64,000 nt of DNA from Chryseomicrobium sp. FSL W7-1435. Its GTDB lineage: Bacteria; Bacillota; Bacilli; Bacillales_A; Planococcaceae. Location: positions 62,001 to 126,000 of the forward strand of contig NZ_CP151997.1 of assembly GCF_038595005.1 (NCBI RefSeq). Reading direction: 5' to 3'. Both the position numbers and the translations under genes were made by a program. Shown here in pieces: positions 1 to 64,000 of the stretch. Below the pieces are notes generated by a model. That model had not been told where the DNA came from and did not search any database. It saw only the letters and a list, made by a program, of their open reading frames with translations. Within the stretch, counting starts at the first letter, position 1; each line of letters begins with the position of its first letter.

Positions 1-888
1 TTTGAGTGGTATTGGGTAGATATTAGTAACCCGACCCTTGATGAGCAAAATCTACTGGCTGATTTTTTTCAATTTCACCCACTAGCAATAGAGGATTGCC
101 TGCATGACCTGCAGCGTCCCAAACTTGATAACTACGACAGGCACACCTTTTTTGTATTGCATACATACAACGAGAAAACGATGGAAGCCGAAGAGTTAGA
201 TGTCTTCGTTGGAGGAAACTTTGTGGTGACCTTCCATTATGAAGAAATGCACGAACTAGATGAAGCACTTGACCGCTTAGTACATAGTACAAAATCGTGG
301 AAACGTGGTTCCATGCAGGCGCTTTATCAAATCATCGATAAAGTAGTCGATCACTACTTCCCCATCATCTACAAGATTGAAGACTTTTTAAACGAAGTGG
401 AAGATGACATGTCCCGCCACCACGACCAATTTTCGATGAATAGGGTTTTTGAGATTCGTAGCGACTTACTCCATCTCAGAAGAACTATCAATCCTATGCG
501 CGACTTGCTGTACCGTATGCTAGCCTCTTCTCGTTTGAACTTTTCACAAGAAGAACGCACCTATTTTGAAGATATTTACGATCACCTCATCAAACTTTCT
601 GAGATGATTGACTCAAACCGAGACTTAACCGCCGATATTCGCGATAGTCACATGTCCATGAATGCGAGCCGAATGAATCGGATCATGATGACGTTAACCA
701 TTGTTTCGACGGTGTTTATCCCCTTAACATTTATTGCAGGTGTCTACGGCATGAACTTTGTGAACATGCCTGAATTAGAATGGTCGTTTGGCTATTTCGG
801 CGTATTATTGTTCATGTTTTTAACAGCAGGCGGAATGTTGACCTGGTTTACTTATAAAGGCTGGTTTAAATTATTTAAAAATCCATAA
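1..888 (+). CDS. corA: CorA-family Mg2+/divalent cation transporter, 5' partial
   Basis: The frame is open from base 1, so the gene starts upstream of the window and 295 C-terminal residues are visible. CorA proteins are pentameric inner-membrane channels for Mg2+ (also Co2+/Ni2+) with a cytoplasmic N-terminal domain, a long stalk helix and two C-terminal membrane helices. Here the acidic helical region is followed by two hydrophobic segments near the C-terminus, and the diagnostic YGMN motif of the pore mouth follows the first. The tail ends with a lysine-rich stretch, as usual. RluF starts 11 bases downstream, so the two may share a transcript. Family assignment is firm; ion specificity is inferred. 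Confidence 0.93.
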   Translation, partial: FEWYWVDISNPTLDEQNLLADFFQFHPLAIEDCLHDLQRPKLDNYDRHTFFVLHTYNEKTMEAEELDVFVGGNFVVTFHYEEMHELDEALDRLVHSTKSWKRGSMQALYQIIDKVVDHYFPIIYKIEDFLNEVEDDMSRHHDQFSMNRVFEIRSDLLHLRRTINPMRDLLYRMLASSRLNFSQEERTYFEDIYDHLIKLSEMIDSNRDLTADIRDSHMSMNASRMNRIMMTLTIVSTVFIPLTFIAGVYGMNFVNMPELEWSFGYFGVLLFMFLTAGGMLTWFTYKGWFKLFKNP

Positions 889-899
889 GGAGGCACATG

Positions 900-1607
900 A
901 TGCGTATTAATAAATATTTAGCTGATGCTGGAATTGTTTCCCGCCGCGGCGCCGATCAGTGGATTTTAGATGGTCGCGTAGTGATCAATGGCAAGCAAGC
1001 AGAGCTTGGAAGTCGGGTCGAAGATGGAGACGAAGTGAAAGTTGATGGGACTGTGATTTCTCAAGAACAACAACTGGTCTACCTCGTATTAAACAAACCT
1101 GTTGGGATTACTAGCACGACAGAGCGACATATTGAAGGGAATATCGTTGATTTTATCAATCATGAAAAACGCATATTTCACATCGGACGCTTGGATAAAG
1201 ATTCTGACGGCCTGATTTTATTAACCAACGATGGCGACATCGTCAATGAGATCCTGCGCTCAGAAAATGAGCATGACAAAGAATACATCGTGACTGTCAA
1301 CGAACGAATCACAGATACTTTTATAGATAAGATGGCATCGGGTGTAAAGATTTTAGACACGGTGACAAAACCGGCTAGAGTGAAAAAACTCGGACCTCAT
1401 ACATTCTCGATCATTTTGACACAAGGCCTCAACCGACAAATCCGTCGCATGTGTTCAGCACTCGGGTTTACAATTAAACGATTGCAGCGCGTGCGTATTA
1501 TGAATATCGAGCTTGGTAACTTACCAATCGGTAAATGGCGGGATTTAACGGAAGATGAAAAGAAGGAACTGTTCAAACTGCTTGACTATCAACCGAAACG
1601 TTCGTAA
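900..1607 (+). CDS. rluF: 23S rRNA pseudouridine synthase, RluF-type
   Basis: Isomerises uridine to pseudouridine in 23S rRNA (position 2604 region in E. coli RluF). Residues 1-60 form an S4 RNA-binding domain (MRINKYLADAGI, SRRGAD); the catalytic domain has the aspartate motif GRLDKDSDGL and the C-terminal motif GLNRQIRRMCSALG, closest to RluF rather than RluB among the RsuA family. Length of 235 residues fits. Two ATGs are adjacent (897 and 900); the second is chosen because it gives six bases to AAGGAGG. Lies 11 bases after corA and 15 bases before the next gene, so probably co-transcribed. Confidence 0.92.
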   Translation: MRINKYLADAGIVSRRGADQWILDGRVVINGKQAELGSRVEDGDEVKVDGTVISQEQQLVYLVLNKPVGITSTTERHIEGNIVDFINHEKRIFHIGRLDKDSDGLILLTNDGDIVNEILRSENEHDKEYIVTVNERITDTFIDKMASGVKILDTVTKPARVKKLGPHTFSIILTQGLNRQIRRMCSALGFTIKRLQRVRIMNIELGNLPIGKWRDLTEDEKKELFKLLDYQPKRS

Positions 1608-1622
1608 AGGGAGAGATGCAGG

Positions 1623-2348
1623 ATGTTAACGATTCAATCGACACCTTATGCTACAGGAGCCACTATCAGCGGAGACATTTGGGATTTTGACGCATTCTTG
1701 ACTGCTGCTTTTGATTTAATCGGAGAGACCAATAAGTATTATGAATATCAAAGTACACATGAGCGACTGCATGCTGCGCTAGTCAAACTTGCGGCAGCGC
1801 GCAAAGGTAAAGCAGATGTCTTACTTGTTTCAAATGGCGCTAGTCGCGATCAATTAAAACAGCAAAGCACGATTACACCAGAGCGCAATGTTTACTTTGG
1901 CTATAAAATGCTGTGGCCAGAGCTTCTATTCACTGCATTAGGCTTAAATGATTTTGTATTATTGCGCACCAAAAATATCAAACATCCGCATCTTCATTTA
2001 TACACGATGGAGGTTCGCCTGTTTCAAGCGAAGGTCATTGAAGCATTAGAGGTTGCAATGCCAGACGAGGACTTCTCTGATGTGAAACAAGCTTTATTGT
2101 CACCAGAACGTTCTACAGAAGACTATGCAACGCAGTATGTGGACATGTTGGCCCTGTCTTATTTGAATGTGCCGAAAGAAGAACGTAAGGGGTTACTACC
2201 GAAAATAGCACGCAACATCATTGTAGGCGGGAATGATTACGAAGCTTTCAAACAAAAAGTGATAGCGGAAGCGAATAAAACAAAGAGCGCTGTGCATAAC
2301 ATCAAACTGTCGGCCGATTATCCGGATCACGAGGATATTGACTGGTAA
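1623..2348 (+). CDS. Conserved protein of unknown function (DUF6904-like)
   Basis: 241 residues, soluble, no signal peptide. I recall similar uncharacterised Bacillales proteins, grouped I think as DUF6904, with the same order of motifs: an N-terminal SGDIWDF segment, then ITPERN with an aromatic stretch and MLWPE, then a helical C-terminal half. No catalytic motif is recognisable. It starts 15 bases after rluF behind GGGAGAG and is followed by a bidirectional terminator, so it ends the corA-rluF transcription unit. The family name is from memory and is the weak point; that it is a real gene is secure from its ribosome site and codon use. Confidence 0.75.
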   Translation: MLTIQSTPYATGATISGDIWDFDAFLTAAFDLIGETNKYYEYQSTHERLHAALVKLAAARKGKADVLLVSNGASRDQLKQQSTITPERNVYFGYKMLWPELLFTALGLNDFVLLRTKNIKHPHLHLYTMEVRLFQAKVIEALEVAMPDEDFSDVKQALLSPERSTEDYATQYVDMLALSYLNVPKEERKGLLPKIARNIIVGGNDYEAFKQKVIAEANKTKSAVHNIKLSADYPDHEDIDW

Positions 2349-2377
2349 AGGAACTAGAAAATTGGAAAAGACAAAGA

Positions 2378-2408
2378 AAGACCTGAAGCAATCGCCGCTT
2401 CAGGTCTT
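2378..2408. terminator. Bidirectional terminator between convergent genes
   Basis: Perfect 12-bp stem (AAGACCTGAAGC pairing with GCTTCAGGTCTT) with a 7-base loop, lying between the end of the 1623-2348 gene and the end of the minus-strand Mur ligase. T-rich on the plus side (ATTTGTT), CTTTGTCTTTTCC on the minus side. Confidence 0.85.
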
Positions 2409-2413
2409 ATTTG

Positions 2414-3952
2414 TTATACACCAGCTACGCGTGTAGCAAGCGGTTTAAATAATTTTTCACGATCTAATCCAGGATTCATTTCTGCAAGTTGTTCAAGTGC
2501 ATACTTAGCCCCGTAGTCCATCCCTTGGCACCCTGCAAGGAGCACAACATCTTTATCGTTTGCCTGGGCAAGTCCTTGTTGTACTGCTTCTGGTAATTCT
2601 TCATACAGATGAACCGTGATCCCTGCTGCTTCCATCACTTCTAGGAACACGGCTTTCTCTTCTTCGGCTACTACATCTTTTGCAGTAACGTGAGACTTAC
2701 TAACAGTGGCAATCACCTCTGTCAATCCCAGTTTCGGTGCCCACCGAACAATCGCCTCTGCATTTTCACGGTTGACGGTTACGCCTCTATCTCCACGAAT
2801 TGCGTAGATCAGCTTCAGGTTTTGATAATCCATCTTTTCAACAGTTCCCAGTGTAATATCAATGTTGCCACTGTTCGCAAAGTGGTCATCAATTACTTTG
2901 AAACTTTCTTCAAAGATCATTTCAAAACGGCGCTCCACACCTGTAAAATCATGCATAGCTTTTTGAATGATTTCAACAGACGCTTCGCAAAGAAGACCAA
3001 TAGCAATCGCTACTAGTGAATTATAAACAGAATGATAACCCGGAGTACCAAGCGACACTTGGAACTCGCCCTGTGGAATCGTACCTTGTGGCGTCTCTAT
3101 AGTACGAGCAATAGAAACCGTGAAGTTTGCGCGACCTGTCGATAGATCAAGGTCTGTACAGCGAATGTCTGCCTCTTCACTCTCTACACCTATTGTAATC
3201 ACGTGGGCTTCTGTTTGATTTTGAAGTGCTGCAGAGTAGGCATCATCCAGATTTAAGATGGCCACCTTATCAGCGCCCGCACGCGTCACCAATTTCGATT
3301 TGTGCATCACATAGTTTTCGAACGATGAATGCAAATCAATGTGTTCACGACTAATATTATTGAACGTCACAATATCAAAATCCACACTGCCTACACGGTC
3401 TAATTCAAGTGCCGACGAAGATACTTCCATCACCGCATGTTTAATGGATTGCTCCACCATCTCTGAAAAATATCGTTGTAGGTCTAGCGATTCTGGCGTA
3501 GTTAGTTCAGATGGTTCTGCCTTTTGGCCAATCTTAACCACTACAGTTCCAATCAATCCTGTTTGAAGACCCTGCTCTTCTAAGATGGCATTCGCCATGA
3601 AGGATGTCGACGTCTTGCCGTTTGTAGCAGTAATTCCAATTGTTTTCATTTTTTGAGTGGGATGCCCATAAAATGCATCTGCCAGAGCTGCTAAACTGCT
3701 ACGAGCGTCTCGAACACGATATTGGGGTACATCAAGTTCTTTTATGAACTCTTCGACAACAAGAGCTACCGCCCCTGCATTCACTGCTGCTGGAGCAAAC
3801 GTATGTCCATCGGCTTTCACTCCACGAATACAAACGAAGACATGACCAGGCTGTACTTTGCGTGAGCTATAAGCAAGTCCAGTTATCGCCACTTCACGTT
3901 CGTGCATAGTTTGTTCTATAGCGATAGCTGGTACTAAATCTGTAAATTTCAT
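2414..3952 (-). CDS. MurE-like Mur ligase paralogue
   Basis: Mur ligases join an amino acid to a UDP-MurNAc peptide with ATP. The 512-residue protein has the MurE layout: N-terminal UDP-binding domain (SSRKVQPGHVFVC), central ATPase with P-loop GITATNGKTST, the TTPESLDLQ and EVSSSALE motifs, and a C-terminal ligase domain with GVERRFE and HFANSGN. The substrate-specificity loop, DNPR in diaminopimelate-adding MurE, is not present: the equivalent stretch reads VSKSHVTAKD, and the usual YDYAHTPD is DDHFANSG. It also lies outside any dcw cluster. I read it as a specialised paralogue whose substrate may not be the standard stem peptide. Start moved seven codons in from the first ATG because GAGGTG sits six bases before 3952. 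Confidence 0.82.
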   Translation of the reverse strand: MKFTDLVPAIAIEQTMHEREVAITGLAYSSRKVQPGHVFVCIRGVKADGHTFAPAAVNAGAVALVVEEFIKELDVPQYRVRDARSSLAALADAFYGHPTQKMKTIGITATNGKTSTSFMANAILEEQGLQTGLIGTVVVKIGQKAEPSELTTPESLDLQRYFSEMVEQSIKHAVMEVSSSALELDRVGSVDFDIVTFNNISREHIDLHSSFENYVMHKSKLVTRAGADKVAILNLDDAYSAALQNQTEAHVITIGVESEEADIRCTDLDLSTGRANFTVSIARTIETPQGTIPQGEFQVSLGTPGYHSVYNSLVAIAIGLLCEASVEIIQKAMHDFTGVERRFEMIFEESFKVIDDHFANSGNIDITLGTVEKMDYQNLKLIYAIRGDRGVTVNRENAEAIVRWAPKLGLTEVIATVSKSHVTAKDVVAEEEKAVFLEVMEAAGITVHLYEELPEAVQQGLAQANDKDVVLLAGCQGMDYGAKYALEQLAEMNPGLDREKLFKPLATRVAGV

Positions 3953-3969
3953 CGTGTTCACCTCGTCTT

Positions 3970-4266
3970 TCATTGGTCCGTTTCTTTATAATGTTCCTGA
4001 CAAAATAATTGTAGCAGTTGGAGCTCTTCTTCTTCGAACTCAAAATCGAGTACTTTAGCAGTGGCACGATCGATAAAATGAGCTTGCACGATGCGTTGCC
4101 CTTTGGCATCATCTGCAAAAATTATTCTTACGTCGATTGATTCTGTCTCTTCGAACAGTTCATCTTCCTCATCATACGCGAGTCCGATTAAAAATTCATA
4201 GCGGTCACCTTCTACAATTCCAGTAGGATCTTGCAGTTGTTCCACTTCAAATGATTCAATTTGCAT
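3970..4266 (-). CDS. Small acidic protein of unknown function (DUF6509-like)
   Basis: 98 residues, strongly acidic, no membrane segment. The pattern (LQDPTGIVEGDRYEF, an acidic linker, VRIIFADD, and a C-terminal LDFEFEEEEL helix) resembles small Bacillales proteins that older annotations wrongly called pullulanase and that I believe are grouped as DUF6509. The start at 4266 has AAGGAGG six bases upstream; the in-frame ATG at 4272 lies directly on that ribosome site and is unlikely. The Mur ligase begins 17 bases downstream with its own ribosome site, so the two are probably one transcript. Function unknown. Confidence 0.78.
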   Translation of the reverse strand: MQIESFEVEQLQDPTGIVEGDRYEFLIGLAYDEEDELFEETESIDVRIIFADDAKGQRIVQAHFIDRATAKVLDFEFEEEELQLLQLFCQEHYKETDQ

Positions 4267-4296
4267 GGTCATCCTCCTTGTCCATGCTTCCATTAT

Positions 4297-4327
4297 ACAA
4301 AAAAGAACTCCTCCCATGAAGGAGGAG
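4297..4327 (-). terminator. Terminator after the DUF779 gene
   Basis: Minus-strand stem CTCCTCC/GGAGGAG (plus positions 4308-4314 and 4321-4327) with a six-base loop, followed by TTCTTTTTT. It separates the aldehyde dehydrogenase/DUF779 pair from the small acidic protein gene. Confidence 0.8.
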
Positions 4328-4336
4328 CCATTACTT

Positions 4337-4696
4337 TTACGTATTTTGAAGTTCTTTGTTCTCTTCACTAGTGAATGCTCGAGAGCGAGTGAGGAACCTT
4401 TTCCCCTCCACTCCCTCTAACGAAAACATTCCTCCGCGCCCATCTACCACATCAATAATCAACTGCGTATGTTTCCAGTAATCATATTGATTCTTATGAA
4501 TGTAGAATTTTGCGTCACCGATTGTGCCTAGAAAAATATCTTGATCACCAATTAGTAGGTCCCCTTCCGGATAACACATAGGGGAAGACCCGTCACAACA
4601 CCCGCCTGATTGGTGAAACATCACAGGCCCGTGCTTTTCTGTCAATAAGGCAATCAACTCAAGAGCGGCCTCCGTAGCTATAACACGTTCTGTCAT
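4337..4696 (-). CDS. DUF779 protein, aldehyde dehydrogenase partner
   Basis: 119 residues. DUF779 proteins are small cysteine-containing proteins that very often sit beside NAD-dependent acetaldehyde dehydrogenases; their role is not established. Seen here: GPVMFHQSGGCCDGSSPMC with the conserved Cys pair and a third Cys, and a C-terminal FSLEGVEGKRFLTRS segment. It begins 22 bases after the aldehyde dehydrogenase stop codon on the same strand. ATG at 4696 is preferred (AGGAGG eight bases upstream) over an in-frame GTG at 4705 that abuts the ribosome site. Confidence 0.9.
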   Translation of the reverse strand: MTERVIATEAALELIALLTEKHGPVMFHQSGGCCDGSSPMCYPEGDLLIGDQDIFLGTIGDAKFYIHKNQYDYWKHTQLIIDVVDGRGGMFSLEGVEGKRFLTRSRAFTSEENKELQNT

Positions 4697-4718
4697 TGTT
4701 TTCACCTCCTCTAGCAGA

Positions 4719-6239
4719 TCAGAAGAATCCTAGTTTGTTTTCATCATATGAAACTAGTAAGTTCTTAGTTTGTTGATAATGACTTAACATCATCAGATGG
4801 TTTTCGCGTCCAATACCTGACATTTTGTATCCGCCAAATGCCGCGTGCGCAGGATAAGCATGGTAGCAGTTTGTCCAAACGCGTCCAGCTTTAATACCAC
4901 GACCGAAACGGTAAGCTGTGTTCATATCGCGCGTCCACACACCTGAACCTAGACCATATAACGTGTCGTTAGCGATTTCAAGTGCTTCTTCTTTTGTTTT
5001 GAACGTAGTTACTGAAACAACAGGACCAAAGATTTCTTCTTGGAAGATACGCATTTTGTTATGGCCTTTGAAGACAGTAGGCTTAATATAATACCCTTCT
5101 GCAAAGTCGCCACCTAGATCATTACGTTCTCCTCCAGTAAGACATTCAGCACCTTCTTGTTTACCAATATCTAAGTAAGACAAGATTTTTTCCATTTGTT
5201 CCGTTGATGCTTGTGCACCCATCATCGTGTTTGGATCAAGCGGATTGCCTGTTGCAATTGCTTCAACACGTTGCAATACTTTTTCCATGAACTTATCGTA
5301 GATCGACTCTTGAATCAACGCACGAGAAGGACATGTACAAACTTCTCCTTGATTGAGTGCGAACAAGACAAATCCTTCAACAGCTTTGTCTAGGAAAGCA
5401 TCATCTTTGTCCATAATATCTTCGAAGAAAATGTTAGGTGATTTCCCACCCAATTCTAAAGTTACAGGAATTAAGTTTTGTGAAGCGTATTGCATGATCA
5501 AACGACCAGTAGTCGTTTCACCTGTAAAGGCGATCTTAGCAATGCGCGGGCTTGAAGCAAGAGGCTTACCAGCTTCTAGTCCAAATCCATTGACGATATT
5601 AATGACACCTGGTGGTAGTAAATCTTCAATTAGCTCCATTAACACAAGAATGGATGCAGGTGTTTGTTCTGCTGGCTTTAACACTACACAGTTTCCTGCA
5701 GCAAGTGCTGGTGCCAATTTCCAAACAGCCATTAAAATCGGGAAGTTCCAAGGTATAATTTGACCTACAACTCCTAGTGGCTCGTGGAAATGATAAGCAA
5801 CTGTGTTGTTATCAATCTGGCTCAAGTTCCCTTCTTGCGCTCGAATAGCTCCTGCGAAATAGCGGAAGTGATCGATTGCCAGCGGTAAATCTGCATTTAG
5901 TGTTTCACGAACTGCCTTCCCGTTGTCCCATGTTTCGGCGACAGCAAGCAATTCTAAATTTTCTTCTATACGATCCGCAATTTTATTTAAAATAACAGCA
6001 CGTTCTGCAACAGAAGTAGTTCCCCAGCTATCTTTCGCGGCATGAGCGGCATCTAAGGCAAGTTCAATGTCTTCAGAAGTAGAGCGTGCAATTTTTGTGA
6101 ATACTTTACCTGTCACAGGTGTGATGTTTTCAAAGTATTGACCTTTTACTGGCGCTTTCCATTCCCCATTAATAAAGTTATCATACTGTTCTTTGAAATT
6201 GACGACTGCACCGTCTGTGTTTGGAAACTTATAAACCAT
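4719..6239 (-). CDS. NAD-dependent acetaldehyde dehydrogenase (ExaC/AldB type)
   Basis: Oxidises acetaldehyde or similar short aldehydes to the acid with NAD. 506 residues with the family signatures: [20 protein letters not shown], the catalytic glutamate in LELGGKSPN, the catalytic cysteine in [13 protein letters not shown], and [10 protein letters not shown]. The extra cysteine two residues after the first is typical of the ExaC/AcoD group, which is also the group linked to DUF779, encoded next. The ATG at 6239 is used because it gives seven bases to GGGAGA; the ATG two codons earlier is too close. A perfect cre match upstream suggests carbon-catabolite control. Confidence 0.93.
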
Positions 6240-6273
6240 TCTCATCTCTCCCTTTGGTTAGTAAATTTTGCGC

Positions 6274-6291
6274 AATGAATACGCTTTCATT
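6274..6291 (-). promoter_or_regulatory. CcpA cre site upstream of aldehyde dehydrogenase
   Basis: On the minus strand the core TGAAAGCGTATTCA fits the cre consensus TGNAANCGNWNNCA at every fixed position, and the flanks extend the dyad to AATGAA...TTCATT. It lies about 35 bases upstream of the start codon, where CcpA binding would block transcription. Confidence 0.7.
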
Positions 6292-6371
6292 TCTCCCACT
6301 TCCTATTTTGTCAGATTATATAGAATTTTTCAATAAAGATTGTTTCAAAGTCAAAATAAAATTTTATTGCA

Positions 6372-6407
6372 CACAAAAAACCTGACCTTTCAGTTCGAAA
6401 GGTCAGG
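6372..6407 (-). terminator. Terminator of the TRM11-like gene
   Basis: An 11-bp stem (CCTGACCTTTC with GAAAGGTCAGG, plus 6381-6391 and 6397-6407) followed on the minus strand by TTTTTTGTGTG. The stop codon of the gene lies inside the stem. Confidence 0.88.
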
Positions 6408-7355
6408 CTTTTGGCAAATTAGGATTTCACGTGTAAAACGTTGTTTGGTAGTAGTTGCACGGTCAACTATTTGTAACCCTGCGTGTTGAATCGCCTCGTC
6501 CATCGAATCAATTGTGACAATCACTACTCTATCGGCAATTCGAGCAGCATGTGTGATCAACGCATGTTGCTGCACTTCAGTGGAGTGTGTATAAAGGTTA
6601 TACGGTAAATCTAGAAATGCTACGTCGTATTGCCCTTGCTCGTCCTCAATCACTTTTATTTCGATATCAATAGGAATTGGATAATTATAATACTGAAGAT
6701 TGTCACGAGCACCACTACAAGCAAGCGGGTTTTTGTCGCGGCCTTTAACAAGCATGCCCATTGATGCCGCTTCTACCAGAACTGTGCCGATGCCACAACA
6801 CGGGTCAATCATAGTCAGAGCTTCCTCATGAGGATTCGCAATGTTGACGAGTGTACGCGCAGTGCGTGCATTTAAAGCAGTTGAATAGCCTTGTGGTTTT
6901 TTCACATGTTTCATCCAGATAGGCTTACTTTTTTCATAGTTCCCCAGATACCAAACACCATTTAAGTTGGTAATTGCGTAAATGCGGCTCGGTGTTTTGA
7001 GATCCAAAATTCCTGGCATTTGGTTTCCGATAGTTCTTGCAAGTTGCAGGCGCTGTTCAACTTTCCATTCGCCAGTCATATTGGATAATTCGTGTTTCAA
7101 GAAGATGACTTTATACGATTCTGATGCACAACCGTATTCACGCGCTTTTTCTATAAGATCTGCTACGTTGGTTGCTTGCGTAAGAATGTGAAGTTTTTCG
7201 CGAATGAAGACACTTCGGGACGGATCTATGGAAATGTCCGAAAGAATCACTTTTCCCTTCACGGTAGCACCAAAAAACGCCCGTATTTCAAGCTCTGCAA
7301 GTTCTCCTTCATCTTCGGTGTAGCCGTAAGTATATAAGTAATGTGAAGCTGTCAT
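6390..7355 (-). CDS. TRM11-family SAM-dependent RNA methyltransferase
   Basis: 321 residues. The C-terminal half is a Rossmann methyltransferase with motif I DPCCGIGTVLVEA and the N-methylating motif DLPYNLY (D/N-PP-Y class), as in the UPF0020/TRM11 family that methylates exocyclic nitrogens of guanosine in tRNA or rRNA. The N-terminal half is shorter than in yeast Trm11 and lacks a clear THUMP signature, though LVNIANPHEEAL precedes motif I as in bacterial members. Target RNA unknown. Gene spacing of 17 bases to the upstream TraB-family gene suggests one transcript ending at the terminator at 6372-6407. Confidence 0.82.
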   Translation of the reverse strand: MTASHYLYTYGYTEDEGELAELEIRAFFGATVKGKVILSDISIDPSRSVFIREKLHILTQATNVADLIEKAREYGCASESYKVIFLKHELSNMTGEWKVEQRLQLARTIGNQMPGILDLKTPSRIYAITNLNGVWYLGNYEKSKPIWMKHVKKPQGYSTALNARTARTLVNIANPHEEALTMIDPCCGIGTVLVEAASMGMLVKGRDKNPLACSGARDNLQYYNYPIPIDIEIKVIEDEQGQYDVAFLDLPYNLYTHSTEVQQHALITHAARIADRVVIVTIDSMDEAIQHAGLQIVDRATTTKQRFTREILICQKPDLSN

Positions 7356-7372
7356 AAGTTGGTGCCTACTTT

Positions 7373-8542
7373 CTAAAACCCGATATTTTTCAAGAACAGA
7401 CGAATGACGTCAGCTCCACCGATTAACGTACCAATCGACCCAAAGATGTTTGTTAAGACCACTACGAGGAGCACGCGCGTCACTTTATTGCGCCAAAAAC
7501 CCTTCACTGTGAAAACATCTTCTGATAAACGCTCAAAGTCCGCAACAGTTGGTTTACGCATGAAGGCTTGGACAAGTCCTGATACCCAGCCTGACGCCAG
7601 TATAGGATGCAGCGCAGTAATGGGGGCAGCGAAAAAGGCTGAAACCACGGCTAATGGATGACCGAAAGCGACAGCAGCTCCGATAGCAGCCATTGTTCCT
7701 GTCCACAGAATCCAGCTTAGCGCTTGATTTGTACCCGCTTCTGGATTGATAAAGAAAGTAGCAACGATCAGCGCTACAATTATGATTGGCAATGCCCAAC
7801 CTAAGATTGTCGGCACGATTGACTTCGGTGGCCGTTCTGAAAGTTTTTCAAGATCATGGTCTCGGTGAATCTCTCTTGTGATTCCTGGTACGTGAGCAGC
7901 ACCTAGAACTGCTACGATTTTTTGACCTGGAGCAGTTCTAATTTTTTGAGCTAGGTATTGATCTCTTTCATCGATTAGAGGTTCTTTTAATTTTGGAAAA
8001 GACTCCGTAAATTCAGCAAGCACCGCTTGAAGCGTATCTTGTTGCTTCATTTTTTCCATCTCTTCTTCTGTAATCGTGTCTTTTTCAAAAATCCCAAAAA
8101 TGACACCCGCTAATAGTTGTGATTTTCCCCAAAACCCTAAGTTGGCCCAAATGCGTGCAAACGTAATTTGAATGTCCCGGTCAGCAAGCACTAATTCAGC
8201 GCCAACTTCTTTAGCACTTTCAATTCCTTGTAATTGCTCTTGTCCAGGAGTCACATCAAATTGCTTAGCCATACGATTTTGAAAAGAAGATATTGCTAGA
8301 TTCATCAATAGCATGGTTGCCTTCTTTTCTTTTATAACCTTGAAGATGTCCATGTTCTTCCACTTGTCACCTTGTTGGATAGATTGGAAGCGTTGTTGAT
8401 CCAGTTCTATACAAACAGAGTCAGGACGTTCTCGTTCGATAACTTCTTTCACTTCGATAGCACTAGCTTTTGAAACGTGTGCAGCACCTATTAGAATAAT
8501 TTCTTTCCCATCTATTTCTAGGCGGGTAATCGTCTCTTCCAT
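7373..8542 (-). CDS. TraB/PrgY-family membrane protein
   Basis: 389 residues. N-terminal TraB/Tiki-like domain with GAAHVS near the start and a second GAAHVPG about 200 residues on, plus conserved CIELDQQRF; these histidine/glutamate motifs are shared with the enterococcal pheromone-shutdown protein PrgY/TraB and with the metalloprotease-like Tiki fold. The C-terminal 150 residues hold four or so membrane segments. Biochemical role in bacteria is unproven. The ATG at 8542 is used (AAGGTGG nine bases upstream); an ATG seven codons earlier has no ribosome site. Between a MarR regulator and a tRNA-methyltransferase-like gene, with no obvious functional link. Confidence 0.82.
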   Translation of the reverse strand: MEETITRLEIDGKEIILIGAAHVSKASAIEVKEVIERERPDSVCIELDQQRFQSIQQGDKWKNMDIFKVIKEKKATMLLMNLAISSFQNRMAKQFDVTPGQEQLQGIESAKEVGAELVLADRDIQITFARIWANLGFWGKSQLLAGVIFGIFEKDTITEEEMEKMKQQDTLQAVLAEFTESFPKLKEPLIDERDQYLAQKIRTAPGQKIVAVLGAAHVPGITREIHRDHDLEKLSERPPKSIVPTILGWALPIIIVALIVATFFINPEAGTNQALSWILWTGTMAAIGAAVAFGHPLAVVSAFFAAPITALHPILASGWVSGLVQAFMRKPTVADFERLSEDVFTVKGFWRNKVTRVLLVVVLTNIFGSIGTLIGGADVIRLFLKNIGF

Positions 8543-8592
8543 TAAACTTGCCCACCTTTTCATATTTTCATATAATATTCAGAAATTTGCTA

Positions 8593-9057
8593 TTATTTTG
8601 AAAGCGCTTTCTTTAATAATCCATTCAACACTTGTTGCTCTTCACTGGTCCAATGACCTAAGAAATGTTTATCGGCGTCTACAGCTGTCTCGTTTAAGCG
8701 ACTTACTTCTTGTTCACCTTTTGAAGTTAGAGAGAGTAGTTTCAAGTTTCCTGATTTCTCCGTTTTCACAAGATCAGCTTTTTCAAGACGTGTTATCAAC
8801 TGGCTTACATTACCTTTTGTTACAGATAATAGGTCGCTCAATTGTTGCTGGTGAAGCGGCTGATATTCCTTGATTTTTCTCAATGCGTTGTATTGGGTAA
8901 ACGTCATCGCTTCATTGGCAAATGAAGCTTCCATGCTACGATTCCATTCAAGTGCTAATCTTTGTAATTGCTCCGTAATTTCTAGAGATGTTGCAGGTTG
9001 CATTGTGGAGAGTAGTTGATTTTTAATTTTTTTTCGTTTCTTTTTCATTTTGACCAT
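8593..9057 (-). CDS. MarR-family transcriptional regulator
   Basis: 154 residues. Winged-helix core around residues 50-120: FTQYNALRKI, LLSVTKGNVSQLITRLEKADLV and the wing leading to LLSLTSKGEQEV, all typical of MarR proteins. An unusually lysine/arginine-rich N-terminus (KMKKKRKKIKNQ) precedes it. Start at 9057 has AAGGAGG eight bases upstream; reading further upstream adds a cysteine-rich stretch with no ribosome site. MarR proteins commonly sense phenolics, oxidants or drugs; the ligand here is unknown. The nearest downstream gene is the TraB-family gene about 50 bases away. Confidence 0.9.
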   Translation of the reverse strand: MVKMKKKRKKIKNQLLSTMQPATSLEITEQLQRLALEWNRSMEASFANEAMTFTQYNALRKIKEYQPLHQQQLSDLLSVTKGNVSQLITRLEKADLVKTEKSGNLKLLSLTSKGEQEVSRLNETAVDADKHFLGHWTSEEQQVLNGLLKKALSK

Positions 9058-9131
9058 CGGTAGTTCCTCCTTGATGTTTATATTTAAACATTTTACATGA
9101 CAATGCAGTTTGTTTCCACTGTTAACTTTAC

Positions 9132-9161
9132 AAAAAAGACGCCTCAAAAATTGAGGGCGTC
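9132..9161 (-). terminator. Terminator of the RsbQ/GGDEF/EAL operon
   Basis: Stem GACGCC(C)TCAA/TTGAG(G)CGTC at plus 9138-9147 and 9151-9161, followed on the minus strand by TTTTTTG. The EAL gene stop codon lies within it. Confidence 0.82.
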
Positions 9162-10148
9162 TATTGTCGCGGGTTCTGGTTGCGGTCTACCAATATAGTA
9201 ACCTTGGAATAAGACATATCCTGATTCTTTTAACCAGTTATATTCCTGTTCCGTTTCAATTCCTTCAGCTAACGGGACAGTACCCATCTTGCGTGCTTGT
9301 GTTAAAAATTGGAGTGCTACTCTTTGCTTCTCTTGATCTTCATGAATGTCCGTCACATATTTACGGTCGAGTTTCATATAATGTGGCTCAATTCCTGTCA
9401 GCATTTCAAGCGTGCTGAACCCTTCCCCCATATCATCAAGAGCATACATAAATCCTTTTTCTTTGTAATAGGTCAAAATATCTTTCAAATGTTGAACATC
9501 ATCCACTTGTTCAGTTTCTACAACTTCAAATACTAGTTGTTGGGGATCTACGTTTAGTTTGCTAGCTAGTTGCATTGTGCTTCGCAAACAAAATTCGGGT
9601 GAGTAAATCGATGTCGGGATAAAATTGATAAATGCTTTTACTCGTTCTAATCTAGCCGCGTGACGAACTGCAGCCATCCGACACATCCGGTCCAACGCAT
9701 AGAGCCTGCCTCTTGACCTAGCCGCATCAAATGCTTCATTCGGAAATATAGCCTTTCCCTCCGCATCTTTAAAACGCGCAAGAAGTTCGTAACCAAATAA
9801 CATGCCATCAGAACGGATAATTGGTTGATAGTGACATTCCACCCGTTCTTGCAAAATAATCTCATCTATCCAACTCAACTCTAAAAAGTTTCCTAATTCC
9901 GAAAGAGTTGTCCACTCAGTTTGCTCGGTCTTGAATAAAATTTGCTCAATATCTAAATGGTCTTCGAAGAAATTGATTACTTCAGGAACATGATGTTCTG
10001 GTAATGTTATTTCACGATTCGTTTGATCCACAGGAATTTCATTGCGCTTTAAAAATTCATAAACTGCATCTATTAGGGACAGGTTATGCTCCCCACTTAA
10101 TTGGAAAGTATAACGTAAGTCTGTTACTGTGCATCCTTGACATCCCAT
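9144..10148 (-). CDS. EAL-domain c-di-GMP phosphodiesterase, probably active
   Basis: 334 residues, no membrane segment. After an N-terminal region of about 95 residues with CQGC at its start, an EAL domain follows: YELLARF in the EAL position, INFIPTS, FEVVETEQ, LDDMGEGFS, MKLDRKYV, EGIET and FQGYYIGRPQP. The acidic metal ligands (E, N, E, DD, K, E) all appear present, so hydrolysis of c-di-GMP to pGpG is likely. It starts seven bases after the PAS-GGDEF gene with GAGGGGG nine bases upstream of ATG, so a cyclase and its opposing hydrolase are made from one mRNA together with RsbQ. Confidence 0.9.
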   Translation of the reverse strand: MGCQGCTVTDLRYTFQLSGEHNLSLIDAVYEFLKRNEIPVDQTNREITLPEHHVPEVINFFEDHLDIEQILFKTEQTEWTTLSELGNFLELSWIDEIILQERVECHYQPIIRSDGMLFGYELLARFKDAEGKAIFPNEAFDAARSRGRLYALDRMCRMAAVRHAARLERVKAFINFIPTSIYSPEFCLRSTMQLASKLNVDPQQLVFEVVETEQVDDVQHLKDILTYYKEKGFMYALDDMGEGFSTLEMLTGIEPHYMKLDRKYVTDIHEDQEKQRVALQFLTQARKMGTVPLAEGIETEQEYNWLKESGYVLFQGYYIGRPQPEPATIDALNF

Positions 10149-10154
10149 TTCTTC

Positions 10155-11108
10155 TTACCCCCTCAACTCAAAGTCTATTGGTACTTGTTTATCCATAATA
10201 AATTTATCTCGCCCTGTCATTTTCGCAAAATATAAAGCGCGATCTGCTCTTGAAAGGAGCGACTCTCGACTATCTGTACTCATAAATTCGGCACTACCTA
10301 AGCTAACAGTCACTTTCTTCGGAACGACTGTCATGGCTTGAATTGCCCGGCGAGCCTCTTCCCCTATCTCACGGGTCTGCTGAGCTGTCATCGCCGGTAG
10401 TATAATAATAAACTCTTCTCCGCCGTACCGTCCAACCATACCCCCACCGGGCACAGTCTCCTCTAAAATCTGGGCTACTTTTTGTAAAACCACATCACCG
10501 ATTGCATGCCCATAAGAATCATTAATGTTTTTAAAGTGATCAATATCGGCAATGATGAAATTGAATACCGTTCCTACAGACATTTCCGCGAGCTTTTGGT
10601 CCATCCATTGATTGGCATAGCGTCGATTGGCTAAACCTGTTAATTCATCTGTACGGGCAAGTCGATGAATCTCCTCACTTAAAATATGCAATTCTTCGTA
10701 GGCTTTGTTCTTCTCTTCAAGCACTTGTTCCAACTTGGATCTAATATCCCGTAGTTCTTGTTCATAATTAAATCTCTTTTTCATAGAGATACACACACAG
10801 TCGATAATCTCAGCGTGTCCAATCAAATGCTTTTTCCCGCTAATGGATAGAGGGACAGGTGAACCGTCCTTTGCACGAAGGGTTAACAAAAGTTCCTCTA
10901 CCGTTCCATACATTGTTAAGTACGGGTAGAAGTATGTATGAAACATTAACCTATTTGAGACATTCATAAACATTTCGATGTGTTGGCCTAACAATTCTTC
11001 TGCTGGCACTTTCAATAAATCCGCAAACGTCTGATTAGCATAATGGATAACTCCTTTTGGAGTCATCGTGATAATTCCACACGGTGCCGCATCTATGCGT
11101 TTACGCAT
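10155..11108 (-). CDS. PAS-GGDEF diguanylate cyclase
   Basis: 317 residues. A PAS domain (about 5-115; IDAAPCGIITMTPKGVIHYANQ), a short coiled coil (about 120-155), then a GGDEF domain with DELTGLANRR, DIDHFKNINDSYGH and the active-site GGEEF. No RxxD inhibitory site precedes GGEEF (the stretch is GGGMVG), so product inhibition is probably absent. The start ATG at 11108 overlaps the end of rsbQ by eight bases, implying translational coupling; an earlier ATG at 11198 would run deep into rsbQ and lacks a ribosome site. The PAS domain sits where the RsbP PAS would be as partner of RsbQ. Confidence 0.9.
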   Translation of the reverse strand: MRKRIDAAPCGIITMTPKGVIHYANQTFADLLKVPAEELLGQHIEMFMNVSNRLMFHTYFYPYLTMYGTVEELLLTLRAKDGSPVPLSISGKKHLIGHAEIIDCVCISMKKRFNYEQELRDIRSKLEQVLEEKNKAYEELHILSEEIHRLARTDELTGLANRRYANQWMDQKLAEMSVGTVFNFIIADIDHFKNINDSYGHAIGDVVLQKVAQILEETVPGGGMVGRYGGEEFIIILPAMTAQQTREIGEEARRAIQAMTVVPKKVTVSLGSAEFMSTDSRESLLSRADRALYFAKMTGRDKFIMDKQVPIDFELRG

Positions 11109-11916
11109 CAGCTGGAACAGTCCTATTTTGTAAGTACGCTTGTATGAATTTGACTGTTTCTTCTGGGTGACTAAGTTGTGGGTAATGGCCCTTGGCATTT
11201 AATTTCACTAAGCTTGCGTTAGGAAGGTTCTCTGCTAAATAGTCGCCCACAGTTTCAGGCACAATACTATCATCTGAACATTGCATGATAAGTACCGGTG
11301 TGTTTACTTGCGGAAGTAGCGAACGATAATCTGAATAAAATGTAGCTTTGGCAAATTGATTGATCACTTCCACATTTGTAGAGGTAAAGCTTGTTTTCAA
11401 CTCTTCTGCAAATTTTTCATCATTTTCTTGATGAATGGCTATAGGAGCTAAATAGCTTGCCCACCCCACAAAATTCATTTCCATCATCTCTAACATCTCA
11501 TCCACATCGCTCTTTTCAAATCCGCCAATATAGTTCTCGTCATTCATGTATCGTGGTGATGGACCGACCATGATTAACTGTTTAACGACCTCTGGTTTTT
11601 CGAGTGCTGCCAGCATGCTAATCATGGCACCAACTGAGTGACCAATAAGCGTTACCACCGGCGCATCCAAATAGGCAATTACTTCAAGCAAATCCGTTTT
11701 ATACCCTTCTAAATCATTGTATTTATTCGGGTCATAGGATGCACTATCCGACCGACCAGAACCCACGTGATCGTACAAAACAACTTTATAGTCTTGGTAA
11801 AAGGCTGGAGTCACTAACCGCCACATGTCTTGATTTGCCCCAAATCCATGTACAAAGATGAGCACTTCATTTCCCTCTCCATAGACGTTTATATTATTTC
11901 GCGTTTGAATATTCAT
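11101..11916 (-). CDS. rsbQ: RsbQ-like alpha/beta hydrolase, energy-stress sensor partner
   Basis: 271 residues, the same length as B. subtilis RsbQ (about 269), with clear resemblance along its whole length: VHGFGANQDMW, YDHVGSGRSD, nucleophile elbow GHSVGAM (Ser about 94), MVGPSPRYMND, GGFE, NFVGWA, QCSDDSIVP and KGHYPQLSHPEET (catalytic His). In B. subtilis RsbQ activates the PAS-domain phosphatase RsbP during energy stress. Here no phosphatase is adjacent; instead the next gene encodes a PAS-GGDEF protein. Start at 11916 lies five bases after GGGGGG. A weak promoter with TATACT lies about 40 bases upstream. Confidence 0.9.
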   Translation of the reverse strand: MNIQTRNNINVYGEGNEVLIFVHGFGANQDMWRLVTPAFYQDYKVVLYDHVGSGRSDSASYDPNKYNDLEGYKTDLLEVIAYLDAPVVTLIGHSVGAMISMLAALEKPEVVKQLIMVGPSPRYMNDENYIGGFEKSDVDEMLEMMEMNFVGWASYLAPIAIHQENDEKFAEELKTSFTSTNVEVINQFAKATFYSDYRSLLPQVNTPVLIMQCSDDSIVPETVGDYLAENLPNASLVKLNAKGHYPQLSHPEETVKFIQAYLQNRTVPADA

Positions 11917-11965
11917 AGTTCCCCCCATTTCAGTATCTTCTGTGAATTCAGTATACCATTTCCCA

Positions 11966-11997
11966 TATAAAAACAGCTTACGAATTTACGTAAGCTG
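11966..11997 (-). terminator. Terminator of the cation/proton antiporter gene
   Basis: Stem CAGCTTACG/CGTAAGCTG (plus 11974-11982 and 11989-11997), followed on the minus strand by TTTTTATATGG. Confidence 0.85.
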
Positions 11998-12026
11998 CTT
12001 CATATAAGTTACCTATACTACTGCCG

Positions 12027-13466
12027 TTATTGCCGGAATAACGATTTGATTTTTTCACGTTTGAATTTGGAGACCAACACGTATAAGACGTCGCCACCTT
12101 GAATGAATGTATCACCTCTTGGTGTGATAACTCTCTCACCTCGAATAACAGCTGTAATCAATGTATCTGTTGGCAATTCCACATTCTTCAACTCAGCACC
12201 ATCGATTTTTGTTCCTGGCTCAATAACAATCTCGATAATCTCTGTGTTGGTTTTTCCGATAGAAACTAACTCCAAGCTATGAGGTACTTGTAGCGCTTTC
12301 GGGCCAACAAGTTTCAATTTTTCAGCGAACGGCGTCAACGTTGCTCCTTGGAATAGCGCAGACAGCAACACGACGAAGAATACGACATTAAACAGTAAGT
12401 CTGCATTTTCAATACCCGCTAGCAGCGGATAGGTGGCCAGCACGATTGGCACTGCCCCACGTAACCCAGCCCAGGAGATAAAGAGTTTTTCTTTAGCATT
12501 GAATTGACTAAATAGTAAGCTGATATACACTCCAATTGGACGTGCCACAAACATTAGAATAAGGGCTAACAACAAACCTTGCCAGATGACTTCTCTCAAT
12601 TGATTTGGGAATACCAGCAAACCTAAAAGTATAAACATACAAATTTGCATCATCCAAGCAAAGCCTTCATTGAAACGGAAGATAGAGTGACGGTAAGTCA
12701 GATCCATGTTTCCTACTAGTACAGCCATGACATAGACCGCTAATAGTCCACTTGCACCAATCGCGGTGGTAAACGCGTAGGTGAAGATAGCAAACCCCAT
12801 CGCTAAAACCGGATACAGCCCCGATGAGTCGAGATTAATTTTATTGATAGCCCAGACAGAGACACGTCCCATGATCAAACCGACAAGCAACCCAATGCCC
12901 ATCTGCCAGAAAAACTCACCAACTAGGGAAATGAATGGACCTGCCTGCGCTTGAATTAAGCTAATAAACGTTATGGTTAAAAACACGGCCATTGGATCAT
13001 TGGTTCCAGATTCTGCTTCAAGTGTGGAAGTAATATTAGGCTTGATGTTTTTATTTCCAAGCACCGCAAATACTGCCGCTGCATCTGTAGAACCTACAAT
13101 AGCGCCGAACAACATGCCTTCCAGCCAAGAAAGATCTAATACAAATTTTGCTACAACACCAATCCCGACTGTTGTAAGGAGAACGCCAATAGTCGCGAGT
13201 GAGGCTGCAGCAGGAAGAACTGTTCGCATTGTTTTCCATTTCGTTTGCATACCCCCTTCAAACAAAATAACAATGAGGGCGAGAATTCCAACTAATTGAG
13301 TGATTTTTGCATTGTCGAAGTAAATGTATTGGCTGGCTAACATACCAACCCCAATGAAGAGTACGAGTGAGGGCAATCCAAGACGAGAGGAGAACTTTGT
13401 AGTAGCCACTCCAATAATGAGTAAAACTGATAAAACAAATATTGCTGTATCGACGGTGAAGGTCAT
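12027..13466 (-). CDS. CPA1-type K+(Na+)/H+ antiporter with RCK_C domain
   Basis: 479 residues. About twelve membrane segments carry the CPA1 signatures IVILFEGGMQTKW, GSTDAAAVFAVLG and ESGTNDPMAVFLT, the acidic residues that bind the exchanged cation. The last ~80 residues form a TrkA-C/RCK_C domain (LVSIGKTNTEIIE...GGDVLYVLVSK) that usually binds a nucleotide or ion regulator. This architecture matches NhaP2/CvrA potassium/proton antiporters. Monocistronic: terminator follows and the upstream neighbour is divergent. Exact ion is inferred. Confidence 0.9.
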   Translation of the reverse strand: MTFTVDTAIFVLSVLLIIGVATTKFSSRLGLPSLVLFIGVGMLASQYIYFDNAKITQLVGILALIVILFEGGMQTKWKTMRTVLPAAASLATIGVLLTTVGIGVVAKFVLDLSWLEGMLFGAIVGSTDAAAVFAVLGNKNIKPNITSTLEAESGTNDPMAVFLTITFISLIQAQAGPFISLVGEFFWQMGIGLLVGLIMGRVSVWAINKINLDSSGLYPVLAMGFAIFTYAFTTAIGASGLLAVYVMAVLVGNMDLTYRHSIFRFNEGFAWMMQICMFILLGLLVFPNQLREVIWQGLLLALILMFVARPIGVYISLLFSQFNAKEKLFISWAGLRGAVPIVLATYPLLAGIENADLLFNVVFFVVLLSALFQGATLTPFAEKLKLVGPKALQVPHSLELVSIGKTNTEIIEIVIEPGTKIDGAELKNVELPTDTLITAVIRGERVITPRGDTFIQGGDVLYVLVSKFKREKIKSLFRQ

Positions 13467-13590
13467 CCGTCATCCCCTTCCTAAACATTTAGATGCTCCA
13501 ATTATACTGCTAGGAGGTATTGAAAACAATTCACACCACTCCCTCAAGCCTTCTGATAGGATAGTAGTATGAAAACTTAGGAGGTTTATT

Positions 13591-14511
13591 ATGACAATCA
13601 AATCAATTACAGTTGTTGGTGCTGGAACCATTGGTTTATCATGGGCTAGTTTATTTCTCAGTCATGGTCATCATGTAACATTGACAGACATTCGGGAAGA
13701 TTTAGAAACTGTATGGATTCGTCACCATGAATCTGTTCAAACTACTCTTGAGTCTCTTGGCTTACCAACAAGCTACTCCAAAGATGTACTACGCTTTACA
13801 AACAATTTAAAAGAAGCATTAGTCGATGCCGATTGGGTGCAAGAGAACGGTCCTGAGAATAGAGAATTCAAGCAGCAGCTCTATCAGCAAATGGAACGTT
13901 TTGCACCTGCACATACGCTATTTTTCTCTTCGTCTTCTACACTCCCGGCCAGTGAGATCAGCGCCAACATGGAAGACGCGTCTCGCGTTGCAATAGGTCA
14001 TCCGTTTAATCCACCTCTTGTAATGCCCCTAGTGGAGGTCGTTGCAGGAGAAAAGACAGCTCCGCAAACCATTGATCAAGCTATGAAGTTTTATCAATCC
14101 CTCGGGAAAAAGCCACAATTGATTAAAAAAGAAGTATTTGGGTTTGTGGCCAATCGCCTTCAATTTGCCTTGCTTCGTGAAGCAATGCATTTAGCTGATG
14201 AAGGAGTAGTGACAATGGCCGAAATGGATGAAATCGTAAAGGATTCAATTGGATTACGCTGGGCGGTAACTGGTCCCATGCTTGGCATGCATTTAGGGGG
14301 TGGAGAAGGTGGAATGGCCGCCTTTGTGAAACACCTTGGACCGACAATGGAAAAAACATGGGCAGCACAAGGCAATCCCCTAATGGATGAAGAAACGCGA
14401 CAGCGTCTAGCAGCACTTGCGTTTGAATCCTACGGTTCTACTTCCATAGAAGAGCTTGCTAAGTGGAGAGATAAACAACAACTTTCGATTTTACAGTCAC
14501 GTAAAAACTAA
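13591..14511 (+). CDS. 3-hydroxyacyl-CoA/L-gulonate/carnitine dehydrogenase-like oxidoreductase
   Basis: 306 residues. N-terminal Rossmann fold with VVGAGTIG, then the SSSS catalytic serine stretch (FFSSSSTLPAS), GHPFNPP with the catalytic histidine, and a C-terminal helical dimerisation domain beginning FGFVANRLQFALLREA. This is the single-domain 3-hydroxyacyl-CoA dehydrogenase family whose close members include lambda-crystallin/L-gulonate 3-dehydrogenase and carnitine 3-dehydrogenase. Substrate cannot be told from sequence. AGGAGG lies six bases before the ATG; a terminator follows. It stands alone without beta-oxidation neighbours. Confidence 0.86.
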   Translation: MTIKSITVVGAGTIGLSWASLFLSHGHHVTLTDIREDLETVWIRHHESVQTTLESLGLPTSYSKDVLRFTNNLKEALVDADWVQENGPENREFKQQLYQQMERFAPAHTLFFSSSSTLPASEISANMEDASRVAIGHPFNPPLVMPLVEVVAGEKTAPQTIDQAMKFYQSLGKKPQLIKKEVFGFVANRLQFALLREAMHLADEGVVTMAEMDEIVKDSIGLRWAVTGPMLGMHLGGGEGGMAAFVKHLGPTMEKTWAAQGNPLMDEETRQRLAALAFESYGSTSIEELAKWRDKQQLSILQSRKN

Positions 14512-14515
14512 AAAA

Positions 14516-14550
14516 AATGAACCTCACCGAGTGAAATGGTGAGGTTCATT
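14516..14550. terminator. Bidirectional terminator
   Basis: A 13-bp perfect stem (AATGAACCTCACC with GGTGAGGTTCATT, 14516-14528 and 14538-14550), T-rich on both sides, between the dehydrogenase gene and the convergent 53-aa gene. Confidence 0.88.
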
Positions 14551-14555
14551 TTTGT

Positions 14556-14717
14556 TTATAGGTTTTCAGTATTGATTCGTGGCTGCGGATCTACAACTTC
14601 AGTATCCTCATTCTTATCTGGGTCAACATCATTTGATGACAGTTTTAATTTTTTGTCCTCAAGTTCGCGAATTTTACGTTTTTCATGTTCATCTTCACGC
14701 TTGTCTTTCTCAAACAT
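14556..14717 (-). CDS. Small highly charged protein, 53 aa
   Basis: A short gene on the minus strand with GAGGTG six bases before ATG at 14717 and a stop at 14556, immediately before a shared terminator. The product begins MFEKDKREDEHEKRKI and is almost wholly hydrophilic, with alternating acidic and basic residues in the first half (likely helix) and an acidic, disordered tail ending INTENL. No family recognised. Support comes from the ribosome site, the fit to the terminator, and reading-frame quality; a TATACT box lies about 35 bases upstream. Confidence 0.65.
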   Translation of the reverse strand: MFEKDKREDEHEKRKIRELEDKKLKLSSNDVDPDKNEDTEVVDPQPRINTENL

Positions 14718-14834
14718 CGAATCACCTCGTCTCTTCCATATCTAGTATAGCTATACCCTTTCCTGTCAGATTTAAGCGTTGTTTATTTTCCAACCCTTAA
14801 ATTATTTAAATAGTTTAAATTATAAAAAAATTAG

Positions 14835-14864
14835 TTGACTCCAATTTAGGAAACCGCTTACAAT
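14835..14864 (+). promoter_or_regulatory. SigA promoter of the symporter/acyl-CoA synthetase operon with near-cre
   Basis: TTGACT at 14835-14840 and TACAAT at 14859-14864 with an 18-base spacer, preceded by an AT-rich UP-element-like stretch. GGAAACCGCTTACA (14849-14862) matches the cre consensus except for its first base and covers the spacer and -10 box, so CcpA repression is plausible. Confidence 0.65.
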
Positions 14865-14909
14865 CAAAGAGACTTTTGATCAGGCAATGGGGATTGCTTG
14901 GTTTAATTT

Positions 14910-14949
14910 TGAGCGAACGCTCAGTTGTAAGCTGAACGAACGCTCGGTC
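14910..14949 (+). promoter_or_regulatory. Tandem TetR-type operators
   Basis: Two copies of CGAACGCTC(A/G)GT begin at 14914 and 14937, 23 bases apart. The first lies in a perfect dyad TGAGCG-AA-CGCTCA; the second in an imperfect one (AACGAACG/CGCTCGGT). These resemble operators of TetR-family fatty-acid/acyl-CoA regulators. They lie just downstream of the predicted transcription start, a position suited to repression. No intact TetR gene is in the window. Confidence 0.6.
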
Positions 14950-14988
14950 GTATTTGGGAGAATATTCATAATTCGAAGGAGGAAGTGT

Positions 14989-15246
14989 ATGAAAGCTTAC
15001 AAAAAAGAAGTTCGTTTCACAATTTGGATGGCTCTCGCATTCGTCATTATGGGAAATGCTGGTTTATTCTTCTCTATCTTCCCGACAGACGCCATGTTAT
15101 TTGGATTTCCTGTCACATATATCATCCCTATTTTAATGGGTTGGTTTGGGGTCTTTTTCCTGACAATCGTAGCAGGGAAAATTGGCAACCGCATTGATGA
15201 TGAGATTGATGCAGAACAAGTCGAAGGAGGCGTGAAGTATGATTGA
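14989..15246 (+). CDS. Small two-TM companion subunit of a sodium/solute symporter
   Basis: 85 residues with two membrane helices joined by a short loop containing FGFPVTYI, followed by a charged tail (NRIDDEIDAE). Such small proteins (YhdT/DUF997, DUF4212 and DUF485 types) are encoded directly before SSS-family symporters. The SSS gene starts eight bases before this stop codon, so translation is coupled. ATG at 14989 has AAGGAGG six bases upstream; the upstream frame extension crosses the operators and is rejected. I could not decide which of the three small families it belongs to. Confidence 0.83.
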   Translation: MKAYKKEVRFTIWMALAFVIMGNAGLFFSIFPTDAMLFGFPVTYIIPILMGWFGVFFLTIVAGKIGNRIDDEIDAEQVEGGVKYD

Positions 15247-16888
15247 TGGTGCATGGCGATTGTCCAACCCCATTCTTGGATTGGTGGTTGTGGGCTTAAC
15301 CTTTTTACTCTTTTACGTAGTGGGCTACATATCGAATCGAAAAGCAAAATCTGCGAAAGACCTTTATCTCGGTGGCGGAAATGTTGGTGCCTTCACAAAT
15401 GGATTGGCAATGGCCTCCACTTATATGAGTTTGGCAACATTTTTAGGCATCACCGCTCTTATTTTAAATTTAAAAGTACCTTTTATCATGCTATGGATTC
15501 AATTAATTTTAGCCATTCCCTTAATCACAATCATCTACGGGACATCGCTTCGTCGAATGGGAGCTTTTACGCCTACTCATTTTGTTCGTGAACGCTATGG
15601 TGTAAAGGCTTCTATCATCGCCGCTCTATTCATGATACTTGTATCGATCATGTATGCCCTCGGGCAGATGATTGGGATTGCCGTTACATTTGAAACGTTA
15701 CTAGGCATTCCCTACTTAACAGGTCTTTTCGTCGGTGGTCTGATCATCGTCGGCTATATTACAGTCGGAGGAATGGCAGGAGCCACGAATAATGCAGCTA
15801 TTCAGATGGTCATCATGGCGCTCATGTTTATCGTTCCACTTGGAGCTATTATGAAGGCGATTGGAACAGAAGGCTGGTTCTTCCCTCCATTACTTTATGC
15901 CGATATGGTCCCTGCCATGCTACAAGCTGTTCCGGATTTCTTTGACTACCAGTATCCTACTAAGTGGTATTTCTCTGTTATACCCGCTCTGACAATTGGT
16001 GCACTTGGGCTTCCTCACTTGGCGATGCGCGTGTATACCTCTTCTAGTTTGAAGAGTGCACGAAGCGCAATGGTTTGGTTCGCCTTTATTCTTGGTTTAG
16101 TATTCTCTGCCACTTATGCAATGGGCTTCACCGGTGTCTATGCAACAAGTGTAGAAGGACTGAACATTGCAGACGGGGATGCCGATAAACTAACGATTAT
16201 CTTGAATCTTGCCTACAATCCTGAATGGGTAACTGCTCTTGTAATTGCCGGTGCCATTTCTGCAGGTGTTTCTACGTTAAGTGGAAACCTGCTAGCAATC
16301 GGCGCTCTTCTCTCACAGGATATTATCAAGACGCTCAAACCAAACATTCACGAGCGTTTAAATTACCGCTTGAGCTATATCGCTATTTTTGTCGGTGGAT
16401 TCATTAGTATTTTGCTAGCCATCGAACCGCCAGCCTTCCTAGTCGTTAGTATCCTCTGGGCATTTGGATTAGCTGGAGTGACCAATGCTCCGCTAATTAT
16501 CGTCGGTGTGTGGTGGAAGGAAGCGAATAAATACGGTGCCATGACTGCTTCTATTGTTGGAGGAGCTATTTATATCGCTGTCTCTCCTTTCGTTTTTCCA
16601 AGTCTTGCATTAACAGGACATGCTGTTACGGATGGAATGGGTCTCTCTGGCGCAATGCTTGCTGTGCCGATTAGTTTTATTTTATTGATTGTCGTTTCAT
16701 ACATTACGAACCGTATCCCTGCTCTTCAAAAGAACTTAACACGTGATCGCGATGAAAAATTAGTCGAGTCCATTCACGGTTGGAAAGATGTCCAAGCCTA
16801 TCGCTACAACTCAACAATTGGTGCAGGGGTCACAGTTGTTCTATCTATTGCTGTTGCTATTTGGGCTCTCTTACCATGGGGCATGTAA
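15239..16888 (+). CDS. SSS-family sodium/monocarboxylate (acetate-type) symporter
   Basis: 549 residues, about 13 membrane segments. N-terminal SAKDLYLGGGNVGAFTNGLAMASTYMSLATFLG is the SSS signature as in acetate permease ActP and MctC; THFVRERYG and IAGAISAGVSTLSGNLLAIGALLSQDI (the TM8 sodium-site region) also match. Encoded between its small companion and, two genes on, an acyl-CoA synthetase, so import and CoA activation of an organic acid are likely coupled. Substrate (acetate, propionate, pyruvate or a longer acid) is inferred from context only. Confidence 0.9.
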   Translation: MIDGAWRLSNPILGLVVVGLTFLLFYVVGYISNRKAKSAKDLYLGGGNVGAFTNGLAMASTYMSLATFLGITALILNLKVPFIMLWIQLILAIPLITIIYGTSLRRMGAFTPTHFVRERYGVKASIIAALFMILVSIMYALGQMIGIAVTFETLLGIPYLTGLFVGGLIIVGYITVGGMAGATNNAAIQMVIMALMFIVPLGAIMKAIGTEGWFFPPLLYADMVPAMLQAVPDFFDYQYPTKWYFSVIPALTIGALGLPHLAMRVYTSSSLKSARSAMVWFAFILGLVFSATYAMGFTGVYATSVEGLNIADGDADKLTIILNLAYNPEWVTALVIAGAISAGVSTLSGNLLAIGALLSQDIIKTLKPNIHERLNYRLSYIAIFVGGFISILLAIEPPAFLVVSILWAFGLAGVTNAPLIIVGVWWKEANKYGAMTASIVGGAIYIAVSPFVFPSLALTGHAVTDGMGLSGAMLAVPISFILLIVVSYITNRIPALQKNLTRDRDEKLVESIHGWKDVQAYRYNSTIGAGVTVVLSIAVAIWALLPWGM

Positions 16889-16906
16889 AAAAGGAGGACA
16901 TCCATC

Positions 16907-17461
16907 ATGATCATACATCTTCTCTCGCTGAAGGATTCAGCGTTTAAGAGTTTCACCTCCACGGAAAAGTCAAAAGTTCAGGGCAGCCTAGCGCTGCTTC
17001 TGACTGGGCTTTTATATGGAGTTCTTCTCATCACGGCAAACTGGTCTTACATCCTGAGTTTTGAAACTCCCGCACTAAGATGGGCAATCGTCCCACTCAT
17101 CTTTATTGTTTCAGGACTGATGATGGCATGGCTCACCCGAATAGGTCTGACTTTATTATTATGGGCAGGAGCAAGAGGGTTTGGTGGCGAAGGGGTTATG
17201 AGCAGGATTGCCCCATTTGTCTCGATCAGCTTATTGCCTGGATTGTTAGCTGTACCCCTATTAACTGGCTGGCAAGTCAATGCATTGGGTATTTCACTTG
17301 CCGTCATTGGTGTCGCTTGGATGTTCGCCATCCATTGGAAGACATTGCAATCCACTCAAAGATTTTCACCAATTAAAGCAGGCATAGCAGCGATTACTGT
17401 ACTCATCTTTTTTGTGAGCATCTACTATTTAATCGTGCCAACTAGCTCTATCACATCATGA
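16907..17461 (+). CDS. Multi-spanning membrane protein (Yip1-like)
   Basis: 184 residues with five or six hydrophobic helices spread over the whole length and an N-terminal amphipathic region (SLKDSAFKSFTSTEKSK). The arrangement is like Yip1/DUF1282 membrane proteins, but I see no decisive motif. AAGGAGG lies nine bases before the ATG and the gene sits 18 bases after the symporter and directly before the acyl-CoA synthetase, so it belongs to the operon. A role in the transport/activation step is suggested only by position. Confidence 0.75.
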   Translation: MIIHLLSLKDSAFKSFTSTEKSKVQGSLALLLTGLLYGVLLITANWSYILSFETPALRWAIVPLIFIVSGLMMAWLTRIGLTLLLWAGARGFGGEGVMSRIAPFVSISLLPGLLAVPLLTGWQVNALGISLAVIGVAWMFAIHWKTLQSTQRFSPIKAGIAAITVLIFFVSIYYLIVPTSSITS

Positions 17462-17478
17462 AACTGGAGGAATCATCT

Positions 17479-19056
17479 ATGAATTTTGAACATTTACTTG
17501 CACCAGAAAAGTACAATATCACAAGTGAATTAGAATCTTACAAACACGATGACACTCGCTTAGCCATTCGTTGGATGGATGATCAAGGAAACCGTCGCGA
17601 CATTTCTTATAAAGAACTATTTAGTAAAATGAATCAATACGCACAGGCCTTTAAGGCACGTGGCATTAAGAAAGGCGATCGCTTGTTAATCATTCTCCCT
17701 CGAATTCCGGAAGCCTACATGACCTATTTAGCTGCTCTGCGTGCAGGAATTGTAGCCATTCCTTGTTCAGAGATGTTACGCAAGAAAGACTTAATGTACC
17801 GGATGGAGCATTCGGGTGCAAAAGGAATCGTGGCGTTTTACAAAACAACGTCGGAGACAAATCTAATCACTGAAGAGTACTCTGCCCTTGCCAATAAGTT
17901 TATTATCGGCGGACAAGAAGAGGGTTGGCTCTCATTAGAAGAGTTGGCAAACGCACAACCTGAAGAGTATGCAGGCGAAGACACAAACCGAGAAGACATG
18001 GCGTTTTTATCCTATACATCCGGAACAACTGGCAATCCAAAAGGGGTGGTTCATGTTCATGCATGGGGATATGCGCATGTTCGTACAGCTGCAACTGAAT
18101 GGCTTGGAGTTCTACAAGGAGACGTCGTTTGGGCAACAGCTGCACCTGGCTGGCAAAAATGGATTTGGAGTCCGTTCCTATCTACGATCACTCTTGGCGC
18201 AACTGCTTTTGTCTACCATGGTGGATTCGATGCAGAAAACTACCTTCAAATTTTACAAGATGAAAAGATTAATGTGTTGTGCTGCACCCCTACTGAGTAC
18301 AGAATCATCGCAAAGGTTGAAAATCTAAACTCTTACGACCTGTCTGCTTTACGAAGCGCCGTATCCGCTGGAGAGCCACTGAATCGTCAAGTCATCGAGG
18401 CATTCCAACAAGCGTTCCAGTTAAACGTACGAGATGGCTACGGACAGACAGAAAACACGTTGCTTGTGGGAACACTGCAAGATATGGAAGTACGCCCAGG
18501 ATCTATGGGGAAACCAACGCCAGGAAATCACGTAGAAGTAATCAATGAGTTTGGGGAGCCTGTTAAACCAGGCGAGGTTGGGGACATCGCTGTTCATAAA
18601 ACTGCACCGGCTTTATTCCGCGGCTATTACAACGACAAAGATCGCACCGCTGCAGCGTATCGAGGCAATTGGTATTTAACAGGTGACCAAGCAACCAAAG
18701 ATGACGAGGGGTATTTCTGGTTTGAAGGTCGCAGTGATGATATCATCATCAGTTCTGGTTACACGATTGGACCATTTGAAGTGGAAGATGCTCTGACAAA
18801 ACATCCTGCAGTTCGGGAATGTGCTGTAGTTGCAGCTCCAGATGAAATTCGAGGAAGTATTGTAAAGGCCTTCATTGTTTTGCGTGATGCTGATCAGCAT
18901 TCGGATAAAGATGCATTGATTAAAGAGTTACAGGCTCACACTAAAGAAATTACAGCTCCTTATAAATACCCACGTATCGTAGAGTTCATAGATGAACTAC
19001 CTAAGACGACATCTGGAAAAATTCGTCGTGTTGAGTTGCGAGCTATAACGAAGTAA
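17479..19056 (+). CDS. Medium-chain acyl-CoA/acetyl-CoA-type synthetase (AMP-forming)
   Basis: 525 residues. ANL-superfamily adenylating enzyme: P-loop-like YTSGTTGNPKGVVH, CTPTEYR, the acyl-pocket region APGWQKWIW, YGQTE, TGD (YLTGDQ), hinge GRSDDIIISSGYTIGP and the catalytic lysine in PKTTSGKIRR. The GW-rich pocket and overall size match the medium-chain acyl-CoA synthetase branch such as B. subtilis YtcI. It converts a carboxylic acid, CoA and ATP to acyl-CoA, AMP and PPi, plausibly acting on the acid imported by the upstream symporter. Start at 17479 has GGAGG eight bases upstream; the ATG at 17458 overlapping the previous gene lacks one. Confidence 0.9.
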   Translation: MNFEHLLAPEKYNITSELESYKHDDTRLAIRWMDDQGNRRDISYKELFSKMNQYAQAFKARGIKKGDRLLIILPRIPEAYMTYLAALRAGIVAIPCSEMLRKKDLMYRMEHSGAKGIVAFYKTTSETNLITEEYSALANKFIIGGQEEGWLSLEELANAQPEEYAGEDTNREDMAFLSYTSGTTGNPKGVVHVHAWGYAHVRTAATEWLGVLQGDVVWATAAPGWQKWIWSPFLSTITLGATAFVYHGGFDAENYLQILQDEKINVLCCTPTEYRIIAKVENLNSYDLSALRSAVSAGEPLNRQVIEAFQQAFQLNVRDGYGQTENTLLVGTLQDMEVRPGSMGKPTPGNHVEVINEFGEPVKPGEVGDIAVHKTAPALFRGYYNDKDRTAAAYRGNWYLTGDQATKDDEGYFWFEGRSDDIIISSGYTIGPFEVEDALTKHPAVRECAVVAAPDEIRGSIVKAFIVLRDADQHSDKDALIKELQAHTKEITAPYKYPRIVEFIDELPKTTSGKIRRVELRAITK

Positions 19057-19081
19057 ACACTAAGTGCCGGTACAAACACAA

Positions 19082-19130
19082 ACTCAGTAGGTTCTCTTAG
19101 TAACATTCCAGAGAATCTACTGAGTTTTTA
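19082..19130 (+). terminator. Terminator of the symporter/synthetase operon
   Basis: Long stem from ACTCAGTAG(g)TTCTCT to AGAGAA(t)CTACTGAGT (19082-19096 with 19110-19125), followed by TTTTTA. Confidence 0.85.
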
Positions 19131-19165
19131 CGTTGAGTTCCGTTCCATACCAAATAAATATTTTA

Positions 19166-19657
19166 TTAATATGTTTTTATCGAAGCCTCTTTAAATTTTT
19201 GTTCATGGGCTAGTAGCCATTCTTTACGCCACAAACCACCCGTATACCCGACCATCTTCCCGCTCGCACCGATAATACGATGACAAGGCAGGACAACTGT
19301 GAACGGATTTTTCCCATTGGCTCCTCCAACAGCTCGCACCGCCTTAGGTCGATTAATAGTGGAAGCAATCTGTAAGTATGAGCCGGTCTCTCCGTAAGGG
19401 ATAGTTTTCAAGCTCTCCCAAACTTCACGTTGAAAAGGTGTACCGGTCTGTGGCTCTAGCTGAAACGTAAACTCTTTTCCAGTCCCCTCAAAGTAAGCAG
19501 TCAACTCCTGATAAGCTTTCGCGACCTCTGAAGCGAGATCCTCATGATACGGGTCAAGGAGTGTGTCTCCATCTTCAAACTGGACACTGTGAATAGCTTG
19601 CTTATCTCCTATAATAACCAATCGACCAATGGGTGTTAAAAAATCTACTTTCTGCAT
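19166..19657 (-). CDS. ogt: Methylated-DNA--[protein]-cysteine S-methyltransferase
   Basis: 163 residues. Removes alkyl groups from O6-alkylguanine by suicide transfer to its own cysteine. The active-site motif VVLPCHRIIG is present with the preceding RAVGGANGKNP and the helix-turn-helix GTPFQREVWESLKTIPYGET. ATG at 19657 has AGAAGGG eight bases upstream. The frame stays open far upstream (to 19939) but that stretch is antisense to the guanidine riboswitch and carries no ribosome site. Faces away from the riboswitch-controlled SMR genes. Confidence 0.93.
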   Translation of the reverse strand: MQKVDFLTPIGRLVIIGDKQAIHSVQFEDGDTLLDPYHEDLASEVAKAYQELTAYFEGTGKEFTFQLEPQTGTPFQREVWESLKTIPYGETGSYLQIASTINRPKAVRAVGGANGKNPFTVVLPCHRIIGASGKMVGYTGGLWRKEWLLAHEQKFKEASIKTY

Positions 19658-19728
19658 CCAAAACCCTTCTCTCTTTTCTTTTCGTCCTATGTTTAGTATA
19701 CTATGGGCAACTGAAAGACACGAAAGTT

Positions 19729-19817
19729 TTCTAGGGTTCCGGAAGCGCTGCTTTGACTGGTCCGAGAGAAAACGCATGGCTCGGCCATGTACACGGAGGG
19801 ACAAAAGCCTGGGAGAT
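19729..19817 (+). ncRNA. Guanidine-I riboswitch (ykkC class)
   Basis: The hallmark conserved blocks occur in order with the right spacing: CTAGGGTTCCG (from 19731), ACTGGTCCGAGAGA (about 19756-19769), TACACGGAGGGA (about 19790-19801) and AAAAGCCTGGGAG (from 19803). A variable hairpin fills the gap as expected. The riboswitch precedes two SMR genes of the YkkC/YkkD type, the classic target. Ligand binding should prevent terminator formation and turn on export. Confidence 0.95.
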
Positions 19818-19850
19818 ACTGCGGATGCAGTGTCTTTCAGGCTTTTACTT
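19803..19850 (+). terminator. Riboswitch-controlled terminator
   Basis: AAAAGCCTG (19803-19811) pairs with CAGGCTTTT (19838-19846) with further pairing inside (GAGATACTGC with GCAGTGTCTT), then ACTTTT. The 5' arm is part of the aptamer's conserved 3' block, so aptamer and terminator are mutually exclusive. Confidence 0.88.
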
Positions 19851-19870
19851 TTGAGAGGAGACGTTTGAAG

Positions 19871-20194
19871 ATGAAAGAATGGGGATTGTTGATCATCGCC
19901 GCTGTATTTGAAGTCGGCTGGGTGATTGGATTGAAACATGCAGAGAGTTTTGGCGAATGGGCTCTGACAGTCGTTGCTATCGTGATTAGCTTCAGTTTAT
20001 TGATACGATCTGGACGCTATTTACCAGTTGGTACGGCTTACGCTGTATTCGTAGGACTTGGCACTGTCGGGACTGTTCTAATGGATGCAGCACTATTTGG
20101 CCAACCACTTGGGTTCATGCAAATTGCGTTAGTCGGATTGTTGTTGCTTGGAATTATCGGATTGAAACAGACTACACAAGGAGCTGAGACATAA
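19871..20194 (+). CDS. ykkC: SMR guanidinium exporter subunit, YkkC-like
   Basis: 107 residues, four membrane helices. Opening WGLLIIAAVFEVGWVIGLKHA carries the essential membrane glutamate of SMR proteins and closely resembles B. subtilis YkkC; LPVGTAYAVFVGLGTVGTVL is the second signature. Works as a heterodimer with the next gene product to exchange guanidinium for protons. ATG at 19871 is preceded by GAGAGGAG; an earlier ATG at 19787 lies within the riboswitch and is rejected. Expression is controlled by the upstream guanidine-I riboswitch. Confidence 0.93.
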   Translation: MKEWGLLIIAAVFEVGWVIGLKHAESFGEWALTVVAIVISFSLLIRSGRYLPVGTAYAVFVGLGTVGTVLMDAALFGQPLGFMQIALVGLLLLGIIGLKQTTQGAET

Positions 20195-20511
20195 TGGCGT
20201 GGATTGCTTTGATTATTGCCGGGTTACTCGAGATGACAGGCGTCGCCATGATGGCTCGTTTACATGAAAAGAAAAACCTCACTTCCGCAGTGCTTTTAAT
20301 CATCAGTTTTGGGGGAAGCTTCTTATTCTTATCAATGGCAATGGAGACGTTGTCGATGGGTCTAGCGTATGCCATTTGGACAGGTATTGGCGCAGCAGGA
20401 GGCGCTATTTTGGGAATGATTTTTTACAAAGAGTCTGTCGCACCAATGCGACTGTTCTTTTTAGGATTGATAATTGCAAGTGTCATCGGATTAAAGCTCG
20501 TTAGTCCATAA
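20194..20511 (+). CDS. ykkD: SMR guanidinium exporter subunit, YkkD-like
   Basis: 105 residues, four membrane helices, with the conserved glutamate in IIAGLLEMTGVAMMARL and AYAIWTGIGAAGGAILGMIFYKE, like B. subtilis YkkD. Its ATG overlaps the stop codon of the ykkC-like gene (TAATG), implying coupled synthesis of the two halves of an antiparallel heterodimer. Last gene of the riboswitch unit. Confidence 0.93.
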   Translation: MAWIALIIAGLLEMTGVAMMARLHEKKNLTSAVLLIISFGGSFLFLSMAMETLSMGLAYAIWTGIGAAGGAILGMIFYKESVAPMRLFFLGLIIASVIGLKLVSP

Positions 20512-20515
20512 CAAA

Positions 20516-20544
20516 AGGCGGTCACCTCTCTCAGGTGTCCGCCT
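20516..20544 (-). terminator. Terminator between ykkD and nsrR (convergent)
   Basis: AGGCGG/CCGCCT and CACCT/AGGTG stems separated by one T-T mismatch (20516-20544). The minus strand continues TTTTGTTAT, so it best serves nsrR, though it may also stop the plus-strand unit. Confidence 0.7.
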
Positions 20545-20980
20545 AATTATGTTGTAAAAACTGTAGGAGTTCTAATGGATTTCCGGCCAGGTCTTGTAAC
20601 GTATATTCATCCAACACTGCCAAATATGCTTGGAGCGCTCTTGCTAACGCATGTTTTAGTGAACAGACAGGTGTAATTGGACAACTATTGCGCTCTTTAT
20701 CAAAACACTCAACGATATGAAAATCATCTTCCATCAGCCGCACAACTTTTCCGACATTGATGGTTTGAGGATCATGAAGCAGTCGAACTCCCCCACCTCT
20801 ACCACGTGTACTCTCTATGTATCCTAGTTTCGCTAAATGCTGGGAGACTTTCATTAAATGATTTTTCGATATGCCATACGATTCGGCGATTTCAAGAACC
20901 GTCGCTTTTTCTCCGGTCGGTCGAATTGCCAAATAGATCAATAAGCGTAAAGAAAAATCCGTATACATCGTCATTCGCAT
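20543..20980 (-). CDS. nsrR: NsrR, nitric-oxide-sensing Rrf2-family repressor
   Basis: 145 residues. Winged helix with the Rrf2 pattern YTDFSLRLLIYLA, ISKNHLMKVSQHLAKLGYI and GRGGGVRL, then three cysteines (ECFDKERNSCPITPVCSL) that bind the iron-sulfur cluster read out by NO. It is encoded divergently from hmp, its best-known target. ATG at 20980 is used with AGAGG eight bases upstream; a GTG three codons earlier lies on the ribosome site. Confidence 0.93.
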   Translation of the reverse strand: MRMTMYTDFSLRLLIYLAIRPTGEKATVLEIAESYGISKNHLMKVSQHLAKLGYIESTRGRGGGVRLLHDPQTINVGKVVRLMEDDFHIVECFDKERNSCPITPVCSLKHALARALQAYLAVLDEYTLQDLAGNPLELLQFLQHN

Positions 20981-21054
20981 ACTTCTCACCTCTTTCTTTC
21001 ACTATCGCACAGGTGAACAACTTGTGACAACAAATGTGTCCAATTTTTTAAAGT

Positions 21055-21096
21055 GGTATTTTAAATATTTGTTTTAACTTTAAAAAGGCGTATGCT
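21055..21096 (+). promoter_or_regulatory. hmp promoter with NsrR-like dyad
   Basis: TATTT-T-AAATA (21057-21067) resembles the AT-rich NsrR dyad of Bacillus hmp promoters. It abuts a putative -35 (TTTGTT, about 21068-21073), with TATGCT at 21091-21096 as -10 (17-base spacing). Repression by NsrR and relief by NO is the expected logic. Confidence 0.6.
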
Positions 21097-21129
21097 GAAA
21101 CCACTAAGAGATAAGGAGCTGTTTTACAC

Positions 21130-22317
21130 ATGTTATCACTTGAAACAAAATCCATTATTAAAGCAACTGCACCTGTACTCGCTCAGCACGGAACAACCAT
21201 CACAACTGAGTTTTACCGCTCTCTGTTCGATGCGCATCCCGAATTATTGAATGTATTCAATCACGCGAACCAAGCAAAAGGACGCCAACAAACGGCACTT
21301 GCGAATACGGTATACGCCGCTGCTGTTCATATCGATAACTTAGAGGCCATCTTGCCTTCCGTCGTGCAAATTGCCCATAAACACGTTAGTCTCGGAATCG
21401 TACCAGAGCAGTACCCGATTGTTGGAGAGTATTTATTGAAAGCTATTAAAACTGTCTTAGGCGATGCTGCGACACCTGAAATCATTAATGCTTGGGCTGA
21501 AGCTTACGGTTTCATTGCTGACGTCTTTATTTCAGTCGAAGCGGGCATGTATAAAAAGGCTGAAGAACAACAAAATGGATGGAAGTTATTTAAAGAGTTC
21601 AAAGTCGTCGACAAAGTACAGGAAAGTGACGCCATTACATCGTTTTATTTACAGCCCACTGACGGCTCTAAAGTGCCCGCTTATCAACCTGGACAATACA
21701 TCTCTGTTCGTGTTCATATTCCGGGAGAAACCTATACGATGATTCGCCAATACAGCTTATCGAAAGCGGCAGATGAGGAATCCTTCCGTATCTCTGTAAA
21801 GCGTGAAAGTGACTTAGATCCAAACGGGAAAGTATCAGTTTACCTACACGAACAACTAGAAGTAGGTGGCACTGTTGAAGTAACTCCTCCAGCAGGTGAA
21901 TTCGTCCTAAATGAAGCTAGTAGCGGACCTGTTGTGATGCTTGCAGGTGGTGTAGGAATTACACCATTACTGAGTATGACAGAACGTTTGTTACAAAGTG
22001 CAGCTGTCCGCGAAACATTGTTCTTACACGCAGCGCGTAGCGAAAAAGAAGCGGCATTTGTAAACGAACTACAACAACTTTCTGCAACACATGAAGAATT
22101 GACTTACCGTGCTTTTTTCTCCGATACTGATAATGGGTTCATCACTCGGGATATCCTTGCTACCGTTCCAAAAGCAGCTGACGTCTATATATGTGGTCCA
22201 GTTGGTTTTATGGAAAGTATGATTGCGAACCTCGTGGCACTTGGCTTCTCTGAAGAGCAAATTCATTATGAATTTTTCGGTCCAGCTATACCAGTCAAAG
22301 CATTTGCAACTTCTTAA
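21130..22317 (+). CDS. hmp: Flavohaemoglobin, nitric oxide dioxygenase
   Basis: 395 residues. Globin domain 1-138 (FYRSLFDAHPELLNVFNH; proximal histidine in VQIAHKHVSLGI), FAD-binding reductase domain with RQYSLS, and NAD-binding domain with GGVGITPLLSM and YICGPVGFM. Converts NO and O2 to nitrate using NAD(P)H, protecting against nitrosative stress. Divergent from nsrR with the putative operator between. Length and domain order are standard. Confidence 0.96.
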   Translation: MLSLETKSIIKATAPVLAQHGTTITTEFYRSLFDAHPELLNVFNHANQAKGRQQTALANTVYAAAVHIDNLEAILPSVVQIAHKHVSLGIVPEQYPIVGEYLLKAIKTVLGDAATPEIINAWAEAYGFIADVFISVEAGMYKKAEEQQNGWKLFKEFKVVDKVQESDAITSFYLQPTDGSKVPAYQPGQYISVRVHIPGETYTMIRQYSLSKAADEESFRISVKRESDLDPNGKVSVYLHEQLEVGGTVEVTPPAGEFVLNEASSGPVVMLAGGVGITPLLSMTERLLQSAAVRETLFLHAARSEKEAAFVNELQQLSATHEELTYRAFFSDTDNGFITRDILATVPKAADVYICGPVGFMESMIANLVALGFSEEQIHYEFFGPAIPVKAFATS

Positions 22318-22324
22318 ACAACAC

Positions 22325-22351
22325 AAACCCGCACAATAAATGCGCGGGTTT
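22325..22351. terminator. Bidirectional terminator between hmp and the carotenoid operon
   Basis: AAACCCGC (22325-22332) pairs with GCGGGTTT (22344-22351); the plus strand continues GCTTT and the minus strand GTGTTGTTTAAG. It closes both hmp and the long minus-strand crt unit. Confidence 0.8.
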
Positions 22352-22354
22352 GCT

Positions 22355-23020
22355 TTAGGTTTTAAATGGGTTTTTCCACTCCATGAGCATCGCCATGTTA
22401 TGTGATTCCTCGTCTTCTAAATACTCTTTTACAATACGGACAGGGGTTCGTCCACTACGCATCATGAAGGTAATGACCGGATCTTTTATTTCTCCTTCAA
22501 GCACTCGATGAATGTACTCTTCTGGTGACAACTCTCCTGCCACTCGGTAATATCCTGACATCCGGCCACCTCCAAGCAACCGGTCGAGACCATCGACAAT
22601 GACACGCTCATACAACCCTTGCAGTAGCAGCTTGCCGAGATCCAAATTTCGAAACTCTGGACGGATGCAGACATCTACGACATAAAGCGTATTCCCATTC
22701 GGTTGATGTGGAGAAATGTCGCCTCCTCCTGTTACCTCTTCCCATGTATGATCAGGATCTTCTGGTGTATAGTTTATCCGTAAACTAGTGATAGAGCCTG
22801 CAAGTTTCCCTTCCACTTCCACACACAAAGCACCCTCAGGGTAAAGTCGGATATGGCTTTCAAGCTGTTCTCGCGTCCATAAGAGTTCATCAGGGAAAGG
22901 AGGTGGAAAGCTTTCTCGTTGAATTTGAATCAATTCATCAAAGTCCGATGAGTGATAGGTACGTACCCATGCTTGACGAGGTTTCTTACGATCAAAAACA
23001 TATTGTTTTTTACTATACAT
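22355..23020 (-). CDS. GNAT-family acetyltransferase at the end of the crt operon
   Basis: 221 residues. GNAT fold: N-terminal strand/helix with IQIQRESFPPPF, then GKLAGSITSLRI, the acetyl-CoA-binding region VVDVCIRPEFRNLDLGKLLLQGLYE (a slightly altered Q/R-x-x-G-x-G/A loop: RNLDLG) and a C-terminal tail. It starts 20 bases after the CrtNb-like gene on the same strand and lies before the operon terminator, so it is co-transcribed with carotenoid genes. Whether it acylates a carotenoid, a sugar or an unrelated small molecule or protein is not evident. Confidence 0.82.
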   Translation of the reverse strand: MYSKKQYVFDRKKPRQAWVRTYHSSDFDELIQIQRESFPPPFPDELLWTREQLESHIRLYPEGALCVEVEGKLAGSITSLRINYTPEDPDHTWEEVTGGGDISPHQPNGNTLYVVDVCIRPEFRNLDLGKLLLQGLYERVIVDGLDRLLGGGRMSGYYRVAGELSPEEYIHRVLEGEIKDPVITFMMRSGRTPVRIVKEYLEDEESHNMAMLMEWKNPFKT

Positions 23021-23040
23021 GTGGCCCTCTCCATTCTTTT

Positions 23041-24516
23041 TTATGACTTTTTCTTTAAGATGACGTTTGCTACATTCATTCCAGACATCGTGACCATCGG
23101 CGAGCCTCCACCAGGATGTGTACTGCCTCCCACGAAGTATAAGTTATTGAGGTCACGACTTTTATTTCGTGGACGTAAAAATGCATCCTGCTTCCGGTTA
23201 CTTGAAAGCCCATAGAGTGCACCTCGAAACGCTCCAAATCGTTGGGCAATTTCGGATGGTGGGATGACACGCTCTACCACTAAATGGTCCCTAATCGCTA
23301 ACCCTTTCTTTTCGAGAAGGTCATAAATATGCTCTTTGTACTCATTGACATTATAAGACTCTTTCCCGTTTTTAGGTAAAGGCGGGGCATTAACAAGGAT
23401 GAAGAGATTATCTCCATCGGGAGAACGCTCACGATCGGTCACACTAGAATTACAAATATAAATTGTGGGATCCTTAGCTAACTCTTGTTTAGTAAAGAGT
23501 GCATCAAATTCAGCTTGATAATCTTGCGAGAAATAGACAGAGTGATGATTCATGTTTTTCAATCGTACCTTCAAACCTGCTAAAATAACGAATGCTGAAA
23601 TGGATGGTTCTATTTTTTCAATCTGTTTATTTGTAAACGACGGACGGTCTTTTTCCTCTACCAGTTCTGAGTAAGCTTTTAATAAATCCGCATTCATGAC
23701 CACCTCATCCCCTGTCCAAAGCCAAATTCCTTTAGAATGAAGTTGCGTGATGCGTTTGTTTTGAATTGTCACGTTATCTACTTCTGTGTTGAGATGAAAC
23801 CGCACACCTAATTCCTTTGCCACTTTATGAAAGGCTCTGGCAATACAGACCGTTCCACCTTTCACAGTATACACTCCTTGTATCAGTTCCAAATAAGCAA
23901 TCATACTAAAAGTGGCAGGTGCTTGATAGGGAGACGAACCAATGTAAGTCGCGTATCTTCCGAATGCTTGTAACACAGTAGGAGCTGTGAAATAACGTTT
24001 AAAAAAATGATCCATCGATTCTAAAGGTCTTACTTGAGTTAGAGCATAGCCAAGACTAGGCGACAAATAATCTGTCCAAGAACGAAACGTCTTTGGGAAA
24101 AAGTGAGTTTCCGATAATTCATACAAACGAGTCAGCTCTTTTAACAGGGAGTAGTAGTTTTTAGCTCCAAGTGAGTCTACTTTTTCAAGCTGTTCTACCA
24201 TATATTCTTTGTTGCGACTGAAGACAAGTGAAGTTCCGTCCGAAAAGTAGTTGGTCGTGTGGTGCTTGAGTGGAATAAAAGTTAAGTACTCTTCTGCACG
24301 GCGACCAGTTTGCTCGATTACCTGTTTAAACACATGAGGCATCGTGATGGTATTGGGTCCAAAGTCAAACCCGTAAGTCTGAAGCTGCACAGGCATCAGT
24401 TTGCCGCCGATATGAGCGTTCTTTTCAAACACGTCTACTTCATATCCCGCATTTGCAAGTGTAATAGCAGCCGATAGCCCTCCAAGGCCAGCCCCAATAA
24501 TGGCAACACGCTTCAT
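23041..24516 (-). CDS. crtP: CrtN-family carotenoid oxygenase (CrtP/CrtNb-like)
   Basis: 491 residues. N-terminal FAD motif AIIGAGLGGLSAAITLANAGYEV with EKN, C-terminal FAD motif NLYFVGGSTHPGGGSPMVTMSG. Of the three CrtN-type proteins here, this fits best the 4,4'-diaponeurosporene(diapolycopene) terminal oxidase group (CrtP/CrtNb), which oxidises the end methyl group towards aldehyde or acid; this subtype call is from overall resemblance and gene order, next to the glycosyltransferase. ATG overlaps the crtQ stop (ATGA). The GNAT gene follows. Confidence 0.82.
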   Translation of the reverse strand: MKRVAIIGAGLGGLSAAITLANAGYEVDVFEKNAHIGGKLMPVQLQTYGFDFGPNTITMPHVFKQVIEQTGRRAEEYLTFIPLKHHTTNYFSDGTSLVFSRNKEYMVEQLEKVDSLGAKNYYSLLKELTRLYELSETHFFPKTFRSWTDYLSPSLGYALTQVRPLESMDHFFKRYFTAPTVLQAFGRYATYIGSSPYQAPATFSMIAYLELIQGVYTVKGGTVCIARAFHKVAKELGVRFHLNTEVDNVTIQNKRITQLHSKGIWLWTGDEVVMNADLLKAYSELVEEKDRPSFTNKQIEKIEPSISAFVILAGLKVRLKNMNHHSVYFSQDYQAEFDALFTKQELAKDPTIYICNSSVTDRERSPDGDNLFILVNAPPLPKNGKESYNVNEYKEHIYDLLEKKGLAIRDHLVVERVIPPSEIAQRFGAFRGALYGLSSNRKQDAFLRPRNKSRDLNNLYFVGGSTHPGGGSPMVTMSGMNVANVILKKKS

Positions 24517-25622
24517 CCATAAAACCTACCTTTCCATTCAACTTGCTGTCCTTGCAACGATTGTCTCATAGCGTTCCCTAACAGTAATACGAGTGCTAAA
24601 GCGGACGCAGGAAGTAGAAATGCCAAGAACAGGGGTTCACGTGTTGTACGGTAAACTATCAATGCCTGTAGCGTAATCAGAGCATAAGGAACTAGCCATA
24701 ATGGTTGATCTAAAAAGAGAGCAAGTACTAGAAGTATCGCTGGAAACACGTACATCGTTACATAAAAAATAATAACTAGTGTCGCCATACCCACAGACCG
24801 ACCTAATCCATTGTATATGTTCTTTGAGAAGCCCTTCCAAACACCTTCATTTGTCTCGTACATCGTACAACTACAAAATTCAGTGATGTTCGCCAGCCAC
24901 ATTTTGTATCCATTTGCTTTCATTCGTTTCGAGATAGCGACATCCTCTACGATTTCACTGTGCACCGATTCATGCCCACCTATCGCTTCATACGCGGTTC
25001 TTTCAAAAAACATGAAGCCCCCATGCGCAGCAGTTGCAGCTGGCCATTTGGTCCAGTTGGCTAAAGCAATCGGCAGATGAAACAGGACAATGAAATGCTG
25101 CATAGGAACTAGGAGCTGATTCAGCCATGTAGGCAAGAGGAAGCGCGAAAATCCAGATAATAAGAAAAGTTTATGGCGTTGCATAAAGGCTAATGCTGTC
25201 TCTACAGCGGCTGGTTCAATTCTCACATCGGCATCAATATAGAGTAAATACTCACCCTTTGCTTGTTGTCCAAGTTGATGACACGCATAGACTTTTCCAA
25301 TCCATCCCTCAGGTTTCTCAGAGCCCGTCACTATACGAAATCGATTGTCTCCATAAGTGGCTAAATTCAAAGCATCCCGTGTACCGTCCGTCGATTCATC
25401 GTCTAAAATAAGGACTTCAAAATTTGGGTATGTCTGTTTCTTTAAGGAACTGACCATTCCCTTTACATTCATTTGTTCGTTACGCATAGGAACCAAAATT
25501 GAAACTAGTGGCTCCCCTACCACTCTCATTCCCCGTTTTAAGCTTGGCAATAGGAGACTATGGAGAAACGTGATTGCCACAAAGATACTAAGTATAGCAA
25601 TAAACCACAATTCCCATACCAT
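24513..25622 (-). CDS. crtQ: CrtQ-like family-2 glycosyltransferase
   Basis: 369 residues. One N-terminal membrane helix, then a GT-A domain with LVSILVPMRNE, ILDDESTDGT, the metal-binding LYIDADVRI and IVEDVAISKRMKANGY, followed by three or four C-terminal membrane helices. This is the CrtQ layout, which glucosylates a C30 carotenoid acid or hydroxyl. The second ATG (25622) is used: GAGGAGG is seven bases upstream, while the first ATG nearly touches it. Four-base overlap with the next gene and 12 bases after the acyltransferase. Confidence 0.88.
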   Translation of the reverse strand: MVWELWFIAILSIFVAITFLHSLLLPSLKRGMRVVGEPLVSILVPMRNEQMNVKGMVSSLKKQTYPNFEVLILDDESTDGTRDALNLATYGDNRFRIVTGSEKPEGWIGKVYACHQLGQQAKGEYLLYIDADVRIEPAAVETALAFMQRHKLFLLSGFSRFLLPTWLNQLLVPMQHFIVLFHLPIALANWTKWPAATAAHGGFMFFERTAYEAIGGHESVHSEIVEDVAISKRMKANGYKMWLANITEFCSCTMYETNEGVWKGFSKNIYNGLGRSVGMATLVIIFYVTMYVFPAILLVLALFLDQPLWLVPYALITLQALIVYRTTREPLFLAFLLPASALALVLLLGNAMRQSLQGQQVEWKGRFYG

Positions 25623-25634
25623 CTTCATTCCTCC

Positions 25635-26291
25635 TCACAGTACTTGATAGCTAGTTAAGTTCTCGTGGACAACATCTTTTTTGAGTAGTTCAAGTTGCTT
25701 TTCTAACTGCTCTTCCAAAGCGTGCATCTTTTCTTTGCGAGATGTTCCGTTTAAAGAAGAATAAAAGATCGGTTCTCCTCCACGTATCGCCACTTCTGAC
25801 TTTTGATGATGACCGTGCCAATAGTATGTAGTAATCGGAATGATAGGAACGGTCTGCAATTGGCGCGCCAGATGACCTATTCCTGATTCTAATGCGAGCG
25901 GTCTCTTCTCTTGAGAATATTCTTCTCCTTGAGGGAAGATCCACACACTAGTCCCAGTCTCTAAAAGTTTTCTTGTGTAAGTTAATGACTCTACAATATC
26001 TCGTGTTGAGCTCTTATTGATTGAAAAAGCTCCCACAAAACGGAAGTACCAAAATTTCTTCAATCCCTTTTCATGCATCATAATATGCGTGCTACGATCA
26101 ATGACCGTATGACGCAAATGAAAATAAAGCAAGCCGTCCCACCAGGAGGAATGATTGGCTATATAAATGGCAGGTTGAGGATACGGATTTTCGCCCTTCC
26201 AATACACCGCATGAAACTGCCGACGTGTCTGAGCTAACGTCACGCGACGCATCATCCATTCAAATGCTCGATTACGTTTTGCTTGAATCAT
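25635..26291 (-). CDS. PlsC-like acyltransferase of the carotenoid operon
   Basis: 218 residues. Lysophosphatidic-acid-acyltransferase fold with the catalytic NHSSWWD (HX4D), GAFSINKSS, and the substrate-binding FPQGEE and PIIPITTYY blocks. In C30 carotenoid clusters of Planococcaceae and relatives an acyltransferase esterifies the sugar attached by the glycosyltransferase; this protein is of the PlsC type rather than the small membrane CrtO of Staphylococcus. Its start overlaps the end of the cruF-like gene by 20 bases, and crtQ follows by 12 bases. Confidence 0.83.
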   Translation of the reverse strand: MIQAKRNRAFEWMMRRVTLAQTRRQFHAVYWKGENPYPQPAIYIANHSSWWDGLLYFHLRHTVIDRSTHIMMHEKGLKKFWYFRFVGAFSINKSSTRDIVESLTYTRKLLETGTSVWIFPQGEEYSQEKRPLALESGIGHLARQLQTVPIIPITTYYWHGHHQKSEVAIRGGEPIFYSSLNGTSRKEKMHALEEQLEKQLELLKKDVVHENLTSYQVL

Positions 26292-27042
26292 GTCGGCTCC
26301 TCCACTCTGCAGCGAGATAGAATAGTATCGTTAATACAAAAGTGAGACCTATCGCTAACCATAAGCCTGCGTTAGCAGCCGTGACCATGAACATGAAAAT
26401 CATCATTCCATAAAGGAAGTAAATGCGTTTTTCCCATTTGTTAAAGGAAGATTGTTGGCTACCGTCACTTTGGAATAACCAGATGACTGCGTGAAGAATA
26501 CTAGCCACCACAAACCAGCCCATGAAATTAGTCCATGGAATATCGTAATAAAGTCCACCTTCCACCCAAATCCAATATTCATTGGCTTTGAAGGCAACAG
26601 GGTCAATAATTAAATCCATTACGACAGCTGCCAAACTCCCCAAGACAACTGTAGCGATTCCCGGTCGTTGTGTGATACGCATAGCGATTGCATGTGTTGT
26701 GGACATGACGAGTAACCACGCAAAGCCAATCGTAAAGGGGATATCAAAAATTTTGGCACCAAATCGATCTGTATAATCATACTCTCCAAATAATATGCCA
26801 TAAGCAGAGCCCAGATATTCCATAAATGATGAGAATAGATAAATAACCAGTGTTATAGTTACAGCCTTTTTAGGTGAAAATAAGGCAAAGAAATAAAAAA
26901 TACCCATGACTCCTGCTAACACTAAAAATACTGTGTTAGCCCACTCTAACCAAGGTGGCAGGAGATCAAAGCCAACCAGCACCACTCCTACTGCAAACCA
27001 GAAGAGAAATAACTGGTGCGCTCGATCTTTCCACTTTTCCAT
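26272..27042 (-). CDS. cruF: CruF-family carotenoid 1,2-hydratase-like membrane protein
   Basis: 256 residues with seven or so membrane helices. The family (CruF, DUF422) adds water across the terminal double bond of acyclic carotenoids. Seen motifs: FMEYLGSAYGILFGEYDYTDRFG, IPFTIGFAWLLVM, MDLIIDPVA and YWIWVEGGLYYDIPWTNFMGWF, with conserved acidic residues typical of CruF. In a C30 context the product would be a hydroxylated, 5,6-dihydro carotenoid that the glycosyltransferase could then glucosylate. AAAGGAG lies eight bases before the ATG. Preceded by a likely internal terminator after crtM. Confidence 0.82.
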   Translation of the reverse strand: MEKWKDRAHQLFLFWFAVGVVLVGFDLLPPWLEWANTVFLVLAGVMGIFYFFALFSPKKAVTITLVIYLFSSFMEYLGSAYGILFGEYDYTDRFGAKIFDIPFTIGFAWLLVMSTTHAIAMRITQRPGIATVVLGSLAAVVMDLIIDPVAFKANEYWIWVEGGLYYDIPWTNFMGWFVVASILHAVIWLFQSDGSQQSSFNKWEKRIYFLYGMMIFMFMVTAANAGLWLAIGLTFVLTILFYLAAEWRSRHDSSKT

Positions 27043-27067
27043 GTAGACAGCTCCTTTAATCGGTAGT

Positions 27068-27091
27068 AAAAAACACCCTTATCGGGTGCTT
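27068..27091 (-). terminator. Likely internal terminator after crtM
   Basis: On the minus strand AAGCACCC, loop GATAA, GGGTGTTT, running straight into TTTTACTACC. The 5' arm contains the crtM stop codon. It lies inside the crt operon, 26 bases before the cruF start, so it probably acts as a partial terminator that lowers expression of the downstream tailoring genes. Confidence 0.65.
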
Positions 27092-27923
27092 ATTGAAGTA
27101 CTGCTAATATTTCTGCTTTGCGTTCATCCGAGACAAAATGTTTTGTGTCAAAGACACGATAGTCTTTCTCACGAATAGTGGAAAGGATATGGCGATAAAA
27201 ATGAGAAGCACTCTTCAATGGAATTTGAGAACGCTTTGGATAGAAATGAATCGAGCGATTAGCTTGATCGTAATAGGCCTCCGCTTGAACAGCTAATTCT
27301 TCCCAAGAACGAATAAATCCCTCACTGATAACCCCTTTGCGCATACACCATTCGGACACTTCAAAATGAGCTAGTCGATCTGTCGGCATATAAATTCGGC
27401 CGCGGTTAAGATCTTCCCCTACGTCGCGAAGAATGTTGGTAAGTTGCATAGCCAGTCCAAGTGTTATCGCATCTTCTTTCAATTCCTGCTGGCGAGTAGG
27501 TGCCAGAATTGGCAACAACATCAATCCAACCGTGCTTGCTACGTGATAGCAATACACCAGTAGATCATCCATCGTTTTGTAACGATTATTTGTTAAATCC
27601 ATCTCTTGGCCTTTTAACTGTTCCTTAAACGGTTCTGGATCCATGTCATAACGCTTAAAGACGTCTGCAAGTGCCAGCCACATTGGATCAGCTTCGTCGT
27701 AACGACCATCTAAAAAATTTTGAAACTCCTGCTCGAATTCACGTAAGCTCGTGACAGGGTTCAGTCCTTCATCGACTAAGTCGTCTACCCGTCTGCAGAA
27801 GGCATAAACTGCCCAAACTGCTAAACGATCCGCTTTTGGTAATAATGAAAAGGCTTTGTAAAATGTCCGGGAATTTTCAGCAATGACGCGTTCACACTCT
27901 TGGTAGGCTTGCTTGACGTTCAT
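27090..27923 (-). CDS. crtM: Dehydrosqualene (diapophytoene) synthase
   Basis: 277 residues. Condenses two farnesyl diphosphates to C30 dehydrosqualene, the first committed carotenoid step. Both Asp-rich motifs are present: DDLVD (about 47-51) and DVGED in NILRDVGEDLNRGRIYMP. Early residues SRTFYKAFSLLP are conserved. Choice of CrtM over C40 CrtB follows from the CrtN-type partners in the operon. It starts 32 bases before the end of crtN, in a different frame, behind GGGGG, so the two are translationally linked. Confidence 0.94.
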   Translation of the reverse strand: MNVKQAYQECERVIAENSRTFYKAFSLLPKADRLAVWAVYAFCRRVDDLVDEGLNPVTSLREFEQEFQNFLDGRYDEADPMWLALADVFKRYDMDPEPFKEQLKGQEMDLTNNRYKTMDDLLVYCYHVASTVGLMLLPILAPTRQQELKEDAITLGLAMQLTNILRDVGEDLNRGRIYMPTDRLAHFEVSEWCMRKGVISEGFIRSWEELAVQAEAYYDQANRSIHFYPKRSQIPLKSASHFYRHILSTIREKDYRVFDTKHFVSDERKAEILAVLQ

Positions 27924-29376
27924 TCAGTTGTCCCCCTTTTACACTCAAATCATTTAGTACTGCTTCGGCAGTCAAATAAGCGCCTTGCATGACTATTGGA
28001 ATTCCACCGCCAGGATGTGTGGATGCACCTACCGCATATAAATTATTAAATTTCGTTGGTTTGGCTTGTGGTCGAAACACGCCTGACTGACCTAGCATCG
28101 GCGCAATCCCAAAATTACCACCTTGGAAATACCCTTCACTTTTGGCCGTTTCAGGTGTACGGATCTCCATCCATTCAGTTCGTTCACGTAAATCTGGGTA
28201 TCCGTTTGCTTCTAAACGATCTAGTAGACGCTCGCGCCAGTCTATTACATCGTCCCATTGTATATCAGTACCCGATGGTACCGGGACTAGAATATAAAGA
28301 ACACTTTTCCCTTTAGGGGCCAGTGATTCGTCTATGACACTTGGATTAAAAATGTAGATAGAAGGTTCACTTGGTACTTGTTTTGAACGAAATACCGCAT
28401 CCATATGTCCTTTAAAATCAGGACCCATTAGATAGGAGTGCATTGGTCGTTGATCGTATTTCCCTTCGACACCTAAGTACATTAAATAGCAACTAGATGA
28501 AGGTATATACGTACGTTTCGACACGGCCGGTAAAAGGTCCTTCAAAAATGGCATTTCTCCGTTGAAAATGACGGCTTCATGCAGTGTTTCACCCGCTTGT
28601 GTTCGAACACCGGTTGCACGACCTTCAGCAGATAATATTGATTCAACTTCACTCTCAAAATAAATGGTAACACCACGCGAACGTAATGTTTTTTCTAGCA
28701 GCGGTATTAAAGAGGCATAACCGCCTTGCACATAATAAACACCATGTTCATGTTCAGAGAAAGAGACCAATGAATACATAGCTGGCACCTGATAGGGATT
28801 CCCACCAATATAAAGGGATTGCAATGCGTAAGCTTGTTGTAGTCGAGTGTCTTTGAAATAACCCTTCATTAACCCGCTGACCGTTTGATACGGTTTAAGA
28901 GCAAGCAGTTTACGTACAGATGTAAACGTCCAAAAATCTTTTTTTACGGAAAATGATTTAGTGAGAAAAGCAGACATCCCAATATCGAATCGCTGTTTTC
29001 CTTCCGTTAAAAATTGATTAAAGCCATCCACATCTTGTGGAAACAACCGCTCAATTTCTTGTTGTTGTTTGATAGCGTCTGCATATTTTGTATAAACTTC
29101 TCCATCCTCAAATTGCATAGAATAGAGAGGATCACAACGTAATAAACGAAGACCTGATGTATCTACACCTGCTTTTTTCAGCAAATCTAAAAACATATCG
29201 GGTAATAACACAATTGTTGGGCCTTCATCAATGCAATAGTCGCCGTTTTGAACGAATGCTAATCGTCCGCCCAGCTTTTTACTTTTTTCATAAATCGTCA
29301 CTTCATGCCCTGCTTGCGTCAAATACAAGGCAGTCATTAAACCGCCAACGCCTCCACCAATAAGTGCTATCGTCAT
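27892..29376 (-). CDS. crtN: Dehydrosqualene desaturase, CrtN-type
   Basis: 494 residues. FAD motif ALIGGGVGGLMTALYLTQAGHEV, IDEGPTIVLLPDMF, the LYIGGNPYQVPAMYSL block and C-terminal YAVGASTHPGGGIPIVMQGA. IVLLPD and the LYIG-P-P block resemble staphylococcal CrtN more than the other two homologues, so this is the best candidate for stepwise desaturation of dehydrosqualene. Start at 29376 overlaps the stop of the upstream gene (ATGA) and has GGGAGGGG five bases upstream. The C-terminal 10 codons overlap crtM. Confidence 0.88.
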   Translation of the reverse strand: MTIALIGGGVGGLMTALYLTQAGHEVTIYEKSKKLGGRLAFVQNGDYCIDEGPTIVLLPDMFLDLLKKAGVDTSGLRLLRCDPLYSMQFEDGEVYTKYADAIKQQQEIERLFPQDVDGFNQFLTEGKQRFDIGMSAFLTKSFSVKKDFWTFTSVRKLLALKPYQTVSGLMKGYFKDTRLQQAYALQSLYIGGNPYQVPAMYSLVSFSEHEHGVYYVQGGYASLIPLLEKTLRSRGVTIYFESEVESILSAEGRATGVRTQAGETLHEAVIFNGEMPFLKDLLPAVSKRTYIPSSSCYLMYLGVEGKYDQRPMHSYLMGPDFKGHMDAVFRSKQVPSEPSIYIFNPSVIDESLAPKGKSVLYILVPVPSGTDIQWDDVIDWRERLLDRLEANGYPDLRERTEWMEIRTPETAKSEGYFQGGNFGIAPMLGQSGVFRPQAKPTKFNNLYAVGASTHPGGGIPIVMQGAYLTAEAVLNDLSVKGGQLNERQASLPRV

Positions 29377-30902
29377 GCTGTCCCCTCCCATGCTGGCAGC
29401 ATACCAACCGGAATACGCTCTTTACCTTCTTCAGCGAGGATTCCATTGGTTACAATACGAGCGGATTCTAAAATTGTCGGTAAGCCACTGCCTGGGTGAG
29501 TTCCCCCACCTACTAGCCAACAACTTTCAAGCTCTTCAAATTTGTTATGAGGACGGAAGACCATCATTTGAGACAATTGATGCCCCAAATTAAATGTTGC
29601 GCCTTTGTAGACGGAAATATCTTGCTCCCATTGAACAGGAGTTAAAATTTTCTCAGATACTATATGTTGAGATAGATCTTTGAATTCTGATTTCTCTTCA
29701 ATAGTCCGGATCACCAAATCACGGAATGCCTGTTGCTCTTCTTGCCACCCAATTTTGCTGTCGTTATTAGGAACTGGGGCTAAGATGTATAAAGCGGACT
29801 GTCCAACTGGTGCAAGTGTTGGATCCGTTACACTAGCATTTTGAATATAAATAGAAGGGTCTGCAGATAATTTCTTTGTATGGGTGATTTCTTCTACATT
29901 TGTCTTATAATCTTTTGCAAATAAGATATTGTGATGAGGTAAGTCATATACTTTATCAATGCCCAGATAGAGCATAAAAGTTGAGCAGGAATATTTTTTC
30001 TTTTCCAAATTCTCAGTTGAATACTTTTTTAGTATACCTTCATCCACAAGGTTTGTCATGACGTGCCCAAAGTCGCCGTTCACAACTACTTCGTCCACTT
30101 CTACTTCTTCTCCAGATTCCAATAAAAGCCCTGTCACTTTACGCCCGTCGAGTTTGAATTTCTTTACTCCTTGCCCTAAGTGAATGCGTCCACCGAACTC
30201 TTCAACTACTTTTGCCATAGAAGTAGATAGTTGGTTGACTCCACCAATCGGGTGATAAATCCCATAAGCATGTTCCATATAAGAAAGGATTGAAAATGCG
30301 CCTGGACATTCCCAAGGAGACATACCTAAGTATTTAGATTGGAACGTGAAGGCAAGCTTCAATTCTTCATGATTGAAGTAGCGACTTAAGACATCATAGA
30401 GCGTTTTACCAATTTCTAATTGAGGCAAAGCTTTGACAACAGAAGGTCGCATGTAATGAATTAATTTATCCATTCGTGATTGCAGAATAGGGGTTAAAGC
30501 CTCTAACTTTTTACTACTTTCATAAAGGAATTGATCATAGCCACCACTGTCTCCAGGGTACACTTCTTCAATTCGACGCTTCATCTCTTCTCGATCGCGC
30601 GTCATGTCCAATGTTCGTTTGCCATCAAATGTTAATTGGTACATTTCTGGAAGCTCCACTAAGTCCATGTAATCGTGCATATTGCGACCCGCTGCTTGAA
30701 AAAGTTCGTCGACAATATGGATCATACTTAAAAATGTGGGTCCCATGTCAAAGCGGAAACCGTCCATTTCGATGGCGGCATTGCGCCCACCCACTACTTC
30801 ATTTTTTTCATACACATCAATCTCAAAACCTTTTGATGCGAGTAGCATAGCCGCTGCAAGACCACCTGGCCCTGCTCCAATGACTGCTATTCTCTTTTTC
30901 AT
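29373..30902 (-). CDS. CrtN/CrtI-family carotenoid desaturase-oxidase (CrtNc-like), first gene of the operon
   Basis: 509 residues. FAD motif AVIGAGPGGLAAAMLLASKGFEI, FDMGPTFLSM, the block SPWECPGAFSILSYMEHAYGIYHPIGG and C-terminal WLVGGGTHPGSGLPTILESA. The SPWECPGAFSIL block is nearer to CrtI-like phytoene desaturases than to staphylococcal CrtN, and fits the third CrtN homologue (often called CrtNc) of Bacillus/Halobacillus/Planococcus clusters. It could desaturate or oxidise one end of the C30 chain; sequence alone does not decide. GAGGAGG lies seven bases before the ATG, and the phased TNTACAAT repeats lie just upstream. Confidence 0.83.
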   Translation of the reverse strand: MKKRIAVIGAGPGGLAAAMLLASKGFEIDVYEKNEVVGGRNAAIEMDGFRFDMGPTFLSMIHIVDELFQAAGRNMHDYMDLVELPEMYQLTFDGKRTLDMTRDREEMKRRIEEVYPGDSGGYDQFLYESSKKLEALTPILQSRMDKLIHYMRPSVVKALPQLEIGKTLYDVLSRYFNHEELKLAFTFQSKYLGMSPWECPGAFSILSYMEHAYGIYHPIGGVNQLSTSMAKVVEEFGGRIHLGQGVKKFKLDGRKVTGLLLESGEEVEVDEVVVNGDFGHVMTNLVDEGILKKYSTENLEKKKYSCSTFMLYLGIDKVYDLPHHNILFAKDYKTNVEEITHTKKLSADPSIYIQNASVTDPTLAPVGQSALYILAPVPNNDSKIGWQEEQQAFRDLVIRTIEEKSEFKDLSQHIVSEKILTPVQWEQDISVYKGATFNLGHQLSQMMVFRPHNKFEELESCWLVGGGTHPGSGLPTILESARIVTNGILAEEGKERIPVGMLPAWEGTA

Positions 30903-30918
30903 GATGGCCCCTCCTCTT

Positions 30919-30948
30919 TATACAATACTTGTACAATGATTATACAAT
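30919..30948 (-). promoter_or_regulatory. Three 11-bp-phased TNTACAAT repeats (CarH/LitR-like operator) over the crt -10 box
   Basis: On the plus strand TATACAAT at 30919, TGTACAAT at 30930 and TATACAAT at 30941 are spaced by exactly 11 bases; a degenerate fourth (TTTCGAAT) falls at 30952, again in phase. The minus-strand -10 candidate TATAAT (30939-30944) lies within the array, with TTGATA 21 bases upstream, an over-long spacer of the MerR-promoter kind. MerR-family B12 photoreceptors CarH/LitR bind such 11-bp-spaced NTNTACAN repeats in carotenoid promoters. Confidence 0.7.
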
Positions 30949-31112
30949 CGTTTTCGAATTTTGGCTATCAATTCGCTGAAATGTTTATTTTTGTACAACC
31001 TTCGAACAATGTTTTTGTAAAGGAAACCGTGACAATTAGCTTCTACACCTTAAGTTTAGTGTGACCTGTTGTGCGTCATTCGTCTATACTTAAAAGATTT
31101 AAATTTCTGCAC

Positions 31113-31136
31113 AAAAAAAATCACCCGTTTGGGTGA
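31113..31136 (-). terminator. Terminator of the DUF3231 gene
   Basis: TCACCC/GGGTGA stem with GTTT loop (31121-31136), followed on the minus strand by eight T residues. Confidence 0.87.
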
Positions 31137-31148
31137 CTTGGTTACTCA

Positions 31149-31667
31149 TTAAGATTTAGATTGGACGTGTGGTGCTACGTGCAGTGGTGGGACAACAAGC
31201 CATGCTTTTTCTTTAAGTAATCGCAGCATCTTCATGCCTGCCATGGCTTTTGCGGCATGAAATTGTCCAAACATCATCCCAATGTCTTCTCGAATACATT
31301 GCCCCATCACCATACTGCACGAAACCAATCCTTGCCCTAAGTTCATCGATACGATATTTGCGATTTCTGGATCAAGCAACCTTGCACCTGTCGGAATGTC
31401 TTGTGCATTCGCCACTGGACGTTCGGGTGTAGTTGGTGGTAAGCCAATGCCATTTTCTTTCAATACCTTTGCCAGTTCTTGAGTTTCTTGTTTCATTGTA
31501 TGCAACAAACTCGTTAGCTCCTGTTTCAAGTCGTCGTCACCTACATGATTGCTAAACGTTTCATACAGTCGCATCAAGCCATTTGTTGACATGAGATACG
31601 CCCATACCCCCGTCACTTCACCGCTATGCATAGGTTCTTTCGATGGATTTCCTGATAAAATCCCCAA
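31149..31667 (-). CDS. DUF3231 family protein
   Basis: 172 residues, all-helical, ferritin-like in appearance. The opening MGILSGNPSKEPMHSGEVTGVWAYL matches DUF3231 proteins of Bacillales, which often come as a tandem of two such domains; this one has a single domain. Function unknown. The start codon is TTG at 31667, eight bases after AAAGGAGG; no ATG fits. Own terminator, so monocistronic. Confidence 0.82.
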   Translation of the reverse strand: MGILSGNPSKEPMHSGEVTGVWAYLMSTNGLMRLYETFSNHVGDDDLKQELTSLLHTMKQETQELAKVLKENGIGLPPTTPERPVANAQDIPTGARLLDPEIANIVSMNLGQGLVSCSMVMGQCIREDIGMMFGQFHAAKAMAGMKMLRLLKEKAWLVVPPLHVAPHVQSKS

Positions 31668-31728
31668 AATCGTAACCTCCTTTAGTAGTCAACATAACTA
31701 GCTTGAACCATTAATGGAGGTCTTATAC

Positions 31729-32367
31729 CTATGAAAGTAAACTATAAACTGAAAAAAAGTGACAAACGCTAGCTGCTAACACAAACAGGTGCCAAACGGC
31801 ATGATGATACATGAAACCACGCCACACATAAAAAATGGCACCTACCGTGTAAAGAACGCCTCCAGCTATTAAAAGCATTAGACCCTCTTGCGTCATGGCA
31901 GAAGTTAGCGGATTCCATGCAAAGACAATCATCCAACCCATTACTACATATAAAAACGTTGATAATTTGACAAAGCGTTTCACAAAATACAATTTAAACA
32001 GGGTGCCCGCTATGGCCAAACCCCATACGACCCCAAATAATACCCACGATAAGACACCTTGCACTGCAATGAATAGAAACGGTGTGTAGGTTCCTGCTAT
32101 AAACCAGTAAATCGAGGAATGATCTAACCATTCAAACCAATCTTTTGCATTTCCTTGAGGAAACGCATGAACTAGTGTAGAGGCCGTATATAAAATCAAC
32201 ATGGATGTGCCGAAAATAGCAAAGCTAACAACGTGCCAGGCATTGCCCGATTTTGCTCCAGCCACAACTAAAATAACAAGCGCTGAGATGCTTAGTAAAA
32301 TGCCAATTCCGTGAATGAGCGCATTCACCAATTCTTCTTTTTTTGTAAATGTATGTGTTGTATCCAT
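31729..32367 (-). CDS. trhA: TrhA/haemolysin-III family membrane protein
   Basis: 212 residues, seven membrane helices. PAQR-like signatures: EELVNALIHGIGILLSI, STLVHAFP, LDHSSIYWFIAGTYTPF and the C-terminal FMYHHAVWHLFVLAASVCHF, containing the Ser/Asp/His residues of the family's metal site. In B. subtilis the homologue (YplQ/TrhA) influences membrane lipid homeostasis; the old label haemolysin III is misleading. ATG at 32367 is used (AAGGAG nine bases upstream). Confidence 0.9.
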   Translation of the reverse strand: MDTTHTFTKKEELVNALIHGIGILLSISALVILVVAGAKSGNAWHVVSFAIFGTSMLILYTASTLVHAFPQGNAKDWFEWLDHSSIYWFIAGTYTPFLFIAVQGVLSWVLFGVVWGLAIAGTLFKLYFVKRFVKLSTFLYVVMGWMIVFAWNPLTSAMTQEGLMLLIAGGVLYTVGAIFYVWRGFMYHHAVWHLFVLAASVCHFFSVYSLLS

Positions 32368-32459
32368 TCGAGTCATCTCCTTATCCCCACTTTACACAAG
32401 AAGACACACCAGAAGATAGTGACCTCTGTCATTACTTTTGGTGGACACCCGCATCATTT

Positions 32460-33344
32460 CTACTTCTCGCTTCGGTGGAGTGCGATCTGTTCATCCACTA
32501 ACGCATCGAATTGTTTGAAGTGGTAACCACTAGTATGTGCAAGAGCTGTGGTTTGTGCCAAAGAGATTCCTAAATCATACGGACTTCTGTTCGTCATCTC
32601 GTCTTCAGCATACGAATAAGACTTTTCTAAGCGCTTAGCAATTCTATCCAACAGTTCATCAATGGAGATACTTCCCTCAGATCCTGCATTGATCGGACCT
32701 TCAAAATCCGATTGAGCGACTTTAAGCAAGAATGCTGCTGCATCTGCAGAATCAATGAAACCAAACTTAGCATTGCGATTAGTTGTACCAATTGGGTTGC
32801 CTTGTTTAACGGCTCTTACATGAAACGCAAATCGCTCTGTATAGTCATCGAGTCCCACTACAAAAGGAAAACGGACCGTTACAACTGGACACGGTGCTTG
32901 CTGATACAACACTGCTTCTGATGCACGTTTTGCTTCTTGATATCCTATCATACCTACATATTCTTGACGAGGCTTGTAATGAATATCAAAATGGCGCGGA
33001 TCGAAGTCTTGTTCAACGAGCTGTTCTCCTTCATCATAAACAGCTACCGTTGAAATAAAGACATACTTTCCGATTCGTTCATCAAGTGCTTCCAGTACTT
33101 CACGTACCTCCACCGGCGAATAACATGTATGATCAAAGACCACATCGTAGCTCTTATCATGCAATGCTTCTTTAACCGACTTCTCATCTGTGCGGTCAAG
33201 CTTTAGTCTCAAGACACGGTCTCCAAAATCATCAGCCGCTCTTCCTCTCGTTGCAATGGTCACAGTGACCCCTTGATTTAAAAGTAATTCAACCAATCGC
33301 TTTCCAACAAATTGAGTCCCGCCTAAAAGTAATGCAGATTTCAT
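32460..33344 (-). CDS. NAD-dependent epimerase/dehydratase-like protein (atypical extended SDR)
   Basis: 294 residues. N-terminal nucleotide-binding motif LLLGGTQFVGKRLVELLL and FISTVAVYDEG, typical of atypical SDRs; the YxxxK catalytic pair appears as GYQEAKRASEA. Substrate unknown. AAAAGGGG lies six bases before ATG. It starts 14 bases after the YhfI-like gene, so both are likely one transcript, but I see no clear functional connection. Confidence 0.82.
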   Translation of the reverse strand: MKSALLLGGTQFVGKRLVELLLNQGVTVTIATRGRAADDFGDRVLRLKLDRTDEKSVKEALHDKSYDVVFDHTCYSPVEVREVLEALDERIGKYVFISTVAVYDEGEQLVEQDFDPRHFDIHYKPRQEYVGMIGYQEAKRASEAVLYQQAPCPVVTVRFPFVVGLDDYTERFAFHVRAVKQGNPIGTTNRNAKFGFIDSADAAAFLLKVAQSDFEGPINAGSEGSISIDELLDRIAKRLEKSYSYAEDEMTNRSPYDLGISLAQTTALAHTSGYHFKQFDALVDEQIALHRSEK

Positions 33345-33358
33345 GGTTATCCCCTTTT

Positions 33359-34093
33359 CTATAAATTAATTTGTTGTTTCGTGTAAGCCAGTTCTACTGG
33401 CCCCGTAAATTCTTTTTTAGCTTCTTTCACCAAGACACTCCGTTCCCCGTATTGTGGAAGATGGGTCAACACAAGGCGTTTCACCCCTGCTAGAGAAGCA
33501 AGTTTACCTGCCTCTTGTCCCGTCAAATGCCCCTGAATTTTCCCTGCATACTGCGGGTAGACGTTTGACTCACTAACCAACAGGTCAGCGTCTCGTGCAA
33601 AATCGACGAGTGCATCTGTCCATTCCGTATCTGCCGTAAATACAACTGATTTGTCCTCCACCTCAATACGAAACGCTAAACAATAGACGGGATGGACCGT
33701 TGGACATGTGGAAACTTTAAACGGCCCAATTGCAAACGTAGCATGTGCCTCAATCTCCACGCCTGTCGTTACGCCTTTGTAAGCCAATTTTTCAAATTCT
33801 ATTACGTCCTGTGCATGCGCATAAATTGGTAATGGACTGTGCAGTTCTCCCAATTGCTTTTGAATCATGGCAGCATGTTGTAAAACTCCTATATCGGCTA
33901 TATGATCCGGATGGTAATGACTGACTAGGACTGCATCCAATTCGTGGAGTTCCCCCATTGTCAAATATGTAGACAACACGGCACTCCCACAATCTATAAG
34001 TAAACGATGTCCCTCATGTTCGACAATAAACGAAGAAGTAGCTTCTCCTTTGTTGGGATAGCCACCCCACATTCCTAACGTGACTACATTCAT
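33359..34093 (-). CDS. yhfI: YhfI-like metallo-beta-lactamase-fold hydrolase (RNase Z-like)
   Basis: 244 residues. Metal-binding motif SHYHPDHIAD, HP in TVHPV, FTADTEW and the final THLPQY histidine, in the order found in RNase Z-type hydrolases and B. subtilis YhfI. The long exosite arm of true RNase Z is missing, so tRNA processing is doubtful; a phosphodiesterase-type activity is more likely. GAGGGTG sits seven bases before ATG. Divergent from the YkuI-like gene. Confidence 0.85.
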   Translation of the reverse strand: MNVVTLGMWGGYPNKGEATSSFIVEHEGHRLLIDCGSAVLSTYLTMGELHELDAVLVSHYHPDHIADIGVLQHAAMIQKQLGELHSPLPIYAHAQDVIEFEKLAYKGVTTGVEIEAHATFAIGPFKVSTCPTVHPVYCLAFRIEVEDKSVVFTADTEWTDALVDFARDADLLVSESNVYPQYAGKIQGHLTGQEAGKLASLAGVKRLVLTHLPQYGERSVLVKEAKKEFTGPVELAYTKQQINL

Positions 34094-34177
34094 TGCGTCT
34101 CACCCTCTCCGATTATCTGTTCTTGCTTTATTCTACCCATTTTCGGAATTCTTTGCATTCTTCCTTGTCTTTACTAA

Positions 34178-34186
34178 TGGTATAAT
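34178..34186 (+). promoter_or_regulatory. Extended -10 promoter of the YkuI-like gene
   Basis: TGGTATAAT gives a perfect -10 with the TGn extension; no good -35 is present at 17 bases. The start codon is 36 bases downstream of the box. Confidence 0.5.
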
Positions 34187-34221
34187 CATAAAATTAATGA
34201 GAGAGGAAAGGAGGAACTTGA

Positions 34222-35436
34222 ATGGATGCACTGCAAATCATGGACCAGTTTGACCGCGTCCGACCGGCTCTTCAACCAATCGTCAGCGCCATTACACATA
34301 AAGTAGCAGGGTACGAGGTTTTAGGACGGTTTCAAGAGGGTGAAGAGTGGAAATCCCTCGGCACTTTCTTTTTAGATCCGGACATTCCTACAGAATTTAA
34401 AAATGAACTAGATGAACACCTATTAGATCAAGCTGTTGATTATTTGCTAGAAACCAACCAACCCGGATTTCTATCTGTCAATCGTTCGGCACGTCAATTG
34501 ATTTACGGGGATGATGAAGCGTTATTAACTTTCCTGTTAAAGCAACAACAAAAAGGCTTTACCCTAGACCGCTTTGTTCTCGAAGTGACGGAACATGATA
34601 TTGAAGAAGAGTTTGAAAGTTTGAACCACCTGCTTCGCTATTACAAGACTTATGGCGTTCAATTAGCAATCGATCACATCGGGGGAGCCAGCTCAAACAT
34701 TGATAGAATTCGAGCTTTGCGACCTGACATTTTAAAGATTGACGCGTCTTTAACTCGATCTTCAAATTTAGAGAATTTCCAGGATATCTTACATACCCTT
34801 TCCGTGCTAGCTAGACGCATTGGTGCAGTTTTGGCTTACGAAAATATAGAAGATGCCAACCAGCTTTATTTTGCTTGGAAAAACAATGGCCATTATTACC
34901 AAGGATTTTACCTAGGCAAACCAAGCTGCCTTTTAGGGGAGGCTGTGCAACTTGACGTGATGCTCCCTACTCAAATTCAAACATTTGTTGAGAGAGAGAA
35001 GGAATTAATCGCAAAACGCATTCGTTTTACAGAAAGCTGTCATAACCAATTAAAGAAATTGAGTAAGTGGCAAGATGAATCACACGCCGACGAACTGCTT
35101 GATGAGGCTCGACAGCTATTTGATGACCGCACGTTCCGGTTGTACATCTGTGATGAAAGTGGCCGACAAGTCTCTGGTAATTTACGAAAAAATCAGCATC
35201 TCTGGCGTTTTGAACAACACGTGAGAGGGTCCAATTGGGCATTCCGCCCCTACTTCTTAGAAAATATGATGCGCATGCAACGCACGCATCATGGTCGATT
35301 ATCTGATTTATATGCAGATATCGAAACACGAGAATTTGTGCGCACGTTTAGTTATCCACTGACATCACAGTACTTTTTATTTATCGATTTTAGTTACGAT
35401 TTCATAACCGAGAACGATTTTCTCTTTATGAATTAG
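34222..35436 (+). CDS. ykuI: YkuI-like degenerate EAL-domain protein
   Basis: 404 residues. EAL domain in residues 1-250 and a C-terminal PAS-like sensory region, the layout of B. subtilis YkuI. The EAL position reads YEVLGRF, but several catalytic positions are altered: the DDF motif is DHIGGASSN and the late EGVET is YENIED, so metal binding is compromised. It therefore probably binds c-di-GMP as an effector rather than hydrolysing it. GGAGG lies eight bases before ATG. The YfiH gene follows by 14 bases and may be co-transcribed. Confidence 0.88.
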   Translation: MDALQIMDQFDRVRPALQPIVSAITHKVAGYEVLGRFQEGEEWKSLGTFFLDPDIPTEFKNELDEHLLDQAVDYLLETNQPGFLSVNRSARQLIYGDDEALLTFLLKQQQKGFTLDRFVLEVTEHDIEEEFESLNHLLRYYKTYGVQLAIDHIGGASSNIDRIRALRPDILKIDASLTRSSNLENFQDILHTLSVLARRIGAVLAYENIEDANQLYFAWKNNGHYYQGFYLGKPSCLLGEAVQLDVMLPTQIQTFVEREKELIAKRIRFTESCHNQLKKLSKWQDESHADELLDEARQLFDDRTFRLYICDESGRQVSGNLRKNQHLWRFEQHVRGSNWAFRPYFLENMMRMQRTHHGRLSDLYADIETREFVRTFSYPLTSQYFLFIDFSYDFITENDFLFMN

Positions 35437-35450
35437 AAGGGGTTGATGAT

Positions 35451-36206
35451 TTGCACTCACTACTGAATAGTACCGAAAATGTGACCGCCGGAATGACATG
35501 GAGAGACTCAAATCGTTCCGAGTCTAATAATATGGCACTTCATAGCTGCCAAAGTGAAGAGGCTGTTTTAGCTAATCGAGAGCATCTGGCGAGAGAACTG
35601 GGTGTTCCTCTCCAGCGATTTGTTCTGGCGAACCAAACCCATAGTGATCATTTTTACGAAGTGACCAACAAGGATCTAGGCAAGGGCACTCTTTCTGCCG
35701 AGACCGCAATTCGTGATACCGATGCTTTGTTTACCTATGAACAATCAATTGTTTTAGGCACTTTTACGGCAGATTGCGTTCCCTTGCTGCTTTGGAGTTC
35801 TAAATCGATGCTTGTCGCAGCTGTCCACTCCGGTTGGCAAGGAACGGTGAAAGAAATCGTTCCGAAGCTTTTACACTTCTTACAAAACGAGAAAAATGAG
35901 GACCCACAATCACTGCACGTTTATATTGGCCCCGCACTTAGCGAGCAGCGCTTTGAGGTGGATGCAGATGTAGCAGATCGCTATAAGCAACTCGGCTATG
36001 CGGATCCATTTATTCGCTACGAAGATAAGACAGGGAAATTTCACATTGATAATATCCTTACAGTAAAAGAACAATGTTTGCGTGCCGGAATACCTGGCGA
36101 CAATATCACGTACTCTTCAACTTGCACGTTCACTAGTGAACATGGATTTTCTTATAGACAAGACCGACAAAGCGGTAGGCACCTCGGTTTTATTTATCGC
36201 CACTAA
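35451..36206 (+). CDS. pgeF: YfiH/LACC1-family purine nucleoside phosphorylase-like enzyme
   Basis: 251 residues. Family motifs are intact: NQTHSD, the metal cysteine in GTFTADCVPLLLW and VHSGWQGTV, plus YIGPALSEQRFEV. Members have been called polyphenol oxidases or laccases but characterised ones phosphorolyse adenosine and related nucleosides, and E. coli YfiH/PgeF edits peptidoglycan intermediates. The start is TTG at 35451 with AAGGGG eight bases upstream. Ends 48 bases before a strong terminator. Confidence 0.9.
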   Translation: MHSLLNSTENVTAGMTWRDSNRSESNNMALHSCQSEEAVLANREHLARELGVPLQRFVLANQTHSDHFYEVTNKDLGKGTLSAETAIRDTDALFTYEQSIVLGTFTADCVPLLLWSSKSMLVAAVHSGWQGTVKEIVPKLLHFLQNEKNEDPQSLHVYIGPALSEQRFEVDADVADRYKQLGYADPFIRYEDKTGKFHIDNILTVKEQCLRAGIPGDNITYSSTCTFTSEHGFSYRQDRQSGRHLGFIYRH

Positions 36207-36253
36207 AATGTGCTGTAGGCATCTTAAAACAGGGAATAACGGCATCAACTAAA

Positions 36254-36299
36254 AAATCGGTATCTTCTCTAGTACTTGCTCAAGAGAAGATACCGATTT
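36254..36299 (+). terminator. Strong terminator after the YfiH gene
   Basis: 17-bp perfect stem (AAATCGGTATCTTCTCT with its complement, 36254-36270 and 36283-36299), followed by ATTTTTTT. The minus strand has TTTTTTAG, so it may also end the convergent helicase operon. Confidence 0.9.
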
Positions 36300-36308
36300 A
36301 TTTTTTTA

Positions 36309-37046
36309 TTACCAATCCAGCGCTTCTTTATCTTCTATGATAGCTTCTAAATCAGGGTCCCATCCATTTAGCAAAGGATTCCAAACACGTACATAGGTCG
36401 TGTTTTCTTGGGTATCCAGTAAGCGATATTCATAACATGTCACCCACTGCCTCTCGCCATCATCAAAATCTACTAGCTGATCAACAGTCTCTACAAAATC
36501 GCCTATATGTTCTTTGCGTTCCGCTAACGATAGACGCACGCCTTCAAGGAGGAGTTCTTCTGTCGCTTCAATAGAATCATGTTGAATCAAATGGCGAAAT
36601 GTTTGAACTGGCTGTTCTTTTAAGTCAGCTTCCCATTCTGTAGGCATAAAATTCTCATGAAATTCGCTATAGTATATCTGCTCAAAGGCCTCTGGCTGTT
36701 CTTCTTCAAAAACACCAGCCTGCAGTTGACGCTTGCCCTGTGGCGTAAGTTTATACACTTCTTTTTCCTGTAGCAGCAACCCATTGGCCAGCATTTTTTG
36801 AAGCATATCTTCTACAAATAGTTCTTCCACATAAAGAAGTTCAGCAATAGCTAACGCTCGTCGGATGGGCACCTCTTCTATTACATGGAGAATCATGCGC
36901 ATGAGGATGTCCAACCGGAAACGTCTGACTGGAGCGTAGGACACTTCATAGGTATAGATGGGGAGGTCCCAGACGGTTTCTTCTAGGACTTTGACTCCAG
37001 TATTTCTCAAAAGCTGATTTCTAAGTTTAGTTTGAAACTCCGACAC
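36309..37046 (-). CDS. Helicase-partner protein with winged-helix region, unknown function
   Basis: 245 residues, strongly acidic in its second half. Residues 40-120 look like a winged helix (FRLDILMRMILHVIEE, IAELLYVEELFVEDMLQKMLANGLL, KLTPQGKRQL), and the C-terminal part ends in a beta-rich stretch with VRVWNPLLNGWDPDLE. No family recognised. Its start overlaps the end of the 1260-aa helicase gene by 20 bases, so the two proteins are coupled and probably work together, with this one perhaps guiding DNA or RNA binding. Confidence 0.75.
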   Translation of the reverse strand: MSEFQTKLRNQLLRNTGVKVLEETVWDLPIYTYEVSYAPVRRFRLDILMRMILHVIEEVPIRRALAIAELLYVEELFVEDMLQKMLANGLLLQEKEVYKLTPQGKRQLQAGVFEEEQPEAFEQIYYSEFHENFMPTEWEADLKEQPVQTFRHLIQHDSIEATEELLLEGVRLSLAERKEHIGDFVETVDQLVDFDDGERQWVTCYEYRLLDTQENTTYVRVWNPLLNGWDPDLEAIIEDKEALDW

Positions 37047-40000
37047 TGCCTACTACCTCCTCCATCATCCGTTTACCACCTAGACGGTCAACTGTTTGTG
37101 CAACATGTGTATACATCTGCTGGGTACTCGCTCGTTTGACGCGTTCGGTAAACATTGTCTGACTGCCAATTAAGACGAGGAGTTCTTTTGCACGCGATAA
37201 AGCGACATTCAGTCGACGATAATCATTAGCAAACCCGATATCTCCCCTAGTCTCTTCATGATTTCGTACCATATTGAGTAAAATCACTTCCATCTCCATA
37301 CCTTGGAAACGGTCAACTGTCCCCGTGCGCATTTGGAGATGAGGTAACCGCAGTTCTTGCTGAATCAATCGATTAAGTTGCTTAACTTGTTCCCCATAAA
37401 AACTAATCACGCCAACAGATTTCTGATAATCTTTCGGAAACACACCCTTGTCTTTCGCTCTGGCAACAGCATCATTCATGTCAATAAGAGTTTGCTTAGT
37501 GATAGCCAGCTCGGTTGGATTCCAAAGACTTCTCCCACCTTTTACTCGCTGTTCAAAGGAAGCCGCGCCATGTGGCAGATCTATCCATAGCACATGATTT
37601 TTCGCGCTCAGCCAAGAAAGTTCTAATCCGTGTGCACGCATCGCATCGGAGTCAACTAAACCACACTCAAGTGCATCTTGTTCATCTTGATAAAACGGCG
37701 CAATAGTTTGCATAATATCCTCATGCATCCGGTATTGAATCGCAAGCATGGTTTTATGTGTTGTAGGTAAGTTTCGGTATAAACGTTCAAACAAAGATTC
37801 TTTTAGTAACTTCTCAATTTCTTGTTTACCTGTAAACTCAGATTGAGTGACTACCATTTTTTCAAGCACTTCTTCCAGCGTGTCATCACCTAACAATGGT
37901 GGTAGCTGATGATGGTCTCCCACTAAAATCACTTTTTTCCCTTTTAACATCGGCAGTAAGAGTTCTGGTGGCGTTGCTTTAGAAACTTCATCAATAATAA
38001 CTACATCGAACGAAGGATAATTCTCTACAAAGTCTTTGCGAGCAGACGCAACACAAGTGGTGCCAATCACATTCGCATATTTGACATTTAACTTTCGTAT
38101 TTCGTCTACGTCTTCAGCTGTGGCATTCTCTAAAAGGTTCTGCCATTGTGATTGTAGTTTTTGATGAAGCGGGGCTTCTTCATTTTCTTTCTCCAGTTTT
38201 CCAAGTTCGAACTGCAGAGACAACCATCGTTTTTGAGCAGCTTCGTAGTGTTGTTCGGGCTGTTCATCTACTAAAGGATTCAGTAGAGATGCCTCTTGCT
38301 CTATTCGTTTCACTTGCTCTGTGTAGTGCGCTGACTCTTTCAAAAACGTTTGAAGGGCTATATCCGCTAACTGAAGTTGTTCTTTAGCCTCTTTAAAATG
38401 CTTTTCAGCAATTGCAAAATTCTCTACAAATTGTTGCATTTCCATTTGCAATTTCTGCAGCCTACCGACTTCTCGCTCTGCTGTGAATGCAGTGGTTTCA
38501 TCAAGTTTTTCCAGCTGTTCTAGCTTGTCATCTCCGTTAGCATGCTCCCACTCTTGGTCCAATTGAGTAAAGGTGAGTTGTAAGGAGACCGCCCGTTCTT
38601 CAAGTGCTGCCGATTCTTTTCTAAGCTGTTCGTTTTGTGTACGATCAACCGCCAACAATTCCTCTCGAATCAAGGTCAGTTCACTTTCACCACGCCCTAC
38701 TAGCTCCTCGTAATAACCAGTAATCGCTGCCAAATAGCGCATGCGGCTATAAAGTCCCTGCACGTAGTCCCCCAACTCTTTTGAAGAAGGCAACTGACGG
38801 ATTTTGATCCACTGGCGACCTTGCTCTAAATAGCTGATAAGCTCTTCTTTTCGATACACTGGTTCTGCTACTGGACGAATGGGGCGTCGTTTCTCGTCGA
38901 GCTTTTCTATAAAGAATTGCAAAGCTTTTTCATAAAGTACTGTCATTTCTTTAGCAGGGTGATAGGTTTTAATCAGGGCTCGAATCCCTTCGATTCCTTT
39001 CACCTTAAACAATATTCGAGAAGTAGCAAAGTAAGGTTCCTCTTGTAAAAGATTGTGAATGGCTGCTACAGATTGCAGGTCACGGATAGCTGCTGTCTTG
39101 GTCGCACTAGCTTGAAGAGAGCCTGACATAAGATCCTTTTGTTCCATGACTTCACTAAGTTGTCGCTGTACTTTAAGACGAGAATCGTATAGTTTCTTTA
39201 ACTCGGTCAAGTGTTCAAGTTGTTCAAGGAATAGACGTTTCTCAGCCAACTGTTGAAGTAAGTCTTCTTCAGTCGGAAACACTTCTTGCTTTTGCTGTAG
39301 TTCAACTACTTGGTGTTCCAATTGATGGACGAGCTGTTGTTTCTCTTGAACATCTTGTTTGAAACGGCCATGATCAAATGCAACTTGCTCAATTTTCCCA
39401 CGTATTTCCTCAAGTTCTTTTAGTAGCAGTTGTTGCTGTTCAACTGCACGTTTCTTCTCCTGAACCTTCTCTTGCCATTCAGTAACAGCTAGTTCCGCCT
39501 CTTGAAATTGTGGTCGGATACTATGAAGTTCTTCTGACAGTTTCTGCAACCTGCGTTCACGGTCTTGAACACTCGAAGTAACCGTGGAGAGCGTCACTTC
39601 TCGCCAGTAATCCCCTATATTTTCTTCAATAAATCGTTTACCTTCTTCTTCTATACTTTCCGTACGACCTACTCGCAAGATTCGAATATCCTTGTTTGCA
39701 AGTAAACGACTAAGAGCGTTATCAACCGCTAAATTTGACTGGGAGGCAACCAGTGTTCGTAAACCCGCCTTCGCATTTTGTAGGCAAATCTCTGAGATGA
39801 CTGTAGTTTTACCAGTTCCAGGTGGCCCTTGAATAACATACAGGTCTTCTGCCGCAAAAGCACCTTCTACAGCGCGTCGTTGGAACTCATTAAGAGGATG
39901 TGAGTATGTCAACTTAGGAATAGGTCGAAGCGGTGCTACAGGTGGAGATTCTTCAAATAGGATTTGTTCCAGAAGAGGATTTTCAGCATGTCCTTTTTCT

Positions 40001-40809
40001 AGCTGATGAAAGCCAGAGCGAAGTCGTCGAATTTGACTGAGTGAAGCAAAATTTGTCAGTACGGCCTCGTTGCCAAATCGGTCCATTGGTGTTTTTCGAA
40101 TCACATCTTCCATATAGGAGACGACATCTACTTCAATGGTTTTTTGACGTGGATTTGCCTTAGCAACCTTCCCAATCTCTCGACCGATGCTCACTAGCTT
40201 AACATCCATGTCCTTAAGTTGTTTCCATTGATCAGTCTTTAACTCTACTTGATAGAGAGTAAGCTTTCGAAAATCCTTTTGAATCGAAATATCTGTGAAC
40301 GAGAGTCGAATATCGGCAACATCCATCTGTTGCTCTTGAATGGCCAAATAACCTTCCCATCCCACGATACGTTTTTTCACATAATCCGTTCGCTCATTTG
40401 CAAGTGGCAGTTCATGTAACCATTCTCGAAATGGAGCCGCGATAGGATTTCTAACTCTTGGATCTGGCGAAAAGGAAAGATTCACGGAACGTCGCCAATT
40501 GGTTGGCTGGCTGGTTTTTTTAGGAACCATCATAAAATGAACCGCGGTCATCACATTGTCTTCCAGCAGCAGCGTCAAAACAGGCACCTTACGATCCTGT
40601 TGAGGATTTGAAAAATCCGTAAAATAAAGCAGAATCTTAGTTGCGGTCTGCTCCGGTTCCTTATTTTTTTCAATCTGAACAGTAAAGGTTGGTTGTTCAG
40701 TCAAAAAACCAGCCTCTCCCCATCCAAATCGTTTAAATGCATCTTGGACAGACTTTGTTAGACGTACTGGACAAGTAAATGTGCGTAATGTTGTCATCAT
40801 ATCCCTCAT
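37027..40809 (-). CDS. Large SF1 (UPF1/DNA2-like) helicase with long coiled-coil insert
   Basis: About 1260 residues. An N-terminal region of ~300 residues of unknown fold; motif I GPPGTGKTT (about residue 330) preceded by the Q-motif NEFQRRAV; motif Ia SQSNLAVDNAL; then some 450 residues of heptad-rich, Glu/Gln-rich coiled coil; motif II DEVSKATPPELLLP; motif III VGDHHQLPP; motif IV-VI IQYRMHEDI, GTVDRFQGME and NVALSRAKELLVLIG. This is the AAA_11/AAA_12 family. The coiled coil between motifs Ia and II suggests a rod or dimerisation arm. Start uncertain: 40809 (AAAGGA ten bases upstream) or 40797 (GAGGG five bases upstream). Confidence 0.88.
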   Translation of the reverse strand: MRDMMTTLRTFTCPVRLTKSVQDAFKRFGWGEAGFLTEQPTFTVQIEKNKEPEQTATKILLYFTDFSNPQQDRKVPVLTLLLEDNVMTAVHFMMVPKKTSQPTNWRRSVNLSFSPDPRVRNPIAAPFREWLHELPLANERTDYVKKRIVGWEGYLAIQEQQMDVADIRLSFTDISIQKDFRKLTLYQVELKTDQWKQLKDMDVKLVSIGREIGKVAKANPRQKTIEVDVVSYMEDVIRKTPMDRFGNEAVLTNFASLSQIRRLRSGFHQLEKGHAENPLLEQILFEESPPVAPLRPIPKLTYSHPLNEFQRRAVEGAFAAEDLYVIQGPPGTGKTTVISEICLQNAKAGLRTLVASQSNLAVDNALSRLLANKDIRILRVGRTESIEEEGKRFIEENIGDYWREVTLSTVTSSVQDRERRLQKLSEELHSIRPQFQEAELAVTEWQEKVQEKKRAVEQQQLLLKELEEIRGKIEQVAFDHGRFKQDVQEKQQLVHQLEHQVVELQQKQEVFPTEEDLLQQLAEKRLFLEQLEHLTELKKLYDSRLKVQRQLSEVMEQKDLMSGSLQASATKTAAIRDLQSVAAIHNLLQEEPYFATSRILFKVKGIEGIRALIKTYHPAKEMTVLYEKALQFFIEKLDEKRRPIRPVAEPVYRKEELISYLEQGRQWIKIRQLPSSKELGDYVQGLYSRMRYLAAITGYYEELVGRGESELTLIREELLAVDRTQNEQLRKESAALEERAVSLQLTFTQLDQEWEHANGDDKLEQLEKLDETTAFTAEREVGRLQKLQMEMQQFVENFAIAEKHFKEAKEQLQLADIALQTFLKESAHYTEQVKRIEQEASLLNPLVDEQPEQHYEAAQKRWLSLQFELGKLEKENEEAPLHQKLQSQWQNLLENATAEDVDEIRKLNVKYANVIGTTCVASARKDFVENYPSFDVVIIDEVSKATPPELLLPMLKGKKVILVGDHHQLPPLLGDDTLEEVLEKMVVTQSEFTGKQEIEKLLKESLFERLYRNLPTTHKTMLAIQYRMHEDIMQTIAPFYQDEQDALECGLVDSDAMRAHGLELSWLSAKNHVLWIDLPHGAASFEQRVKGGRSLWNPTELAITKQTLIDMNDAVARAKDKGVFPKDYQKSVGVISFYGEQVKQLNRLIQQELRLPHLQMRTGTVDRFQGMEMEVILLNMVRNHEETRGDIGFANDYRRLNVALSRAKELLVLIGSQTMFTERVKRASTQQMYTHVAQTVDRLGGKRMMEEVVGSVGVSN

Positions 40810-40901
40810 TTGTATCTGTTCCTTTAATAGTACAATGAATGGTTTTGAGATGAAACCGTCAGAAGTCCTTTCTTTTTGCACCTCATTTCCCGGGAAATTC
40901 T

Positions 40902-40930
40902 TTGGTGTTCAAGAAAGGGAATGGTATACT
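40902..40930 (+). promoter_or_regulatory. SigA promoter of the GAF-STAS gene
   Basis: TTGGTG (40902-40907), 17-base spacer, TATACT (40925-40930), about 40 bases before the start codon. Confidence 0.6.
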
Positions 40931-40969
40931 TTTCATTATCGACTTTGCGACTAGGAGAGGATGAGATTG

Positions 40970-41821
40970 ATGGCTAAAGTAGGGCTAGGACGTGCTCAGT
41001 TTCAAAATTTTGATGAAGCTGCAGATACTATTTTGAACATGATGGCAAAACTTCTTCAAATTAACACGCTGTTTATAGCAAAAAACGATAAGGTCTCTAA
41101 TGAAATCTATAAAGTCATGAATCAAGAAGAGACTTTACTTGAAGTAGGTACCGTTCTCCCATTTGAACAGACGTTTTGTAAAGTAAGTGTGGCTCATGGT
41201 CACCATGTGCTCTACATCCCCGACATCACCACTCATGAAAGCACGAAGAATCTGCAAGTCACTCATAATTTAAAATCAGGTAGTTTCGTTGGCATACCAA
41301 TTTTTACTGGAAACGGCGATAATTATGGTACGATTTGCGGTTTAGATACAAACCCTTTTGTATTAAGTGATGAGCATTTGAATCTCTTTGAAACTATGAG
41401 TGATTTATTGTCTTATGTATTAGAATTGGATGATGCACAGCGACAAATCCAAAATTTATCAGTCCCTATCGTTCCGTTAACACAAGGAATCGCAATTTTG
41501 CCAGTTATCGGCAATATAACACGTAGACGTGTTGAGCAATTAGTGGAAGTCGCACTCATAAGAAGCCAAGAATTGAATCTTGATTATCTGTTCGTTGATT
41601 TATCTGGCATTACGGACATGGATCATTCCGCTGCAGATTCACTCATGAAAATAACCAACCTCTTAAACTTATTAGGAGTGAAACCTGTCTTAACGGGATT
41701 ACGTCCTGAAACTGTTTTGAAAACTAACCAGTTAGGGATTGAATTGAAAAATGTCATGATTGAAGCAAATTTAGAGCGAGCCCTTTCCAAAATTGGTTTT
41801 AGCCTTCAAAAGAACTCATAA
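40970..41821 (+). CDS. GAF-STAS protein, RsbR-like stressosome paralogue
   Basis: 283 residues. N-terminal GAF domain (about 10-155; NTLFIAKND, SFVGIPIFTGNGDNYGTICGLD), a linker helix (about 155-170), and a C-terminal STAS domain (about 172-283; VDLSGITDMDHSAADSLMKI, VLTGLRPETV). The STAS part is like RsbR proteins, the sensory subunits of the sigma-B stressosome, but the phosphorylated Thr of the IDT motif is replaced: here DMDHSAAD. A nearby serine might substitute. A GAF sensor suggests a small-molecule or redox signal. ATG at 40970 is used with AGGAGAGG nine bases upstream. Monocistronic. Confidence 0.85.
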   Translation: MAKVGLGRAQFQNFDEAADTILNMMAKLLQINTLFIAKNDKVSNEIYKVMNQEETLLEVGTVLPFEQTFCKVSVAHGHHVLYIPDITTHESTKNLQVTHNLKSGSFVGIPIFTGNGDNYGTICGLDTNPFVLSDEHLNLFETMSDLLSYVLELDDAQRQIQNLSVPIVPLTQGIAILPVIGNITRRRVEQLVEVALIRSQELNLDYLFVDLSGITDMDHSAADSLMKITNLLNLLGVKPVLTGLRPETVLKTNQLGIELKNVMIEANLERALSKIGFSLQKNS

Positions 41822-41824
41822 AAA

Positions 41825-41855
41825 AACACTCCAGTGTAAAATTTACTGGAGTGTT
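41825..41855. terminator. Bidirectional terminator
   Basis: AACACTCCAGT/ACTGGAGTGTT (41825-41835 and 41845-41855) between the convergent GAF-STAS and DUF1292 genes, with T-runs on both sides. Confidence 0.88.
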
Positions 41856-41863
41856 TTATTTCA

Positions 41864-42145
41864 TTAGTTTAAATCTTCTGCTGCTTGCTCTTGAAGTTGT
41901 TGGAATGCTTGAGAAACACGCTCAAACTCTGCATCCTCTTCGATTTCATATAATTCTTCTTCTCCCTCTATACGTAAGAAAAAGACATCAATATCTTCTT
42001 TAGATTCATCTTGAACATCTTCAGAAAATGCAACAGCTGCATAGTCTGTCTCATCGACATTGACGAGGCCGAGAACTTCAATTTCTACTTCTTGTCCATT
42101 CTCGTCATCCATTGAAAAAACATCGCCTACTTGTACAGTACTCAT
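41864..42145 (-). CDS. DUF1292 family protein
   Basis: 93 residues, very acidic. Pattern VGDVFSMDDENGQEVEIEVLG...YAAVAF...DVFFLRIEGEEELYEIEEDAEFERV is that of DUF1292 (B. subtilis YrzB type): a small beta-rich protein of unknown function common in Firmicutes. Here it is away from the yrrK/yrzL neighbourhood where YrzB resides, so it is a paralogue or relocated copy. AGGAGG lies seven bases before ATG. Confidence 0.88.
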   Translation of the reverse strand: MSTVQVGDVFSMDDENGQEVEIEVLGLVNVDETDYAAVAFSEDVQDESKEDIDVFFLRIEGEEELYEIEEDAEFERVSQAFQQLQEQAAEDLN

Positions 42146-42246
42146 TTCGTTTCCTCCTCGTAATCTGCCTTACTCTCTCAGCATAGCATACTTCCCCTAC
42201 CTAAGAATATACTCTACTTTTCCCTGAAGTCGATGCTTCAAACGAC

Positions 42247-42831
42247 TTAAAACGATCTGTTAAAAGTTACTTGATTGCCAACGTAAGCTAGCGTTTCACG
42301 CAATACAAAGGGAAATTGCTCTGCCCACGTTTTATAGACACTAGAAGGAGTTGGTGCTGCTTCCACATCCAGGCCGAAAACATCTGCCATCATAAGCGCG
42401 CGCTTCATATGAAAAGGATCACTCACAAGCAAAAAATTTTGGAGATTCAATTCATCAGCCAGTTCCTTTGTGAACAGCATATTTTCACGGGTCACGAGTG
42501 AACTGCCTTCTAGTAATATAGCCTCTTCTGGGATACCCAGAGTTAATGCATAAGCTTTTGACGCCTCTGCTTCACTAATCAAACCGCCTGGCGTAAGTCC
42601 ACCTGTAAAGACAATTCGCTCTACAAGTTCTTGCTCGTATAACCAAACTGCATGGTCAATCCGTTCACGAAGTGCATAAGATGGGTCTTCGCCATCTAAT
42701 CGTGTTCCAAGAACAAGCGCGGCGTCCGCTTTTTTATACTCTGATTCAGCTGTAAACGTCCAAATACTATGCATTGAAGCCACTATGTATAAAAGTAAAC
42801 TAAGTACTGCTAGCTTATAAATTACGTGCAT
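42247..42831 (-). CDS. DUF218/YdcF-SanA-like membrane-anchored protein
   Basis: 194 residues. One N-terminal membrane helix (VIYKLAVLSLLLYIVASM), then a DUF218 domain: DAALVLGTRLDGE, RIVFTGGLTPGG, SEAEASKAYAL, EGSSLVTRENMLF, and LLVSDPFHMKRALMMA. Such proteins (SanA, YdcF, ElyC) act at the outer face of the membrane and are linked to envelope integrity. The ribosome site before 42831 is weak (GAGAAACGG). Confidence 0.85.
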   Translation of the reverse strand: MHVIYKLAVLSLLLYIVASMHSIWTFTAESEYKKADAALVLGTRLDGEDPSYALRERIDHAVWLYEQELVERIVFTGGLTPGGLISEAEASKAYALTLGIPEEAILLEGSSLVTRENMLFTKELADELNLQNFLLVSDPFHMKRALMMADVFGLDVEAAPTPSSVYKTWAEQFPFVLRETLAYVGNQVTFNRSF

Positions 42832-43075
42832 CCGTTTCTCAAATCCCCAATTCTAACTACTTTTACTTATTAGTATAGAAGGTTTTGAATGGTTGTATAG
42901 GGACATCCGACCCATATGATGTGTCTATATCTTGAAACAATACTCGAAATATTCGTTCAGTTTTTTTGAAATAGCACTTTCATTTGGGAATGCACCGTCT
43001 CTTCGAAAACATTGCCAAATATTTTGTCATCTATCACCATCTCTTTCATACACTAATCTGGTGAGCCGAATTAGA
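42832..43075. other. Intergenic stretch with no supported gene
   Basis: About 245 bases upstream of the DUF218 gene. I see no ribosome site, no RNA motif and no repeat. A 30-codon frame on the minus strand (43049 to 42957) lacks a ribosome site and is not called. Confidence 0.5.
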
Positions 43076-43096
43076 AAAGCCGCCCAATTGGACGAC
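43075..43096 (-). terminator. Terminator of the M48-ankyrin gene
   Basis: Minus-strand GTCGTCC-AATT-GGGCGGC (with two G-U pairs) followed by TTTTCTAATT. Confidence 0.75.
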
Positions 43097-43102
43097 TTCA
43101 CT

Positions 43103-44410
43103 TTAGTATAGTTCTGCTAGGACTTCTTCCAACGTTTCATTTCCATGGACATCATATATTGTCATACCATCTGGCCCTGGAAGTTCAGGGTCTGCCCCGT
43201 TCATCAGTAATAACTCTGTAATTTCCAAGTTCTGAGAACTAACTGCCGTAACAAGAGCTGATGAGTAATCATCCATGAAATTCGGGTCTGCGCCTTGTTC
43301 TAATAAATATGAAACGGCCTCTGGAGAGCCACCATATATGGCGTACATCAGTGCATTGGATCCATCAGCATCTGTTGCTGACAAATCTTCTCCCTCATTT
43401 AGTGCTTGGGACAATCCCTCTATATCACCATAGTAAGCAGCCGTCATAAGTGAGGTTTCTCCCTCAACCCCCATTGTTCCGTAAGTTTCATCCACATTAA
43501 AGCCTTCTGAGAAATCAGGGGAAAAGGCAGAAGAGAATAGACCTCCGAACAAAATTGCTCCACTTGCTAGTAGCGCAATGGAACCTACGTAAATAACGCC
43601 AATTATCGCTGTAAAGATTGCCATTCCCCCAACAATTTTACCTGTGTTCGGAAAATAAGGACGTTCGCCTGTTTGGGCAAACTGGGAAATGGCTTGAATA
43701 CGCTTTGGAATACGCGGATGAGTAGAGAGCACTTCCGCAAGCCATACAAACGCATTTGACTCTGTTTCAATTTGTTGCACGTATGCATCTTCGTTTACTT
43801 CCTTATACATCCCTTTTCCCATACCTAAAAGAGTTAATGCGCGTTTGGCAGCTGTGGGATTTTGGATCATATAGGCCGCATGACGATCACATGTATACTC
43901 ACAAGACCGACTATACGCCTGTGCAAGGAATGGGATAAACCCAGCCGGTAATATTAATAGGTTCTTCCATACATGCCGACGTTTCACATGAGCTAATTCA
44001 TGAGCAATAATGAAGTCCAACTCATCTTGACCTTGCTCTCGGGCAAGTTCAAATACCTCTGAGTAAAGCACTACCATATCACGCCCTAAAAATCTTGTGG
44101 CAAATGCATTCAGTGCCCCCTCAGATTGAACGACAAAAATGTCAGGTGTTTTTGACAACCCCATGTCTCTAGCCAGTTGCTGCGTACGAGCATATACGTC
44201 GGGAAATTGGTTCTGATGAATCCGGACACCATTTCCTCGAATAGATCCTAGCATCATTAGCTGTATGTAGATTAAAATAGCAAAAATAATGAGAGCGATA
44301 GGTATACCGATTAGAGATACTATTACCGCGATGTAAATGAGCACACTAAAAATAATGCTAATGACAAAATAAACAGTTTCACGACTTGATTGAATTTGAC
44401 TGGACTGCAT
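43103..44410 (-). CDS. Membrane M48 metallopeptidase fused to ankyrin repeats
   Basis: 435 residues. Two N-terminal membrane helices, then an M48 (HtpX/Ste24-like) domain with the zinc motif IIAHELAHVKRRH and the third ligand region CDRHAAYM, a further membrane segment pair around 265-295, and a C-terminal ankyrin region of three or four repeats (TSLMTAAYYGDIEGLSQAL, SNALMYAIYGGSPEAVSYLLEQGADPN, SALVTAVSSQNLEITELLLMNGADPE). Ankyrin repeats on a membrane M48 protease suggest substrate recognition by protein-protein contact. AAGGAGG lies before the ATG. Monocistronic. Confidence 0.9.
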   Translation of the reverse strand: MQSSQIQSSRETVYFVISIIFSVLIYIAVIVSLIGIPIALIIFAILIYIQLMMLGSIRGNGVRIHQNQFPDVYARTQQLARDMGLSKTPDIFVVQSEGALNAFATRFLGRDMVVLYSEVFELAREQGQDELDFIIAHELAHVKRRHVWKNLLILPAGFIPFLAQAYSRSCEYTCDRHAAYMIQNPTAAKRALTLLGMGKGMYKEVNEDAYVQQIETESNAFVWLAEVLSTHPRIPKRIQAISQFAQTGERPYFPNTGKIVGGMAIFTAIIGVIYVGSIALLASGAILFGGLFSSAFSPDFSEGFNVDETYGTMGVEGETSLMTAAYYGDIEGLSQALNEGEDLSATDADGSNALMYAIYGGSPEAVSYLLEQGADPNFMDDYSSALVTAVSSQNLEITELLLMNGADPELPGPDGMTIYDVHGNETLEEVLAELY

Positions 44411-44545
44411 GTTTTTTCCTCCTTTTTTACTTTTTTAGAATAGCATGGTGTCCAGGAAAAATCACCCCTATTTTCGACATATTCTAACAATTAATTTTTT
44501 CAAAATTCACCATTATCAATTAATCAATATTTTTTGATGAAATAG

Positions 44546-44574
44546 TTGACATGCACCTTAAGGGGTCGTATGAT
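44546..44574 (+). promoter_or_regulatory. SigA promoter of the ArsR gene
   Basis: TTGACA (44546-44551), exact 17-base spacer, TATGAT (44569-44574). ATCAA-N6-TTGAT (about 44580-44595) just downstream is a candidate operator; its reverse strand reads AATCAAATT, a word repeated before the next two small genes. Confidence 0.75.
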
Positions 44575-44618
44575 GAGTATATCAAGGAAATTTGATTGAA
44601 TATTAGAAGGTGAATTCG

Positions 44619-44936
44619 ATGCAAGAATCGACATACTGCACGCTCTCTTCTGATACACTTGCTACTTTTGAGAAAAAGTTTAAAGCAATTAGTGATCAGA
44701 AACGTCTGCAAATTTTAAACATCTTATCGAATAAAGGTGCCATGTGTGTAGGGGACCTTGCTCCGCTTGTGGACATGACACAATCTAAGTTATCTTATCA
44801 TCTAAAAATTCTTTTAGACGCTGATCTTCTAATGCGAGAAACAAGCGGTACATGGAGTTTTTATGAATTGAATCAGCACGAGCTGAATCAACTTCTCTCA
44901 GATGAGTTATGCTGCCTATTCAAACCGGAAAACTAA
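44619..44936 (+). CDS. ArsR/SmtB-family transcriptional repressor
   Basis: 105 residues. Winged helix: FKAISDQKRLQILNIL, then AMCVGDLAPLVDMTQSKLSYHLKILLDADLL and a wing with GTWSFYEL. The arsenic-sensor ELCVCDL motif is altered to AMCVGDL, retaining one cysteine; further cysteines lie at the N-terminus (TYCTL) and C-terminus (ELCCLF), which could form a different thiol metal or metalloid site. ATG at 44619 has AGAAGG eight bases upstream. No ars efflux or reductase gene is nearby; instead three tiny genes follow in the same direction, so they are the likely regulon. Confidence 0.88.
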   Translation: MQESTYCTLSSDTLATFEKKFKAISDQKRLQILNILSNKGAMCVGDLAPLVDMTQSKLSYHLKILLDADLLMRETSGTWSFYELNQHELNQLLSDELCCLFKPEN

Positions 44937-45006
44937 TTTTCGGTTGTGCTTTTAATCAAATTGTCTTGTTTAATTAATAATTCAAACAATTTAGGAGGAA
45001 TTTCAA

Positions 45007-45162
45007 ATGATGAATGTATATACAATGCAACAATCTGTGAAAGATCACCAAGACTCCGTCCAATTTTTAGCACAGCAACGTTTGAGTAACCAAACAGCAG
45101 CTCACTCTAAAACACGTTCATGGACTAGCTGGTTTTCAATCAAATCTAATCGTTCGGCTTAA
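45007..45162 (+). CDS. Tiny protein A of the ArsR cluster, 51 aa
   Basis: AGGAGG lies eight bases before ATG at 45007. The product starts MMNVYTMQQSVKDHQDSVQF and ends SWTSWFSIKSNRSA. It is clearly related to the next small protein: MMN-YT, a Q-rich middle (QQRL), and a Ser/Trp/Lys tail. No signal peptide, no cysteine. The 40 bases before its ribosome site are almost the same as those before the next gene (ATCAAATTGTCTTGTTTAAT). Not recognised as any known family. Confidence 0.72.
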   Translation: MMNVYTMQQSVKDHQDSVQFLAQQRLSNQTAAHSKTRSWTSWFSIKSNRSA

Positions 45163-45229
45163 TTTTTTTACAGCTTTTATCAAATTGTCTTGTTTAATTA
45201 AAAATTCACACAATAATGGAGGAATAACA

Positions 45230-45394
45230 ATGATGAATTATTATACAATTGGAGAATCAATGAAAGAACAACAAAATGAGGTGGCTTTCCACATAAATCA
45301 ACGTTTGGAAAACACAACTTCTTCATCTACAACGAAAGTTACTGGATTTTCAAAATGGAACATTTTCAAATCCACTCAAAAATCAATCGCATAA
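45230..45394 (+). CDS. Tiny protein B of the ArsR cluster, 54 aa
   Basis: GGAGG lies seven bases before ATG at 45230. Starts MMNYYTIGESMKEQQNEVAF and ends SKWNIFKSTQKSIA; parallels protein A over its length (MMN-YT, INQRL versus AQQRL, W..FK.. basic tail). An upstream in-frame ATG at 45185 lies in the duplicated leader and is rejected. Evidently a tandem duplicate of A, diverged to low identity while the leader remained similar. Confidence 0.72.
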   Translation: MMNYYTIGESMKEQQNEVAFHINQRLENTTSSSTTKVTGFSKWNIFKSTQKSIA

Positions 45395-45397
45395 TCT

Positions 45398-45496
45398 ATG
45401 CGAATTAGTCGTTCAGATGAAATGTCTTCCCCGTCTCAGAAAACATCTTTAGTCAGATATCTCTGGAATACTATTAAGAATAAATTTAAAAAGTAA
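45398..45496 (+). CDS. Possible tiny protein C, 32 aa, coupled to B
   Basis: ATG is three bases after the stop of B, without its own Shine-Dalgarno, so translation would depend on coupling. The product ends SLVRYLWNTIKNKFKK, a cationic amphipathic-looking helix with the same Trp/Lys character as the tails of A and B. Its stop codon sits directly before the terminator. Could be a decayed third copy rather than a functional gene. Confidence 0.4.
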   Translation: MRISRSDEMSSPSQKTSLVRYLWNTIKNKFKK

Positions 45497-45497
45497 A

Positions 45498-45530
45498 AAA
45501 TCCCTTTCACCCAGGTAGGTGAAGGGATTT
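45498..45530. terminator. Bidirectional terminator
   Basis: AAATCCCTTTCACC pairs with GGTGAAGGGATTT (45498-45512 and 45518-45530), followed by TTTTT on the plus strand and TTTTTTAC on the minus strand. It closes the ArsR cluster and psiE. Confidence 0.9.
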
Positions 45531-45968
45531 TTTTTGAGGCTGTACAGGATCTGGTCGTTCCCTCGGTGTCATGTTGATAATAAAGTAACTACCTATTAAG
45601 ATAAAAATAACTAAGGCATTCAATAAGGTATGCACTGGGTTATCATGCTCTACTATGATGACACGGGTCATAGCTGTAATCCCGATGTATAAGAAATAGC
45701 GCAATGGAAAATGGTAATCTTCTTTAAAATACTTCACAATCATTGCGATGAATTCAAAGTACAGAAAGAATAAGAGGATGTCTGCTAGAAACAATTTATA
45801 GCTGTAAGACTCCATTGTCCATAATAGCTGAATAAATTCTACCAAAGAACGCATCAACAAAAATGACAAGGTGATGGCTAGACCAATCAATGCAATGTTT
45901 AAAAACACTTGCAAAACTTTAGGTACCATCACAGCAAGTGGTGTAGCTTCTGGGAAAGGTCGTCTCAT
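45507..45968 (-). CDS. psiE: PsiE-family membrane protein
   Basis: 153 residues, four membrane helices. The segments VLQVFLNIALIGLAITLSFLL, FLYFEFIAMIVKYFKEDYHFPLRYFLYIGITAMTR and VHTLLNALVIFILIGSYFII fit PsiE (phosphate-starvation-inducible E), a family with no known biochemical function. ATG at 45968 has GAGGAGG seven bases upstream. Stop codon lies in the shared terminator. Confidence 0.87.
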   Translation of the reverse strand: MRRPFPEATPLAVMVPKVLQVFLNIALIGLAITLSFLLMRSLVEFIQLLWTMESYSYKLFLADILLFFLYFEFIAMIVKYFKEDYHFPLRYFLYIGITAMTRVIIVEHDNPVHTLLNALVIFILIGSYFIINMTPRERPDPVQPQKKSLHLPG

Positions 45969-46189
45969 CTCAATTCCTCCTCTACTCAACTATACACGGC
46001 TTCTATAAAGAAATTTTGAACTACATGTAAACTTTCCTAACATTTCATTGATTAGTCTAGTTATACGCTGTCCCAACCCTTTCGTCAATCATTATTTATG
46101 GTAAGCGTTTCCAATTTGATAGGGTTTTGCAATACATGTTCTGCTGCTACTGGTATACTCCAATAATGTATGAAAAGGAGGGAATTCGC

Positions 46190-46759
46190 ATGATTACATT
46201 TGGCTTTGCAGATTTTATTTCTCTCGTTATTTCAGCTTTCATTATTTTGCCTATTGTCGTTTTTATACGAGAATCTGGCTATGTGATTGCTGGTATGCTA
46301 TTCGGTATTAAAAACCCCCGAATTACTATCGGTACGGGGCCACGACTTGTTCGAGTCGGGATGATTGATATTCGCAAATATTACCACCTGTATAGTTGGT
46401 TCTCTTATGATGATTTGACACATAAAAGCAAGTGGATTTATGTTTGCATCTACTCAGCTCCAATACTTACAAATATAGTCGTAGGTATCACTCTAAACTT
46501 GCTAATCGTGAATGATGTGCTGGAAGGGATGTCCTCTTTTTGGGACCGTTTTATATTTTATATCTTCTATTATGTTCTGTTTGATGTCGTGCCTATGCGC
46601 ACTTTAAATGGGAAACCAAATAACGGGATGATCATTTATGAAATGATCCGCTATGGAAAACGGACGGATTTTTGTCCCGAACCTTTTTTACCCTCCACCA
46701 CGGATACGGAGGAAGAGATAAAAAATCAGGACAAGCCTGCTAAAAACAAAAAAAACTAA
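46190..46759 (+). CDS. Degenerate M50 (site-2 protease-like) membrane protein
   Basis: 189 residues, four membrane helices and a lysine-rich tail. FIRESGYVIAGMLFGIKNPRITIGTGPRLV aligns by eye with the first helix of M50 proteases (HExGHxxAA..FGI....IGFGP), but both zinc histidines are replaced (R and Y). The second M50 motif (NxxPxxxLDG) appears as FDVVPMRTLNGK, where the metal-binding Asp is Asn. So the fold may be kept while catalysis is lost. ATG at 46190 has AAGGAGGG seven bases upstream. A near-cre word (GGTAAGCGTTTCCA) lies at 46100-46113. Confidence 0.75.
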   Translation: MITFGFADFISLVISAFIILPIVVFIRESGYVIAGMLFGIKNPRITIGTGPRLVRVGMIDIRKYYHLYSWFSYDDLTHKSKWIYVCIYSAPILTNIVVGITLNLLIVNDVLEGMSSFWDRFIFYIFYYVLFDVVPMRTLNGKPNNGMIIYEMIRYGKRTDFCPEPFLPSTTDTEEEIKNQDKPAKNKKN

Positions 46760-46821
46760 CAGACAAATACTGCCTCCTGCCGTATACTTTTCACAACAGG
46801 GAATGGAAAGTATCCAAAAAA

Positions 46822-49263
46822 ATGGAGGTGGCTCTGCTGGAAAAGCCTATCATTCGTCAAAACACAGATATTGAGTTACTTGCGCAGATGCTAGACCATG
46901 TAACCGACCTCGTATTTCTGATGAAAGTTCAAAAAGATGAGTTTGTATATCAATTTATTAATAAAAAAGCTCGGCAAATTCTAGGATTAAACGATTATAC
47001 ACTTGGCAAAACTATTCTCGTTGCGCACGCTGAAGAAAAGTCAGTTCCTTTACACCAAGCTTATTCACGTGTTGTGCAGTCACATCAACCCATCACCTTT
47101 CGTCAAAGAGTCCAAACGCCTACTGGGCTCTTCACTGGTGAAAGTAAACTGACACCACTGTTTAACGAAGATGGCCTAGTCACCTTTATATTAGGTGTAG
47201 TTCAAGATGTTTCAACCTTGCAACAGAGTGAAGATGATTTAGCCATGTCTCGTCAAATTGAACAGTTAAATCAAATTCGTATGCAGTCTTTCATTAATTA
47301 TAATGGGCGCGCGGTCTATGAATTAAATTCAGAGGGGCAATTCATTCAGTTGAATGCGATGGCACTTGAAATTACTGGCTATTCACGAGAAGAACTATTA
47401 AATTACGGTTTTGCCTCCATCATTCATCCGGATTTCATAGACTTAACATACAGTAAGTTCTTGCGAGGATTTAACGGGGTGTATGAAGACTATTATACGA
47501 AGATCTTACATAAAGATGGGCATTCTGTTGATATCCATATCACCAATATCCCAATCGTTATAGATGGAGTGGTGGAGTCCCTAGTCGGCATCGGCATGGA
47601 TGTCACGGATGATATCCAATTAAAAGAAGAAGCAGAATTGAATAGACAACGCTATAAATCCTTATTTGATTTACATCCAGCCGGTATTATTGCCTACGAT
47701 TTGCAAGGAAAGCTCGTCGACGGCAATTTTGCGGCATCTTCCATTACAGGCTACCAGTTTCAAGATGCTTCTGAACGGGAATTCCAAAGTTTTATACTCC
47801 CGGCTTATTCCGAAAGTACAAATCAAGCATTTATCGATTCTGTAGAACAACAACGAGCCATCCATCATGAGACAGCTATTTATCATAAAGAAGGACATGT
47901 GATTTATCTATCTGTTGTAAACATTCCTATTAGTGTTAATGGACAAATTGTTGGTGCCTACGGTGTGTTTAAAGACATCTCGCGTGAGAAAGAATTAGAT
48001 TTAGTACTAACCGAAAAAAATCGGGATCTTGAGACTCTTTGGAATACCGCTATCAATCCTATTTTTCAGTTGAAGTTAGATGGTACGGTGTCTCGTGTCA
48101 ATCCCGCATTCTGCCAATTGTTCGAGTATGAAGAACAAGAAATCATCCACACCTTGCGCAAAATCGTTCCTGAACATCTTACGCAAGAGATGGAAATTTT
48201 GCAGCAGCGACTGGATCATTTTGAGTCAATTGAATCTTACGAGACTCAGCGGATTACAAAGTCAGGAAAAGTGTTAGACATTTTAGCCTCTTATACCCCT
48301 GTCTATGATGAGGATGGATCACCTACAGGAGTTCACGTCGTCTATAACAACATTACCAATCTAAAAAATACACAACGCGAATTAGATCAGAGCCGTGAAA
48401 AGTATAAAGTCATCACAGAACATGCCTTTGATATTATTAAAGTTTTCAATCGCAACGGACGAGCGGATTACATATCTCCTTCGGCCTTTCCATTATTAGG
48501 ATATGAACCAAGTGAATGCATAGGACAACGATTTACTCAATTTGTCCATCCAGAAGATCGGGCAGTTGTACAAGAACACCTCCAGCTTTTGCTTTCTACA
48601 AACAAGCATTCGACAATGGAAATTCGTATGAAGCATAAGCAAGGCCATTATATATGGATGGAAGTCGTAACCAGTCCCGTGATTGAACGTGGCCGCGTCA
48701 TGAACATCATTACCATCTCTCGAGATATCTCGGAACGCTATCAAATGCAAAAAGCCCTTCAACAAATGGCTTATTATGATCATTTATCAGGCTTACCAAA
48801 TCGACGAGCTTTTGATGATAAGCTTCAAGAATTAGTCGACCAACCCCTAACTGAAAGCGGGATTGCCCTTCTCATTATTGATGGAAATCAGTTTAAGAGA
48901 ATTAACGATACTTACGGACACGATGCCGGAGACGCTGTCATTGCTGAAATGGCACAACGGTTAACGGAAAGCGTTCACGTGCAGAACATGGTTGCTCGTC
49001 TAGGTGGAGATGAAATAGGAATTCTATTAGAGGGAATACGCTCTCGTAAACAAGTAGAAGTTGTAGTTCACCGTATTTTACATGCTTTTACTCATAAGTT
49101 TATGTATAAACAAAATGAGATTGATATACAAGTCGCTATTGGTATTTCTATGTATCCAACAGATGCACAGGATAAAAAAGCACTCTTTATTGCTGCTGAT
49201 AATGCGCTTTACAAATCGAAAAAAACGCATATAACTAGTTTTACATTCTATGAAGATTTATAA
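46822..49263 (+). CDS. Five-PAS diguanylate cyclase (PAS5-GGDEF)
   Basis: 813 residues, no membrane segments. Five consecutive PAS domains (roughly 18-135, 150-272, 278-395, 400-520, 525-645), each ending with a PAC-like motif (e.g. GVVQDVS, GIGMDVTD, GVFKDISRE, ISRDISE), then a GGDEF domain with DHLSGLPNRR, DGNQFKRINDTYGHD and GGDEI in place of GGDEF. The Asp/Glu of the active site are kept, so activity is likely. The start is uncertain: ATG at 46822 has no good ribosome site, whereas GGAGG inside the frame (46824-46828) is placed ideally for CTG at 46837. Confidence 0.88.
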   Translation: MEVALLEKPIIRQNTDIELLAQMLDHVTDLVFLMKVQKDEFVYQFINKKARQILGLNDYTLGKTILVAHAEEKSVPLHQAYSRVVQSHQPITFRQRVQTPTGLFTGESKLTPLFNEDGLVTFILGVVQDVSTLQQSEDDLAMSRQIEQLNQIRMQSFINYNGRAVYELNSEGQFIQLNAMALEITGYSREELLNYGFASIIHPDFIDLTYSKFLRGFNGVYEDYYTKILHKDGHSVDIHITNIPIVIDGVVESLVGIGMDVTDDIQLKEEAELNRQRYKSLFDLHPAGIIAYDLQGKLVDGNFAASSITGYQFQDASEREFQSFILPAYSESTNQAFIDSVEQQRAIHHETAIYHKEGHVIYLSVVNIPISVNGQIVGAYGVFKDISREKELDLVLTEKNRDLETLWNTAINPIFQLKLDGTVSRVNPAFCQLFEYEEQEIIHTLRKIVPEHLTQEMEILQQRLDHFESIESYETQRITKSGKVLDILASYTPVYDEDGSPTGVHVVYNNITNLKNTQRELDQSREKYKVITEHAFDIIKVFNRNGRADYISPSAFPLLGYEPSECIGQRFTQFVHPEDRAVVQEHLQLLLSTNKHSTMEIRMKHKQGHYIWMEVVTSPVIERGRVMNIITISRDISERYQMQKALQQMAYYDHLSGLPNRRAFDDKLQELVDQPLTESGIALLIIDGNQFKRINDTYGHDAGDAVIAEMAQRLTESVHVQNMVARLGGDEIGILLEGIRSRKQVEVVVHRILHAFTHKFMYKQNEIDIQVAIGISMYPTDAQDKKALFIAADNALYKSKKTHITSFTFYEDL

Positions 49264-49272
49264 GACGTGCAA

Positions 49273-49298
49273 AAAGCGATGACGCCGGTCATCGCTTT
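49273..49298. terminator. Bidirectional terminator
   Basis: AAGCGATGAC/GTCATCGCTT with GCCG loop (49273-49298) followed by TTTTTTG; the minus strand has TTTTTGC. Ends the GGDEF gene and the convergent pxp operon. Confidence 0.9.
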
Positions 49299-49303
49299 TT
49301 TTG

Positions 49304-49954
49304 TTACTCAAATAATGTAGGTAATTGATTGAACAATGTATAGCCACCCACTGTTCCACCTACCAATGTCACAATAGCTAGCACGTCGATTTGGGTTGGA
49401 GCAAATGTACGCAGCACCGCTTCTCCAACCGGAGGATTTGATTGAAATACTACGTATAGGACTAAACCAATCATCACAAATCCAAGAACTTGTGTGAATT
49501 TATCCATTAACAGCCCTGCTTCTTTCACCAAGAAGATCGCTATGGCAATAGCAGCACTTATGAGCGCCCCGGTAATAGGTGATAGGCCTGACAATACATT
49601 TAAGCCCAGGCCTGCCCCACCAATATTCCCGATATTAAAAGCAATTCCTCCTAATACAATCAGTCCGGCTAGTAAATAGCCCAGTCCTGGATACACTGCA
49701 TTTGCCACGTCTTGCGCTCGCTTTTCTGCCACAATCAAGATACGCCAAATATTCGTTTGGGCACCAATATCAAGTAAAATCGATATTAAAATAACAAATC
49801 CAAAACTTGCAGCAAGCTGTTGTGTAAATACGGTGGTTTGTGTTAGAAATCCTGGTCCTATGGCCGAAGTAGCCATTAAGAACGCTGCACCTAATAATAC
49901 ACTTCTGGTTTTCTTTTGTTCTTGTTGTGCCAATGAGACTCCTTGATCTTTCAT
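49304..49954 (-). CDS. ycsG: YcsG-like NRAMP-family transporter with apparent internal deletion
   Basis: 216 residues where YcsG proteins are about 400. Residues 20-200 match the first half of the family very well (GAAFLMATSAIGPGFLTQTTVF, AFNIGNIGGAGLGLNVL, TLVGGTVGG), but after GGTVGGY the sequence jumps to TLFNQLPTLFE and stops, a string that resembles the extreme C-terminus of full-length homologues as I remember them. This suggests an in-frame deletion of the second half rather than a simple stop. Only about six membrane helices remain, so transport is doubtful. In B. subtilis ycsG belongs to the same operon as pxpA. ATG at 49954 used. Confidence 0.75.
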   Translation of the reverse strand: MKDQGVSLAQQEQKKTRSVLLGAAFLMATSAIGPGFLTQTTVFTQQLAASFGFVILISILLDIGAQTNIWRILIVAEKRAQDVANAVYPGLGYLLAGLIVLGGIAFNIGNIGGAGLGLNVLSGLSPITGALISAAIAIAIFLVKEAGLLMDKFTQVLGFVMIGLVLYVVFQSNPPVGEAVLRTFAPTQIDVLAIVTLVGGTVGGYTLFNQLPTLFE

Positions 49955-49966
49955 GTTCCTCATCTC

Positions 49967-50722
49967 CTAAACGTGCCGAATAGTAATTCCCAATCGAGTA
50001 AATAAAGAATGAATAGCTCGGGCAAATTCTACAGCATATGGACCATCTCCATGAAGACAAATGGTATCTGCTTTAATTGGGACTGATTCTCCAAGTCGCG
50101 TTTCGACGACTCCATCGAAAACCATGCGCTCTACATGTATAAGTGCTTCTTTCAAATCCTCAATAACAGCATCTGCGTGCGTTCGAGGAGTTAATGAACC
50201 GTCTGATTCATAACGTCGATCCGCAAATACTTCTTGGGAAAGAGACATACCGTGTTTTTCAGCCGCTTCTACCCATGCACTTCCTGCAAGACCGACTACA
50301 GTAAGCTTGTCATCACAAGACTTAATTGCTTGGACAATAGCATCTGCCAGTAGCGGTTGACGTGCTGCCATATTGTAAAGTGCACCGTGCGCTTTAACAT
50401 GACGGACAGTCGTCCCACAGCTTTTAGCGACGGCTTGTAATGCACCCACTTGATAGACCGTGTAATCAAATGCCTCCTGGGGCGAAATAGTCATTTCTCT
50501 TCTTCCAAACCCTTGCAAGTCTGGTAGGCCAGGATGAGCTCCAATACTGACGTTATGCTTAGCAGCTAACTGCACCGTTTTGCGCATGACATGTGCATCT
50601 CCTGCATGAAAGCCACATGCGATGTTTGCTGAAGAGATATACGGCAAAATCGCTGTATCATCTCCCAACCTGTAAGTACCAAATGATTCTCCCATGTCAC
50701 AATTTAAATCGATAGAGCGCAT
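49967..50722 (-). CDS. pxpA: 5-oxoprolinase subunit A
   Basis: 251 residues of the LamB/YcsF family: DLNCDMGESFG, NIACGFHAGD, GAHPGLPDLQGFGRR, VRHVKAHGALYN, EVFADRRY, and CLHGDGP. With PxpB and PxpC it hydrolyses 5-oxoproline (pyroglutamate) to glutamate using ATP. AAAGGAGG sits nine bases before ATG. Overlaps the end of kipR by 26 bases. Confidence 0.95.
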   Translation of the reverse strand: MRSIDLNCDMGESFGTYRLGDDTAILPYISSANIACGFHAGDAHVMRKTVQLAAKHNVSIGAHPGLPDLQGFGRREMTISPQEAFDYTVYQVGALQAVAKSCGTTVRHVKAHGALYNMAARQPLLADAIVQAIKSCDDKLTVVGLAGSAWVEAAEKHGMSLSQEVFADRRYESDGSLTPRTHADAVIEDLKEALIHVERMVFDGVVETRLGESVPIKADTICLHGDGPYAVEFARAIHSLFTRLGITIRHV

Positions 50723-51482
50723 TGACCATTTCCTCCTTTGCTCCCAACTGGAGAGAAATTTCTCTCCCTACACTTTGTAATGCTCTTGCTAATTTTTCTA
50801 AATGCGTTTGTTCATTGAAGCGAACTTGTGGTCCAACAAAGCTTAAGCCAGCAACCACAGCTCCGTTATGATCAATTACTGGCACTGCGATAGCAGACGA
50901 ATGGGACTCTAGCTCTGAATGACTAAGTGCCCACCCACGTTCTCTCGTCTCACGTACTTTATCAAACAACTCGCTTTTTGAAAGCGGCGTTTGATCCGCA
51001 TAGGCCACGTATTGAAATTCATCTGCTAATTGCTGTTGCTCATCTTCAGTTAAATAACTGAAGATTACCCGCGGGCAGGCACCTGCATAAAGAGGTGCAC
51101 GTCTTCCAATTTGTGTGAAAACGCGAATTCTCTCTTTTGTATCTGCTTTTTCAACATAAACAGCTTCAAGACCGTCTCGCACAATCAAATTAACCGCTTC
51201 GCCGTATGTGTCTCGTAAACTTTGCATGAACGGAAAAGCCAATTCTCGTATATCTAGTCGTTCTGCAACTAGAGAACCAAACTTCAAAAAAATCAAGCCT
51301 AGCCGGTATTTATGCTCTTCACTCTTTTCTAAAAAGCCCATTTCCACCAACGTCTCTGCCATTCGATGAGCAGATGTTTTTGGTAAGCCTGTATGCTCCA
51401 TAATGTCAGCTAGGGAAGCTGTCTCTTTATCGTAGAATACATGAAGGATCTCCATAGATTTAACGACTGTTTTATTTAGCAT
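50697..51482 (-). CDS. kipR: IclR-family regulator, KipR-like
   Basis: 261 residues. N-terminal winged helix (VVKSMEILHVF, ADIMEHTGLPKTSAHRMAETLVEMGFL) and a C-terminal GAF-like effector domain (VNLIVRDGLEAVYVEKAD, RAPLYAGACPRVIFSYL, SSAIAVPVIDHNGAVVAGLSF) as in IclR proteins. In B. subtilis the IclR-type KipR represses the kip/pxp operon. Position inside the operon, between pxpC and pxpA, supports autoregulation. ATG at 51482 has GGAGG seven bases upstream and overlaps pxpC by 11 bases. Confidence 0.9.
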   Translation of the reverse strand: MLNKTVVKSMEILHVFYDKETASLADIMEHTGLPKTSAHRMAETLVEMGFLEKSEEHKYRLGLIFLKFGSLVAERLDIRELAFPFMQSLRDTYGEAVNLIVRDGLEAVYVEKADTKERIRVFTQIGRRAPLYAGACPRVIFSYLTEDEQQQLADEFQYVAYADQTPLSKSELFDKVRETRERGWALSHSELESHSSAIAVPVIDHNGAVVAGLSFVGPQVRFNEQTHLEKLARALQSVGREISLQLGAKEEMVNALYRFKL

Positions 51483-52431
51483 TTTGCCTCCTCCTTGTAT
51501 CAATGCTTACTTTCACCTCTTGCGTCCATTGCTCTACTGCTGCTGAGATATCTCGTGCCTTTTCCAACCCCACCCATTCGAACTCTATACTGTCACCCGG
51601 CTTTTTTTGTGCAAGAATGCAAAGATCTGCTCGGATAACTTGGCCTATTCGTGGATAGCCACCTGTGGTCTGTCTGTCTGCCATCAAGACAATTGGCTGC
51701 CCGTTAGAAGGCATTTGGATTGTGCCAAATGCAACAGGTTCAGAAATCATTTCTCTTGTGTCCCTAGCGTAAAGAGGGGCTCCTTGAAGCCGATAACCCA
51801 TCCTGTCCGATTGTGGAGTGACTGAATACGTTGTTGAAACAAACTCCTCTAATTGGTGCTCTGAGTAAAAAGAGCTCTCAGGTCCTTTCAACAACCGTAT
51901 GCGTGATTTATTCCACCAGCGATCAGTCGTCACATGCCAGTCACTTGAGACTAACTTCTCTGTTTTTTGCTCAGTATAAGGAATTCTGTCTCCTTTTTTA
52001 AGCATTCGTCCGTTGAAGCCGCCTATAGCCGCTCGTATAAATGTACTTTTACTATTCATGAGAAGTGGGACATCAATGCCACCCTCAAGCGCTAAATAAG
52101 CTCGACATCCTGAAATCATCTTAGAAAAATGTAGTTCACTGCCTGGCTCAACTTCTAAAGGACGTCCACATTTAACGGGTTCACCATTGAGTAATAGTAA
52201 GGTATCCCCTCCTGTGACAGCAATCCTCGTGTGTTTATGAAAGATGAATTTAGCGCCTGCAAAGGTAAGTTCTAATACTGCCTCTTCGATCGCATTACCT
52301 ACAAGTAGGTTGGCGAGTTGAAAAGACTGTACATCCATAGCTCCTGTCACACTAACCCCGTAGCGTTGATAGCCAATACGCCCTCCATCTTGAATTGTTG
52401 TAAGTGGTCCTGGCTGAATGACTTCAAGCAT
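51472..52431 (-). CDS. pxpC: 5-oxoprolinase subunit C (KipA/biotin-dependent carboxyltransferase-like)
   Basis: 319 residues. Opening VIQPGPLTTIQDGGRIGYQRYGV and later FSKMISGCRAYLALEGGID, SDRMGYRLQGAPL, and TTGGYPRIGQV are diagnostic of the KipA/PxpC (AHS2) family. Works with PxpB and PxpA. Start overlaps the pxpB stop by eight bases. Confidence 0.95.
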   Translation of the reverse strand: MLEVIQPGPLTTIQDGGRIGYQRYGVSVTGAMDVQSFQLANLLVGNAIEEAVLELTFAGAKFIFHKHTRIAVTGGDTLLLLNGEPVKCGRPLEVEPGSELHFSKMISGCRAYLALEGGIDVPLLMNSKSTFIRAAIGGFNGRMLKKGDRIPYTEQKTEKLVSSDWHVTTDRWWNKSRIRLLKGPESSFYSEHQLEEFVSTTYSVTPQSDRMGYRLQGAPLYARDTREMISEPVAFGTIQMPSNGQPIVLMADRQTTGGYPRIGQVIRADLCILAQKKPGDSIEFEWVGLEKARDISAAVEQWTQEVKVSIDTRRRQNAK

Positions 52432-53086
52432 GCGCTTCCTCCCTTTCTATGGCCACAAAGCGAATAAAGTCACCGGCCTGTAATAAACTCGGCGGGTCCT
52501 CGTGAGGTAAAAATAATTGCGTTGCTGTTCTTCCAATGATTTGCCAACCACCTGGCGTGGCAATTGAATAAACACCGGTTTGTGAACCAGCAATCCCTAC
52601 AGAACCTGCCTCAATTCGTTCACGAGGCCGATCTTTTCGAGGTGCATGGATTTCTGCTGGCAATCCAGCTAAATAAGGAAACCCGGGTGCAAAGCCAATC
52701 ATTTGTACTGGATAAACGACAGATGTATGCAGGGCAATAACTTCTTTTTCTGAAAGTCCAGCATGTCGGGCGACGATTTCTAAGTCTGGTCCTTCAGCTC
52801 CTCCATAGAGCACGGGGATTTCGACAATTCTTTGTTGTAATTCATCCACTTCTTTGCTGATTTCTGCGAGTCTCAACCACTCACCTGTCAATTTATCGAT
52901 TGAATCCTTCGGTAATGTAGGCTGTAAATAAATTCCTAAAGTTGTTGTCGTGGAAACGGTTTCAACAATTGAATGTGAAAATTGATCAATTAGTAGCTTT
53001 TCAAGTGATCTAATGCGTGCACTTGTACTAGTTTCTTGTTCGTAACGTATGATCCACAGATTTTCTGAAAGCCAATATGATTTCAT
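52424..53086 (-). CDS. pxpB: 5-oxoprolinase subunit B (KipI)
   Basis: 220 residues. AHS1 family signatures: EIPVLYGGAEGPDLE, GFAPGFPYLAGLP, RIEAGSVGIAGSQTGVYSIATPGGWQIIGRT. In B. subtilis the protein is also known as KipI, an inhibitor of sporulation kinase A. First gene of the minus-strand pxpB-pxpC-kipR-pxpA-ycsG operon; the ribosome site before ATG is weak (GGGATGGTG). Confidence 0.95.
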   Translation of the reverse strand: MKSYWLSENLWIIRYEQETSTSARIRSLEKLLIDQFSHSIVETVSTTTTLGIYLQPTLPKDSIDKLTGEWLRLAEISKEVDELQQRIVEIPVLYGGAEGPDLEIVARHAGLSEKEVIALHTSVVYPVQMIGFAPGFPYLAGLPAEIHAPRKDRPRERIEAGSVGIAGSQTGVYSIATPGGWQIIGRTATQLFLPHEDPPSLLQAGDFIRFVAIEREEAHA

Positions 53087-53211
53087 CGATTCACCATCCC
53101 ATTATTCGGAACAATCATTCCATTTTCCGAGACTTTTATTTATCTTACAAGACAACGTCTTCCCTTGCAACATTTCGTTGAATTATTCTGAAAATAGCAA
53201 GAGCAAATTCT

Positions 53212-53240
53212 TTGGGGACACGTAAAAAACTCCTTATACT
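53212..53240 (+). promoter_or_regulatory. SigA promoter of the 53262 gene
   Basis: TTGGGG (53212-53217), 17-base spacer, TATACT (53235-53240), 21 bases before the start codon. Confidence 0.6.
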
Positions 53241-53261
53241 AAAAGTAGAGGAGGAATTACT

Positions 53262-54629
53262 ATGTCACTTTCTGAATTAGGCTTCAAGGACCAGCCGTTT
53301 GACCATCTTTATTTACTGCCAATCGGCGCTGAACTACCTGTCGGCCTCTCATCTAAATCGCTACTTAACCAGTTAAATTCCACCTTTAAAAAACTAATGA
53401 CTGTATTATCTACCGATGAACTTCAATTAATCGCAAAGTTGACGCAGCTCCCAATTGGTGTTTTCCCGATTGCTGTTGTCGCAGATCAAATTGCTTACCC
53501 TTATTTGATTCAACCAGACTATTTTTTGCAGAAAAGAACTAAGCAAGGACTTCACCTAACACCGAAAACCACTCATTTTGACGACAAAAATCTAGCTAAA
53601 TTATCACCAAATCAGTTTGACTCCTATTGTGCTGAACAACTTAGTCGCTATGCATTTGCCGGAAAGCTTGTTTCACTCACAAAAAAACAGTGGAAAGAAA
53701 GAGCACAGGTAGCTTACACTCAACACCCTTTCATTCAATTGGCTTCCAACAAGCGCCTTATCATTGAAGCGGTAGAGCGGCTAAATCGTTCCATGCTTCT
53801 CGGTGTATTAAATCCTCCTGAAGATGTGGCATTTTGGCGCCATCGTGTGGAGATTGTATTACGTCCTTATAGGAGTCTTCCACCAGATGCAAGATATCAC
53901 GCATGTAATCATGCAATCACCCTAACAATTTCTAAAAACTATCCAAGTTTTCAAGTGAACTGTGAAGCATGTGCGATGAACTATGACTATTTTCCGATGG
54001 AAGATCGAGTCGCTCTTCAACAAGAGGTACCATTTGAACAAGCCGTCAAACGCATAGCTACAATCGAACGACAATTCGATGCGCTTGCTGAAGGAACACC
54101 TAAAGTCATAACAGCGCTACAAAAGCTCCATACGATTCAACAGTGGTTCCCACATAACTCTTTAGATGAAAATCAGGGTCCAGTCCACCGACTAGTGGCC
54201 TCTATCTCTGCTGCAGAATTTCCAGACACGCCTGTCGAGCCATCTCTGCTCTCTCTGCAACATGTGAAGTTATCAACGATTGATAGTCTTCGGTTTGTTC
54301 AGCCCTATCTTGCCACTACACAAGAAGAATTACAGCAACTTCTTGAAAATGAGCGAGCTGAAGAGTTGAGTACCGACAATCAAGATGCTTCAAATGAGGT
54401 TGTTTACTTCTCTACTAAGGGATACACCCTCTATGAGAATGAAGTTGATGTTATCGAGGAATACCTCTCACGGGACGAAGGAATGACGTTTCATTTATTG
54501 ATACAAGTTTTAAAAGGAGAGGCTACAAGTAAAGTACGCAGTTTAAATCTGCATTTGTCTCCTATCTTCGGGCTACTGCGGCCTTGGCCTAAAAAATTAA
54601 TCCCTCAAGCGATTAAAAGCTTTTGGTAA
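53262..54629 (+). CDS. Uncharacterised protein with Cys/His cluster and RQC-like C-terminus
   Basis: 455 residues, soluble. Middle region has HACNHAI...FQVNCEACAMNYDYFP, a C/H set that could bind zinc. The last ~70 residues (YTLYENEVDVIEEYLSRDEGMTFHLLIQVLKGEATSKVRSLNLHL...FGLLRPW) look like the compact winged-helix DNA-binding module of RecQ C-terminal type; I recall Bacillales proteins named RQC-minor with this ending, though here it is linked to no helicase domain. GAGGAGG lies eight bases before ATG; own promoter and terminator. Nucleic-acid binding is the best guess. Confidence 0.7.
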   Translation: MSLSELGFKDQPFDHLYLLPIGAELPVGLSSKSLLNQLNSTFKKLMTVLSTDELQLIAKLTQLPIGVFPIAVVADQIAYPYLIQPDYFLQKRTKQGLHLTPKTTHFDDKNLAKLSPNQFDSYCAEQLSRYAFAGKLVSLTKKQWKERAQVAYTQHPFIQLASNKRLIIEAVERLNRSMLLGVLNPPEDVAFWRHRVEIVLRPYRSLPPDARYHACNHAITLTISKNYPSFQVNCEACAMNYDYFPMEDRVALQQEVPFEQAVKRIATIERQFDALAEGTPKVITALQKLHTIQQWFPHNSLDENQGPVHRLVASISAAEFPDTPVEPSLLSLQHVKLSTIDSLRFVQPYLATTQEELQQLLENERAEELSTDNQDASNEVVYFSTKGYTLYENEVDVIEEYLSRDEGMTFHLLIQVLKGEATSKVRSLNLHLSPIFGLLRPWPKKLIPQAIKSFW

Positions 54630-54656
54630 TCAGTACTAATGAAATTAAATTCAAAA

Positions 54657-54692
54657 AAAGCATTTTCTCTTAAAACACAGAGAAAATGCTTT
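54657..54692. terminator. Bidirectional terminator
   Basis: AAAGCATTTTCTCT pairs with AGAGAAAATGCTTT (54657-54670 and 54679-54692); T-rich on both sides. Between the convergent 53262 gene and the peptide transporter operon. Confidence 0.88.
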
Positions 54693-54715
54693 TTTATTTG
54701 ATTAGAACCTTTTAT

Positions 54716-56509
54716 TTATTGTGCGTATGCATCAAGGAATTCTTTTACTTTATCCGCATCCGCTTCAAATGTTAAACCTGTATCGACTAAAGGCGATACT
54801 GTTGAAACAGCTGGCTTTTTGTTCCCTTGGTAATACGTGATGAAATCTTGTTGATTGATAGAATACAGAACCGCTTTACGAAGGTCTGCAGACTCTGATA
54901 CTTCACGACCTGACATGTTGAACTGTAAGTAGCTCACACCGTTGCTGTCAGCTTGTTTCAGCGTCAAATTGTCGTCTGAATTCACAACATCATACTTTGT
55001 ATCTGGAACTGTTTGAAGAACGTGAATTTCCCCGTTACGTAATGCAGACAATGCACTGTCGTTATCATCAATAAAACGAACATTCACTGCATTAATTAGT
55101 GGTGCATTTTCAGAACCAGCGCGATACGCAGGGTTTTTCACAAATTGTGCTTCATAATCATTTTTCTGTACTAAGATATAAGGTCCACTCGCAAATAACT
55201 GGTTGTCGTAAGAGCCGCCTTCTGTAATTGTTGACTGATCACCATAGGCGATGTCGCTATTTGGATCATAGCTTGCCACGTCAAATGTATTGATTGCTGA
55301 AACTTGTTGTTCAGAAACAATACCACCTGATTGGTGTGCTAAGTAGTTGAGAACTTGTGGGAATGGCTGAGTTGTTGTTACTTTTACAACTTGGTAGTTT
55401 CCAGTAGCGTTATCCACTTCGTCTTCAGAAGCAACAAGCGCCGTAATATCTGCTGGAAGTTCTTGAGACAATGCTTCTAGAACACTTTCACCGTCTGGAG
55501 TTGCAGCTCCTTCAAGCTCAGCAAGGTCCGTTACAATCTCAACAGTTTCCATGTTTTCGTGAAGGCTATATGTGCGGTGATCTGGTACTGACTCAGGATC
55601 TTTTGCACGGTTCAATGAAAATACAACATCTTCTGCTGAAACTAAGTCTCCTGTATCGACCGCTTGCCCATCTTCCACAGCTGCAAAGTTAATATCGTCA
55701 CGTAGGATAAAGTAGTAATTTGAGTTATCCTCTGTCATTGCGTAGTTGTAAGATAGAGAGTCTTCTGAAACCACTTCATCCTCATCTGTAAGGTTCACAA
55801 GGCGTGAGTACATATTAGTGTTTAATGTATTGATAGATCCGTCATTTGCTTTGACCGGATCCAGAGAAGTTAATGAACCAATTGCTTGGTGCAATACCAA
55901 TGTCTCAGATGCGTTTAACGATTCGTCGTTAAATGAAATCTCTTCCCATGCCTGTGCACGTGATTTTGACAAACGTACCGTATCTGGGTTCACTTCTGCT
56001 GAGTAAATCCCCTGTGCTTTATTTGAAATATAAAGTGGGGCAATATAGGCTTGATCAAATACTAGAAGCTCTTCCACTGCTTTGTACGCTTCTACTGCTT
56101 CTTCACCAGTAACCGCACTAGCTGCATCAATTAGTTCATCAAGTTGCTCATCAGCGATGACACTGGAGGCACCGTCAGACTTAAACAATCCACGAACTGA
56201 GTAATCAGGATTTCCAGTTACAGTCGTCCAAGACGAAACTGCCACATCATAGTTCCCCGCATCTTTTTGAGAAGAGAATGAACCGTAATCTGGCTGAATG
56301 TTTAAAGTAACTTCAAAACCATTTTTTAAAAGTTGGTCACGAACGATATTCATGTCTTGCTCATTCGATGCCATACCTAATACTTCAATCACCGGTTTCT
56401 CAGCAGTAGCCGTTTCTGACACGCCCCCTGATTCACTATCTGATTTCGTTTCGACACAGCCTGCTAATACTAAAGTCGCCGCAGCGGCAACCGCAAAAAA
56501 TTTCTTCAT
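54716..56509 (-). CDS. Family-5 peptide-binding lipoprotein, apparently circularly permuted
   Basis: 597 residues. Signal peptide with lipobox LAGC (Cys 18) and a Ser/Glu-rich linker. Residues ~38-193 read like the C-terminal lobe of DppA/OppA proteins (MNIVRDQLLKNGFEVTLNIQ, GNYDVAVSSWTTVTGNPDY, EQLDELIDAASAV, YIAPLYISNKAQG). Only after that, from ~201, comes the normal N-terminus (TLVLHQAIGSLTSLDPVKAN, FILRDDINF, LVSAEDVVFSLNRA, FASGPYILVQKND, LRKAVLYSINQQDF), and the protein ends at DADKVKEFLDAYAQ, where usual homologues continue into the C-lobe. So order is C-lobe then N-lobe. First-acting component of the adjacent importer; it is the last gene of the minus-strand permease operon. Confidence 0.88.
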   Translation of the reverse strand: MKKFFAVAAAATLVLAGCVETKSDSESGGVSETATAEKPVIEVLGMASNEQDMNIVRDQLLKNGFEVTLNIQPDYGSFSSQKDAGNYDVAVSSWTTVTGNPDYSVRGLFKSDGASSVIADEQLDELIDAASAVTGEEAVEAYKAVEELLVFDQAYIAPLYISNKAQGIYSAEVNPDTVRLSKSRAQAWEEISFNDESLNASETLVLHQAIGSLTSLDPVKANDGSINTLNTNMYSRLVNLTDEDEVVSEDSLSYNYAMTEDNSNYYFILRDDINFAAVEDGQAVDTGDLVSAEDVVFSLNRAKDPESVPDHRTYSLHENMETVEIVTDLAELEGAATPDGESVLEALSQELPADITALVASEDEVDNATGNYQVVKVTTTQPFPQVLNYLAHQSGGIVSEQQVSAINTFDVASYDPNSDIAYGDQSTITEGGSYDNQLFASGPYILVQKNDYEAQFVKNPAYRAGSENAPLINAVNVRFIDDNDSALSALRNGEIHVLQTVPDTKYDVVNSDDNLTLKQADSNGVSYLQFNMSGREVSESADLRKAVLYSINQQDFITYYQGNKKPAVSTVSPLVDTGLTFEADADKVKEFLDAYAQ

Positions 56510-56530
56510 AATGTCTGTTCCTCCTCTAGG

Positions 56531-58027
56531 TTAATTTGTTTTTGGATCAAGCGCATCGCGCAGGCCATCTCCAAAAAAGTTAAATGATAGTACAAGAAGC
56601 ATGATACAAATACCAGGGAATATCGCAACGTATGAGTGGGTTTCTAAATACGTACTCCCCACTTTTAAGATATTTCCCCATTCTGGAATATGGGGTTCAA
56701 TCCCAAGTCCCAAGAAGCTTAAACTACTGGTAGCAATGACGGCTCCCCCGATCGTCAGAGTAGCTTTTACAATCATTGGGGCCAATGAGTTCGGAACGAT
56801 CTGTTTAAAAATAATCGAACCATCTGATGCACCGAGTGCTCGTGCAGCTTCTACAAACTCCAAATTGGAGAGTTGCATGACTGTCGCCCGCATCGTTCGT
56901 GCATAGGTTGGAATAGCGCCAACACTCAAGGCAATGATCAAGTTGACAGTATTTGCTCCAAAGGCTGCGATGATAGCGATAGCTAGTAATATTCCAGGGA
57001 CGGCATATAAAATATCCAACAACCGCATGATGATAGAATCTGTTCTTCTCCCAAAGTAGCCGGAAATAGCACCCAACGTCCCTCCTATTAATGCAGGAAT
57101 GACAGTGGAAGCAAAGCCGACTATCAATGAAATTTGTGCACCAAAGACAATTCGCGAAAACAAATCTCGACCAAAATCGTCCGTTCCGAGTGGATAAAGA
57201 AGCGATGGATTTTGCAAAATCGCACTATAGTTATTTTGTGTAGCAAAGTCATAATCGAAAAGCCATTCACTCATGACAGATAGGGAAAAGATAAAGGTGA
57301 TAAAGAACATCCCGAAGATAGCCATTGTGTTTCGCGTAATCTTCACCCACATCGAATTCCATTTTTCAATGGACGACGGATTTTTTGAAATGATTTTCTT
57401 TAGTAACGAATACCCTAGTAGGAAAGCAAAGAAGTTACCTGTCAAAACAGTGGCTATAAGCAAAATGCTTGGAATGAGCATCCACTTAGGAGCTGATTCT
57501 GCTGATACAAATTTTGCTGTCAGTATGATGAGCACCAGATAAATTATGGCTGCCGCTAGCAATACACCCATCGCGAGCAGAAAAGTATCGACAACGTACG
57601 GCTTAAATAAATTAAGTGCAGAGATACCAATTACAAACAGCTGTGTGAGAAGTGCATAGACAGCAAATGTATATTCAGGTGTTTGGTTTCGACTCGCAAG
57701 AGAGAATGCAAATCCTGCAGCGAATATGTTTCCTACAAGCACTGTGAGTAAGAGTGGATAGGCTAGAAGACGGGTTCCTTTTACAACTTCTCCTTTGGTT
57801 ACCACATCTTTTTTAATTTTGCGTGCAATGAATAGGACATAAATAGTAGTGACAGCATAAATAGCTAACAAACTAACTACTGGCATTCGAAGCTGAGCTT
57901 CTGAAAAGTCATAACTGTAAGCTAAAAACAAAAGTGTAAATAGTAATGTAAAGACCCAGGTGAAATTGGCATTGCGGTAATCTTGCGATAGTTTCAGACG
58001 CAGGGCGTCATTTGTGATTTGCTTCAA
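56531..58027 (-). CDS. Peptide ABC transporter permease (DppC-like) with extra N-terminal membrane domain
   Basis: 498 residues versus about 300 for DppC/OppC. The last ~280 residues are a standard BPD_transp_1 permease (LLYPLGTDDFGRDLFSRIVFGAQISLIVG, EAA loop EFVEAARALGASDGSIIFKQIVPNSLAP, FLGLGIEPHIPEWG). The first ~215 residues hold five or six extra hydrophobic helices of unknown family. Start codon is TTG at 58027 with AGGAGG seven bases upstream. Eleven bases separate it from the DppB-like gene. The lipoprotein gene follows. Confidence 0.9.
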   Translation of the reverse strand: MKQITNDALRLKLSQDYRNANFTWVFTLLFTLLFLAYSYDFSEAQLRMPVVSLLAIYAVTTIYVLFIARKIKKDVVTKGEVVKGTRLLAYPLLLTVLVGNIFAAGFAFSLASRNQTPEYTFAVYALLTQLFVIGISALNLFKPYVVDTFLLAMGVLLAAAIIYLVLIILTAKFVSAESAPKWMLIPSILLIATVLTGNFFAFLLGYSLLKKIISKNPSSIEKWNSMWVKITRNTMAIFGMFFITFIFSLSVMSEWLFDYDFATQNNYSAILQNPSLLYPLGTDDFGRDLFSRIVFGAQISLIVGFASTVIPALIGGTLGAISGYFGRRTDSIIMRLLDILYAVPGILLAIAIIAAFGANTVNLIIALSVGAIPTYARTMRATVMQLSNLEFVEAARALGASDGSIIFKQIVPNSLAPMIVKATLTIGGAVIATSSLSFLGLGIEPHIPEWGNILKVGSTYLETHSYVAIFPGICIMLLVLSFNFFGDGLRDALDPKTN

Positions 58028-58038
58028 TGTCGCCCCTC

Positions 58039-59442
58039 CTATCCTTTCTTCTTCATCGTCGAGCGTATCCGTGGATCATAAAACGCGTACAAAATATCGA
58101 TAATCAAATTTACTAATGAAATGGCAATTGCAATATAGACGACACCGCCAAGGAGTGCAGGAATATCAGGGATGAACTGCTTGTCTACGATGTAGCTACC
58201 GATACCGCTAATATTGAATACCTTCTCCGTAATGGCTGCCCCGCCCAGCATCCCGCCAAACAGCAAACCAATTACAGTAATGATAGGAATCATAGCGTTT
58301 TTCAAAGCATGTTTGGAAACGATTTGAAGCTCCGTTAGTCCTTTTGCTTTTGCTGTTACTATATAATCCTCATGAATAACCTCTAGCATGGAAGACCGGG
58401 TCATTCGAGCAATCGAAGCTGCTATAGATGTTCCGAGTACAGCTATTGGTAGGACTAGAGACAACCAATTGGACGTACTATAAGTTGCGGGGAACCACTG
58501 CAAATTGATAGAAAAGCCTAAAATGAAGAGTAACCCCTGCCAAAAGCTTGGAATCGAGAGTCCAATCAGAGCCACAATCATAAACGTATAATCCCAGTAC
58601 GTATTTGGACGTAGTGCGGATACAATCCCTGCTGGAATCGCAATGATGATAGCCATCAGTAGCGAGAATAATGCAATCGTCAAAGTGACGGGGAACTTGG
58701 AAGCGATACTTGCTGTAATATTTTCTCTTCCAGCAAATGATGTACCCAAGTCAAATGTAAATAAGCTGTGAAGAGCATTCCAAAGCTGGACAAGATACGG
58801 TTGATCCAATCCATAGATTCGATTGAAGTTGGCCACTTGTTCTGGCGTTGATTCAACTCCTAAAATGTTCCGTGCCGGATCTAAAGGCGATATGTAGAGT
58901 ATTGTAAAAACGAATGCAGCGACTCCCAAAATCACAAACACCGTTTGAACGAGACGACCAAACACGAACCAAGCGAACGATTGACTTCTACCTGCTAGAT
59001 AGACATACATGATGACCCCAAGAATGGCAGTTATCCAGAAGAATAATGGGCGTCCAATCCAGTCTGCCGTAAAGTCAGCATAGCGATTTGGTTTGATTCC
59101 TTTTTTCTCTAAGTGTGCTGCGACAAGGCGACTCTCGTGATCTGTTGTAAGCTGGCGTGCCGTTTGTTCAAGCGCCTCTGAGGACTGGCTTAGCTGAAAC
59201 GCTTTGTCTTTCGCTTGTTCTTGAGACAGATAATCCAAAAACCATTTTTCTCGCAAATCGTTGGAGAGGTTGTCTTTCTCACTAGCAACTGCCTGTTCAT
59301 AATCTCCAGATGGGCGACGAATTAGATACAGGAAGAATGTTATGAAGTGTAGAGGTAAACCAAGAAGAATAACTAGAAGATGCGTTCCTTTATGCCCTGT
59401 TGCTTTGCGGTAATTAGACTCCATAAACTGAGCAACATTCAC
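58039..59442 (-). CDS. Peptide ABC transporter permease (DppB-like) with N-terminal extension
   Basis: 467 residues versus about 310-320 for DppB. From ~157 the normal permease begins (FVFGRLVQTVFVILGVAAFVFTILYISPLDPAR, YGLDQPYLVQLWNAL, EAA loop DYIVTAKAKGLTELQIVSKHALKNAMIP, YAFYDPRIR). The extension has one long hydrophobic hairpin (LLVILLGLPLHFITFFLYLI), a charged helical region (~45-115) and another membrane helix. Start is GTG at 59442 with AAAGGAG nine bases upstream; the frame stays open further upstream but without a ribosome site and into the divergent promoter region. Confidence 0.9.
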   Translation of the reverse strand: MNVAQFMESNYRKATGHKGTHLLVILLGLPLHFITFFLYLIRRPSGDYEQAVASEKDNLSNDLREKWFLDYLSQEQAKDKAFQLSQSSEALEQTARQLTTDHESRLVAAHLEKKGIKPNRYADFTADWIGRPLFFWITAILGVIMYVYLAGRSQSFAWFVFGRLVQTVFVILGVAAFVFTILYISPLDPARNILGVESTPEQVANFNRIYGLDQPYLVQLWNALHSLFTFDLGTSFAGRENITASIASKFPVTLTIALFSLLMAIIIAIPAGIVSALRPNTYWDYTFMIVALIGLSIPSFWQGLLFILGFSINLQWFPATYSTSNWLSLVLPIAVLGTSIAASIARMTRSSMLEVIHEDYIVTAKAKGLTELQIVSKHALKNAMIPIITVIGLLFGGMLGGAAITEKVFNISGIGSYIVDKQFIPDIPALLGGVVYIAIAISLVNLIIDILYAFYDPRIRSTMKKKG

Positions 59443-59612
59443 CTCATCGCACTCCTTTCTAAGCAAAAAATTCAACCCCCCTTCCACTTTTCGGAAGAGG
59501 AGTTTTCTATGGACTTTATATATTGTATAATTCCTAGTGGTATAGTAGAGTATGAAACATATTCGAAAAAGAGTCAACTAGTTTTTCTTACTTTATGATT
59601 GAGGTGTTTAAA

Positions 59613-61373
59613 ATGGTCCAACCCATTATTTCTATAAAAGATTTACGCGTTTCTTTTCTTGCTGGAGAACGTGAAGTGGAAGCCGTTAGAGGCGTAAATT
59701 TTGAGGTGTTCCCTGGAGAAACAGTTGCGATTGTCGGGGAATCCGGTAGTGGTAAAAGTGTGACGGCCCGCTCCATCATGCGTCTCCTCCCTTCTCCTCC
59801 TTCGTTTGTAAAAAGCGGATCCATTAAGTGGAAAGATGAAGAGTTGCTTAGTGCTCCTGAAAAGCGATTGGAGCAGTTGCGTGGACGTGAGATTTCGATG
59901 ATTTTCCAGGATCCGATGAGTTCACTCAATCCCACAACTCGTATTGGCGATCAGATTGCCGAGAGTTTGACCAAGCACAAAGGTCTATCGAAACGAGAGG
60001 CGCTCGAACAAGCCATTACGTTAATGGAACAAGTCGGCATTACTAAAGCTCGCCAACGCGCAGCACAATACCCACACGAATTTTCGGGAGGTATGCGTCA
60101 ACGGGCGATGATTGCAATGGCACTCGCATGTGAACCCGAACTGTTGCTTGCCGATGAACCGACCACTGCCCTTGATGTAACGATTCAAGCACAGATTTTA
60201 GCACTTATGAAAAAGGTGCAAGAGCGTCTAGGAACAGCAATTATTCTCATCACCCATGATTTAGGTGTCGTTGCCGGAATGTGTGACCGTGTGATCGTAA
60301 TGCAAAAAGGCGAAATTGTCGAGACAGGAAGCACGGAAGAAATCTTCTATTCACCCAAACATCCTTATACGAAAAAATTGCTCGATGCCCTTCCAAAGCT
60401 TCATGAACCAAAAAAGCCGAACCTCCAGAGTCTAGTCGAGACAGACCGTGACCCTTCTCAGCCACTAGTTGAAGTCCGTTCGTTGGTAAAAGAATTTGAT
60501 TTAGGTCGCGGGGAACGTATGAGAGCAGTGAACAATATCAGCTTTTCCATTTATCCTGGCGAAACACTTGGTCTTGTCGGAGAATCCGGTTCTGGTAAAT
60601 CGACGACCGGTCGTACCCTCTTGCAACTACATCAAGCGACTTCCGGAGATGTACTATTTGATGGTATACCATTAAACCGCTTAACAAAGAAACAATTGAA
60701 ACAAATGCGAAGACGTGTTCAAATCATTTTCCAAGACCCCTATGCTTCTTTAAATCCACGTCAAAAAGTAGTCGATATAATTGGCACAGCTTTAGATTTA
60801 CATGGACTAGCCGGTTCTCGAGAACAACGTCAGACGCGCGTCGAAGAATTATTGGAACTTGTCGGTCTTGAGAAAGGACATGCGATGCGTTATCCGCATG
60901 AGTTTTCTGGAGGACAACGCCAGCGTATCGGCATTGCTCGAGCACTTGCAGTAGAACCCGACTTTATCGTTTGTGATGAACCCCTATCTGCACTAGATGT
61001 ATCGATTCAAAAGCAGATTGTCGAGCTTCTCCAAGAACTGCAACAAAAACTAGGCCTTACGTTCTTATTCATTGCTCACGATTTATCCATGGTGAAGCAT
61101 CTAAGCGATCGAGTGGCCGTCATGTACAAAGGAAAAATCGTGGAACTGGCTGAAAGTGAAGAACTCTATACGAATCCACAACATCCGTACACGAAAGCTC
61201 TTCTGGCAGCAATTCCTCTACCTGATCCACATGTAGAAGTGGAGCGCAGAGCGGCACGTGCAGTGGTAAGTGAACAAGACGCAGCCATCCACTATGACGT
61301 GGAAGATGCGCTGTTAACAGAAGTCAGCCCAAATCACTGGGTGGCACTACAACAAGAACTATCACATCACTAA
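59613..61373 (+). CDS. Fused double ABC ATPase of a peptide transporter (DppD-DppF/GsiA-like)
   Basis: 586 residues with two complete ABC domains: Walker [11 protein letters not shown] and [11 protein letters not shown]-loops [10 protein letters not shown] and [10 protein letters not shown], signatures [12 protein letters not shown] and [12 protein letters not shown], Walker B LLADEP and IVCDEP, and the oligopeptide-type tails [12 protein letters not shown] and [12 protein letters not shown]. It powers the divergently encoded permeases. ATG at 59613 has GAGGTG six bases upstream; an ATG six codons earlier lacks one. The operons are divergent from a shared ~170-base region. Confidence 0.93.
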
Positions 61374-61377
61374 CATA

Positions 61378-61405
61378 AAAGAGCCGTGCATCAGCACGGC
61401 TCTTT
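61378..61405 (+). terminator. Terminator of the fused ABC ATPase gene
   Basis: AAAGAGCCGTGC/GCACGGCTCTTT (61378-61389 and 61394-61405) followed by ACTAGTTTTG. The SDR pseudogene breaks off exactly at its outer edge. Confidence 0.88.
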
Positions 61406-61482
61406 ACTAGTTTTGCAGTCGCTGCTCCGATGCCTAATGCACCCCCTGTGATAACAGCTACTTTCCCTAGTAATTTACCCAT
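61406..61482 (-). pseudogene. 5' remnant of a short-chain dehydrogenase gene
   Basis: GAGGAGG followed eight bases later by ATG at 61482 and a perfect SDR beginning: GKLLGKVAVITGGALGIGAATAKLV, including the TGGxxGIG nucleotide-binding motif. Homology ends after about 26 codons where the ABC gene terminator begins; everything downstream has been lost. The ribosome site and start remain intact, so decay is recent or the deletion removed the rest in one step. Confidence 0.8.
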
Positions 61483-61515
61483 TTTCTCTTCCTCCTCAAG
61501 TGTCTGCTTGCGACG

Positions 61516-61540
61516 CATTAGCAATTGTGGGATGCTAATG
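61516..61540. repeat. Inverted repeat in the pseudogene scar
   Basis: CATTAGCA (61516-61523) and TGCTAATG (61533-61540) form an 8-bp dyad with a 9-base loop, just between the SDR and TetR remnants. It may be the old operator of that pair or a scar of the rearrangement. Confidence 0.45.
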
Positions 61541-61833
61541 GTACTGCTCTTACTTTTAGTTTAGAGGAAGCGGTTTCTAAGACCATCCTTACTTTGAGCG
61601 CACTTATTATGAACATTTTTCTTTTCATACCTTGCAGGACCTTCCTGTGGACATGACATTATTTAAAAGGGATATGGCTAATGGGTTTGTATGGTTTACT
61701 GCGGGAGTGGATTCAAAGCGACTATGCAAAAGATGAAAATGAGTTCATTACTGAACTTATACAACCGTCCAAAACCCATATCGCTTCTTACACGTTTTAC
61801 GGGTTGCTACAAAAAAACTCCCCTCATAATTGA
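61541..61833 (+). pseudogene. C-terminal remnant of a TetR-family regulator with frameshifts
   Basis: Three frames give consecutive pieces of one TetR-like C-terminal domain: SLEEAVSK (around 61561-61580), then DHPYFERTYYEHFSFHTLQ...LFKRDMANGFV (61581-61697), then YGLLREWIQSDYAKDENEFITELI...THIASYTFYGLLQKN (about 61693-61818). Joining them needs one missing base near 61580 and two near 61696. The stretch before is not readable. It adjoins the SDR remnant, a common regulator/target pairing. Homology is recognised by eye; a start at 61681 with AAGGG could still give a 50-aa peptide. Confidence 0.6.
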
Positions 61834-61839
61834 GGAGAG
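61818..61839 (-). terminator. Terminator of the 66-aa membrane protein gene
   Basis: CTCTCCTCA/TGAGGGGAG on the minus strand (one G-U pair) followed by seven T residues. Confidence 0.85.
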
Positions 61840-62024
61840 CTTGGCTTCTTATCAAGTGACACTCGTAGCAGATATAAACCAATAGCAGCTAGCACTAAAG
61901 AAGGGAAATAGAGTGGAATATGATAAATTGGATCAATATCTTGCAAATAAGGCCACTTCTCCACTCCTATAAATAATGCGCCACTGAACAACAGATAGAT
62001 TAATCCAAATACACGATTTTTCAT
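61824..62024 (-). CDS. Small two-helix membrane protein, 66 aa
   Basis: AAGGAGC lies six bases before ATG. Two hydrophobic helices (VFGLIYLLFSGALFIGV and PLYFPSLVLAAIGLYLLRV) joined by a short polar loop, with a basic/proline C-terminus. No family recognised. The gene ends inside its terminator and overlaps the last bases of the TetR remnant on the other strand. Confidence 0.72.
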   Translation of the reverse strand: MKNRVFGLIYLLFSGALFIGVEKWPYLQDIDPIYHIPLYFPSLVLAAIGLYLLRVSLDKKPSSPQL

Positions 62025-62076
62025 GTAAAAGCTCCTTTTTTAAATGATCTTCCTAAAATTGAACGGAGGAATTTGA

Positions 62077-62520
62077 ATGCCAGCTCATAAACTCATTACT
62101 TTACGTGCCTTAGTTTCACGACACACTGGTACTTTTCAAGAGTATTCTACCATTGTACCTGAAAAAGCTCGTGTTTTTTTAGAGAACTTACAAAATACAG
62201 ACTATCAAGCACATGTTGAGGTTGCGTTATTTGAACCACAATCCCATGTAGATCACCTAGAAGGGGTCTTTTATGTTGGCGTTCTTGTATCGAAACAACC
62301 TTCCCATCCACCTGCCGGAATGGAGTATATCGAAATAGAACGGGATTATGCCTTCGCGCGCGGTACTACAGAGGAAATTGGCGAGCTTCACCAAACTTTA
62401 ACCAACTGGATGCTCGAAAATAAATTGCAATTTGATTTTAGTGGCTATGTGGTGGAAATGTACTTCCCCACTGAGCATGGGGAAGAAGTGGAAATCTACC
62501 TTCCTATTAAGTCCGTTTGA
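62077..62520 (+). CDS. GyrI/AraC effector-binding-like domain protein
   Basis: 147 residues. The string GMEYIEIERDYAFARGTTEEIGELHQTLTNWMLEN followed by VVEMYFPTEHGEEVEIYLPIK is the pattern of the stand-alone effector-binding (GyrI-like/SOUL-related) fold seen in AraC and MerR regulators. The N-terminus is less typical. May bind a small lipophilic ligand. GGAGG lies seven bases before ATG; terminator follows. Confidence 0.78.
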   Translation: MPAHKLITLRALVSRHTGTFQEYSTIVPEKARVFLENLQNTDYQAHVEVALFEPQSHVDHLEGVFYVGVLVSKQPSHPPAGMEYIEIERDYAFARGTTEEIGELHQTLTNWMLENKLQFDFSGYVVEMYFPTEHGEEVEIYLPIKSV

Positions 62521-62540
62521 TTGTTTGCCTTAGTACGTAA

Positions 62541-62572
62541 AAGAACTCTCAGTATCCGCACTGAGAGTTCTT
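62541..62572. terminator. Bidirectional terminator
   Basis: AAGAACTCTCAGT/ACTGAGAGTTCTT (62541-62553 and 62560-62572) followed by TTTG; T-run on the minus strand as well. Between convergent genes. Confidence 0.9.
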
Positions 62573-62583
62573 TTTGTTACTAA

Positions 62584-63684
62584 TTAGATTACTGGTTTCC
62601 ACCAAGTTTTGGTTTCGTAAGAGTCCAATTGAGCAACGTCCAACGTTTCTCCTATTTTAGGGATAACAACGTGTGCGTCATGCTCGCGACCCAGTTCCAT
62701 CATTTGCTCAGGAGGATCGTCCCACTTATGAAACGCCAGTGTAAAAGCACCCCAATGGACCGGTAGTACATGTTTCCCGCGAGAATCAAGAAACGCCTGC
62801 ATACTTTCGTCTGGATGCATATGAACACCTGGCCAACGTTCATCATATTGACCTGTCTCCATCACAACAAGGTCAAAGGGGCCGAACCGACGACCGATTT
62901 CTTCAAAATGCTTGCCATAACCGCTGTCTCCACTGTAGAAAATGCGGTAATCGTCCCATTCGAAAACCCACGAACACCATAAAGTCTCTCCATAGTCTAC
63001 ACCTAGACGTCCTGAAAAATGACGTGCCGGAGCTGCTGTGAATCGCATGCCATCCTCTTGAACAGACTCCCACCAATCCATCTCAAATATACGATGTTTT
63101 GGTACACCCCATCCTTCCAATCGACTGCCGAGTCCTAATGGTACAAAGAACTTACGTACACGGTCTTTAATCTGTTGTAGCGTATCATAGTCAAGATGAT
63201 CGTAATGATCATGGGAGTAGATGACATAATCAATCTCCTCAAGACATGCTGTGTCAAAAGGATCTACAACAGGATAGCGCATATCCTTCACTTGGAATGG
63301 TAGTGGAACTTTTCCGAGCATCGGGTCTACCAATATGATTTTATTTTTCCATTCAATCAAGAAACATGAATGGCCAAGCCACGTAACATGAGGTGTTTGA
63401 ACATTATCATGACAGCTGAACTTTTCACTTGGCATTGGGTTCGCCGGATGTAAGTCTGCTTTCCCTACAAAATAGTCCTTGGCGAGGCTTTGTATTGTTT
63501 CAAATCCGCCGGGTGAAACGATAGGTGGCGTATTTCGAAATTTACCATCTTTGTAGTGTGGCAGTTCATTAAATTGTATCTTTTGAGAACGAGTGACGCG
63601 CTTCCCGAACGTTGGATTGGCCACTAGATAAGCCGCACCCGCAGCTACCAATGCGCCGGCTATCCATCTTTTCTTTATCTGCAT
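62584..63684 (-). CDS. NAPE-PLD-like metallo-beta-lactamase-fold hydrolase
   Basis: 366 residues. N-terminal hydrophobic segment (WIAGALVAAGAAYLVA), a linker, then an MBL domain: TWLGHSCFLIEW, LVDPMLGKVP, YSHDHYDHLDYDTL, APARHFSGR, YSGDSGY and MHPDESMQAF...LPVHWGAF. Members are related to N-acyl-phosphatidylethanolamine phospholipase D and E. coli UlaG-like enzymes; a membrane phospholipid-derived substrate is possible. ATG at 63684 has GAGGTGG five bases upstream; GTG at 63693 is less likely. Confidence 0.87.
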   Translation of the reverse strand: MQIKKRWIAGALVAAGAAYLVANPTFGKRVTRSQKIQFNELPHYKDGKFRNTPPIVSPGGFETIQSLAKDYFVGKADLHPANPMPSEKFSCHDNVQTPHVTWLGHSCFLIEWKNKIILVDPMLGKVPLPFQVKDMRYPVVDPFDTACLEEIDYVIYSHDHYDHLDYDTLQQIKDRVRKFFVPLGLGSRLEGWGVPKHRIFEMDWWESVQEDGMRFTAAPARHFSGRLGVDYGETLWCSWVFEWDDYRIFYSGDSGYGKHFEEIGRRFGPFDLVVMETGQYDERWPGVHMHPDESMQAFLDSRGKHVLPVHWGAFTLAFHKWDDPPEQMMELGREHDAHVVIPKIGETLDVAQLDSYETKTWWKPVI

Positions 63685-63736
63685 GTACTCCACCTCTTTT
63701 TATAAAGTGTATTCCCTATTTATTTGACCTAGTAAA

Positions 63737-64000
63737 CTACTCCTCAATAATTTCCCAGCCTTGTTCTTTTGCATAGCGCTTCAATTCTACATCTGGTTGG
63801 ACTGCAACTGGATGACCAACTAAATCAAGCACATCCACATCATAGATGCTATCTCCATAGGCATAGCTTTCTTCCCAGTTCACTTCTACACCCTCTAAAC
63901 TCTCTTCAATCCGAACAAGCTTTTGACGTTCATGTACATGAGAGAGCTCTCGAACTTTCACTAACTTGCCATTTTCAAATGGCACCTGAGTACCTAATTT
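63737..64000 (-). CDS. HAD-superfamily IB phosphatase, partial
   Basis: Only the last 87 codons are inside the window; the frame is open through base 64000. GDSIYDVDVLDLVGHPVAVQPDVELKRYAKEQGWEIIE is the motif IV/C-terminal region of HAD-IB phosphatases of the SerB type, and FENGKLVKVREL fits the preceding cap strand. An internal GTG (63985) looks like a start but lies in mid-domain. Substrate unknown. Confidence 0.85.
   Translation of the reverse strand, partial: KLGTQVPFENGKLVKVRELSHVHERQKLVRIEESLEGVEVNWEESYAYGDSIYDVDVLDLVGHPVAVQPDVELKRYAKEQGWEIIEE

Follow-up and report, generated by a model that had tools for sequence, protein, structure and literature searches.

Three 11-bp-phased repeats over the carotenoid promoter of a Chryseomicrobium genome have the features of a CarH/LitR-type operator shared with photolyase and litR loci

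The carotenoid (crt) genes of Chryseomicrobium sp. FSL W7-1435 lie on the minus strand of a 64,000-nucleotide stretch of the genome (the window), and the short phased repeats over their promoter raise the question of whether these constitute an operator and, if so, which regulator binds them and to what signal it responds. A sequence-only reading had proposed a CarH/LitR-type light- and B12-responsive operator in front of a C30 carotenoid operon. The C30 assignment is supported by the synthase, the best solved match of which is a chain named CrtM; the operon and its promoter are set out in Table 1. No riboswitch or other known RNA was found in the crt leader at the gathering threshold (30500-31700), and PADLOC returned just a weak match to a DNA-binding domain.

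Table 1. Features of the crt promoter and operon (window coordinates).
Feature	Position	Strand	Remarks
Third CrtI/CrtN-family gene	23041..24516	-	TIGR02734, 363.9 bits
Glycosyltransferase	24513..25628	-	adjoins acyltransferase gene
Acyltransferase	25635..26291	-	adjoins glycosyltransferase gene
CruF-like carotenoid biosynthesis protein	26272..27042	-	PF04240
CrtM-like dehydrosqualene synthase	27090..27923	-	best solved match 8is6 'CrtM', 299 bits
Second CrtI/CrtN-family gene	27892..29391	-	TIGR02734, 362.5 bits
CrtN-like phytoene/dehydrosqualene desaturase family gene, operon gene 1	29373..30902	-	TIGR02734, 490.5 bits
Ribosome-binding site AGGAGG	30910..30915	-	read from sequence
Repeat 3 (crt direction)	30919..30926	+	TATACAAT, sense ATTGTATA; adjoins ribosome-binding site; unchanged in three relatives
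Repeat 2	30930..30937	+	TGTACAAT; unchanged in three relatives
-10 box TATAAT, crt promoter	30939..30944	-	within first repeat
Repeat 1	30941..30948	+	TATACAAT, sense ATTGTATA; overlaps -10 box
-35-like TAGCCA	30962..30967	-	spacer 17; kept in 3/4 genomes, TAGCTA in fourth
Terminator-like hairpin	31118..31139	-	behind upstream DUF3231 gene; sets that gene apart from crt promoter

In published CarH operators, TnnACA repeats follow one another in tandem at 11-bp intervals, three or four in number, and cover the -35 or -10 (PMC9304148); in the dark these operators are occupied by a tetramer carrying adenosylcobalamin (AdoCbl), which light releases (PMC9304148, PMC8156234). The three repeats reported at 30919, 30930 and 30941 are present as TATACAAT, TGTACAAT and TATACAAT, with core hexamers TATACA, TGTACA and TATACA at a spacing of exactly 11 bp, so that the array has at least three tandem TnnACA direct repeats in the published register; in the crt sense (minus strand) it reads TTGTATAATCATTGTACAAGTATTGTATAAAGAGGAGG. 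It also overlaps its target promoter, as had been claimed: the -10/-35 pair has 10/12 consensus matches, and in the crt direction the -10 falls in the first repeat, while repeats 2 and 3 take up the leader ahead of the ribosome-binding site. A degenerate fourth repeat, proposed at 30952, does not stand, since the TTTTCG found there agrees with the pattern at 3 of its 5 specified positions and the three relatives compared do not share it. Upstream of the promoter, at 30992-31021, TTTACA and TGTACA lie 24 bp apart, outside the 11-bp register, and are kept in 2/3 relatives.

The regulator had been placed outside the window, and the genome encodes one fitting gene there: litR (2519531-2520442; 304 aa product) is the only gene with both a MerR and a B12-binding match, from 4 and 6 such matches in the genome, respectively. 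MerR_1 scores above its cut-off, and the B12-binding match (27.3 bits) falls below the Pfam gathering cut-off of 32.1; a profile built from 33 LitR relatives aligns with Thermus CarH (5c8d) along its whole length (profile positions 4-276, E 4.4e-29), and in LitR, as in CarH, the MerR DNA-binding domain precedes a four-helix and a B12-binding domain. The recognition-helix motif RxWERRY is RKWEERY in LitR (5/6 specified residues), with R, W, E, R, and Y invariant in the 33 sequences. The lower-axial-ligand motif D/ExHx2G/P is present as ELHEVP, and the SxT/V that follows it is SAS. The Wx9EH motif, which contacts the adenosyl group, is Wx9ES in LitR, and the NCBIfam CarH model NF052513 gives 101.2 bits against a cut-off of 400; by these two measures LitR is not filed as a CarH photoreceptor. 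The published GxxxP motif was uninformative as a discriminator, being absent also from most relatives with an intact Wx9EH.

In Thermus CarH the key AdoCbl-binding residues are W131, E141, H142, and H177 (PMC11796333), and the two histidines above the cobalt are H132, the light-state ligand, and H142. LitR keeps W131, E141, and H177, with Glu in place of H132 and Ser in place of H142. The same pattern extends through the host family (70 rows, with the own-genome protein entered twice, hence 69 distinct sequences): W131, E141, and the lower ligand H177 occur in 69/69, H142 in none, and H132 in one. In a wider set of 24 sequences, drawn from the named relatives and a class-wide search, H132 is absent throughout (22/24 have Glu there), which means that its loss alone is not telling. 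EH is present in 23/24 of that set and in 15/15 sequences from other genera of the host family, which points to a loss of H142 specific to this LitR clade, by one or several events; this is said with the reservation that, in a tree of 108 sequences, two H-bearing sequences (L176 and L177) fall inside the H142-less clade, with node support of 0.657. The one sequence of the wider set without EH, a LitR-like protein of another family (L173), lacks both H142 and H177, the latter being Arg, and is perhaps cobalamin-independent. In our view LitR is a variant that the published photoreceptor signature does not cover but that probably works like a CarH photoreceptor.

A MerR-B12 gene with the same repeats in its own promoter was the proposed check on the operator assignment. 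One such gene was found, litR, and its divergent promoter carries the triple with one mismatch (2520495-2520522), between litR and a divergent row of membrane-protein-like, ABC permease-like, and ABC ATPase-like genes (by ORF reading), the last gene of the row encoding a photolyase. The second exact triple in the genome (538202-538229) lies 26 bp upstream of a gene that scores above the NCBIfam cut-off for DASH cryptochromes, with a photolyase-domain gene diverging on the other side. A photolyase query matched three genes in the genome, and all three adjoin, or sit in the row behind, the photolyase-pair or litR site. The crt, DASH-cryptochrome/photolyase, and litR sites share a layout, with a TATAAT -10 in the first repeat and the further repeats downstream; thus, a protein bound at any of the three should block RNA polymerase. 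Another one-mismatch triple in this genome (L014:1501-1528) is directly upstream of a gene for a secreted DUF4397 protein, followed by a sortase gene, and in another genus an exact triple (L081:1501-1528) likewise lies directly upstream of a secreted DUF4397 protein gene. The remaining four one-mismatch triples in the genome have no evident link to light. In genome G038 (locus L253) the DASH-cryptochrome gene is reduced to a fragment interrupted by a stop, and the 3-kb stretch around it no longer contains any TnnACA pair at 11-bp phasing.

Conservation upstream of crt had been named as a further requirement, and it holds both in three named relatives and at crtN promoters of the host family. 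A CrtN-like protein search yielded nine named-relative loci. The repeats are identical in Chryseomicrobium aureum, C. excrementi, and Tetzosporium hominis, in an invariant run of 39 columns with a differing region upstream; in repeat 1, TATACA is invariant and the final base of TATACAAT is a different one in these relatives. The crtN locus of Jeotgalibacillus sp. S-D1 has three phased repeats, at the J. salarius locus and at three Sutcliffiella/Bacillus loci one or two repeats are exact and their neighbours degenerate, and the Salimicrobium flavidum locus has none of the repeats. Full-length MerR-B12 proteins are encoded in 8/9 of these genomes, and Salimicrobium has weak partial matches only. 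Across the host family, a triple with at least 13/15 matches occurs at 28/30 crtN promoters, among which are many close relatives, so that these are not 28 independent cases (null by single-base shuffling). Seven of the 30 crtN loci are in genomes with a regulator checked as the intact EH kind; both kinds of regulator therefore appear to use the same operator.

Among 250 host-family genomes, 37 carry the exact triple, with 48 occurrences in all versus 4 for the control. Once overlaps are merged, these make up 41 distinct places, and 17 of them adjoin genes of the proposed regulon or its regulator: 12 precede crtN-like genes, 3 belong to the photolyase pair, and 2 more are at litR. The other 24 include coding-sequence matches, Pho-like sites, and places of no assigned context. 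Around 95 litR loci in 90 genomes, a crtN-like gene lies within 1.5 kb in at least 25, a lower bound since the crtN list is partial, and a photolyase gene within 6 kb in 27; at 43, no crtN-like or photolyase gene from the lists is nearby. Regions upstream of litR reach 13/15 matches in 22/69 cases (null, 0.24%) and fall below that in 47/69. Photolyase-type repeats occur at 3/30 photolyase loci, all three in the genus Chryseomicrobium. The sequence features of the crt element are those of a CarH/LitR-type operator, and the operator reading is well supported by the presence of litR in the genome, the triple at its promoter, the conservation at crt, and the triple at the photolyase site.

Alongside the observed repeats, promoter geometry, conservation, and links to litR, crt, and photolyase genes, we infer binding, repression, cobalamin loading, and light release by LitR. 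In this model the three repeats would be the operator of the single LitR-type regulator of the genome; LitR, which in the dark most likely carries AdoCbl, would bind them head to tail over the -10 and the crt leader and so block RNA polymerase; and light would break the Co-C bond, releasing LitR and allowing transcription of the C30 carotenoid genes. The same switch would act on the DASH-cryptochrome/photolyase pair and on the operon diverging from litR, the last gene of which is the third photolyase gene, such that pigment and DNA repair would come on together. The genome encodes an adenosyltransferase and a methylmalonyl-CoA mutase, and AdoCbl is thus plausibly present; together with the published operator design, this makes dark repression with light release the most likely mode of action, and light control via AdoCbl would be the likeliest mechanism. 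Weighing against this model are the subthreshold B12-binding match, the 24 triple places away from crtN, photolyase, and litR genes, the 43 litR loci with neither neighbour, the 47 litR upstream regions below 13/15, and the restriction of photolyase-type repeats to one genus. We consider the full model, from dark repressor to shared crt/photolyase switch, probable.

The weak point of this mechanism is the adenosyl pocket of LitR, where H132 is a lesser obstacle than H142: the related photoreceptor CtMerR has Arg at the H132 position and retains a light response (PMC11796333), and Bacilli with an intact EH mostly have Glu there. In Thermus CarH, the H132A variant stays mostly tetrameric in the light (PMC10442372). 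Lacking both H142 and H132, LitR must differ from Thermus CarH in the details of its photochemical step. A broader generalization, to which we would give somewhat less than even weight, is that the Caryophanaceae LitR clade as a whole may repress pigment and photolyase genes in a light-dependent manner with neither H132 nor H142, through a different adenosyl pocket and light-release step missed by the published signature, and may do so on 11-bp operators that are the same as those used by the intact Wx9EH regulators of other genera of the family.

The alternative that survives best accepts the operator and disputes the sensor: the LitR clade may no longer be an AdoCbl light sensor, and may instead read cobalamin status or be relieved by a separate photosensor protein. 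The absence of H142 from 69/69 and of H132 from 68/69 distinct host-family sequences would be in keeping with this, as would the precedents for indirect light control in the B12-independent CarA/CarS system (PMC8156234) and in the class II LitR PmlR2/LOV system (PMC9758184); however, the H132 loss is uninformative given the 24/24 of the wider set, and W131, E141, and H177 are invariant in the very same sequences, as expected if adenosylcobalamin is still bound. A LOV partner is ruled out as far as a motif scan of the genome goes, which gave no match at 0 or 1 mismatch and 5 at two mismatches versus 6 in the control; an exact LOV-domain motif match does occur in one relative (L227, genome G020). 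A further point in favor of this alternative is the presence in the genome of a separate cobalamin-binding protein whose Wx9EH is intact. On balance, a LitR that has lost AdoCbl-based light sensing seems to us rather unlikely. The separate protein (L005:1393-2399, at about 1154.7-1155.7 kb of the genome) is a stand-alone 214-aa protein with intact Wx9EH and ExHxxG, adjoining two ORFs of 118 aa and 278 aa, the longer of which is PAS/STAS-like by eye; in this setting it may supply a stress-signalling module with a B12-based light input.

A second alternative assigns the site to another MerR-family protein, which would use the TTGTACAA palindrome in repeat 2. Three more MerR-domain genes are present in the genome, and repeat 2 is indeed a perfect 8-bp palindrome, but what is conserved is the direct-repeat phasing, not a spaced dyad symmetry, and it is litR that is linked to crt and photolyase genes; we consider this reading very improbable.

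It might also be supposed that there is no regulator at all, and that in an AT-rich promoter TGTATAAT-like -10 sequences have come to follow one another by chance, given that TATAAT forms part of the first repeat and that single TNTACAAT octamers are not above chance frequency in the window (16 observed versus 13.5 expected). Such octamers being common, the signal is the 11-bp phasing. The window contains T.TACA 181 times, both strands counted, from which 0.015 exact triples are expected genome-wide, against two of TNTACA-N5-TNTACA-N5-TNTACA found in the 2.71-Mb genome; the triple with at most one mismatch is found at 8 places. The reversed-pattern control gave 0 in both searches, and no exact triple arose in 10 Mb of sequence simulated with an order-3 Markov model. 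On these counts, and on the host-family counts with their control, a chance origin of the triples is rejected. The unbroken invariant run over all three repeats in four genomes with differing flanks, and the recurrence of the repeats at crtN promoters throughout the host family, also speak against a chance run, which was already disfavoured and which we hold to be extremely unlikely.

The Bacillus PhoP hexamer is TT(A/C/T)ACA, and a PhoP-type phosphate box likewise consists of tandem hexamers about 11 bp apart. Some host-family pattern matches are Pho-like (for example, L085, which precedes a phosphate-binding-protein-like gene and has a response-regulator-like gene as a neighbour), but at crt a Pho box, the least probable of the readings and one already disfavoured, is rejected on the second base of the repeats (A, G, and A, not T) and on the clustering of sites at crt, photolyase, and litR genes.

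The LitR operator proposed here would offer a testable regulon for coloured Bacillota, consisting of carotenoid genes, three photolyase-family genes, and the regulator's own region. The LitR clade provides, in addition, a series of naturally occurring mutants of a B12 photosensor, with W131, E141, and H177 kept in 69 sequences and H142 in none. If the clade still responds to light, the accepted cobalamin-photoreceptor signature is too narrow and new green-light switches have been missed; if it does not, the clade represents a second route from a photoreceptor to something else, parallel to CarA. Among open-licence PMC papers on CarH/LitR or carotenoid light control in Planococcaceae, Planococcus, or Chryseomicrobium, or on a CarH regulon with photolyase in Bacillus, none reports the present system.

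Four known systems bear comparison. The class II LitR proteins of Pseudomonas, which have short-LOV partners, resemble LitR in their T(G/A)TACA half-sites and in the light-inducible photolyase and cryptochrome genes (PMC9758184); they differ in that the half-sites are 12 bp apart (TGTACA-N12-TGTACA) and that no carotenoid operon is described in the accessible text (PMC9758184), whereas the present genome has no LOV motif at 0-1 mismatch. CarA of Myxococcus xanthus, which is related to CarH, deviates from Wx9EH as LitR does and uses the same kind of operator (PMC9304148, PMC8156234), although CarA keeps EH and has lost the Trp region, whereas LitR keeps W and E and has lost the His. Thermus thermophilus CarH (5c8d, 3whp) shares with LitR the domain order, W131, E141, and H177, and a three-repeat operator, but has His at positions 132 and 142, where LitR has Glu and Ser, and its operator covers the -35, not the -10 as here. 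In Bacillus (Priestia) megaterium, CarH/LitR has four repeats and an intact Wx9EH, against three repeats and Wx9ES here, and as in the present case the host belongs to the Bacillota and the tandem 11-bp TnnACA repeats lie over the -35 or -10 of a carotenoid promoter (PMC9304148).

Follow-up and report, generated by a model that had tools for sequence, protein, structure and literature searches.

The window analyzed in this study, a stretch of 64,000 nucleotides from Chryseomicrobium sp. FSL W7-1435, contains a gene for a 597-aa lipoprotein. This gene raises the question whether a solute-binding protein of family 5, which is among the largest binding-protein families, can have the two segments of its chain in swapped order. 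The original prediction described the lipoprotein as a natural circular permutant of the DppA/OppA type in an intact transporter operon. The coordinates given for the open reading frame (54716-56509) are correct, and the coding strand is the minus strand (56509→54716).

Segment order of the lipoprotein

The gene and its parts are as follows.

54716-56509, minus strand: probable circularly permuted family-5 solute-binding lipoprotein (GisD-like), 597 aa (Pfam, phmmer/PDB, rotation, AlphaFold2)
56456-56509, minus strand: signal peptide and lipobox LVLAGC
55910-56404, minus strand: residues 36-200, equivalent to the later half of lobe 2 in canonical proteins plus the C-terminal stretch that leads back to lobe 1
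54719-55909, minus strand: residues 201-597, the canonical N-terminus up to the first part of lobe 2, superposing on DppA (1dpe) 1-340

The lipobox cysteine (Cys18) is invariant in two sets of orthologues (17/17 and 65/65). The whole protein matches SBP_bac_5 (PF00496) with 140.5 bits at a gathering cut-off of 32.4. In native order there is no single N-to-C match but two reversed stretches: residues ~37-115 correspond to profile positions ~287/300-367 and residues 257-593 to positions 11-274. Run separately against the same profile, the two pieces have E-values of 1e-6 (N-terminal) and 1e-33 (C-terminal). Phmmer against the PDB returns the same swapped order, with residues 46-161 matching MppA 369-486, residues 54-159 matching 380-489 of 5u4o (a family-5 protein of Bacillus anthracis) and residues 209-593 matching the first ~320-360 residues of canonical chains (GsiB, DppA-like and others). 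A C-terminal-lobe segment ahead of an N-terminal-lobe segment, as originally proposed, is thus recovered when both are searched separately. The two segments are complementary and cover the family once in total, with just a loop absent at the cut. Judged from these alignments, the departure from usual SBP_bac_5 proteins lies in segment order and not in homology. No solved structure of the permuted family was found in the PDB by phmmer.

In-silico rotation, and rotation only, turns the 597-aa protein into one continuous Pfam stretch (SBP_bac_5 profile 11-366). Residues 242-524 of the rotated protein align to 199-489 of 5u4o with 44 bits, whereas the native order is split into matches of 17 and 19 bits; solved chains of the DppA/GsiB type likewise align across the join. 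We also built a profile from 17 orthologues and compared it with the canonical protein encoded in the same genome (L002). The native-order profile matches in separate pieces (34.6 and 32.4 bits), whereas after rotation a single domain of 78.1 bits runs through the join. We compared the rotated profile with 31 canonical proteins and every one matched, 30 in long alignments that span the cut and one (L003) only weakly. In a control of 12 genomes, about 78 canonical family-5 proteins show the normal order and the split is seen in five orthologues only, a contrast far beyond chance.

Predicted fold and position of the cut

AlphaFold2 (65 orthologues) predicts one compact protein (pLDDT 85.5, pTM 0.83) instead of two separate domains, with disorder confined to residues 1-35. 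VIA-align of the model superposes residues 202-597 on DppA 1-340, residues 190-597 on OppA 1-353 and residues 198-597 on GsiB 3-320 (Z about 20). This alignment is sequential and gives one alignment per chain, and a second range for residues 36-193 could not appear; their placement, completing the canonical fold, is predicted from sequence and model confidence.

The new termini had been expected inside the domain crossover, which did not hold. In the structural alignment, the cut falls inside lobe 2, and the model places the new termini within a loop at canonical residue ~340-353, behind the ‘DPEKAKELL’ helix and ahead of the strand that follows it. The C-terminus is assigned to lobe 2 because of the VIA-align mapping combined with the established domain boundaries, by which lobe 2 spans about 261-478 of DppA and about 271-486 of OppA. 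Residues ~510-597 represent the part of lobe 2 left at the C-terminus.

A linker of ~10 residues (around residues 193-203) would connect the former C- and N-termini, which lie on lobe 1, and new termini would have opened in the lobe-2 loop, so that the lipid anchor would sit on lobe 2 and not on lobe 1. The permuted protein would still work as a normal two-lobed trap, delivering its ligand to the GisBC permease with energy from GisA. The protein is conserved, and we predict that it functions in ligand binding.

Distribution and origin

Full-length orthologues with the same divergent operon occur across Bacillales (36-94% identity). Genomes of the same family encode full-length, colinear orthologues in about 85 of 200 cases (60-94% identity), and further families of the class do so at 37-62% identity. 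GTDB genomes yielded 282 stretches with relatives, 80 of which were kept (Planococcaceae, Bacillaceae, Paenibacillus). Elsewhere in a sample of the phylum the permuted protein is rare (4/398). A plasmid search gave one full-length orthologue (Metabacillus dongyingensis, 62.5%), and the viral contigs searched gave no match. Isolated remnants that lack the operon and seem to be decaying copies of the permuted protein are located at L066:9186-9833, G154:C10:1534533-1534757 and G131:C1:3091917-3092138, and the copy of Sporosarcina aquimarina (L117:8001-9758) has an in-frame stop.

In the tree, the permuted proteins, entered in rotated form, group into a single clade (support 100/100) whose stem is long (2.18 changes per column). 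The tree includes one sequence that is probably a wrong open frame (L172, branch 5.5), which leaves the permuted clade unaffected. A close unpermuted sister was not found, the best canonical relatives being 28-32% identical. The simplest reading is one old origin of the permutation, although descent from one parent gene is unprovable because of the long stem and the missing sister.

The same two features would fit a fusion of fragments from two family-5 genes, or two domains lying side by side. We consider this unlikely, since the segments are complementary and leave out only the loop at the cut. In addition, residues 36-200 are modelled with low confidence when taken alone (pLDDT 69, pTM 0.47) but reach a pLDDT of mostly 85-98 inside the whole protein, which speaks against an autonomous domain. 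An assembly error, a frameshift or a decayed gene might be suspected from the isolated remnants and the copy with an in-frame stop, yet the gene is one open frame with a lipobox, and this explanation is refuted, with hardly any residual probability, by hundreds of independent orthologues that share the same order and fall into the one supported clade. We prefer to read the gene product as a family-5 (cluster C) lipoprotein that has undergone circular permutation and serves as GisD in an ABC importer of the Gis type, with a probability of about 85% for the permuted-protein part. The rotation tests, the single-domain model and at least 280 relatives support the original prediction of a natural permutant in an intact transporter operon.

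The Gis-type operon and known systems

Upstream of the lipoprotein gene, the locus contains the following features.

56531-58027, minus strand: GisC/OppC-type permease, 498 aa, with a ~215-aa N-terminal membrane extension
57383-58027, minus strand: N-terminal extension of the GisC-like permease
58039-59442, minus strand: GisB/OppB-type permease with a ~155-aa N-terminal extension
59522-59543, minus strand: conserved promoter-proximal element, family consensus ACTATACnnATnGGAATTATACAATAT, directly past the -10 of the permease operon
59595-61373, plus strand: divergent double ATPase (GisA/GsiA-like), 592 aa

The start of the GisB-type gene (GTG, 59442) was inferred from orthologues, the open frame reaching 59577. 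Nearly every locus has the divergent double ATPase, followed by the two permeases and the permuted lipoprotein. A variant order is found at L067:6892-13792 in genome G555, where the permuted lipoprotein is on one strand with the permeases and with two ATPases encoded separately. No Pfam family matched the 215-aa GisC-like extension. Among 250 genomes at class level (Bacilli) it occurs in 21, exactly those with the permuted protein, and no other genome has it. The components of the system thus occur as a unit; since the extension is itself a part of the operon, this co-occurrence alone is no proof that it is functionally coupled to the permutation. In S. aureus, too, nine predicted membrane segments are reported for GisB and GisC (PMC10355420). 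We tentatively suggest that the permutation, by which the anchor left lobe 1 for lobe 2, evolved in concert with the extra N-terminal membrane segments of both permeases, in which case the binding protein would be docked or held unlike in Dpp and Opp; a re-architected type I importer is part of this rather doubtful reading.

Of 79 orthologous loci, most have the element ACTATACnnATnGGAATTATACAATAT (4.9 mismatches on average versus 8.2 in shuffles), which is possibly an operator. CymR (cysteine repressor) was considered as a possible regulator acting on this GGAATT element; none of its near-matches in the rest of the genome led to sulfur genes. A terminator-like stem with a T-run (59474-59504, minus strand) lies in the leader of the permease operon, ahead of the GTG at 59442, where attenuation is possible; Rfam gave no match over 52-64 kb. 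Genes for 5-oxoprolinase (pxpA, pxpB, pxpC), an IclR-type regulator and an NRAMP-like transporter adjoin the operon (49304-53086, minus strand), a neighborhood found in the closest genomes only (L078, L079, L089). Convergent with the binding-protein gene is a DNA-binding protein of the RQC-minor-2 family (53262-54629, plus strand; NCBIfam NF041108, 441 bits).

The window protein is a GisD homologue because its orthologues, which form one clade, include the Staphylococcus gisABCD-ggt locus. In three Staphylococcus-type loci (L062-L064), a gamma-glutamyltranspeptidase gene (ggt) lies directly downstream of the permuted lipoprotein, and their gene content identifies them as gisA / gisBCD-ggt. The window protein shares ~38% identity with GisD of this type over its full length, and its operon is likewise divergent (gisA / gisBCD). 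The genes of L062 have counterparts in a named S. aureus record (71-82% identity), where the lipoprotein is represented by its first ~225 residues only. The plasmid record of S. aureus strain 196 (L169, NZ_CP077929.1) contains an inverted duplicate that covers gisA-gisB-gisC and breaks off ~225 residues into gisD, which looks like a sequencing or assembly artefact.

In S. aureus, gisABCD-ggt, with gisA divergent from gisBCD-ggt, supports the use of GSH and GSSG; experimental support for glutathione/GSSG import is confined to this species, and complete Gis systems are reported in the S. aureus complex only (PMC10355420). Mutants of gisD are described as well (PMC12510641). By homology, at ~38% identity and with no ggt in the window operon, glutathione/GSSG or a related gamma-glutamyl thiol peptide is most likely the ligand of the window protein. 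There is an appreciable, though lesser, chance that the protein serves another ligand (an ordinary oligopeptide, a metal-chelate or a sugar conjugate) and that glutathione is used in the Staphylococcus branch only, given that ggt is not in the operon outside Staphylococcus-type loci and that opine, nickel and sialic-acid binders are among the nearest structural matches of the model. The orthology of the whole operon to gisABCD and the presence of GsiB among the first NCBIfam and PDB matches argue for glutathione, and the genome keeps a ggt elsewhere (G000:C1:184442) and has the 5-oxoprolinase genes next to the operon, both weak hints in the same direction.

We found no family-5 permutant in the open-access papers searched, although others may exist, and neither PMC10355420 nor PMC12510641 mentions a permutation of GisD. 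The original prediction knew of no description either. The protein is no isolated oddity, since GisD-like proteins of this kind are widespread. As a structural variant it is new; its family and its physiological homologue, S. aureus GisD, are already known. A conserved permutant together with S. aureus GisD allows testing whether the anchor lobe matters for docking to the permease. The same system bears on the reason for the exact tracking between permease extension and permutation and on the route by which a permutation reaches fixation in a binding fold that keeps working. Such permutants come out of standard domain tools with an incomplete or ‘split’ annotation.

Among known systems, S. aureus GisABCD-Ggt (SAUSA300_0200-0204; PMC10355420) shares the divergent ATPase, the two permeases with extra membrane segments and the lipoprotein, but has ggt in its operon, unlike the window. 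Canonical cluster C proteins (DppA, OppA, AppA, E. coli GsiB = YliB 1uqw, and GbpA) share the Pfam family, the rotated alignment and the predicted fold of window residues 190-597, whereas the window protein has swapped segments and, according to the model, its termini and lipid anchor on lobe 2. Permutation in other binding-protein classes is documented. TpMglB-2 (Tp0684) of Treponema pallidum, assigned to ‘cluster Bc’ (PMC4990184), is also a natural permutant of a two-lobed lipoprotein with relatives in Gram-positive bacteria, but it belongs to the sugar-binding type I/cluster B class and has a different cut. The glycine-betaine binders OpuAC and ProX (CPSARST, PMC2395249) are likewise related by circular permutation among ABC binding proteins, yet represent another binding-protein class and not family 5.
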